Origin: Candidatus Altimarinota bacterium
GTDB taxonomy: Bacteria > Patescibacteriota > JACMRA01
Assembly: GCA_012031925.1 (NCBI GenBank)
Contig: JAAUSE010000007.1
Coordinates: 1-34,995 of the forward strand
Direction of reading: 5' to 3'
DNA: 34,995 nt
Positions 1 to 34,995 of the stretch are shown piece after piece. Below the pieces are notes generated by a model. It was not told where the DNA came from. It saw nothing but the letters and a program-made list of their open reading frames with translations, and did no database searches. Position 1 is the stretch's first letter, and each line of letters starts with the position of its first letter. The translations under genes and the position numbers were made by a program.

Positions 1-2
1 AT

Positions 3-68
3 AAATATTTTTTGATAGCCTTAGCTATTAGAAAATATTTAGGGTTATCTCAGGAATTTGCTAGATAA
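3..68 (+). CDS. Possible 3' end of an upstream gene (partial)
   Basis: An open frame enters from the left edge and stops at TAA 66-68, giving about 21 residues ending LSQEFAR. Because rfbC and rfbA follow on the same strand, an upstream rml/rfb gene such as rfbB or rfbD would be expected here. The fragment is too short to recognise, and the frame could be chance. Confidence 0.2.
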   Translation, partial: KYFLIALAIRKYLGLSQEFAR

Positions 69-105
69 GTCTACTGGTTGGAATTTGTTTAGTGCAAGAA
101 GTCTA

Positions 106-133
106 TTGACATATTTCACTATTATCTTACATA
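106..133 (+). promoter_or_regulatory. Candidate promoter for rfbC
   Basis: TTGACA at 106-111 and TACATA at 128-133 are separated by 16 bp. The expected transcription start is about 25 nt before the ATG at 166, leaving room for the GAGG ribosome-binding site just upstream of that ATG. Confidence 0.45.
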
Positions 134-165
134 AGCCTCTATGAGAATTTGTTGAGGAAACCCAA

Positions 166-731
166 ATGAAAATAATACAATCAACCAACGATTTGATTTT
201 GCTCGAAAGAGATGTATACAAAGATAATAGAGGGAGTTTTTCACCTACCGTAGATATATATATAACTTTAACAAGGTTTGTAATCTTGATTTTGAAATGT
301 TTCAAGTAAATGTTTCAGTAAATAAACAATTTACACTTCGAGGATTGTATTTTCAAAAAAAAGTTTTTTTTGCACAAGCTAAACTAGTTACAGTTCTGCA
401 AGGAAGTATTTTAGATGTAGCGGTTGACCTAAGGAAAAGCTCAAGTAATTTTGGTAAGTGTTTTAAGTACCAGCTAACTGACACAAATTATGGTCTTCTT
501 TACATACCTGAAGGTTTTGCTCATGGTTTCTTAGCATTTGAACCAAACACTATAGTTCAATATGCAGTCAACAATCTTTATAATCCATCCACAGAAAGTG
601 GAATCGTTTATAATGATCCGACCTTAGCGATCAAATGGCACTATTTTGATGCCAAAAAACTTAATCTTTCTCAAAAAGATTTGAACCTAACAAGGTTTGA
701 TCCTAATATTGATTATTTCCCTGAACTCTAA
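166..731 (+). CDS. rfbC: dTDP-4-dehydrorhamnose 3,5-epimerase family, frameshifted and with catalytic His replaced
   Basis: RmlC-type cupin epimerase, which acts between RmlB and RmlD in making dTDP-L-rhamnose. The start ATG at 166 follows a GAGG site and gives MKIIQST, the usual family start. The frame breaks at the five-T run 237-241; one extra T joins it to the rest, which otherwise opens only at 297. Conserved pieces include VDLRK and YIPEGFAHGF. The RGLHFQ motif reads RGLYFQ: the codon at 348-350 is TAT (Tyr) where the family has its catalytic base His. The Tyr of the later QYAV segment is kept. Full length would be about 188 residues, normal for the family. Either a decaying gene or an altered enzyme; family assignment is firm, activity doubtful. 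Confidence 0.8.
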
Positions 732-745
732 ATCAATTTTAGCCA

Positions 746-768
746 CCCTTATTTTAGGGATGTTTTTT
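746..768 (+). terminator. Weak terminator after rfbC
   Basis: A short CCCT/AGGG hairpin is followed by six T (763-768). The stem is only 4 bp plus a bulged extension, so the call is tentative. The last Ts also form the start of a TTGACA hexamer at 767-772. Confidence 0.35.
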
Positions 769-822
769 GACATTATTATAAATAAATGACAATCATGTTT
801 TGCTCTGTATTTGGATGAAAAG

Positions 823-1680
823 ATGAAAGGAATTATACTAGCAGGTGGTACTGGATCAAGGCTATACCCAATAACCCAAGCCGTTTGCAAGCAATTGATG
901 CCAATTTATGATAAGCCAATGATCTATTACCCTCTTTCTACTTTGATTTTGAGTGGTATTAGAGAAATTGCTATTATTACGACACCTCATGACAAAACTG
1001 CTTTTAAAAATCTTCTCAAAGATGGGTCTCAGTTAGGATGTAGCTTTGAATATATTGAACAAAAAGAGCCTGAAGGAATAGCTCAAGCCTTTGTCCTAAC
1101 AAAAGATTTTATTGGTTTGGATTCTGTTTGTTTGATTCTAGGGGATAATATATTTTATGGAGGTAGTATTCATGAGTTAACCAAGAAATGTCACCAACTT
1201 GATGGAGGAATAATATTTTCTTACAAAGTCAAAGATCCTCAAAGGTATGGCGTGGTAGAAGTCGACAATAATGGGTTAGCTATTTCTATTGAAGAAAAAC
1301 CTACAAAGCCCAAGTCCAAATCCGCAGTAGCTGGCTTATATTTTTATGACAATGAAGTCGTCAAAATTGCTAAAAATGTTCAAAAATCTACTAGAGGTGA
1401 GTATGAAATTACTGACATAAATAGTTATTATCTTAATCAAAAAAAGCTCAAAGTTATAGAGATGGAGAAAAATACAACTTGGTTAGACACTGGCACAATT
1501 GACTCATTATTTTTTGCTTATAATTTTATCAAAAATATTGAACAAAGAAATAGTCAAAAAATAGGATGTATTGAAGAAGCTGCTTTTGAAATGGGTTACA
1601 TTGATGAAACTGAGCTCACCAAGCTAGCTAAACCTTTAATGAAAAGTGGTTACGGACAATACCTGTTAGATCTTATCTAA
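823..1680 (+). CDS. rfbA: Glucose-1-phosphate thymidylyltransferase
   Basis: Makes dTDP-glucose from glucose-1-phosphate and dTTP, the first step of dTDP-rhamnose synthesis in the cytoplasm. ATG 823 gives MKGIILAGG, the expected N-terminus with the nucleotide-binding signature GGTGSRLYP; the in-frame TTG at 811 adds four unexpected residues. Further family landmarks are KQLMPIYDKPMIYYPLS, LGDNIFYG, YGVVEVD with EEKP, and WLDTGT. About 285 residues, normal length. It follows rfbC, so the two are the tail of a rhamnose operon. A strong terminator lies directly after the stop. Confidence 0.95.
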   Translation: MKGIILAGGTGSRLYPITQAVCKQLMPIYDKPMIYYPLSTLILSGIREIAIITTPHDKTAFKNLLKDGSQLGCSFEYIEQKEPEGIAQAFVLTKDFIGLDSVCLILGDNIFYGGSIHELTKKCHQLDGGIIFSYKVKDPQRYGVVEVDNNGLAISIEEKPTKPKSKSAVAGLYFYDNEVVKIAKNVQKSTRGEYEITDINSYYLNQKKLKVIEMEKNTTWLDTGTIDSLFFAYNFIKNIEQRNSQKIGCIEEAAFEMGYIDETELTKLAKPLMKSGYGQYLLDLI

Positions 1681-1686
1681 GATTCA

Positions 1687-1715
1687 CCCTACTCAGCAAT
1701 AGAGTAGGGATTTTT
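1687..1715 (+). terminator. Rho-independent terminator after rfbA
   Basis: Perfect 8-bp stem CCCTACTC/GAGTAGGG (1687-1694 with 1702-1709), 7-nt loop, then A and five T. The final Ts run into a TTGACA hexamer at 1714-1719. Confidence 0.85.
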
Positions 1716-1741
1716 GACATTTTTGAAAAGCTGGATTTTAC
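1714..1741 (+). promoter_or_regulatory. Candidate promoter overlapping the rfbA terminator
   Basis: TTGACA (1714-1719) begins inside the terminator U-tract. The best -10 match is TTTTAC at 1736-1741 with a 16-bp spacer, ending 8 nt before the ATG at 1750. The -10 is weak, so only the -35 is convincing. Confidence 0.3.
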
Positions 1742-1749
1742 TATATCTA

Positions 1750-2502
1750 ATGACTACAAAAGCAATCGAAGCTGGAGATTTTGGATATGACGCGGTAGAT
1801 GGGAATTATCTTGAAGCAACTTCTATTACCCAGAATTATCATAATTGGATTCTTGACTCTATTCACAAACACATCGGCAAAAATATTCTTGAAGTTGGAG
1901 CGGGTGTAGGTTTGGTAACAGAAAAACTATCACAAAAATACTCTCAAAGAAATCTTTACTCTCTCGAACCATCCAAGGTAATGTACCCTACTTTACAAAA
2001 AAAAGTTCGCCAAGAAAAACTCAAAGTCAAAAATCTTTTCAAAGGCACAATCACTGACAACTTTGCCAAGCTCAAAAAACTTGAACTCAACTCCCTCATA
2101 TACATTAATGTCCTAGAGCATATCGAAGATGATCAAACTGAAATCAAAGAAGCATATAATTTGTTAGCCAAAAACGGAACACTTGTGACATTTTCGCCTG
2201 CTGGAATGTGGCTGTATTCACCTCGTGACAAAAGAACCGGACATTATCGCAGGTATTCTCTGGAAGAAAAAGTTGATAAGTTGAAAAAAGTAGGTTTTGA
2301 TATTGTCGAGGCTAGATATTTTGATATTTTTGGGAGCTTGTTATGGTGGGGCAAATTCAAATTACTCAAATCTGACAAAATCTCTCAGGGTCAAAGTGGT
2401 TTTTATGACAAAAGAGTTGTTCCTGTGATGCGCGCAATCGAACCCAAGTGGTTGCCGTTTGGCAAAAATATTATTGTTATAGGTAAAAAGAAAAAATTAT
2501 GA
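1750..2502 (+). CDS. Class I SAM-dependent methyltransferase
   Basis: Rossmann-fold methyltransferase of the Methyltransf_11/23 type. Motif I is ILEVGAGVGLVTEKL, and the motif IV region reads NVLEHIEDD. The chosen start ATG 1750 gives MTTKAIEAGDFGYDA; an in-frame TTG at 1714 lies in the preceding terminator/-35 sequence and is rejected. The substrate is unknown. Its stop overlaps the next gene's start (ATGA at 2499-2502), so it is translationally coupled to a membrane glycosyltransferase, which suggests it modifies a lipid- or glycan-linked substrate. Confidence 0.85.
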   Translation: MTTKAIEAGDFGYDAVDGNYLEATSITQNYHNWILDSIHKHIGKNILEVGAGVGLVTEKLSQKYSQRNLYSLEPSKVMYPTLQKKVRQEKLKVKNLFKGTITDNFAKLKKLELNSLIYINVLEHIEDDQTEIKEAYNLLAKNGTLVTFSPAGMWLYSPRDKRTGHYRRYSLEEKVDKLKKVGFDIVEARYFDIFGSLLWWGKFKLLKSDKISQGQSGFYDKRVVPVMRAIEPKWLPFGKNIIVIGKKKKL

Positions 2503-3958
2503 AATTTTCAAAAAAATTCTGGTCAAAATTTTCCATTACAATATTAATTTGTTCGATTTTACTCAGCGGATATTTTGCCTTATGGAACAAATATTGGAGT
2601 GACGGCGATGAATTTCATTATCTAGTAATGTCAAATAGTTTTATTCAAGATAAAGATTTTAACCTAAAAAATGACTACGAAAACAAAGAATATTTTTCAC
2701 ATCATAGTCATGAAGAAAATCCACATGGATATAAGACAAAATTTGGTCAGTTACGCAGTCATCATAATATCTTATTACCTATAATTGTTGCTCCTGGATA
2801 TGTTGCTAGAAACATTTTAGGGGCAAGATTAGTGGTTTGGGCAATATCTATACTCAGTATTTTTGCTTTGCTTTTATACTTAAAGTACCACAGTTTTAGT
2901 TCAGCTTCCTCCAAGCTAATTTCTTCACTTTTTATACTTCAATTACCAATTATTACATATTCTCAATATGTTTATACAGATCTTATCTCAGGATATTTGA
3001 TGTTATGGGGAACTCTTCCGCTACTTTCTTATCTCAAAAAACCAAGTAATTGGAAATTATTTGTATCTTCCTCAATTTTTGGTTTGGCATCATTCTTACA
3101 CATAAAATTAGTCCAATACACATTTTTAATTCTAGTCTTTTTTAGCATATATATACTTTCCAAAAAACTTCAAATCAAAATAAAATCAATAAAAACTATT
3201 TTCTTAACTAAAAGTAGCTACGTATTTTTGTTGAAGGTATTTGGTTTGTGGTCTTTTTTCCAGTTATTATTTACATTTACTATGTATCGTTGGTATGGAG
3301 AATTCTCTCCAGCAGCTGCTCATAATCTACTTTCACAAAATAGCAGTGAGTACAGCTCATTTTATACATATAACCCAGTCAGGATTGTTCAAAATTTCTT
3401 TGGTCTATTCTTTGGGGGTGAATCTGGTCTATTAGCAAACGCTCCACTCTTTGTGTTGTTATTTGCAGGATTAATTATTTGGAAAAATAAAAACTTTCAA
3501 TCTTTTTTTATTGTTGCTATACCAAGTATTATCTTCTTTTTTAGACAAAGTATGTTTCTCAAATGGAGAACATGGGGACCTCCAGCAAGATACACTATAG
3601 TCTTTTTACCGTTGTTAATACCAGCAATTAGTTACTCTATATTAGCAATTTGGCCAAAAAAATTGGTAAAATCATTGTTACCACTATAACTTTGATCACA
3701 ATAGCTTTTTATTATCTTCTTTTCCAAGTCCAAAAAAGTGGTTACCCGCTTTGGATCAACACTAATCAATATTGGGAATCAGTTTTTAACAAACTAAACC
3801 TACCACCAAATATTAACAAAATTACATTTATTGATTTGGTAAATCCAAACTACAATGATATAATCAAAACAGCAGTCGCTACAATTTTTATAGCCTTAAT
3901 TTCTTTTTACATCATACAACAATCAAAAAATATTGACCAAAAAAAATCTTCTTCCTAA
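2499..3958 (+). CDS. GT-C type membrane glycosyltransferase (ArnT/PMT-like), frameshifted
   Basis: Polytopic membrane protein with an early periplasmic loop containing the acidic segment WSDGDEFHYL, as in the GT-C/GT39 superfamily, which transfers sugars from polyprenyl-phosphate donors outside the membrane. About ten hydrophobic segments can be seen. The first frame ends at 3689 in KKLVKSLLPL, but from about 3650 another frame continues with KKIGKIIVTTITL to 3958. Adding one A to the seven-A run 3656-3662 joins them into one protein of about 486 residues. A combined gene is more likely than two. The specific sugar is unknown. Confidence 0.7.
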
Positions 3959-3967
3959 GATTAGCTT

Positions 3968-4225
3968 ATGCCTAAAAAAACTGCAATCAAATCCACCACC
4001 AAATCAGTTTCCAAGCCCAAACCAACTACTCAAAAAACCACTCAAACCAAAAAAGAGAATCTAGACCATCAACACGAAAATTTCTCTAAGTTCCTAATCA
4101 CTGTAGTAATTTTTTTGGGAATAGTGGTCTTAGCTTTGTTCTCAATTCTATGGGAGCAAATGTACGAGAACGGTGACTCTAGTCAAAAAAAAGAAAAATC
4201 TTCATTGATGAAATACAACAACTAA
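3968..4225 (+). CDS. Small single-pass membrane protein, paralogue 1 of a tandem family
   Basis: 85 residues: a Lys/Thr-rich basic N-terminus, one membrane segment (FSKFLITVVIFLGIVVLALFS), then WEQMYE and a short charged tail. The membrane segment and WEQMYE match the next genes, but the ectodomain present in those is missing. The stop is only 22 nt before the next start. This is either a truncated copy or a bare anchor. No known function recognised. Confidence 0.65.
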   Translation: MPKKTAIKSTTKSVSKPKPTTQKTTQTKKENLDHQHENFSKFLITVVIFLGIVVLALFSILWEQMYENGDSSQKKEKSSLMKYNN

Positions 4226-4247
4226 AATTAAGATAAAGAATAGAATT

Positions 4248-5159
4248 ATGCCAAAAAAACCAACTCCAACCAAACACACCCATACAAATTTCTCCAAATT
4301 CTTAATCACTGTAATTATCTTCCTGTCAGTTGTTGTGCTAGCTCTATTCTCAGTATTATGGGAGCAGATGTACGAGGTGGAAGACATGATTCCAAAAGAA
4401 GAACCAATGATGGTTGAATCTAACATTGAGATAGAAGATCCAAGTTTGCCTGAGTTATCTACTAATATTAACTCGGAGGAAATCTCCCAATCAACGGGAG
4501 AAGAATGGACTGGAGAGATAACTTTAGCACCTACTAATAAAAATCGTTTTGATAAATCAAACACACAATTTTGTGGAGGTAATGGCATTCAGTATATCAA
4601 AAGAATTGAGGGAAAACAAGAATTTGATGAAGTGATGTATATATCTAACAGAAACTTATTCGATGAAGAGAAAACACTTCAAAGATTCAACTCCATAGAT
4701 AAATTCATCAACAACAATATCGAAGTTCTTACAGCTGATAAAATTAATACTGACAAACCAATCGCTGAAATATCAAATCAAGTTAATGAGCAATATTTTA
4801 CAGAATTTAAAATCTTAGGATCCACCTCTTTTCCTTGTGAATTTTATGGTTTTGGTGAATTTAGTTTAATTCCTTTCAGTATCAACTATCCAGGTGCGGA
4901 CTCTGCTTTTATATTTGAAAGAGGTGTTTTTGCCAAAAAATCTGATAATTATATATACTTAGAAAAAATCAGAAATGAAGACATTATCAATTTGAGAGTA
5001 AAATACTCGAATGAATGTAATGAAGAAGGTGTTAGCTTTGAAGGAATGGATCCTAGAAACACTATATGTGTCAATCAAAAACTAAGCCGAGACTCTGGTT
5101 ACAAGCAAATAATTACAGACCAAGCGCAATCACTAATCGAAACATTCAAATTACAATAA
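4248..5159 (+). CDS. Membrane-anchored surface protein, paralogue 2 of a tandem family
   Basis: 303 residues. A basic N-terminus with PTKHTHTNFSKF is followed by one membrane segment (about residues 18-39), WEQMYE, an acidic linker (about 44-90) and an extracytoplasmic domain with four Cys. ISNRNL, GADSA and DNYI.L recur in paralogue 3, so the ectodomains are related although very diverged. Ends in FKLQ; paralogue 3 ends FQLQ. The next gene starts 1 nt after the stop, so they form one operon. Not a type IV pilin: there is no prepilin cleavage motif. Function unknown, probably surface-exposed. Confidence 0.75.
   Translation: MPKKPTPTKHTHTNFSKFLITVIIFLSVVVLALFSVLWEQMYEVEDMIPKEEPMMVESNIEIEDPSLPELSTNINSEEISQSTGEEWTGEITLAPTNKNRFDKSNTQFCGGNGIQYIKRIEGKQEFDEVMYISNRNLFDEEKTLQRFNSIDKFINNNIEVLTADKINTDKPIAEISNQVNEQYFTEFKILGSTSFPCEFYGFGEFSLIPFSINYPGADSAFIFERGVFAKKSDNYIYLEKIRNEDIINLRVKYSNECNEEGVSFEGMDPRNTICVNQKLSRDSGYKQIITDQAQSLIETFKLQ
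4266..4376 (+). repeat. Conserved anchor module, copy A
   Basis: This 111-bp segment encodes PTKHTHTNFSKF through the membrane helix to YE. It aligns without gaps to 5182-5292 with about nine mismatches, although the sequences downstream are unalike at DNA level. More diverged copies lie near 4070-4170 and 5990-6070. Confidence 0.8.
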
Positions 5160-5160
5160 T

Positions 5161-5967
5161 ATGCCAACAAAAAGCACCAATCCAACCAAACACACCCACA
5201 CAAACTTTTCCAAGTTCTTAATCACTGTAATTATTTTCCTATCAGTTGTTGTGCTAGCTCTTTTCTCAGTCTTATGGGAGCAGATGTATGAGAGTCAAGA
5301 AAAATCCCAACCTGTAGAAGAATTAGAAGAAACAGCCTTAATTGAAAACATCCCAGCCGAACCAAGCTTATCTTCTGAGATCTCTATGGAAGAGGTTGAA
5401 GGCTCGCAAGAAGAAGAGCAAACTGGAGTTATTAAAATCAGGCCACTAAAATTTTCTCAATTCAAAAAAGAAATAATTACTGAAAATATTACTAAAAATA
5501 GCCCTCTACCTAATTGTCTTATTGGACACACAACATACAGACTCAATGAAGGTGATGAAACCTTTCAAGATAACTGGCTCATGGAAATATCAAACAGAAA
5601 CTTAAATTTCATAGAAAGATACTCAAAATCAACTAACGAAATTTTGGATATTTTCGATTCTAATTTCAACGATAGTGTTATTGACAATATTAGTGTTCAA
5701 AGTATTTTTGATTATGCTTCAGTGCAATGCGCAGCTACAGGGGTTGGGAATATACCTCTAAAAGAAACCGATTTTGATTTCAAGTTAGTAGAATATGAAG
5801 GAACAGACAGTGCAATAATGATATACGATTCTGTTAACTTTAGTAAAGTATTTATATTAGCAAGACAGGGAGATAACTATATCAAGTTATCCAAAGATTC
5901 TGCTAGTAATTTTGGTACTCCAGATCAAGTAGCCGAGCGACTTTTAGAATTATTCCAATTACAATAA
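5161..5967 (+). CDS. Membrane-anchored surface protein, paralogue 3 of a tandem family
   Basis: 268 residues with the same plan: PTKHTHTNFSKF, one membrane helix, WEQMYE, an acidic Glu-rich linker (about 43-85) and an ectodomain carrying two Cys, EISNRNL, GTDSA and DNYIKL. The ATG follows the previous stop by 1 nt, and the next paralogue follows 1 nt after this stop. The anchor DNA is almost identical to paralogue 2 while the ectodomain is strongly diverged. Function unknown; surface location inferred from topology. Confidence 0.75.
   Translation: MPTKSTNPTKHTHTNFSKFLITVIIFLSVVVLALFSVLWEQMYESQEKSQPVEELEETALIENIPAEPSLSSEISMEEVEGSQEEEQTGVIKIRPLKFSQFKKEIITENITKNSPLPNCLIGHTTYRLNEGDETFQDNWLMEISNRNLNFIERYSKSTNEILDIFDSNFNDSVIDNISVQSIFDYASVQCAATGVGNIPLKETDFDFKLVEYEGTDSAIMIYDSVNFSKVFILARQGDNYIKLSKDSASNFGTPDQVAERLLELFQLQ
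5182..5292 (+). repeat. Conserved anchor module, copy B
   Basis: Gapless 111-bp match to 4266-4376 with about nine mismatches, several of them synonymous. It marks a recent duplication or gene conversion of the anchor-coding part. Confidence 0.8.
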
Positions 5968-5968
5968 T

Positions 5969-6360
5969 ATGCCAAAAAAACCAAATCCAACCAAACACAC
6001 CCACACTAATTTCTCCAAATTCTTAACAACCATTGTAATATTTTTATCAATAGTGGTTCTAGTTCTTGGCTGGTTAGTCCTCCAGAATTTTGTACAAGAT
6101 TCCAAAGATAATACAATTATCATCTCCCTGACCGAAGAAGCAATTATACATTCGATGAGTACTGTCCTATAACTAATGATATAATAAACTCAACAATCAA
6201 TGGAAACACAATTAAAGATTTTGACCCTGGTTATGAAGACAAAGATGGTAAAATACGTTTTTTGTTCAGAATCTTAACTAATATAGACAGTGAAAGCATT
6301 GAGTCTAATTATGAAATAAAAGAAATCAGACAAATCATGGAAAATTCTAGATTCCAATAA
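5969..6360 (+). CDS. Membrane-anchored surface protein, paralogue 4 of a tandem family, frameshifted
   Basis: Begins with PTKHTHTNFSKF and the membrane helix, but lacks WEQMYE. The first frame stops at 6172 after IIHSMSTVL. A second frame carries on as FDEYCPITNDII to TAA 6358-6360 and ends in SRFQ, resembling the LQ ends of paralogues 2 and 3. Adding one T to TT 6151-6152 joins the two into about 130 residues. The ectodomain is shorter than in its neighbours. Function unknown. Confidence 0.6.
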
Positions 6361-6361
6361 G

Positions 6362-6390
6362 TTGACTCGCTTAGCTTATTATGGTAGAAA
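6362..6390 (+). promoter_or_regulatory. Candidate promoter for the PIG-V-like gene
   Basis: TTGACT 6362-6367 and TAGAAA 6385-6390 with a 17-bp spacer, directly after the stop of paralogue 4 and about 30 nt before the ATG at 6421. Confidence 0.45.
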
Positions 6391-6420
6391 TTATAAAATC
6401 TAATACTCATTAATTTTACA

Positions 6421-7737
6421 ATGCAATTCTTAAAACCAAATAACGAAACATTCAAAAAAATAAAAAATGTTATTTTTTTGAATGCTGACATAATCATACT
6501 CAGTTTACTTATACAATCATTAGTATTAATTATTATATTTGTTTCATCAGCTTATCTACCGCCAAATGGTGGTTATGAAGGAAGGTGGAGAACAGAACCA
6601 ATAGCAGATATCGCATCATATATTAGAAACATTTCAATAACATGGGATAGTAAACATTACTTAGAAATTGCTGAAAACTGGTATAGTCCCACTAGATCAT
6701 CTCATTATGCATTCTTCCCTCTACTCCCTATACTAATTAGAGGATTGACATTTATATTACCATTCTTTAGTACTAATACTATAAGCATAATTCTCTCATG
6801 GATTTTATATCTAACATTAGCTTTTTTTCTAAAAAAAGCTTTTAAAGTTTTAAGACCAGGCGCCAATAACTTTAATTTAATAATAACCACATTAATATGC
6901 CCTTTTAGTGTATTTTATGTTTTTGTATACACTGAAAGCTTGTTTGTAATTATCTCTTTAATAAGTTTATTTTCATATCAAAGATTTAAACATATTTCTA
7001 ATAGAAGTAGGTATTTACACCTCATGTTGTTACTGATAAGCTCATTTGCTTTAAGCACAACTAGAAATCTTGGCGTTTTCCTTGGGATTAGCATTCTACT
7101 TGCTGAAATTGTGTTTACAGTTATTAAGAAAAAAAACGCTGACCATAATCATTTGTATAATAATGATTTACTCTCAGGATTTGCGGTTGCAGCTTCAAGT
7201 ATACTTGGATTATTCGCTGTCTTTAGTATAGGATATTTAACAACAAAAAACCTATTTGTTAGTTTCGAAGTTCAGAAGTACTGGAGAAGAGAAACTAATT
7301 TAAATATTTTTAATACAATCTATGAATCTATAAAACAATTCACCAACCCTCAAGAAATATATTCAACTTGTGATAACTATAGGGATTGTGTTTTTGGTGC
7401 AACATATCCACTTTTTGCTTTATTAATAATTCTTACAGTATTTTTCCTATTCTCCATAGTAATTTATAAAAAATACAATATTGATAACAAAATTGAGATT
7501 AACCCTACAATTCTTGTTAGCATAATCTTTTCATTATTCTTACTCATCGTACCTATCACAAAAGGATTGGGGAGTTATAATAGATACATAATTTCAACTC
7601 CAATATATTACCTAGGGTTACCAATACTCATAAATAGATTTATCCCAAAAAAATTTAGCCCTTTAATCTTAATTATTTCAAGTTACTTTTTCGCTATCTT
7701 TATAATCCTTTTTAGCTTACACTATTGGATAGGATAG
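6421..7737 (+). CDS. PIG-V-like (Mannosyl_trans2) GT-C mannosyltransferase
   Basis: 438-residue polytopic membrane protein. The first extracytoplasmic loop has ITWDSKHYLEIAENWY (about residues 72-88), the WD-x-x-H/Y pattern of PIG-V/Gpi18-type mannosyltransferases, followed by FFPLLPILIR. These enzymes add a sugar, often mannose, from a polyprenyl-phosphate donor. The next gene is a polyprenol-phosphate sugar synthase type GT2, which could supply that donor. Roughly ten membrane segments. The exact acceptor cannot be read from sequence. Confidence 0.75.
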   Translation: MQFLKPNNETFKKIKNVIFLNADIIILSLLIQSLVLIIIFVSSAYLPPNGGYEGRWRTEPIADIASYIRNISITWDSKHYLEIAENWYSPTRSSHYAFFPLLPILIRGLTFILPFFSTNTISIILSWILYLTLAFFLKKAFKVLRPGANNFNLIITTLICPFSVFYVFVYTESLFVIISLISLFSYQRFKHISNRSRYLHLMLLLISSFALSTTRNLGVFLGISILLAEIVFTVIKKKNADHNHLYNNDLLSGFAVAASSILGLFAVFSIGYLTTKNLFVSFEVQKYWRRETNLNIFNTIYESIKQFTNPQEIYSTCDNYRDCVFGATYPLFALLIILTVFFLFSIVIYKKYNIDNKIEINPTILVSIIFSLFLLIVPITKGLGSYNRYIISTPIYYLGLPILINRFIPKKFSPLILIISSYFFAIFIILFSLHYWIG

Positions 7738-7762
7738 AAAGTATCATAAGTAAGCATAGTCT

Positions 7763-8728
7763 ATGTGTATCAAAAAAAATAGCTTAAAAAAACTAAAACT
7801 GATTATTCAAATCAACTGCTTCAACGAACAAGACAGTCTTCCAATTAGTTACCAAGATCTTCCCAAATCAATACCCGGAATCGATATTATCGAAACCCTC
7901 ATTGTAGATGATGGCAGTACAGATCGAACTAGTGAAATTGCGGCCAAACTCGGTGTTAATCATATAGTTCGCCACAACGGTAACCGTGGCCTGCCCGCTG
8001 CTGTCAACACCGGAGTACTCAAGGCTATTCAAGAGGGCGCAGATATTCTTGTGAATACTGATGCTGACAATCAGTATGAGGCCCGAGATATTGCCAAACT
8101 AGTTAAGCCAATTGTCGAACAAAAAGCTGATTATGTATATGGTCAAAGACCAATTATGGATATCGATGAATTCTCTACTATCAAAAAATACTTACAGCTC
8201 GCAGGAGCCAAAGTAGTAGGAGCTATCACTGATCTTGAACTTAATGACGCTGCCAGCGGCTTCAGGGCTATCTCACGTGAAGCCATGCAAAAATATTTCC
8301 TACTAGCCCAATATTCTTCACCTCTAGAAGGACTTATCCAAGCGACCATGAAAGGACTTACAGTAGATGTTGTTGATGTCAGAGTCAACCAGTTCCTTCG
8401 CCCCTCAAGACTTTTCAAATCCAAGACCAAATACGTCTTCAAATCTGCTACAATAATCTTAGATAACATCCTCATCTACAGACCCTTGCAAACTTTCCTA
8501 ACTCTTGGCACAATATTCTTCATAATCGGCATAACCCTTACAGCTTTCAGAATCTACCTACTCAATTACACAACAACATCCAGTTCCCACCTAACCTTAC
8601 TAATGGCCTCAATAATGACCTACATCCTCTCACTACAACTATACTTCCTAGGTCTATTTGCCAGACTACAAAGAGCCAACAAACTTCAAAGCGACGAAAT
8701 ACTTTACAGAATCAATACAAAAATATAA
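7763..8728 (+). CDS. GT2 glycosyltransferase, polyprenol-phosphate mannose/glucose synthase-like
   Basis: 321 residues. GT-A fold domain with VDDGSTDRT (about 48-56), GNRGLPAAVNTG and the metal-binding DADNQY (about residue 97), then GFRAISREA. Two membrane helices at the C-terminus (about 240-265 and 275-297) match DPM1/GtrB-type enzymes, which load a sugar onto polyprenyl phosphate at the inner face. It follows the GT-C gene by 25 nt and is probably co-transcribed, a usual donor/acceptor pairing. Confidence 0.85.
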   Translation: MCIKKNSLKKLKLIIQINCFNEQDSLPISYQDLPKSIPGIDIIETLIVDDGSTDRTSEIAAKLGVNHIVRHNGNRGLPAAVNTGVLKAIQEGADILVNTDADNQYEARDIAKLVKPIVEQKADYVYGQRPIMDIDEFSTIKKYLQLAGAKVVGAITDLELNDAASGFRAISREAMQKYFLLAQYSSPLEGLIQATMKGLTVDVVDVRVNQFLRPSRLFKSKTKYVFKSATIILDNILIYRPLQTFLTLGTIFFIIGITLTAFRIYLLNYTTTSSSHLTLLMASIMTYILSLQLYFLGLFARLQRANKLQSDEILYRINTKI

Positions 8729-8777
8729 AAATATTTTTAAACACTTTTGATACAAACAACACGTGACAATACCAAAG

Positions 8778-8806
8778 TTGACTCAATAGCAATTAATTGG
8801 TACGGT
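8778..8806 (+). promoter_or_regulatory. Promoter for the flippase gene
   Basis: TTGACT 8778-8783, 17-bp spacer, TACGGT 8801-8806. The start codon at 8817 lies 10 nt after the -10, so the transcript would have almost no leader. Confidence 0.55.
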
Positions 8807-8816
8807 TAATACCAAC

Positions 8817-10133
8817 ATGAACGTAAAAAAATTTGGTGCTGGACTGATAGCCAATGTTATTATCAAATTCCTCTCTATAGGGCTCGGCTTTTATACAACG
8901 AGATGGATAGTGGATAACCTAACCTCCCTCCAATATGAACAATACAATCTTGTCTTAGCTTACTCTGCAATAATTTTAGCTTTTACTAGCTTTGGGATTC
9001 CAGTTTTTATTCAAAAATTTTATACTAATCCACACAAAAAAGAAGAAATTGCTAATTTTTGGACAACATATTCAGCACTTCGACTGATAAGTTATTTAGT
9101 GGGAATAATAATTATCTTGCTCACCTATTCGCTTTCACAAACCAACAATTTAGTTTTGATATTAGGAATTTTCACCATACAGTTCATCTTAACTGTAGAC
9201 ATTAATTACAGATCAATTGCTGATGCCAAAGGATACCCATGGAAGTTCGCTCTTACTGATTTTGGTGGCAAGTTAATTCTAGTTCTTTTGCTTTTTTTGT
9301 ATCCGACTATTGGTGATGACTTTGATCCACTTTGGTATTTTGTCTTTGCTGCAGGCACAAGTTATATTCTTGGTTTATTAGCTGATAGCTATATACATAG
9401 AAAGTTAACCCCAATTGGTAAAGTTGACTTTACTTTACTCAAAAAAAACTACCAATCAATATTCTACATATCTTTTGCTTTTTTAGTTTTAGGTGTATAT
9501 TCAACAACTGACAAACTCTTCCTCAAATATTTTGGTTACTCTGATACAACAATAAATGGCTATTCTAACGCATACAAATTGTTTGAAATAGCTGTTGTAG
9601 TCCCAGGTCTAACAGCCCCAAGCATATCAAGTTTAGCCAAACAAAGGTTAGATAATGGTCTTGTAACTCCAGTTGGAAAAAGAATTCAAAAGTTTGTCCA
9701 TCAACTCACCAACTCCAAAAAGTTTGGTCAAAACAAAATAATTGTTACCGAGTGGTTAATATTTAGTATATTTATTGGTTTTGTTAGTACTATTGGTATA
9801 TGGTTACTTGGTAGTCCAGTTCTTAAAATAATTGACCCAACAAACAAATACCCTCTTAGTTTTTCTATTTTACCAATCTTAGCTCTAGCATTAATCCCAA
9901 TTAGCGCCCTATTCTTTTTCGGGAATCTAGTAGTCTTCAAAGATGGCGAGAAGCTAACATTCTATGGTCAAATAGTCGTAATGATTGCAGCTTTGGGGTT
10001 ATATAGCATACTCATTCCAATGTACGGTGCCTATGGAGCGGCCTGGGCAACAGTGATCACATATACAATAGATTTTTTGACAAAGGTCTACCAAATGAGA
10101 AAGGTATTTGACAAAAAGCCAAGCGGCGAATGA
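8817..10133 (+). CDS. Wzx-like polysaccharide flippase (MOP superfamily)
   Basis: 438 residues with 12 or so hydrophobic helices. The N-terminal GAGLIANVIIKFLSIGLGFYTTRW and the central KLFLKYFGYS are typical of the polysaccharide biosynthesis/oligosaccharide flippase branch. It would move lipid-linked glycan units across the membrane, consistent with the surrounding glycosyltransferases and the rhamnose genes. ATG 8817 has no clear ribosome-binding site, in line with a leaderless message. Ends with TGA. Confidence 0.85.
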   Translation: MNVKKFGAGLIANVIIKFLSIGLGFYTTRWIVDNLTSLQYEQYNLVLAYSAIILAFTSFGIPVFIQKFYTNPHKKEEIANFWTTYSALRLISYLVGIIIILLTYSLSQTNNLVLILGIFTIQFILTVDINYRSIADAKGYPWKFALTDFGGKLILVLLLFLYPTIGDDFDPLWYFVFAAGTSYILGLLADSYIHRKLTPIGKVDFTLLKKNYQSIFYISFAFLVLGVYSTTDKLFLKYFGYSDTTINGYSNAYKLFEIAVVVPGLTAPSISSLAKQRLDNGLVTPVGKRIQKFVHQLTNSKKFGQNKIIVTEWLIFSIFIGFVSTIGIWLLGSPVLKIIDPTNKYPLSFSILPILALALIPISALFFFGNLVVFKDGEKLTFYGQIVVMIAALGLYSILIPMYGAYGAAWATVITYTIDFLTKVYQMRKVFDKKPSGE

Positions 10134-10143
10134 GCACCCATAC

Positions 10144-10233
10144 TATCTGCATAGAATTTATCAACAAACTATAAATAAGTTAAGGCAAACTTGATTTGGC
10201 TAAAGTTATTTGTGTTCGATAAATATGCAGATA
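10144..10233. repeat. Imperfect inverted repeat upstream of the M23 peptidase promoter
   Basis: TATCTGCATA (10144-10153) plus TTTATC (10157-10162) is mirrored by GATAAA (10218-10223) plus TATGCAGATA (10224-10233), with 55 bp between the arms. The right arm ends 9 bp before the -35 box at 10243. Possible operator pair or hairpin; the 10134-10401 gap holds no gene that I can support. Confidence 0.45.
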
Positions 10234-10242
10234 AGTTGGTAG

Positions 10243-10271
10243 TTGACAAACCCAAAAAAGTATGATAAGGT
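10243..10271 (+). promoter_or_regulatory. Promoter for the M23 peptidase gene
   Basis: TTGACA 10243-10248, 17-bp spacer, TAAGGT 10266-10271. It predicts a leader of about 120 nt before ATG 10402, unusually long for this window, with AGAGG placed for ribosome binding. Confidence 0.6.
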
Positions 10272-10401
10272 AGCAAACAGTTAACCAAGAGGAAATCAGT
10301 TTCAGAAATATAATACTGAAGCAAATACGACTTAGTTGCAACCAGCAATTGAGCCATCCTTTTTGGTTATGTAAACTACACTTATTAGAGGAAAATCAAC
10401 C

Positions 10402-11922
10402 ATGAAAACCCAAAAGTTTTCCATCAAAAAAGTAACCGGCCTTCTAGTTGGAGGTATTGCAGCAATTTTCATAGCACAAGCAGAAGCTAAGGCTGAAGTA
10501 GATAACCTACCATTCACTATTGGCAAACAAGCAAGAATCAGTAGAGGATACTATTCTGCTAACAATCCTAATGTTGATTGTACAGACCATGGATGTGGGT
10601 CCAGAAGAGCAATAGACTTCGCAACCAACGAAAACATTGACATTATTACCGTTAGGTCAGGAACAGTGCTAAACAAAGGTTGTTATACAATAACTGGATA
10701 TGGCTGTTTTGTAATGATTAAGAATAATCTAGGTAGTGTTGATACCTACGCTCATCTTGCGAATAATAGCATCACCGCGCCTGCTATTGGACAGCAAGTT
10801 AGCAAAGCACAAAAACTTGGAGTAATCGGTAATACAGGCAACTCAACTGGACAACATTTGCATTTTGAAAGAAATCCTGCCAATGGTAACTCAAATCAAC
10901 CAAATTATTCATCAAGTATAGTGGTTGATTTCGCTGAAATCAATGAACAACAATCCGAAGGTCAATGGGTTGTTTCACAAAACGATGGGAATTCCTCTAG
11001 TCAAGTTAAGTTTGATTTTGGTGATCTAGATGTTGATAGTAGATCAAACATCGCATGGCGACAAGGTAATAATCTTGTTACATGGATGATTGATGATGAA
11101 ACTGGAACCAATATTAACAATCCAGTTGTGAATAACACAATTCCTGCTGGATTTAAAATCATAGGTTATGCACAACTAACACGCCCCAACTGGGGATCTA
11201 ACAAGAACATTATCTTACAAAACCCAACTACTGGAGCAACCAAATATTGGGTAAATAATCCCAATGGAACATTTCATAGTGAAGTAAGTCTTCCATTTAC
11301 ATTTGGTTGGCAACTATTAGGCCCTGTAAAGGGAATAAAAGTTGGGCAACACGTATTAGATGGTTTATTATGGAAAAGTACAACGAGCGGAGATGTGGTT
11401 CTATGGAGATTCAACGATAGTCATAACTATCACGACTCAATTACACTTCCAAATATGAACGATTGGGCATATTTAGGATCCGGCTCTTTTCAATACAATC
11501 TTGACTCTCATCAACTTTGGCGAAGAAATTCTGACAACCAATTAGCCTTTTGGATTATAAACTCTAATGGCCAACTAGTTGGAACAAATTGGATCAACCA
11601 AAACCCAAGCAATTGGGAATTTGTTGGACTTGGACGGTTCACATCTGAACTTCTAGATAATCTTATCTGGAGGAGCGGAACTGGTACTCATCTCTGGAAA
11701 TTCAACCCTAATGGGAATGGTCAATTCCAAAATCATGTTTCTCTACCTAATACAGTAGGTTGGGATCCTATTGGTGTTGGTAAATTCAGAAACACAGACC
11801 CCAAAGAAAACTTAGTTTGGAAAAACCCAGCAGGTGAAACTGTTCATTGGTTCTTCAACGATAATGGTACATATGCTGGAACAACTCAATTCAGCAACAC
11901 CAATGGTTGGAGTCACAAATAA
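10402..11922 (+). CDS. Secreted M23 (LytM-like) metallopeptidase with C-terminal FG-GAP/VCBS-like repeats
   Basis: 506 residues. Signal peptide about 1-32 (ending AEAKAEVD). The M23 domain follows: H63 and D72 in DHGCGSRRAIDFA fit the spaced H...AxDF variant of the first zinc motif, then YAHL (H118) and STGQHLHFE (H152, H154). It should cleave peptidoglycan cross-links. Residues about 200-506 hold about six Trp-rich repeats of some 50 residues (LIWRSGTGTHLWKF, LVWKNPAGETVHWFF), like bacterial FG-GAP/VCBS propeller repeats, probably for binding. An AGAGG site precedes the ATG and a strong terminator follows. Likely surface or secreted wall hydrolase. Confidence 0.85.
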   Translation: MKTQKFSIKKVTGLLVGGIAAIFIAQAEAKAEVDNLPFTIGKQARISRGYYSANNPNVDCTDHGCGSRRAIDFATNENIDIITVRSGTVLNKGCYTITGYGCFVMIKNNLGSVDTYAHLANNSITAPAIGQQVSKAQKLGVIGNTGNSTGQHLHFERNPANGNSNQPNYSSSIVVDFAEINEQQSEGQWVVSQNDGNSSSQVKFDFGDLDVDSRSNIAWRQGNNLVTWMIDDETGTNINNPVVNNTIPAGFKIIGYAQLTRPNWGSNKNIILQNPTTGATKYWVNNPNGTFHSEVSLPFTFGWQLLGPVKGIKVGQHVLDGLLWKSTTSGDVVLWRFNDSHNYHDSITLPNMNDWAYLGSGSFQYNLDSHQLWRRNSDNQLAFWIINSNGQLVGTNWINQNPSNWEFVGLGRFTSELLDNLIWRSGTGTHLWKFNPNGNGQFQNHVSLPNTVGWDPIGVGKFRNTDPKENLVWKNPAGETVHWFFNDNGTYAGTTQFSNTNGWSHK

Positions 11923-11945
11923 CTTCAATCACTAAATAACTATTC

Positions 11946-11975
11946 GATCGTAGGCATTGCTTACGATCTTTTTTT
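11946..11975 (+). terminator. Rho-independent terminator after the M23 peptidase gene
   Basis: 10-bp stem GATCGTAGGC/GCTTACGATC with one G-U pair and a 3-nt loop, followed by seven T (11969-11975). A TTGACT hexamer begins two bases later at 11977. Confidence 0.85.
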
Positions 11976-12012
11976 GTTGACTTAATAGCGCAAACCAACA
12001 ATCATAATTCAT

Positions 12013-12981
12013 ATGACAAAAGATAAGAAACCTTTTTTTTCAATAATAATCCCAATATACAAGACAGAAGAATTTCTTGAAGAATGCTTAGAATCTGTAA
12101 AAAATCAAACTTTTTCTGACTACGAGTGCATTGTGATCAATGACGGTAGTCCTGGCATACCAATTTCCAGCAAAAAATCTCCCTTATACAAAATTGATTC
12201 ATCAAAACAGGTTAAAAAGATCTTTGATTCCGTTACTAAAAAAGATAAAAGATTCAAGTTATACCAAAAAAAGAACGAAGGGCTAAGTGCTACTAAGAAT
12301 TTTGGGATTGCCAAAGCCAGCGGTCAAAGGTTAGTTATTCTTGATAGTGATGATTATCTTAACAAAAGCTATCTTCATAATGCATATAGTTTTATTATCA
12401 AAAACAACCATAACAATATTTTTTATGGCAATGTAAAAATACTTGAAGGAAAAAAAGTTAACTCTTTTGCATCCAGTCAAAAATTCCTCCCAACTAAAAA
12501 CAGCCTCAAAACCATTCTAACTTTTCCAACTTGGACTGTTACTCCAGTCAGCTATTTCTGGAGATTAGACATTATCCAAAAACACCAAATAACTAATAGA
12601 GTTGGCAAAAAAGGTGAAGATACCGCATTTGCATTGGATTGTTTGCTAGCTTATGATAATGAATTTGGACAACTCAATTTTAACTTTATTTCAGATAGTT
12701 ACTATTTCTATCGTCAATTCCCTAATCAAATGAGCAAACATGAGAACTGGGAAATCGAATTGTTCAATGACACCACTGAACATATGAATTCAATATTACC
12801 ACAACTCAAAAAAGTTGGATTATCGTATTACATACTTGGGCAGCTTTTCATTCTTAGATTCAAGACTTATAGAAAAAAACTATTGTCAAAATCCGTAATA
12901 TCAAGAACAATATATGGTATATTTGGGAAATTCCTAACACTTTTCTCAATAGCGATATCTGGAGCTAAAAAAATGAAATAA
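12013..12981 (+). CDS. GT2 family glycosyltransferase
   Basis: 322 residues. N-terminal nucleotide-sugar site FFSIIIPIYKTEEFLEE with VINDGSPG, then NEGLSATKNFG and the metal-binding DSDDYL. A cytoplasmic glycan-building transferase; donor and acceptor unknown. TTGACT at 11977 may be its -35, with CATAAT 12003-12008 as -10 at an unusually long 20-bp spacing. There is no ribosome-binding site before ATG 12013. The next GT2 gene starts 1 nt after this stop and shares much sequence, so this is a local duplication. Confidence 0.85.
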   Translation: MTKDKKPFFSIIIPIYKTEEFLEECLESVKNQTFSDYECIVINDGSPGIPISSKKSPLYKIDSSKQVKKIFDSVTKKDKRFKLYQKKNEGLSATKNFGIAKASGQRLVILDSDDYLNKSYLHNAYSFIIKNNHNNIFYGNVKILEGKKVNSFASSQKFLPTKNSLKTILTFPTWTVTPVSYFWRLDIIQKHQITNRVGKKGEDTAFALDCLLAYDNEFGQLNFNFISDSYYFYRQFPNQMSKHENWEIELFNDTTEHMNSILPQLKKVGLSYYILGQLFILRFKTYRKKLLSKSVISRTIYGIFGKFLTLFSIAISGAKKMK

Positions 12982-12982
12982 T

Positions 12983-13965
12983 ATGAACAAGAAAAACGCA
13001 AGCCCCTTCTTTACCATAATAATGCCCAATTATAAGACTGAGGCTTTTTTGGAAGAGGCCCTAGATTCTGTTCTCAATCAAACTTTCACAGACTATGAAT
13101 GTATCCTTGTCAATGACGGAAGCCCTGGTGTTGATATAGAATTATTCACTAACAATCCAGATAGTAATTTCAATAACACAATAACCCCATCTAAAAAAAT
13201 AAAAAGGGTCAATCAATGTAAATATATTTTGATAAATTAGTTGGCAAAGATGGTAGATTTAGATTTTTTGATAAAGAGAACGGTGGTCAAGGCAGCGCTC
13301 GGAATCTTGGGCTGGATAATGCAAAAGGAAAATATGTAGTCTTCTTAGATTGTGATGATCTGTATAACCCAAACCACCTACAGAATTACTTTGGTCAAAT
13401 AACCAAATACAAAACGAAACCTTTTGTTTTCTTCTACGATTGCAATACTCCTCCATTTATAGTAAAAGATAATAAAATTTGTTTTCAAAAATCCAAAGCT
13501 GTCCAGCAAAGAAGTAAGAATGTTAACCTCAACACCCAGATGGTATTCAATCAGGTAGGTACTTCATTCGGTTGTACACCGTTAGAACTATTTAATATTG
13601 CGAGGTTTTCAAATATAACCGAATCAATGGAAGATGTTGAGATAATCAATACAATTGGTTTTACTTTGCAATCACAAGGTAATAAGTTAGAATTTGTAGA
13701 AATAAAAACCAATACTCATTACCACAGAAAACATTCTGGTTCAATAACCACCAGAGACTTGAAGAAAGGAAGAATTGTTGAATCAACAGATATGATAAAA
13801 ATGTTCAACTACATTCTAGAAACATTTGATCTAAATCTACGTCAAAAAATTTTATGCAAATTAGGAATTCTGAGGTTTAATATAAATCCAAACAAATCAA
13901 TATTCAACAAATTAATTAGAAAACCACTAACACTCTCAGCAAAAATAATTGCTGGCTGGTATTAA
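12983..13965 (+). CDS. GT2 family glycosyltransferase, frameshifted
   Basis: Paralogue of the preceding gene: FFTIIMPNYKTEAFLEE, DYECILVNDGSPG, then GGQGSARNLG and LDCDDL in a second frame. The first frame stops at 13240. Adding one T to the TTTT run 13227-13230 restores KYIFDKLVGKDGRF, which aligns with KKIFDSVTKKDKRF of the neighbour, and the frame then runs to 13965. Full length would be about 327 residues. Its stop overlaps the 3' end of the convergent FkbM gene by 4 nt. Confidence 0.7.
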
Positions 13966-14846
13966 GGAATTTCGATCAATGATCTGACATAATTAATCTT
14001 CTCATTTGGAACTATCAGAATATCCCTTTCAAAATCTTTCTTATCCAAGTGCGAAAAAGTACCTTTTTTACCTTCTTTATAAAAAGTGTAGTCTTTAAAA
14101 AATCTAAAAATATATCCAAAATCATCGCCATTTTTTAGTATAGTCGATTTTGTAAATTCTCCATAAACAATTGGTCTATTATCTTTAAAAAAATTAACAG
14201 CCCCTTTCAAGAATTTCACTTCATAACCCTCAATATCAATTTTTATAAAACCAACACTATTAAGTTTTATCTTTTTATAAATACTATCTAAGCTAACAAC
14301 CTTTACACCTCCTTTCTTATTTTGTTTCAAGGTGGCATTGAAAGTAGTGGCTTTATTTCTTTTATCATAATCACCTATCTCAAAATCAACATTTTCCAAC
14401 TTATCCCCCAATCCATAATTTAATAGCTTAGTTTGTTTGTTAAGATTATTCAATTTTACCATTTCCTTTATCCTCTGAAAGTTATTTAGTACTGGTTCAA
14501 ACACAAATACTTTTGAACCCTCATCAATATGATTAGCAAGATTAATCGTCCAATAGCCAACATTCCCACCAATATCAACAACATTCATATTCTTTGGTAC
14601 AATGTTTAATAAACTATCAATTATCTTCCCTTCATATTCGCCTGTCCAGGGTACATAATTCTCAGTATAACTTCTCAAATCAGAGATATATATCAATCCA
14701 TTATTAGCCACAAAGGATTTTATCGGATCTTGATTAACTTGGTTTGTTAAATAATTTAAAAAACCCCCTACCTTGCCTCTAGGCAAAAAACTGAGTTTTC
14801 GAGAGATACTTGATAATACATCAAAAGAATATTTTCCTAACATCAA
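13962..14846 (-). CDS. FkbM family methyltransferase
   Basis: 294 residues. SAM site VVDIGGNVGYWTINLA, followed by VFVFEPV and the FkbM landmark FIKIDIEGYEVKFLKGA. FkbM enzymes O-methylate sugars or other small groups and are common in surface-glycan clusters. Its ATG overlaps the stop of the upstream GT2 gene (ATGA, 14843-14846), indicating coupled translation and a shared glycan pathway. Converges with the frameshifted GT2 gene. Confidence 0.85.
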   Translation of the reverse strand: MMLGKYSFDVLSSISRKLSFLPRGKVGGFLNYLTNQVNQDPIKSFVANNGLIYISDLRSYTENYVPWTGEYEGKIIDSLLNIVPKNMNVVDIGGNVGYWTINLANHIDEGSKVFVFEPVLNNFQRIKEMVKLNNLNKQTKLLNYGLGDKLENVDFEIGDYDKRNKATTFNATLKQNKKGGVKVVSLDSIYKKIKLNSVGFIKIDIEGYEVKFLKGAVNFFKDNRPIVYGEFTKSTILKNGDDFGYIFRFFKDYTFYKEGKKGTFSHLDKKDFERDILIVPNEKINYVRSLIEIP

Positions 14847-15832
14847 AATCCAATTTTAAATTTATAAAGACTCGAATCATTAGAAAGTAGTTTAATTATC
14901 ACAGTTAGAACATTCTTCAAAACCTTGGATAAAAAATCTTCACTACCCCATAATGAATACCATTCTGGATACAAATAACCAACTAACCTTACCCTTAAAT
15001 ATTTATTTTGTAAAGCAATATTTTTCATATAATTTACAAAATTTTCCAGATTTTCAAAATCATGATCAGATTTCATTTGATGATTGACTGCTCTATAATT
15101 ATAGATTTCATCTCCAACCCTCTCATAAAAAAACTTTCCATACCCAAATTCACAACACAATGCATAAACGTAAAAAAATGAAAAGGTAACATCTTCCTTA
15201 CCTTCTATCTTATTACCACCTCTCCCTAAATCCTCATCATAACTTAAAGAATATTTTTCAACAAGACTTCTATTAATTGCATAGTTAACTGAAACAAGAG
15301 GGTGCTTGTAAATAATACTTGCCAATGTAAGTGTATTGGAGTCATGAACTTTCAATTTTTGACCAGTATTAAAATATTTATATATGTTAAATGTCAACAG
15401 TAACCTAGACGAGGAATCTTTAATCCTAGAATTAATTACTGCTAAATAATCTTTCTCAACAAAATCATCCGAGTCAATACATAATATCCACTTTCCCTTA
15501 GCTCTTTTTATTCCATAGTTTCTTGCACTTGAAGAACCACCATTATTCTTTTTTAAGTAAACAAACCTATTATCATTGCCAACAACCCCGTCAAAAACCA
15601 TCTTTGCCTGACCATTGCGATTAGTTTTACTTAAATCAATTTGTCTGCTATAGTCTTGTGTCTGAAAAGACATATAATCTTCATCAACAACACCTAGGCT
15701 TCCATCATTGATCACAAAGCATTCAAAATTTGAGTATGTTTGGGATTTTATAGATTGTAAACACTCCTCAAGAAATGACTCAGACTTAAAAACCGGGACA
15801 ATTATAGTATATTTAACATTATTTTGTTGCAT
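14843..15832 (-). CDS. GT2 family glycosyltransferase
   Basis: 329 residues. YTIIVPVFKSESFLEECLQSI, FVINDGS, NGGSSSARNYG and CIDSDDFVEKDYL give the GT-A nucleotide-sugar and metal sites. Similar in layout to the two plus-strand GT2 genes at 12013 and 12983, making three related transferases in 4 kb. Lies 49 nt downstream of the subtilase gene and overlaps the FkbM gene. Acceptor unknown. Confidence 0.85.
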   Translation of the reverse strand: MQQNNVKYTIIVPVFKSESFLEECLQSIKSQTYSNFECFVINDGSLGVVDEDYMSFQTQDYSRQIDLSKTNRNGQAKMVFDGVVGNDNRFVYLKKNNGGSSSARNYGIKRAKGKWILCIDSDDFVEKDYLAVINSRIKDSSSRLLLTFNIYKYFNTGQKLKVHDSNTLTLASIIYKHPLVSVNYAINRSLVEKYSLSYDEDLGRGGNKIEGKEDVTFSFFYVYALCCEFGYGKFFYERVGDEIYNYRAVNHQMKSDHDFENLENFVNYMKNIALQNKYLRVRLVGYLYPEWYSLWGSEDFLSKVLKNVLTVIIKLLSNDSSLYKFKIGF

Positions 15833-15881
15833 CTACCAAACTATTTAACTCTTTTTCTATTTCGTCCAGCTCTCATTATAT

Positions 15882-18272
15882 CTATTGAGACATTCTAAGA
15901 CTAATCCTATTATTAAAATCAATATTAGTCTGAATAACCTTACCATCAAAAATAATTGATGAAATATACTTCTTACTAAAATCAAAAGATCGCCATGGGG
16001 TCCAATTAACTATATCATTTGAAGTTCTGGTATAAATTACATTATCAGTACCTACTACTGTTTGAATTAATGAATTGTTTAAAATCAATATGTATGGGTT
16101 AGTTGAAGTAATTCCACTCCTCACCCAACTATTCCATGAAGTCCCATCTGCAGATGATCTAGTATAGATACCATTGTCAGTACCACGAACGGTTTGAAAT
16201 ATTCTGTTGTTAAATTCTATCATGTTGACATAATCAGCTGCAACACCCACATAGCTCCGACCTTCCCAATTAGGTTCTATATATAAATTTACTTCTTCAG
16301 AAGAAGAATTACCTAAAGTATCAAATACTCTAACAGATGCTATATAATTGCCTAATTCGTTAAAAGCATAATCAAAATTTTCTTGTAATGGTAATGTATT
16401 ATCAGAAGATACAATACTATCATCAATAAGAAACTCAACCCTATCTAGATCAATATTTTGAGCTTTTTCAATACTGACCTCAAATGCATTCAACACACCA
16501 TTTTGTAACCAATTATTTTTTGATGGTGGATTTTCAAAAGTAACTTTCGGTGCTGATAATAAAGACATTACTTCATCTAAATTAATTAATCCATTTCCAA
16601 ATTGTGTATCCTTTCCACTAACCCCTACATCTTTAGACGTTTGAGAAAATATTGACCTAACTGATGCTGTATCCAAATTACTATCCACGCTAAGCATCAA
16701 TCCAACAACTCCGGCTACTTGGGGGCTGGCGTAGCTGGTTCCTTGCCCTACCACAAAGCTGTTGTTATTGGCACACACTCCTCCTGGTACTCCACACTGA
16801 ATCAAAACACCACTTGGACTTGGAGAACCATCTCCTACTGGAGCCACTACGTCAATGTGGTTTCCAAAGTTACTGTAGCTACTTCTGATTACCCCGCCTG
16901 TACTTGCACCATAATCACTAGCACCAACAGCAATTACATTACCAAAACCAGCAGGGTACATCACCGCATTGTTAGCTTCGGCAAAATATCCTGGTGTTTG
17001 AACTCCGTTACCATCCCAATCACAATTACCTGTCCAGACAGCACAGTTTCCACTAGCTGCGACCATAATTACACCTTGAGCGGCAACCTCATTAATCGCA
17101 TCTTCCAAATAGCTATCATAAAAAGGAGTTCCAAGACTCATATTAATCACTTTAGCCCCTTTTTCAGCAGCATATCTAATCGACTCCGCAATAAAAAATG
17201 TATTAAAAGCTTGCCCATGAACTGCAATAGGCAAAATCGTTGTATTGTAAGCAACCCCAAGCCCACCAATGCTATTATCTTGCATGGCAATTGTGCTAGT
17301 TACTTTGGTACCATGCCCTTGCTCATCGAATTGAGATCCAATCTTCCTACAAAAATTAATGAACTGCCCACCAATATTAAAACTCTGGTAGTATTCACCA
17401 GCAGGACAAGTGTTATTTCCTTGATGATAAAACATCATTGAGTTAGCATTATCAAAATTTGCCCCCACTAAATCACTAGCTGAAGTATTCACCCCAGAAT
17501 CAATTACAGCAATCTTGACACTAGGATCACCGCCACATTTCCTTCCAGGTGTAGTCTCACCACAAGTCACACCTTCAAATGCTCCGAGAACATCCCAACC
17601 ACTCTCTGCACTAATTCCAGAAGCTTGATCTTTGTACCCCCATTGTTGAGAACCAAAATGCTGATCGTTAGGCGTATAAAAATGCTTATAATTATAAATT
17701 GGTTGAACAATCTCAACATCTTCGTCTTGACTAAGTTCTTTAATTGTTTCTTCCAGATCGACATTTTCACCCAAATCAAAAACTACAGTGTCATCGTTTT
17801 CTGATACCACCACAACCTCATCTTCGGAGGTGACTTCTTCATCATTTCTCCCGCCAAATCCAAATCTAAACCCACCAAGCAAATCTTCAAAAAATCCCTT
17901 TTCCCCATTAGAAACAATTTCATCAAGAGTGTTTTCAACATTTTCTTTGCGACCTTCTTTACCACCTTCTTTTACTTTTACCAATAAACTATCTTTTTCT
18001 ACGGCATCAGATTCAAAATCCAAACTTTCCACCGCTTTTTGAAGCTCTACAGATTCATCAATATCAGCTTCATTATTACTCTCATCAATAACCTCCTTAG
18101 GTATATCAATTTCAGTATCTATTGAATCATCTTCACCCACAAACACCGTCTCATCATCTACAGGCAAAGTTTCTTGGGCAAAAGAAAGTACGTTAGTACC
18201 AAAAAGCTGCAAGCAAAGCAAAATACTTAAAAAACTCACTAACCCTGTCTTGAGAAATTTGGATAAATACAT
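15882..18272 (-). CDS. Secreted subtilisin-like (S8) serine peptidase
   Basis: 796 residues. Signal peptide 1-32, a very acidic stretch (about 35-95), then a prodomain (about 95-200) containing an inserted FFEDLLGGFRFGFGG and Asp/Glu-rich run. The catalytic domain has AVIDSG (D258), GHGTKV (H320), AASGN (N409, oxyanion hole) and GTSYASP (S513). A beta-sandwich-like region follows (about 570-665). The last 125 residues hold about three repeats of the form NNxIxQTxxGTDNxIYTRxSxDxxxWxxW, probably a binding module. No membrane anchor is seen at the C-terminus, so it is secreted or wall-associated. Own promoter upstream. Confidence 0.9.
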   Translation of the reverse strand: MYLSKFLKTGLVSFLSILLCLQLFGTNVLSFAQETLPVDDETVFVGEDDSIDTEIDIPKEVIDESNNEADIDESVELQKAVESLDFESDAVEKDSLLVKVKEGGKEGRKENVENTLDEIVSNGEKGFFEDLLGGFRFGFGGRNDEEVTSEDEVVVVSENDDTVVFDLGENVDLEETIKELSQDEDVEIVQPIYNYKHFYTPNDQHFGSQQWGYKDQASGISAESGWDVLGAFEGVTCGETTPGRKCGGDPSVKIAVIDSGVNTSASDLVGANFDNANSMMFYHQGNNTCPAGEYYQSFNIGGQFINFCRKIGSQFDEQGHGTKVTSTIAMQDNSIGGLGVAYNTTILPIAVHGQAFNTFFIAESIRYAAEKGAKVINMSLGTPFYDSYLEDAINEVAAQGVIMVAASGNCAVWTGNCDWDGNGVQTPGYFAEANNAVMYPAGFGNVIAVGASDYGASTGGVIRSSYSNFGNHIDVVAPVGDGSPSPSGVLIQCGVPGGVCANNNSFVVGQGTSYASPQVAGVVGLMLSVDSNLDTASVRSIFSQTSKDVGVSGKDTQFGNGLINLDEVMSLLSAPKVTFENPPSKNNWLQNGVLNAFEVSIEKAQNIDLDRVEFLIDDSIVSSDNTLPLQENFDYAFNELGNYIASVRVFDTLGNSSSEEVNLYIEPNWEGRSYVGVAADYVNMIEFNNRIFQTVRGTDNGIYTRSSADGTSWNSWVRSGITSTNPYILILNNSLIQTVVGTDNVIYTRTSNDIVNWTPWRSFDFSKKYISSIIFDGKVIQTNIDFNNRISLRMSQ

Positions 18273-18317
18273 ATTGAATAAAAGTATGATATTTGTTTTT
18301 GTTTGATTTACTATTTA

Positions 18318-18346
18318 ATTATAAGCAACTTACGAAATGATGTCAA
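18318..18346 (-). promoter_or_regulatory. Promoter of the subtilase gene
   Basis: On the minus strand TTGACA (18346-18341), exact 17-bp spacer and TATAAT (18323-18318), a consensus sigma-70 promoter. The leader would be about 40 nt. Confidence 0.8.
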
Positions 18347-18350
18347 AAAA

Positions 18351-18379
18351 TTGTCAACTTTTAGTTCGTAAGGTATAAT
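18351..18379 (+). promoter_or_regulatory. Promoter of the divergent anchored surface protein gene
   Basis: TTGTCA 18351-18356, 17-bp spacer, TATAAT 18374-18379. It is back to back with the subtilase promoter, the two -35 boxes being only 4 bp apart, so the genes could be co-regulated. Confidence 0.75.
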
Positions 18380-18401
18380 TAGTTATAACATACCTACCAA
18401 T

Positions 18402-19673
18402 ATAAAAAACAACCAGAAAAAACCCAACATTGACAAGTATCTAATTACAGTAATTGCCCTTTTGGTAGTAATATCGGCTACCTTGGGGTATTTGATCATT
18501 GACAATGTTGAGTCAGAGCCTATTGTAATCAAAAGCCCAAACGCCAAGACAACACCTCCTAATAGCCCAATGGAACTACAAAATCCAACAACTCCAGAAG
18601 AACAACCAATCGAGCTAGATGGGATTCCAGCTCAAAATCTTAGTGAAGCCGGTATTGAGATCATTTCACGAGCCAAAAATGGTCAGAAAGTAGGAAGTAA
18701 TTATCTTACCAACAATGATTTTTCTGCCAAAAGGAATGGAGAGGTAGTTGATTATTCAATAGTAAACAACCCAAGTTTTGCTCGATTTGATCGACTTCTT
18801 GTCTCTAACTCAGCTAACACACTGGGTGATTGGAGTTCCAAAAAAGTTGCCTCAACCAATATTTTTAATGATTTTCCAAGCAAGAAAAAAATCCTTACCA
18901 AAGATCCCTTCTCCGGAAACGAATTTATTGTAAGTATGGTGAAGGTATCAGACGAAACCAATCCAGAAAGATTGATAGCAATCTATGATATTACCCAACA
19001 AAAAGAGTTCCAACTTTCTGATAAAATTCCACAAGAACATATAATCATTTCTGATCTTTCATATAACCAACATAATAATTTGCTCAGTTATTACTACATT
19101 CCAAAAACTGCAGTATCCAATTTGTCTATCAATGAAGGTCTTGTTTTTGAGTATAATTACACTCTTGAAACAGATTTCATCCTCCAAAGAGAGATTGATC
19201 TGGGTTCCAAATTTGCAATTGATCGAAAAGTCGATATCAAAAAACCAGAGATAGAATATCGAAGCATTTCTATATTTGATGATATAGTCAGATTCAACAC
19301 CCAAAGCCCCGAAACTGACACTCAGTACAACCTTACCAAGAACGATGAGTTTGTTCTTAGCCAAGTGTATTTTGAAAATTTTACTCACGACTCACCCTAT
19401 CAAGCCAAAGTTCTTGACGAGAACCAAAGCAAATATACAATCACCAAAGACGGACAAGAAATAACTAATCTTGATCTTCGCAACAATCTAGGAATATTCA
19501 CCGAGGTGTATGCCAAAGATGGTTATATAATCGTCCCAACTACAATCAAAGGAGGATTCCCACCAACAGTGAACATAATTCTCATTGAAGAAGCCAATCC
19601 AGAAAATATTCAAGTGGTTTTTGATACCAGTAAAAATGGTGAATTCTCACCTACTATCTTGAATAGATTCTAA
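18402..19673 (+). CDS. Membrane-anchored surface protein with no standard start codon
   Basis: One N-terminal membrane segment, a Pro/Thr-rich linker, then an extracytoplasmic domain of about 320 residues of unknown fold. The only standard in-frame start is TTG 18462, which falls inside the membrane helix. The frame upstream encodes NIDKYLITVIALLVVISA, a clear match to the KFLITVIIFLSVVVLA anchor of the tandem family at 3968-6360, so translation must start earlier. ATA 18402 would give a basic N-terminus of the expected kind; ATA 18390 is 10 nt past the -10 box. No ATG, GTG or TTG lies in frame between promoter and 18462. Function unknown. Confidence 0.65.
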   Translation: MKNNQKKPNIDKYLITVIALLVVISATLGYLIIDNVESEPIVIKSPNAKTTPPNSPMELQNPTTPEEQPIELDGIPAQNLSEAGIEIISRAKNGQKVGSNYLTNNDFSAKRNGEVVDYSIVNNPSFARFDRLLVSNSANTLGDWSSKKVASTNIFNDFPSKKKILTKDPFSGNEFIVSMVKVSDETNPERLIAIYDITQQKEFQLSDKIPQEHIIISDLSYNQHNNLLSYYYIPKTAVSNLSINEGLVFEYNYTLETDFILQREIDLGSKFAIDRKVDIKKPEIEYRSISIFDDIVRFNTQSPETDTQYNLTKNDEFVLSQVYFENFTHDSPYQAKVLDENQSKYTITKDGQEITNLDLRNNLGIFTEVYAKDGYIIVPTTIKGGFPPTVNIILIEEANPENIQVVFDTSKNGEFSPTILNRF

Positions 19674-19703
19674 AAAAATCAGCACCATATAAATAGTGCT
19701 GAT
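19672..19703 (-). terminator. Terminator for the coiled-coil membrane protein gene
   Basis: Perfect 8-bp stem ATCAGCAC/GTGCTGAT (19678-19685 with 19696-19703). Read on the minus strand it is followed by a run of T (19678-19672). It may also stop plus-strand transcripts, though no T-run follows on that side. Confidence 0.75.
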
Positions 19704-19709
19704 AAGGGG

Positions 19710-20201
19710 TTAATTAGATGTTGAAGCTTCTAATTGTACTATTCTCGATTCATGATTATCTAAAACTTTTCGAATACTTATAGTAGCTCCATTGACTGTC
19801 TCATCGATTTTCCTCTCAAGGTTATCATTAACATTTGATAGATCGGTTTTGACGCTCTCAATCTTAGTTTCAAGATCGGTTTTGACACTATCAATATGAG
19901 ATTTGATCCTTGCTTCGGACCCTTGAACTGCAGTTATAACACTCAAAGTTTCCACTTTTTCCTCCAATTCTTTAATTCTAACGTCTTTAGCAGTACTTTC
20001 TTGGTTCTCTTTTGTCAACTTGGCATTGAAAAGTCCAAGCTTTCTACCAAGAAAATATCCACCCATAAGAGTTAGTACAGATCCAGCAATTGAGATAATC
20101 AATGGAATCACCAAAGATGTGACATACCAAAGAGGCAAGTCATTTTTTACTGGTAAAGGTCTTGTTGCCTGAGCAATAATAATCACTTCGTTGATTTTCA
20201 T
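19710..20201 (-). CDS. Single-pass membrane protein with cytoplasmic coiled coil
   Basis: 163 residues from ATG 20201, chosen because GAGGAG lies 7 nt upstream; a longer in-frame start at 20216 is not needed. Membrane helix around residues 28-55 (PLWYVTSLVIPLIISIAGSVL), then a heptad-rich region from about 63 to the end with repeats of SVKTDLETKIE type. It resembles the many bacterial membrane-tethered coiled-coil proteins of unknown role. It has its own promoter and terminator. Confidence 0.7.
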   Translation of the reverse strand: MKINEVIIIAQATRPLPVKNDLPLWYVTSLVIPLIISIAGSVLTLMGGYFLGRKLGLFNAKLTKENQESTAKDVRIKELEEKVETLSVITAVQGSEARIKSHIDSVKTDLETKIESVKTDLSNVNDNLERKIDETVNGATISIRKVLDNHESRIVQLEASTSN

Positions 20202-20229
20202 TACAAAACTCCTCAATAATTACCTTTCA

Positions 20230-20258
20230 ACTATAGCACAAATATAGTCAATAGTCAA
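20230..20258 (-). promoter_or_regulatory. Promoter of the coiled-coil membrane protein gene
   Basis: Minus strand: TTGACT (20258-20253), 17-bp spacer, TATAGT (20235-20230), about 29 nt before the ATG. Confidence 0.7.
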
Positions 20259-20270
20259 TGATTGGAATCC

Positions 20271-20469
20271 TCACAAAAAATTACAAAGAAGTTTCTTAAC
20301 GATGAATCATAGATTCTTCTAAAATTTCCGTATAACGATATAGCGATATCATTATACTTCTAAATTCATCGTAAAACGACACGTCAAGTGTCTTCCCAAG
20401 GAAATTCTTCACGAAAAATTACAAATTTTTCTAAATTTCCCGTAAAACGACACATCAGTGTCGTTTTAC
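20271..20469. repeat. Cluster of degenerate palindromic repeats at the 3' end of parB
   Basis: Three palindromic cores, each after a TTCTAAA-like lead: 20330-20357 (GTATAACGATAT, 4-nt loop, one mismatch), 20371-20392 (only the GACAC/GTGTC core is intact) and 20442-20469 (perfect). Two copies of a TCAC(A/G)AAAAATTACAAA segment (near 20270 and 20410) also repeat. The 249-bp gap between parB and the previous gene's promoter is largely made of these units. Confidence 0.65.
20442..20469. repeat. Perfect palindrome overlapping the parB stop codon
   Basis: GTAAAACGACAC, 4-nt loop, GTGTCGTTTTAC: 12-bp arms with no mismatch. It spans the parB stop (TTA at 20466-20468) and may act as its transcript-end hairpin, but no T-run follows. 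It is closely related to the palindromes at 25546 and 28671. Confidence 0.75.
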
Positions 20470-21368
20470 CCCCAAGTAATGACAATTTTGCCTTTGGTGT
20501 CGTCTCCACTTACTTTTAGTTTGGATCCAATAAAATTATCTGCCAAAGCCTGAGCTTTTTTGTAGTAAATATTACTGACTTTGTGATAGTTGGGGATGAA
20601 TTTGTTATCCTTTTTTAACTTGTTCTTAGAATTTTTGAGCACCTCAGCAATTTCTCTAACAGTCAAGTCTTTTTGGATAATTAGATCCAACATTTCTTTT
20701 TGCTTGTCCTCAGATAGTCCAACCAAATGCCTTGCCTGACCTTCTCCAATCTTGCGACAACACAAGGCATCTTTGACTGGTTGTGACAATTGCAAAAGCC
20801 TCAAATAATTACGAACATACTGAGTAGAATGCTCCAACATCTGAGCCAAGCCATCCTCATCCAGATTCTGAGTCTGCATCAAAATAACATAAGTCTCAGC
20901 TAACTCCAGCGGGTTAAGATCTTCTCTTTGAAGATTTTCCATCGCTGTTAACAAAGAATGTTGAGTCTCGTTGAGACTACTTTCTTCCTTAACTATAGCT
21001 AGTATTTCAGGCTTATTCAAAGACCGAAAGGCTCTCAACCTTCGTTCTCCAGCAATTAGCATATACCCTCCATCGACTTTATGAAGAACAACAATTGGGT
21101 GAATCAATCCAGATTTTTTAATACTACGAGCGAGGCTATCAATCTTCAATTCGTCAAAATCTCGACGTGTTTGAAAAGGGCTGGCCTCAATCAACTCAAC
21201 TGGAATTGATTTTATATTATGTTGAGAGTTCGCAGAAGGGCTTACTATTTCTTGATTACGCTGAAGAACCTTAGTTGCAACTTGAGTTTGTTCTTTCTTA
21301 TCCAAAGTTACAACCTCATCCCCAAAATAATCCCCCAAAATACTATCTAAAGATTTACCAAGTGCCAT
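20466..21368 (-). CDS. parB: ParB/Noc family chromosome-partitioning protein
   Basis: 300 residues from ATG 21368 (MALGKSLDSIL, the typical ParB start); an upstream in-frame start would add 10 unsupported residues. Contains IPVELIEASPFQTRRDF, the CTP-binding motifs GERRLRA (107-113) and ENLQREDLNP (144-153), and a helix-turn-helix around 168-195. ParB binds parS and loads as a CTP-dependent clamp for segregation. No parA and no recognisable parS (TGTTTCACGTGAAACA-like) lie in the window. Divergent from gatC. Confidence 0.93.
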   Translation of the reverse strand: MALGKSLDSILGDYFGDEVVTLDKKEQTQVATKVLQRNQEIVSPSANSQHNIKSIPVELIEASPFQTRRDFDELKIDSLARSIKKSGLIHPIVVLHKVDGGYMLIAGERRLRAFRSLNKPEILAIVKEESSLNETQHSLLTAMENLQREDLNPLELAETYVILMQTQNLDEDGLAQMLEHSTQYVRNYLRLLQLSQPVKDALCCRKIGEGQARHLVGLSEDKQKEMLDLIIQKDLTVREIAEVLKNSKNKLKKDNKFIPNYHKVSNIYYKKAQALADNFIGSKLKVSGDDTKGKIVITWG

Positions 21369-21388
21369 TGAAAAAATATTATACCAAA

Positions 21389-21417
21389 AAGATAACAATA
21401 TAGAAATTTCTTGTCAA
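21389..21417 (-). promoter_or_regulatory. Promoter of parB
   Basis: Minus strand: TTGACA (21417-21412), 17-bp spacer, TATCTT (21394-21389). A second TATAAT-like box (21383-21378) lies even nearer the ATG but lacks a good -35. Leader is about 14 nt or less. Confidence 0.6.
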
Positions 21418-21457
21418 CCATTGACATTTTTTAATTTGTGTATCAAAAAGTTGATAT

Positions 21458-21775
21458 ATGTCTAAAGTTCTGGATCAAGAAATCGTCAAGAAAACAGCCT
21501 ACAATGCAAGATTAGATGATAATCCTAGTGATGAATTTTTAGAAAAATACTCCAAAGAGCTTGGTTCAATTATTGATTACATCGACGAACTCAACGAGGT
21601 AAATACTACAGGAATAAGCCCATTAGATGGTGTCAGAACCAACGCTATCCAAGAACTTAGAGAAGATGAAACTACCGAAAACGAAACTAATTACCAAAGG
21701 ATTAGACTAAATATCATAGAACAATTCCCCAACCGCAAAGGCAATCTACTAGAGTTACCAGGAATTTTTGACTAA
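21458..21775 (+). CDS. gatC: Asp-tRNA(Asn)/Glu-tRNA(Gln) amidotransferase subunit C
   Basis: 105 residues with the GatC pattern: LDDNPSDEFLEKYSKELGSIIDYIDELNEVNTTGISPLDGV. GatC wraps GatA and GatB in the complex that converts misacylated Glu-tRNA(Gln)/Asp-tRNA(Asn). gatA is in the window (23559-25001) but on the other strand, separated by a glycosyltransferase; gatB is not present. A TTGACA at 21421-21426 lies upstream, but I see no convincing -10. Confidence 0.9.
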   Translation: MSKVLDQEIVKKTAYNARLDDNPSDEFLEKYSKELGSIIDYIDELNEVNTTGISPLDGVRTNAIQELREDETTENETNYQRIRLNIIEQFPNRKGNLLELPGIFD

Positions 21776-21802
21776 ATCAACTTGTTCAACTAATTTACAA
21801 CT

Positions 21803-23549
21803 ATGACCAACAGCGTTTTTGAAGACCGAAAACAACCTAGCTATAGAAGACTTGAGGCTACTCTTGGAATCACAAGCCTTTTTTTTATTAGTTTAATTAT
21901 CATTTTATCAATTTTTGCACCCACTTTGGCATCTTTAATTCTCATTACATACAGCTTCATGTGGCTAATGAAATATAGCCTCAACGTAATCTACACCATA
22001 ACAACTTACAAACGAATGAAGAGATGGCAGAGTATAGATATATTTAGGCTTTTGGAACTTATTGAAACTGATTTTGATCAAGCTAAAAAAATATTAGAAC
22101 AATTAGCCTACAAATATAAGAATAAAATTGAATGGAAAGAGCGTATTGATAGCCAAATCAATCAACTTTCCAAAAATCTCAATTCCAAATTTGCTAAACC
22201 GTCGAATGTGTTTCATATTTGTAATTTTGCAATCTACAACGAAAGTGCCAAAGTTCTCCAAGAATCTCTCCAAAGAATATATGAATGTAACTACAATCTT
22301 AGTAATGTACTAGTCATTGTAAGCCAAGAAGAAAGAATTGGTGAGGAATTCAATTGTAATATCAGAAAGATAATTTCTGATTTGAGATGGACTCAAACAC
22401 ACAACATTAATGAAATAGATCATAAAGATGTTCTCAGTAAAGATCTCAAAAACCTAAAATACTCCAACTTAGTTCTTAAAAAAATCCACCTTTCTAGCAG
22501 CAAGCTTAATATTGTATTTACTCAACACCCAGATGGGCTAACTGGAGAAATCAAAGGTAAAGCTAGTAACGAAGATTGGGGTGCTAGAATTGCTTCTTTA
22601 ATTCTCAAATCCAAAAAAATTGATGAAGATTTAGCTATAGTAACTAGTTTAGATGCTGACTCTTTGCTAGTTCCAGGTTTTTTCCATAATCTAAGTTACA
22701 CTTTTTGCACCTCGCCTAATCGTTTTCAATCTGGTTTTCAGCCAATCCATTCATATTCAAGCAATTTTTTTGACACTTCTCTTTGGCCTAGACAAGTAGC
22801 TACTCAAACAACCTTAAGCAATATGACTAATTTGGGAATTAGTGGAGAGACTCCATTTTTTGCTATATACTCAGTTCCTCTTCAAGTCCTATACAAAGTA
22901 AATTTTTGGGAAAAAGAGCTTATTGCTGAAGATTTTTTACTATTTACCAAGTGTTTAGTAAAATTCGATGGGGGTTTTCAAGTATATCCATTCTTTGGAG
23001 TTTTTGAAGGAGATGCTGTAATTGCGGATGATTTTATTGAAGAAGTAATAGGTCAATACAAGCAACTTCAGCGCTGGGCTTGGGGTGGAGTAGAGGCTTT
23101 TCCGTATATGTATAAAAAATTCTTTATAGAACCAGCAGGAAAAAATATTCCTCTACGCATCAGATTAAGATGGATTTATTTACTTTTTAGTAATCATTTT
23201 TTTTGGTCATCTTCCCCTGTCTTATTCTCGCTTGGGCTTTTTACCTCAAATATTTGGAGGCCCAAGTTTTCGCCAACTTCCAATAGCTCAAAACTTAGCT
23301 ATATTTTCTCAATATTTTGCCATCATTAGCTTCATATATATAATTGCTTTTGGTTACATTAGTTATGTTTACCTTGCTCACAATGCCACAAATGGATCAA
23401 AACTCCGTCCAATACAATCGTTAATGGTCTTCCTTCAGTTCATACTAAGTCCTTTCCTCTACGGTCTAATGGGAATTCCAGCATTAGATGCTCAAATAAA
23501 AGGTATTCAAGGAAAATATCTAGGTTACTGGGTCACTCCCAAAAGGTAA
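21803..23549 (+). CDS. Membrane-bound GT2 glycosyltransferase, frameshifted near the C-terminus
   Basis: Two N-terminal membrane helices, then a GT-A domain with FAIYNESAKVL, SLDADSL, AEDFLLFT and the QLQRWAW motif typical of cellulose-synthase-like transferases, then C-terminal helices. The first frame stops at 23329. The true continuation, GFLPQIFGGPSFRQLPIAQN, is in another frame and ends at 23549. Dropping one G from GGG 23234-23236 joins them; this is the one shift in the window that needs a base removed. About 582 residues when joined. Ends 9 bp before the convergent gatA. Confidence 0.75.
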
Positions 23550-23558
23550 TTTAACTCT

Positions 23559-25001
23559 TTAAGACAAACAAACTATTTCCTTACCTAACTTATACAAAGT
23601 CTCTTCATTACCTTGAGCCCCTACTAGCTGAATACCAACTGGTAGCTGGGCATCATCAGATTTTACCATTGATCCAGGAACCACGAGAGCAGGAAGCTTA
23701 CTTATAGGTTGAGAAACTGTCATAATATCTGCCAAATACATGCTCATCGGATCGCTACTATTCTCCCCTATTCCAAAAGCAGGGTAGGGCGAAGCTGGCA
23801 TTACAAGAACATCCACACTCTCAAAAGCTTTGACAAAATCTTGGCTAATTAGCTCCCTAACCTGACAGGCTTTGTTGTAATAAGCATCGTAATAACCAGA
23901 AGAGGAGGTGTAAGTTCCAAGCATAATACGTCTCTTGGTCTCATCTCCCAAATACTCACCTCGACCACCAAAAAACATCTCACCAGCCCCAATTTGTTGA
24001 CCATATCTTATACTATCAAATCTCTCCAAATTAGCCGCAGCTTCAACAGTCTGCAAAATATAATATACTGACAAATTATATTTACTCATAGGTAAAGAAA
24101 CTAATCTCACTTGGTGAGTTTGACTCAACTTTTTTTTGAGCTCTCCAAAAACCTCACTAACCCGATCATCCAAACCATCACCAAAAAATTCTTCTGCAAA
24201 ACCAATTACAATCTCGGACCTCACACCCCTATTCTCTGTAACAATAGAAGTTTGATCATTGTTAGATTTTTTTTGAAGCACTTTAAGAATAAGCTCGTTA
24301 TCTTCAACTGAATTACTAATTGGACCAGCTTGATCAAAAGAAGATGTCGAGGCTACAATACCATATCTTGAAACCGAACCATATGTAGGACGCATTCCAA
24401 CAACTCCACAAAAACTACTAGGTTGTCTAATAGATCCTCCTGTATCCGTACCAATAGCAAAAGAAACACCACCACTCGCCACCAAAGCAGCTGAACCCCC
24501 GCTAGTTCCACCAGCTACTCGATTATTGTCCCAAGGATTTTTGGTAATTTGACCAAAACCAGAAAATTCAGTTGATGAACCAAAAGCAAATTCATCCATA
24601 TTGGTTTGTGCTATCAAAACTGCACCAGCTTCAGTTAAATATTCAAAAATATCAGCAGAATAAGTCGCCTCATAACCATCCAAAATTCTTGATTGAGCTG
24701 TTAGGAGTTGACCTTCAACAAGAACATTATCTTTCATAGCGTAAGGTACTCCAAAAAGTGGCATTTTTTGCAGTAAGTCATCAATTTCAATTTGAGTTCT
24801 ATTAACAATCATATTATCAAGCTTGCTTGCCTGTTGATTAGCTAAATTTTCATTATACCTTACCACGGCTTGAATATTAGGATCTTTTTGCTTAATTTTT
24901 TCAAAAAAATACTCTACCACTTGAGTCACTTTCGCCTGAGAAGTCAAATACAAATTATGAATATCCTTTATTGTAGGATTCTGGGGAATATCAAAAACCA
25001 T
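23559..25001 (-). CDS. gatA: Asp-tRNA(Asn)/Glu-tRNA(Gln) amidotransferase subunit A
   Basis: 480 residues from ATG 25001 (MVFDIPQNPTIKDIHNLYL), close to the family's usual length; the longer frame to 25061 adds a non-homologous stretch and runs into a terminator. The amidase-signature triad is present: Lys in PYAMKDN, Ser in GGTSGGSAA and the cis-Ser in GTDTGGSIRQPSS. GatA releases ammonia from glutamine for transamidation. A TTGACA lies upstream at 25037-25032 on the minus strand, with no clear -10. Confidence 0.95.
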   Translation of the reverse strand: MVFDIPQNPTIKDIHNLYLTSQAKVTQVVEYFFEKIKQKDPNIQAVVRYNENLANQQASKLDNMIVNRTQIEIDDLLQKMPLFGVPYAMKDNVLVEGQLLTAQSRILDGYEATYSADIFEYLTEAGAVLIAQTNMDEFAFGSSTEFSGFGQITKNPWDNNRVAGGTSGGSAALVASGGVSFAIGTDTGGSIRQPSSFCGVVGMRPTYGSVSRYGIVASTSSFDQAGPISNSVEDNELILKVLQKKSNNDQTSIVTENRGVRSEIVIGFAEEFFGDGLDDRVSEVFGELKKKLSQTHQVRLVSLPMSKYNLSVYYILQTVEAAANLERFDSIRYGQQIGAGEMFFGGRGEYLGDETKRRIMLGTYTSSSGYYDAYYNKACQVRELISQDFVKAFESVDVLVMPASPYPAFGIGENSSDPMSMYLADIMTVSQPISKLPALVVPGSMVKSDDAQLPVGIQLVGAQGNEETLYKLGKEIVCLS

Positions 25002-25044
25002 ATCTATCAAATTTCCACATAAACTTCGTATTGTCAATTGTGAT

Positions 25045-25076
25045 AAAAAATACTCACCCATATAAACAGGTGAGTA
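25045..25076 (-). terminator. Terminator on the minus strand upstream of gatA
   Basis: 8-bp stem TACTCACC/GGTGAGTA (25051-25058 with 25069-25076), followed on the minus strand by six T. It ends whatever is transcribed leftward through 25082-25200. Confidence 0.75.
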
Positions 25077-25081
25077 AGTAA

Positions 25082-25159
25082 TTATTCTGCATGATCACGC
25101 AATACACAAACATCATCTGCGTTCAGACCATTTTTGATAGCATCCAATCTAAGTCGCAT
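25082..25159 (-). CDS. Short ORF, probably the 3' remnant of a lost gene
   Basis: 25 codons from ATG 25159 (MRLRLDAIKNGLNADDVCVLRDHAE). The open frame extends upstream without a start to 25198 (SSLFTSPAQNIEC). The stop lies just before the strong minus-strand terminator, as expected for the end of a real gene. The missing 5' part suggests that it was cut off when the neighbouring cassette region was rearranged. No function recognised. Confidence 0.3.
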   Translation of the reverse strand: MRLRLDAIKNGLNADDVCVLRDHAE

Positions 25160-25232
25160 ACATTCAATATTTTGAGCGGGTGAAGTAAATAAACTACTTT
25201 AACCAATCCATATTAACTAAGTTAAATAGTTT

Positions 25233-25257
25233 AGCACTCATATTGTGGGTGCTTTTT
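25233..25257 (+). terminator. Orphan plus-strand terminator
   Basis: 7-bp stem AGCACTC/GGGTGCT with one G-U pair (25233-25239 with 25247-25253), overlapped by five T. No recognisable plus-strand gene lies before it, so it may be the remains of an earlier cassette. Confidence 0.6.
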
Positions 25258-25272
25258 GTTATTATAAACTAA

Positions 25273-25554
25273 GTCAAAGTATCTTGTATTGTTGGTATTC
25301 TTGAGTCTCAAGCAGGCAAAAGAGTATCACTACCCAACCTTGCTAATGGTGGGGCTATCCAAGGAAGGACTCCAAACAACAACGATCTAAGTCAAAGGAT
25401 CAAATTCAACTGGAATGGCTATGCATATACATTGTATCGTGATCAAACTACTTTTGGTCTGTCTTCTACTGGACTAGATTATATAGGTCTTGGCGGCAAT
25501 GCTATGAATATACATGCGTACACCAATGCAAGTGGAAGGTATGGGGTAAAATGA
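25273..25554 (+). pseudogene. Ricin-B-like beta-trefoil, first two subdomains, no start codon
   Basis: An open frame without any early start codon encodes VSLPNLANGG...RTPNNNDLSQRIKFNW and NGYAYTLYRDQTTFGL...NIHAYTNASGRYG, two repeats of a beta-trefoil lectin. It ends at TGA 25552-25554, inside a 29-bp palindrome, overlapping the ATG of the next frame (ATGA). The third trefoil subdomain follows directly in that next frame. Lack of a start and signal peptide suggests a silent or 5'-truncated cassette. Ricin-B assignment rests on repeat pattern, not on a search. Confidence 0.6.
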
Positions 25555-25574
25555 CACTTAATGTGTCATTTTAC
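25546..25574. repeat. 29-bp palindrome splitting the trefoil frame, copy 1
   Basis: GTAAAATGACAC, TTAAT loop, GTGTCATTTTAC. Leaving it out joins upstream GGG (25543-25545) to GTT (25575-25577) and makes one continuous trefoil frame. It carries both the TGA stop and the ATG of the next frame. Confidence 0.85.
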
Positions 25575-26339
25575 GTTGGATTTGTAGATCTAGGGGGAGG
25601 ATACTTTCAAGTCAAATCTTTCTTCTATCCCAAATATTGTCTATCCACATCTTCTGGTGCCCTAACTGTAATGTTCACCTGCAATTCAGGTGATCCCAAT
25701 CAGAGGTTTCGAGTAACAACTGACACAATTGTTTCAACACCAATAGTTGATTATGAAGCATGGCTAATCGCTAGAAAACAAAATGTATCTAATGATATTG
25801 GCCAAGTTGGTCACACTTGGGTAGCTATCGTAAGGAGAAACTACGAAAAAGTTGACACATATAGAGATAATCAATTGATTAATTCATTCTTAACTGATGG
25901 CGAGTGGTCAACTGAAAAAACTTATTCACTTTGGCCATCTGATTGTTTTGAGAATTGTGATTCCGACCCATTCTTAACTACCCAAATCATTACCGATGAT
26001 TTAGTAATTAATAGCTCTCAGAGTACTTTTAATTATGGGTATGCAGTCCGAAAAGCCAAAATTTCTGGTGCAAAATATGCGTGGATCAACAACAATGGTC
26101 AATTTGAAACAGGGTGTAATCATTACGTATGGCCCTTTGGAAGTAATCCAAATCCTATCGGTGCTTGTACTTGTGTAGATAAAGCGACAAGATTGTGGAA
26201 AAACACAACAGGTGAAGATTTCACAAACACAATATCGAACGGTGAGTGGCCTACTGATAGAGTGATGTATGACATAAATGTAAGAAATTTAGATGAGAAT
26301 TCAAATGGATATGCCAATCAAGGACAAATTTATCAATAG
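25551..26339 (+). CDS. Cassette 1: trefoil subdomain fused to a candidate papain/NlpC-like effector domain
   Basis: 262 residues. Residues 9-56 are the third beta-trefoil subdomain (YFQVKSFFYPKYCLSTSS ... DPNQRFRV). Residues about 65-262 form a separate domain with GHTWVAIV (H88), TYSLWP, GCNHYVW (C189) and CTCVDKATRLWKNTTGEDF (C206, C208). The order His, then WP, then a Cys-helix near the end resembles permuted NlpC/P60 (papain-like) folds, which cut peptidoglycan or lipids; this is inference. GGAAGG precedes the ATG. A terminator follows, then an oppositely oriented membrane-protein gene. Candidate toxin of a polymorphic system. Confidence 0.65.
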   Translation: MTLNVSFYVGFVDLGGGYFQVKSFFYPKYCLSTSSGALTVMFTCNSGDPNQRFRVTTDTIVSTPIVDYEAWLIARKQNVSNDIGQVGHTWVAIVRRNYEKVDTYRDNQLINSFLTDGEWSTEKTYSLWPSDCFENCDSDPFLTTQIITDDLVINSSQSTFNYGYAVRKAKISGAKYAWINNNGQFETGCNHYVWPFGSNPNPIGACTCVDKATRLWKNTTGEDFTNTISNGEWPTDRVMYDINVRNLDENSNGYANQGQIYQ

Positions 26340-26366
26340 CATCAACTGATACTAGCGTAATCACTA

Positions 26367-26395
26367 ACCCACTACTATATCAGTAGTGGGTTTTT
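26367..26395 (+). terminator. Terminator after cassette 1
   Basis: Perfect 10-bp stem ACCCACTACT/AGTAGTGGGT (26367-26376 with 26382-26391), 5-nt loop, run of T. Confidence 0.9.
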
Positions 26396-26507
26396 GTTAC
26401 CCAAAGAAACCATAAAATAAATACAAAATAATATACAACAATACTTACAAAAAATAATTTATTAATTCTATTAATAGAATCTTGGATATTTGATTGACTT
26501 CTAAAAA

Positions 26508-26777
26508 TCAAATCCGAAAATGATTTTTTTGAAAAAAAATTAAAATATAATTATATATAACATATATAAAAAATATTAAAAGTGGAAGTACTGTGTAAAC
26601 ACCTAACAATCCGTTGAAGGGAGTATTTTGAAATAAATTATGTAAAATAACCAATGGGTTTAAATTTCTTGGAATGAATGAAGTTGTTAAAAGTAAGACA
26701 AACAAAACTAAAGGTGATATAACAAATAATTCTAATATATGCTCTAAAACTATATAGACTTTCTTTGATTTTTTCAT
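26508..26777 (-). CDS. Small membrane protein, candidate immunity protein of cassette 1
   Basis: 89 residues with two hydrophobic segments (about 10-33 and 55-80) and a basic start MKKSKK. Very AT-rich. Convergent with cassette 1 and driven by its own promoter 20 nt upstream. No family recognised. The position next to a candidate effector, and similar membrane proteins beside the other cassettes, suggests immunity, but this is inference only. Confidence 0.6.
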   Translation of the reverse strand: MKKSKKVYIVLEHILELFVISPLVLFVLLLTTSFIPRNLNPLVILHNLFQNTPFNGLLGVYTVLPLLIFFIYVIYNYILIFFQKNHFRI

Positions 26778-26796
26778 AAATATATTTGATAAATTT

Positions 26797-26824
26797 AATT
26801 TATCTTAAATTAAATTTCTGTCAA
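26797..26824 (-). promoter_or_regulatory. Promoter of the first candidate immunity gene
   Basis: Minus strand: TTGACA (26824-26819), 16-bp spacer, TAAATT (26802-26797). The -35 overlaps the first bases of the cassette 2 fragment. Confidence 0.6.
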
Positions 26825-27414
26825 CAGGACAAATTGATACTACAGAAACAAAGTTTGTAACTAGTAATGGTGCTGTTTCTTGGCAGTTAATAGACAATAA
26901 CTCTAACAATTTTACAACGTTTAGTTCTTGGCCTAATCAGGATTTTCCATTATTTCCAAGACAAGATGAAGGGAGAGGGGTTCCAACAATAAACCATTCA
27001 AAAGATAGAACAGATTCATTCCAAATCCTAACTGGAAACGGGGTTATTCCATCTAATTGGACCGTAAGAACAAGATTTATAACTCAAACCCAATACAACA
27101 ATATGGTAAATAATTTACCAAATGTAACTAATTGCACATCATATTTTGTATTAGGAACTTTGAAACAATCCTCTACTCAATGTAATTGTGTTAGTGAAGC
27201 ATTAGAGCGTTGGTCATTACTTACTGGTGAAAACTTTGGCAATCAATTCGATCCAGGAGTATCACCATTTAACCAAACTTTGGCAGGAGGTTTCATTCCG
27301 ATTAATCTTACAAATTTCCTTGCGATCTATAATGTTGATGGTATAAATCCATTAACTGGTGGAGTGAGTTCACCTAATATTTGGTTTGATAGAGTCTATT
27401 GGGCAAATAGGTAA
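26809..27414 (+). pseudogene. Cassette 2: effector-domain fragment related to cassette 1
   Basis: An open frame from just after TAA 26806-26808 to TAG/TAA at 27412-27414 encodes about 200 residues; the first ATG is only at 27103. Its C-terminal part, TQCNCVSEALERWSLLTGENF, aligns with ACTCVDKATRLWKNTTGEDF of cassette 1, and TTFSSWP with TYSLWP. The His region reads GAVSWQLID where cassette 1 has GHTWVAIV, so the putative catalytic His is absent. There is no trefoil, signal peptide or proper start. Probably a silent or broken cassette awaiting a 5' part. Confidence 0.55.
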
Positions 27415-27433
27415 AAACTATCGCCTTAGATAC

Positions 27434-27464
27434 TGACCTAGATTTTATAGTCTAGGTCATTTTT
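27434..27464. terminator. Bidirectional terminator between cassette 2 and its membrane gene
   Basis: Perfect 9-bp stem TGACCTAGA/TCTAGGTCA (27434-27442 with 27451-27459), followed by five T on the plus strand. The right arm also contains the stop codon of the convergent gene. Confidence 0.85.
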
Positions 27465-27958
27465 ATATTACTAATAATATCAATAAAACTCTGTTTAAAA
27501 TTTGTTTTAAATATAATGAAATAATTTATTGCAATTAAAACAAAAATATATACAATGTATATAAAATAAATAACCTCATTTGTATTAATAATTTTTATTA
27601 AAGAAAAAACAGGTATAAAGAATATCAAAATAATTTTTAGAAACTCCCTATACAATTTTTCTATTTTCAAACTTGAATATGTAGATTTGAAAAATATTTC
27701 AGTTAAATTTTTATTATATAAGCAAATTAAAATTAAATTTAATATAAAATAAAATAAATAAGATAAAAATATTGTTCTAAAAATATCAACTCTATATGAT
27801 TCTTGAATTTTAAATATTTTGTCGTATAACTCGAGAATAAAGGAATTAATAATATCTGAAGGCAATAAAAATTCTAAACTAAAGCTTGTGAATATAAAAA
27901 TAGTAAAATCTAAAAAGGGTTCAAATAATTTATATAATTTTTGATACATAATATTCAT
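27452..27958 (-). CDS. Polytopic membrane protein, RDD-like, candidate immunity protein 2a
   Basis: 168 residues with four hydrophobic segments. Clearly related to the next gene leftward-transcribed at 28023: MYQKLYKLFEPFLD against MNNKLYKVMESFLE, KLYREFLKIILIF against KIIREFVKFVFFL, and FKQSFIDIIS against KYHSLIDIIS. The last motif and layout recall RDD-domain proteins, though this is tentative. Extremely AT-rich. Own strong promoter with about a 6-nt leader. Immunity role inferred from position. Confidence 0.6.
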   Translation of the reverse strand: MNIMYQKLYKLFEPFLDFTIFIFTSFSLEFLLPSDIINSFILELYDKIFKIQESYRVDIFRTIFLSYLFYFILNLILICLYNKNLTEIFFKSTYSSLKIEKLYREFLKIILIFFIPVFSLIKIINTNEVIYFIYIVYIFVLIAINYFIIFKTNFKQSFIDIISNIKMT

Positions 27959-27970
27959 TTTTATATTGAG

Positions 27971-27999
27971 CTTATACCAATGTAACTCGATTTTGTCAA
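27971..27999 (-). promoter_or_regulatory. Promoter of candidate immunity gene 2a
   Basis: Minus strand: TTGACA (27999-27994), exact 17-bp spacer, TATAAG (27976-27971). The ATG at 27958 is 12 nt past the -10 box. Confidence 0.8.
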
Positions 28000-28016
28000 A
28001 GGCAAACCTAACTATG

Positions 28017-28032
28017 TCTAGGTCATTTTTTT
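28017..28032. repeat. Copy of the half-terminator at the end of candidate immunity gene 2b
   Basis: TCTAGGTCA followed by seven T repeats the right arm and T-run at 27451-27464. Both membrane genes end inside this sequence. It marks a tandem duplication of the unit made of half-terminator, membrane gene and promoter. Confidence 0.6.
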
Positions 28033-28589
28033 AGTTTGCTCATCTTTTTAATAAAAAGAGTATTATAAATTTTTATTGAAATAATATCAATTAAGCTATG
28101 ATACTTTGTAGTTGTTAAAGTAAACAGCCAGTTCACCAGAGTGAAGGTTATCGAATAAAGTATAATAATTGGACCAAATACAATCACATTTTCTCTTAGT
28201 ATATTCTCATAGTTAAATATTATTAGCACATGAGAGATTAAAATAGGCAGTAGAAAAAAAACAAACTTAACAAACTCACGAATTATTTTTTGTAACCTTG
28301 TCATACTACCTTTATAAAAAAATATCTTTTCAACCAGTGTTGACTTCAAAAGTATAATGCAAAGAATATTAAACAAACTATAGTAAATGAATACAACTAA
28401 GACTATCTGAGCATAATTAACTCCTATTGTTTCCAATTTATATATATCATAGAATATGTTTTCATAAATATAAGAAAAGGGTTCTTGAATATGAGCTTTT
28501 GATAAAATATAAAAGAAAAGATTATAAATACCAAAAAAAATCCCAATCTCTAAAAAACTTTCCATGACCTTATAAAGTTTATTGTTCAT
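28023..28589 (-). CDS. Polytopic membrane protein, RDD-like, candidate immunity protein 2b
   Basis: 188 residues from ATG 28589; a GTG at 28613 would lie inside the promoter and is rejected by alignment with the paralogue at 27452. Four hydrophobic segments and the C-terminal KYHSLIDIIS motif. Divergent from cassette 3, whose trefoil start lies just beyond the promoter. Could be the immunity gene for cassette 2, for cassette 3, or for a lost cassette. Confidence 0.6.
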   Translation of the reverse strand: MNNKLYKVMESFLEIGIFFGIYNLFFYILSKAHIQEPFSYIYENIFYDIYKLETIGVNYAQIVLVVFIYYSLFNILCIILLKSTLVEKIFFYKGSMTRLQKIIREFVKFVFFLLPILISHVLIIFNYENILRENVIVFGPIIILYSITFTLVNWLFTLTTTKYHSLIDIISIKIYNTLFIKKMSKLKK

Positions 28590-28595
28590 AAAAGC

Positions 28596-28624
28596 TTTAA
28601 AAGATAAAAACACTCAATTGTCAA
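28596..28624 (-). promoter_or_regulatory. Promoter of candidate immunity gene 2b
   Basis: Minus strand: TTGACA (28624-28619), 17-bp spacer, TTTAAA (28601-28596). The predicted transcription start coincides with the ATG at 28589, so the message would be leaderless. Confidence 0.55.
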
Positions 28625-28651
28625 TTTCCTTCGCCTCCAAAACCTACACCA

Positions 28652-29542
28652 ATGCAAGTGGAAGGTATGGGTAAAATGACACTTAATGTGTCATTTTACG
28701 TTGGATTTGTGGATCTAGGAGGAGGATATTTCCAAGTCAAATCTTTCTTTTATCCCAAATACTGCCTATCAACATCTTCTGGCGCTTTGACAGTATTGTT
28801 TACTTGCAACTCCGCTGATCCCAATCAGAGGTTTCGGGTGACAACAGAAATAGCAGTTAATGCTCTTACTTCTGATCAAATTGTGAATACAATGCAGTCA
28901 CAAAAACAGATGGCTGAGAATGGACAAACCAATGGGACAGATTATCAAGCATTAAAAAATATACTACTAGCTTCACTATCTATGGTTGATGTTTTTGATG
29001 ACTCCTTTGTAATACTTCCAAATGGCACAACTTACAAGCCAACTCTTCAAGAGTGGGCTAACGCTGTTGATGGAGCTGGAAACCTTGACCCCAACTTAAA
29101 GGTTTACACTAAGAGTGCAAAATTAATTGGTACTGTTGATAGAGTTCTTGGGGTTACACAATTAGTTATAGCTGTTGGTGAAGATCAGCAAATGTTCAAT
29201 GCAGATATTGAGGCTGGCAGAATACCTGGCAACAACACGTTAGCATATATAACAGCTTGGGCTGCTCAAACTGCAACAACAACTTTGATAGTCTCTCAAG
29301 CTTGTATACCCTCAACTTTTTTTGGTGGAACTGGGCCATGTGTCATAGGTGCTGTAACTGCTGGTGTATCTGTAGGATATGTAGTAGAAGAGCAAGTACT
29401 TTTCACTTTTGAATCTGTTCTAACACAACCAAATGTATGTGCAGCTATTGCACTGATAAAGTGGGGAGGTAATCTTTTACCTCCTGCTGAAGAACAAGCG
29501 CTCAATGCATATATAGACCTTTTTGGTTGGTTGTGTAACTAA
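28652..29542 (+). CDS. Cassette 3: trefoil subdomain fused to a hydrophobic candidate effector domain
   Basis: 296 residues from ATG 28652; ATG 28676, inside the palindrome after GGAAGG, is an equally likely start. Residues up to about 64 are almost identical to cassette 1 (three substitutions from MTLNVSF to FRVTT) and then the sequences become unrelated. The C-terminal part has a soluble helical region (70-190) and a hydrophobic stretch rich in Ala, Gly and Thr (about 196-245, ITAWAAQTATTTLIV ... VIGAVTAGVSVGYVV), as in membrane-inserting or pore-forming toxins. That role is inferred. Followed by a terminator and a same-strand membrane-protein gene. Confidence 0.65.
   Translation: MQVEGMGKMTLNVSFYVGFVDLGGGYFQVKSFFYPKYCLSTSSGALTVLFTCNSADPNQRFRVTTEIAVNALTSDQIVNTMQSQKQMAENGQTNGTDYQALKNILLASLSMVDVFDDSFVILPNGTTYKPTLQEWANAVDGAGNLDPNLKVYTKSAKLIGTVDRVLGVTQLVIAVGEDQQMFNADIEAGRIPGNNTLAYITAWAAQTATTTLIVSQACIPSTFFGGTGPCVIGAVTAGVSVGYVVEEQVLFTFESVLTQPNVCAAIALIKWGGNLLPPAEEQALNAYIDLFGWLCN
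28671..28699. repeat. 29-bp palindrome, copy 2
   Basis: Identical to 25546-25574. Here only three G precede it instead of four, and homology upstream reaches only about 28644 (ACACCAATGCAAGTGGAAGG). Confidence 0.85.
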
Positions 29543-29569
29543 TTAATAAAACGTTATACCCACAAGATT

Positions 29570-29598
29570 GAGCTGATGATTTTCATCAGCTCTTTTTT
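29570..29598 (+). terminator. Terminator after cassette 3
   Basis: Perfect 10-bp stem GAGCTGATGA/TCATCAGCTC (29570-29579 with 29583-29592), 3-nt loop, six T. The last two T start a TTGACA hexamer (29597-29602). Confidence 0.9.
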
Positions 29599-29629
29599 GA
29601 CAAAATAAAATTTATACAAATAGTACAAT
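29597..29629 (+). promoter_or_regulatory. Candidate promoter overlapping the cassette 3 terminator
   Basis: TTGACA 29597-29602 shares two bases with the terminator U-tract. The best -10 is TACAAT 29624-29629 at a long 21-bp spacing, 6 nt before ATG 29636. Confidence 0.35.
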
Positions 29630-29635
29630 GAATTT

Positions 29636-30001
29636 ATGGGTTTTTTTAATAAAATAATCACCAATACTATCAAAATATTTTTACATTCTATCATATATTT
29701 AATTACTGTTAACATTATTTACTTTGTATTCATCATTTTAACTCTAACAATCTTTAAAACAAATTTTGACTATAGTAATCCATATATCTTCGGATTTTTG
29801 CTGTTTGGTTATCCTTTTTTCCTTGTTGAAGTGTTTAGGGACATTAATGATGATTACTTGGGTGGTCATATTCATATAGCAAGAATTAGCTCAGACCCAG
29901 AATCTTGGTTTATTTTGCTTGGTTTACTTCCTTATATAGGTTTCATGATAATCTCAATTAGAATTCATCAAAAACTAAAATCAACTAAAAAAAGAAAATG
30001 A
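29636..30001 (+). CDS. Membrane protein, candidate immunity protein of cassette 3
   Basis: 121 residues with three hydrophobic segments (about 12-38, 50-66, 90-108) and a basic tail KLKSTKKRK. Lies 93 nt after the cassette 3 gene on the same strand, separated by a terminator with an overlapping -35. No family recognised; not visibly related to the other three membrane proteins. Ends with TGA. Confidence 0.6.
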   Translation: MGFFNKIITNTIKIFLHSIIYLITVNIIYFVFIILTLTIFKTNFDYSNPYIFGFLLFGYPFFLVEVFRDINDDYLGGHIHIARISSDPESWFILLGLLPYIGFMIISIRIHQKLKSTKKRK

Positions 30002-30069
30002 AAAAACAAGGAGTTTCAAGGCTCGAAGATTTCAAACCTTTACCCAGAAAATCAAATAAACCTTTGTAG
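29998..30069 (+). other. Short chimeric frame at a cassette junction
   Basis: ATG 29998 overlaps the previous stop (ATGA) and opens 23 codons (MKKQGVSRLEDFKPLPRKSNKPL) that stop at TAG 30067-30069, exactly within the trefoil remnant. It looks like the start of a coupled gene cut off by recombination rather than a functional peptide. Confidence 0.25.
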
Positions 30070-30102
30070 ATCTTGGAGGAGGATACTTTCAAGTCAAATC
30101 TT
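30063..30102 (+). repeat. Remnant of the trefoil coding sequence (third copy)
   Basis: These 40 bp match 25581-25620 (the FVDLGGGYFQVKS codons) with about two or three differences, then the match ends abruptly. It is a scar of a third cassette copy. Confidence 0.7.
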
Positions 30103-30118
30103 AACTAGTTAAAAGTAA

Positions 30119-30460
30119 CTAACAATCCAAGTAATCCGTATCAAAAAGTTCGACACTCTTTAACCGATCAATTGTATTTTTATCTTTGATCAACTTAAAC
30201 CTTTCATCCTTGTAATTCTCCCTATCAACCTCACCTACAAAATACTCTACAGGTCTAACTTGATAACTGATACCCTTCTCGTCTACTTTTCTCGGATGAC
30301 AAAAGTACAATGGTTTGCATATCACATAGTGTCTCGCTCTATCCTCGGTATCTTTACCAATACCTAGTATATAATATGCTCCATGTTCAACACCTTGAGA
30401 AGCGTTCCTCTTGAAATGATAGTAAAATTAAACTGGTCGTATATCTTTATATTCTGCCAT
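30119..30460 (-). pseudogene. DUF1653-like protein with an in-frame stop
   Basis: From ATG 30460 the frame reads MAEYKDIRPV, then TAA (30430-30428), then continues in the same frame as FYYHFKRNASQGVEHGAYYILGIGKDTED... to TAG 30121-30119. YHFK, YYILGI, KPLYF and RPVEYFVGEV fit the DUF1653 family, small proteins of unknown role. Intact length would be about 113 residues. Only the last 68 are reachable from an internal ATG (30325). Either a nonsense mutation or a local error. Confidence 0.6.
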
Positions 30461-30594
30461 ACTATATTGTTTGATTACTAAAATTTACAAAAATCTCACT
30501 TCAATTTGTTAATTTGTACAACAAAAAAATTTAACATCAATCTTCCTCTATGAAATAAACCTAGCTTCTCACAAGTAATTCTTGATTTGTCAAT

Positions 30595-30623
30595 TTGACT
30601 AAGCACACCTGATTGTTAATAAT
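30595..30623 (+). promoter_or_regulatory. Promoter of the transketolase gene
   Basis: TTGACT 30595-30600, 17-bp spacer, AATAAT 30618-30623, with the ATG at 30630 exactly where transcription should start. Suggests a leaderless message. The rest of the 30461-30629 gap shows nothing else. Confidence 0.6.
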
Positions 30624-30629
30624 CCAGCA

Positions 30630-31586
30630 ATGCTCAATCTCAACAACATTCGCAAAAATATTTTACTTGCTTTGGCAGACAAACCAACTGGACATCTTGG
30701 TGGTAGCCTTGGTACAGTAGAAATACAATCATTGATTCTGAGCAACTTCATTCAATATGATCCAAGTTGGTATTCTCAATACAATAGTTTTCCCAACCAA
30801 CAAAAACTCCAAAAAGCAATCGAACTACGAAATCAACGCAACAAATTCATCTTAAGTAATGGACACACCTGCCCTACACTTTATACAATATGGGCAGAAA
30901 TGGGACTTTTTGATGAGTACATTGAGGCAGAGTATGCAGGTAAAATCACAAAAAACTTATCAATTCCCCAAAAAAGGCTAGAATTTTTAAAGACTATCAG
31001 AAGTGTTGATGGTGTTTTGGAAGGACATCCAAGCCTACATCATTTACCATTTTTAGTTGACTCCTCTACAGGCCCTCTTGGTATTGGAGCTGGAACATCT
31101 TTGGGATTTGCTTACAATGACATAATTAGAAACAACGGACTTCAAACTTTTGTCATAGTTGGTGATGGTGAGTGTCAAGAAGGACAAATTTGGGAGTCAG
31201 CAATGATTGCAACCAAACTCCAACTTAACAATCTGATTTGGATAGTAGATCGTAACTTTATACAAATTGATGGGCATACAGAAGAGGTTGGAGGGCTTGA
31301 TAATTCTGAGATAATCTCACCAAATGATAATCCAATCAGTGGTCTAGGCGAAAAATTTAGTGCTTTTGGTTGGATAGTTACAGAAAATTGGGAAGGAAAC
31401 AATTACCAAAAATGTCAAGAAATTCTTGAGCAAACTTTGGCTATTCAAGGGCAAAAAAACCTCCCAGCAGTAATCATTAACTATTCTCAAGTAGGGTACC
31501 CGTTCAAAGAATTTAATTCTTTTCATTGGCATGGCAAAACCCCAACTCTGCAGCAAGCCCAAACAGCTATAAAATCCTTGAATTAA
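30630..31586 (+). CDS. Transketolase, N-terminal (thiamine diphosphate-binding) subunit
   Basis: 318 residues. KPTGHLGGSLGTVEI, ILSNGHTCPTLY, GPLGIGAGTSLGFAYN and the thiamine diphosphate motif GDGECQEGQIWESAMIA...LIWIVDRN define the N-terminal half of a split transketolase. It needs a C-terminal subunit (pyrimidine and C domains), which is usually the next gene but here is replaced by an M16 homologue. The partner must be elsewhere. Works in the non-oxidative pentose phosphate pathway, transferring two-carbon units between sugar phosphates. Confidence 0.9.
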   Translation: MLNLNNIRKNILLALADKPTGHLGGSLGTVEIQSLILSNFIQYDPSWYSQYNSFPNQQKLQKAIELRNQRNKFILSNGHTCPTLYTIWAEMGLFDEYIEAEYAGKITKNLSIPQKRLEFLKTIRSVDGVLEGHPSLHHLPFLVDSSTGPLGIGAGTSLGFAYNDIIRNNGLQTFVIVGDGECQEGQIWESAMIATKLQLNNLIWIVDRNFIQIDGHTEEVGGLDNSEIISPNDNPISGLGEKFSAFGWIVTENWEGNNYQKCQEILEQTLAIQGQKNLPAVIINYSQVGYPFKEFNSFHWHGKTPTLQQAQTAIKSLN

Positions 31587-31679
31587 TTATCAAATCTGAA
31601 AGTATTGACAGACATCAAATCTTGAGCACTTGACAAATCAAATATTTTTTGAAAAAATTCGCCCAAATCACTCCAAAAT

Positions 31680-33059
31680 ATGCTCAAACCAGTCACTCTA
31701 AAGAATGGATTAACAGTTCTCAAACTACCCAAAACTGGTATTAATACAATGCTAGTTGGTTATGTAGCACAATCAGGATCATCTGTAGAATCAGGTAATT
31801 GGCCAGAGGGTATATCCCATTTTTTGGGAAGATTATTCCAATATGGTACAGATAAACATCCATCTCCCAAAAGTCTGAATCAAGCCCTTGAAAGTGTTGG
31901 GGGTAGTTTTTTTGGACTTACAAGTCACGAAATCAGTCAACTCTACATGGTTGTACCAACATACCATCAATACAAAACCACTTCAATAATGGCTGAGATT
32001 ATTCAGCACTCTTATTTTGAAGAAAGGGATATCACTAAAGAAAAAAATAACTTGGTTGAATTTTTAAAATCTTCTGAAATCCAACATGAAGGTCGAGTTT
32101 CCTCTCTAGCTCTTAGTAATTTATATATGAACCACCCATTAAGCTCTCCAATTAGAGGATCTGTAGACTCAGTTATTGATATTACTCGTAAAGATGTACT
32201 TGACTATTTTGCTCATCAGTACCGACCAGATCAAAGCTACCTTATATTTGCTGGGAATTTCGATAACAAAGGGTTGATGGAATTAATTGATCAAGAGTGG
32301 GCTTTTTGGAATCCAGGATCGCGAGTATTCATACCTTCACCACAAGTAACAAAAGAAGATATTGGACTTCTCCCACGTATTAATTACAAGCAAAGAGGAA
32401 TTTCACATACAGACATGGCCTTTTCATTTGTACTTGATGAGGGTTATCTATCACAAGAAGCTTACGAAATCAAGCATAAAAAAGATGTAGAAGAAAATGA
32501 AAAAGAGTTGATCATTCAGAAATCTCAAGAGGAAAAACTAACAGACTTTGCTTATCTTACAGTTCTCAACAGTATTCTTGGAAAGGGTTTTTCAAGTAGG
32601 TTATGGATGAAAGGAGTGGAAGAAGAAATGTTGTTTGGTAGTATTGAAAGTGATTTGATTTTATTTAAACACACTGGTTTTTTACAAATTGCTGGTCGTA
32701 GTGAGAATAGTCAATTTACTTTTGCACTAGAAGCAGTACTTAGCGTTTTGGAGTCTCTCAAAAAAACTACCATCTCCATTAATGAGTTATCCAAAGCCAA
32801 AGAATTCATCAAAGGTCAGCTAATTCTTGAACATGAAGATCTACTCCATTCGACAGTCTGGCAAGTAGAAAATTTGTTAAGCTCAGGTTTTGAATATAAT
32901 TTGGATGATCTTATAGAAAAAATCAACAAAGTAGAAGCTTCCCAACTAAGATCAATTGCTATGGATCTTTTTATTCCAGAAAGAATGACTATCACCACAT
33001 ATGGTACAGCCAAAGAAACCAGATTAGTAGAGAAATTAATCAGAAAATATCTTAGCTAA
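31680..33059 (+). CDS. M16 peptidase family protein lacking the zinc motif
   Basis: 459 residues with the two-domain M16 layout: N-terminal LKNGLTVLKLPKTG...VGYVAQSGSSVE, then a second domain from about residue 255 with NSILGKGFSSRLWMKGVEEE. The zinc motif HxxEH reads H47-F-L-G-R51: Glu and the second His are replaced by Gly (31827-31829) and Arg (31830-31832). The GLAYS-like segment of the C-terminal domain reads MLFGS. It is probably a non-catalytic partner subunit, as in two-protein M16 complexes, or a structural homologue. A highly charged insert (about 255-285) follows the first domain. No active M16 partner lies in the window. Confidence 0.85.
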   Translation: MLKPVTLKNGLTVLKLPKTGINTMLVGYVAQSGSSVESGNWPEGISHFLGRLFQYGTDKHPSPKSLNQALESVGGSFFGLTSHEISQLYMVVPTYHQYKTTSIMAEIIQHSYFEERDITKEKNNLVEFLKSSEIQHEGRVSSLALSNLYMNHPLSSPIRGSVDSVIDITRKDVLDYFAHQYRPDQSYLIFAGNFDNKGLMELIDQEWAFWNPGSRVFIPSPQVTKEDIGLLPRINYKQRGISHTDMAFSFVLDEGYLSQEAYEIKHKKDVEENEKELIIQKSQEEKLTDFAYLTVLNSILGKGFSSRLWMKGVEEEMLFGSIESDLILFKHTGFLQIAGRSENSQFTFALEAVLSVLESLKKTTISINELSKAKEFIKGQLILEHEDLLHSTVWQVENLLSSGFEYNLDDLIEKINKVEASQLRSIAMDLFIPERMTITTYGTAKETRLVEKLIRKYLS

Positions 33060-33114
33060 AAACACTCAACAATACTTAGTGAAAACAACAAAATATCAAC
33101 TATCCTTGAAAAGT

Positions 33115-34148
33115 TTACAAAGCAAATACTGAAAACCCTTCGTAACCTCTCAAAAAAGTATCATTTGCATTTTTTCTCGGACCGTTCACATCTGGATTGA
33201 CCCAACCTACCCATTTTGTATAAATATCATTAAACGTTCCATAATAAGTATAAGTTGAGATAATTCTACTACCTTCAGCTTTTCCAGCTAAGTCACCTCC
33301 ATAACGGTTCTTGAAAAATTCCATACAAGTTGCCTCATCAACTTTGAAAAAATCATCGCACTGAGCAGCAGTTGGGTACTTGAACTCATACAAAAACTGA
33401 TAAATTTGAATATTACGATCTTCAACTGAAGCCAATTTGGTACCATTAACTGTTCTAGCACAACTTGAGACAGGATCATTAATAGATCGACCATAGAGAC
33501 TTGAGTCAAAATTACTACCATCTCGCTGGGTTCTCACTGAAATTTGACCATTTTCAACCTTACACCATCCGCCTTGATAAACCCTTTGACCATTGGAATT
33601 TGTTCTGTAAGAGTCAGCACCAGTAGAAAAATTCTTGGCATGCCAGTTCTAGATCCACCCGTTGAATAGATTTCACTCAATTGAGAAGATGTGAATATTG
33701 AGTTAAGATTTGCTACCTTAGAACGATCTTTAGATTCTTTTGAATCAAGTACCGTACCATCATCTTTGTAAGTATTTAGAGATTGAGCAGGTTGATTACC
33801 GTTTGGAAATACACCAAGAACAGGATCACTACCAAAAGCAGTCTTGGTATCTACTTGACCTACAGAAAAATCTGAATACTTAGCTCCACTAACACTATTG
33901 AGACCATTTTGTCTCACACATCCTTGAGATGTATAAGGATTAGAAGCAGTCCGACCTGCTCTTTGATCTGCAACATAAGTAGCCCAATCAAAAGTAAATC
34001 TACAGGCTGTCATATCAATTCCATAAGTCGGGGTTGAAGAAGGAGTTGTTGAGTTTTGAGCGGATACGTTAAAAGTAAATAAAAACAAAAAGGACAAAAT
34101 AACAAGAAGTGATTTCTTGCCAAGATTGATTAAGTTATTAGTGTGCAT
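33115..34148 (-). CDS. Secreted Cys-containing protein of unknown function, frameshifted
   Basis: Signal peptide about 1-31 (KKSLLVILSFLFLFTFNVSAQ). The first frame runs through TYGIDMTACRFTFDWATYVADQRAG to GGSRTG and then loses sense, stopping near 33534. Adding one A at the two-base run 33647-33648 turns it into SRNWHAKNFSTGADSYRTNSNGQ, which continues through VRTQRDGSNFDSS to FSVFAL at 33115. The intact protein is about 344 residues, rich in Asn, Ser and Thr, with several Cys that may form disulfides. I recognise no domain. It probably lies on the cell surface or outside the cell, like the Pro-rich neighbour. Confidence 0.65.
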
Positions 34149-34168
34149 AAACTATTTATTATGTATAC

Positions 34169-34197
34169 ATTGTAAGTATTTAAAAATATGTTGTCAA
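34169..34197 (-). promoter_or_regulatory. Promoter of the secreted Cys-containing protein gene
   Basis: Minus strand: TTGACA (34197-34192), exact 17-bp spacer, TACAAT (34174-34169). The leader is about 14 nt. Confidence 0.75.
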
Positions 34198-34272
34198 TAA
34201 TGCCAATTTTGCTCTGATGTAAAATTATCAATCATAAGTATAAGTATAAATTTAAACTCTCCCCTAGTATTC

Positions 34273-34995
34273 CTACAATCCTGGAACCTTAACATCACCA
34301 ACTTCAGGATTAAATTCTTCTACCACTTCATATGAAGGAGGGTTAATAAAAGTCTCCTTAGCAACTGGAGTTACTTCAACTGCTGGATTGCTTGGTACCG
34401 CAGTTGAGACTGGGACAGAAACTTCAACCTTAGCTGGTTGTACTTGACCCAGCGGTGTGTTTTGAATCCAGTTTCGGCAATTGAGTCAGAAGGCTGCTCC
34501 ACTGCTGGAGTTGGATTGGTAACCCTTACTTCAGCTGTCGGAACTTCAGGAACTGTTTGCTTTGGAACAGGAGTTTCAATTTGTCCAGGTGTTGTGCTAG
34601 CTGGAGTCGGAGGAGTTTGAGGTTGCACGACAGGAGCTTGCTCTGGAGCTTGAACACTACCAGGCTGCTCCACTGCTGGAGTTGGGTTAGTTACATTAGT
34701 TTCACCAGAAGCCTCTGGTTGCCCTTGTGGTTGCCCAGGTTGTACAGCTGCAGCTGTTGGTGCTACAACATTGGTTTCTTCAGTTAATTCAATTTCCGGC
34801 TGTTTTGGTGGTTCAGGCTGTTTTGGTGGTTCTTTAACTTCTCTTTTAATTGTAACTTGATCTTCTTGTTTGCTTGAACTAGATTCAGTAGAATCCGATT
34901 TGGTAGTCACTTCTACACCTGCTTTGGTAGAAGTTATTTTTCGTATTTCCCAACAGATGAGTTGCTCAAATAAGCCTCATTACACTTATTAACAA
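34273..34995 (-). CDS. Pro/Glu/Thr-rich surface protein, partial and twice frameshifted
   Basis: The gene enters from the right edge (VNKCNEAYLSNSSVGKYEK), shifts frame at the five-T run 34937-34941, continues as TSTKAGVEVTTKSDSTESSS and a low-complexity Pro/Gln/Glu region, and shifts again at TTT 34472-34474. It then reads NWIQNTPLGQVQPAKVEVSV and ends ...EVGDVKVPGL at TAG 34275-34273. One added base at each run restores a single frame. TNPTPAVEQP occurs twice and a diverged copy once. Such regions usually form extended stalks outside the cell. The N-terminal domain is beyond the window; family unknown. Confidence 0.6.

Follow-up and report, generated by a model that had tools for sequence, protein, structure and literature searches.

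Silent sites point to recombination in the anchor-encoding 5′ block of a tandem array of putative membrane proteins in a Patescibacterium

Four adjacent genes in a Patescibacterium encode proteins that share a membrane anchor and differ outside it, which raises the question of whether the anchor has been exchanged between the copies by recombination or conserved by selection on the protein. The window, which is the whole stretch of 34,995 nucleotides that was analysed, is a complete contig of a 1.07 Mb genome, 80.6% complete. The array comprises four open reading frames (ORFs), all on the same strand, with the following features.

3968–4225, + strand: copy 1, 85 aa, with a long Lys/Thr-rich N-terminal tail, the conserved anchor (NFSKFLITVVIFLGIVVLALFSILWEQMYE), and 18 residues past the anchor.
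4248–5159, + strand: copy 2, 303 aa, with a predicted N-in signal anchor and an acidic 260-residue exterior (net charge −19, 4 Cys).
5161–5967, + strand: copy 3, 268 aa, with the same anchor protein sequence as copy 2 and an acidic 224-residue exterior (net charge −22, 2 Cys).
5969–6172, + strand: copy 4, a 67-aa ORF, with codons 1–19 near-identical to copy 2 and the rest of the anchor diverged.
6133–6360, + strand: out-of-frame continuation of copy 4, 75 open codons with a stop at 6360, ending ...IRQIMENSRFQ.
5132–5172, + strand: gene-junction repeat (repeat family D3), consisting of the end of copy 2, its stop codon, the 1-nt spacer, and the start of copy 3.

The intergenic gaps are 22, 1, and 1 nt, and a repeat finder assigned the anchor region to a single four-copy repeat family of 125 nt (at 4044, 4252, 5168, and 5973), in which copies 1–4 are 65, 100, 89, and 68% identical to copy 2, respectively. 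Matches to the array in its own genome were confined to the four copies. These results bear out a sequence-only reading of the locus, which had described a four-gene tandem family with genes spaced 1–22 nt apart. In addition, the 2/3 junction (5132–5172) and the 3/4 junction (5940–5980) are alike, with 83% identity over 41 nt. Scans for promoters and terminators returned no more sites than scans of shuffled sequences.

Each copy contains one strongly hydrophobic helix (maximal 19-residue hydropathy, 2.8–3.1), and the N-terminal tail is basic in every copy, with a charge of +3 to +7. By the positive-inside rule, these features suggest that the array proteins are single-pass membrane proteins with the N-terminus inside and the C-terminus outside, and that they would be exposed at the surface. 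The anchor resembles an uncleaved signal anchor, and a V-L-A motif in the helix may permit cleavage by signal peptidase.

The copy 1 ORF stops 18 residues past the anchor, and with only 22 nt left before copy 2, no remnant of an exterior is present. For copy 4, the frame changes near 6130–6150, soon past the anchor, with another frame reading through from approximately 6133 to 6360, where its stop agrees with the end of the cluster given in the sequence-only reading. BLASTP found no similarity between this continuation and the ectodomain of copy 3; by its position, it probably represents what is left of the copy 4 exterior. The frame break may be real or may stem from an error in assembly. Homopolymer-driven phase variation was considered and rejected, since no long homopolymer occurs in the region of the break. 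The earlier statement that one copy lacks an ectodomain thus holds for copy 1, which is anchor-only, but copy 4 also lacks an intact exterior.

Over the 30 anchor codons from NFSKF to MYE, the DNA of copies 2 and 3 has 8 mismatches in 90 nucleotides, all in third positions, with no amino acid change; the earlier count of about nine differences in 111 positions is correct. The description of the anchors as near-identical is apt for this pair but not for the other copies. The copy 1 anchor shares 87% of its residues with copies 2 and 3, with silent sites at saturation (dN 0.075 for copy 1 versus copy 2), and copy 4 has 3 differences from copy 2 in the first 58 nt (19 codons), after which identity falls abruptly to ~50%. 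Because copy 1 keeps 87% of the residues despite silent-site saturation, the comparison of these sequences shows the anchor protein to be under purifying selection as well.

With the anchor removed, the ectodomains of copies 2 and 3 align over ~200 columns at 29% identity, with E = 1e-5 for the pair, and the motifs picked out earlier (ISNRNL, G-DSA, and DNYI) all lie inside this alignment. On the evidence of this alignment the two ectodomains are homologous and therefore represent old paralogues, not unrelated domains.

The age of each part of the genes was assessed from silent sites. Identical codons were counted where the aligned amino acids agree, and the number expected at saturation was taken from the codon usage of the remaining genes of the window. 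Between copies 2 and 3, 28 of 38 codons are identical within codons 1–43, compared to 16.0 expected at saturation (P = 3e-5), whereas the ectodomain has 31 of 72, compared to 32.1 expected. Between copies 2 and 4, the corresponding values are 15 of 17 within codons 1–19 (8.2 expected, P = 4e-4) and 2 of 9 in the remainder of the transmembrane stretch (2.9 expected), the latter being background. When the order of sites along copies 2 and 3 was shuffled, the permutation p was 0.002. The young blocks are as follows.

4248–4376, + strand: young block of copy 2 (tail and anchor), DNA 89% identical to copy 3.
5161–5292, + strand: young block of copy 3 (tail and anchor).
5969–6026, + strand: 58-nt young block of copy 4, differing from copy 2 at 3 positions.

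The nucleotide break between copies 2 and 4 is sharp, at nt 58. Between copies 2 and 3 it falls at the end of MYE, and this edge is less well defined, as the likelihood is highest for a break at copy 2 codons 71–74, not at codon 43.

Copy 1 serves as an internal control. Its anchor has 12 of 24 codons identical to copy 2, compared to 10.1 expected, that is, the silent sites are saturated even though the protein is 87% identical, and thus no codon-level constraint acts on the anchor. The excess of shared codons in copies 2–4 therefore reflects an ancestry of the 5′ block that is more recent than that of the rest of these genes. The silent sites thus show, within this set of paralogues, that the 5′ block of copies 2–4 was exchanged or homogenised by recombination. 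Since the anchor dS between copies 2 and 3 is ~0.55, the exchange was not very recent. These comparisons support the proposal of gene conversion at the anchor, since the silent sites of the 2/3 and 2/4 5′ blocks are young, in contrast to the saturation of the remaining parts of these genes. Uniform divergence along the whole gene, which had been named as contrary evidence, was not the case, the 5′ block being young against a saturated remainder. As a whole, the earlier interpretation is partly supported: it stands for conversion at the anchor; it needs amending in that, as copy 1 reveals, the conservation of the anchor is partly due to purifying selection.

We consider it reasonably probable, from four sequences in one incomplete (80.6%) genome, that the locus is a tandem array restricted to its lineage, that it encodes N-in proteins crossing the membrane once, and that duplication, loss, and recombination drive its evolution. 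The 5′ block, comprising the cytoplasmic tail and part or all of the anchor, was exchanged or homogenised among copies 2, 3, and 4. The route may have been gene conversion of this block or, equivalently, the attachment of exteriors that were already old and divergent to an anchor that had been duplicated; the same pattern is expected under both. The anchor would then be a functional module that displays differing exterior domains outside the membrane, and its helix could, for example, pair with that of another copy or with a partner shared by them all. Copy 1, with its anchor alone, may be a partner subunit, and copy 4 is probably decaying.

An unlikely alternative is that purifying selection alone shaped the array, with an old duplication, a constrained anchor, and a freely drifting exterior, without recombination. 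The comparison of copy 1 with copies 2 and 3 fits this account exactly, the anchor protein being kept with saturated silent sites, and the ectodomains are still recognisably homologous. However, selection at the protein level does not preserve silent sites, and the same copy 1 comparison reveals no constraint that would fix the anchor codons. Selection alone is contradicted for copies 2–4, because their 5′ blocks (2 versus 3 and 2 versus 4) hold significantly more identical codons than saturation predicts.

To a similar degree, we doubt that the array is the degenerating and now functionless relic of a surface family that was once larger, in which copies 1 and 4 would be pseudogenes. An intact exterior is absent in 2 of the 4 copies, copy 4 is broken in frame, and no orthologues were found among relatives, all of which would be expected of such a relic. 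On the other hand, the strong constraint on the copy 1 anchor (low dN with saturated silent sites) and the intact reading of copies 2 and 3 across 268–303 codons are not.

A recent duplication of the whole gene giving copies 2 and 3, followed by fast diversification of the exterior by positive selection in a surface arms race, is disfavoured and still less probable: it would account for a near-identical anchor beside a 29% identical exterior, but the silent sites of the ectodomain should then match those of the anchor in age, yet they are saturated, and it would require a mutator hitting all exterior sites, with no RVT_1 in the array's own genome. A target of a diversity-generating retroelement was rejected on the same ground, the genome (80.6% complete) giving no reverse transcriptase (RVT_1) match.

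Returning to the reading of a lineage-restricted array shaped by duplication, loss, and recombination, we searched for relatives. No homologues were found in the array's own genome beyond the array itself, in 58 relatives, in five genomes of the same family, or in 380 genomes of the phylum, nor in GTDB contigs, IMG/VR, or plasmids; the scans of these collections rely on exact short patterns, by which distant relatives may be missed. Two matches were judged to be due to chance: one (genome G036) falls on a transmembrane helix inside a multi-spanning protein that resembles O-antigen polymerase, and the other (G329) covers a short stretch interrupted by a stop codon. Pfam and NCBIfam gave no credible match for the array proteins, a PDB sequence search gave none below E = 0.5, and literature searches returned no description of such a family. 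One-to-one orthologues in relatives, the other finding named as contrary evidence, were absent from all relatives searched, including the 380 genomes of the phylum, and neither a second strain nor allelic sequences turned up. These results suggest that the family is probably lineage-restricted.

A possible fold for the exterior came from structure models. The copy 3 model (mean pLDDT 45.7, low confidence) had several PsbP/Mog1-fold entries among its top structure matches (8z9d, 1vr8, 2lnj, 2xb3, 1tu1, 4tmd, and 7cu9), none below E = 0.001, with a best Foldseek E of 0.017. The copy 2 model (pLDDT 34.7) gave no PsbP-fold matches and is uninformative. PsbP_2 (PF18933) is present in many Patescibacteria genomes, and the array proteins resemble PsbP/Mog1-like proteins in the N-terminal anchor, the strand-rich exterior, and a C-terminal helix ending in ...FKLQ/FQLQ. 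They differ in that PF18933 (cut-off, 27 bits) gave no match at E ≤ 10 to the full proteins or to the exteriors of copies 2 and 3, and that profile-profile comparison with the PsbP_2 proteins of the phylum gave none either. PsbP_2 was not found in the array's own genome at E ≤ 0.01. Membership of PsbP_2 was thus rejected at the sequence level, and a PsbP/Mog1-like fold of the exterior is a lead only, taken from the model.

Type IV (pre)pilins were also rejected. The prepilin peptidase motif has Gly at −1 and Glu at +5 of the helix, whereas all four copies have (E/T)-N-F-S-K-F at this site, with no Gly and no Glu5, and Pfam pilin families gave no match to the array proteins.

Gene conversion is known in tandem families of surface proteins that keep the N-terminus while the exterior diverges, among them neisserial pilE/pilS and the variable lipoproteins of mycoplasmas. 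The array resembles these in its conserved N-terminal membrane part, divergent exterior, and tandem copies, as well as in the mosaic of silent-site ages inside one gene, and it carries the recombination tract sought in a tandem surface family driven by gene conversion, with silent sites of two ages (p = 0.002). In contrast, no layout of expression site and silent cassettes was seen, copies 2 and 3 are full-length, and the anchor looks like neither a lipoprotein signal nor a class III prepilin signal. Exchange is known here from the paralogues of one genome. The conversion event is of an interesting but ordinary kind, in a family that is probably lineage-restricted.

The Patescibacteria that have been studied live attached to other cells, and attachment is central to their life; to our knowledge, their surface proteins are poorly known. 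A family with no relatives found, whose anchor is conserved as a protein and appears to be exchanged between copies, is a candidate lineage-specific contact protein. The silent-site comparison, with copy 1 as the internal control, also gives an easy means of telling conversion apart from selection in tandem paralogues that have no relatives. There is a slim chance that the locus is a display array maintained by recombination, with a conserved transmembrane pairing module that also serves as an anchor-only subunit and with exteriors shuffled at the gene junctions. If so, variable contact proteins would arise without a host immune system as the driver.

Around the array, and on its strand, lie dTDP-rhamnose genes together with genes for a methyltransferase, a family-2 glycosyltransferase (GT2), and multi-spanning membrane proteins; the nearest are as follows.

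2499–3958, + strand: upstream multi-spanning membrane protein, stopping 9 nt before copy 1.
6421–7737, + strand: downstream multi-spanning membrane protein, with no Pfam match.
7763–8728, + strand: downstream GT2.

The upstream membrane protein weakly resembles a putative glycosyltransferase family, at a level below the cutoff. By position only, a cell-surface role beside glycan synthesis is plausible, and the array proteins may act in, or be substrates of, the surrounding surface-glycan pathway. In a relative (G004), the upstream membrane protein has a homologue with different genes behind it, and the downstream GT2 and upstream methyltransferase have theirs together on another contig; the island is thus rearranged in G004 relative to the array genome. 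The array was not found in G004, which is 68% complete.

The upstream membrane protein gene is seemingly frameshifted at an A7 run (3656–3662), and the ORF at 3650–3958 matches the C-terminal part of its G004 homologue (E = 4e-7), which is also split, at a different place. The frameshift may reflect sequencing error, slippage, or decay. An M23 peptidase is encoded at 10402–11922, and in G004 an M23-like protein with FG-GAP-like repeats (L025:9457–10866) adjoins the GT2/methyltransferase block. A subtilase-family protease of 796 aa at 15882–18272 has below-cutoff similarity to mycosin-type proteases.
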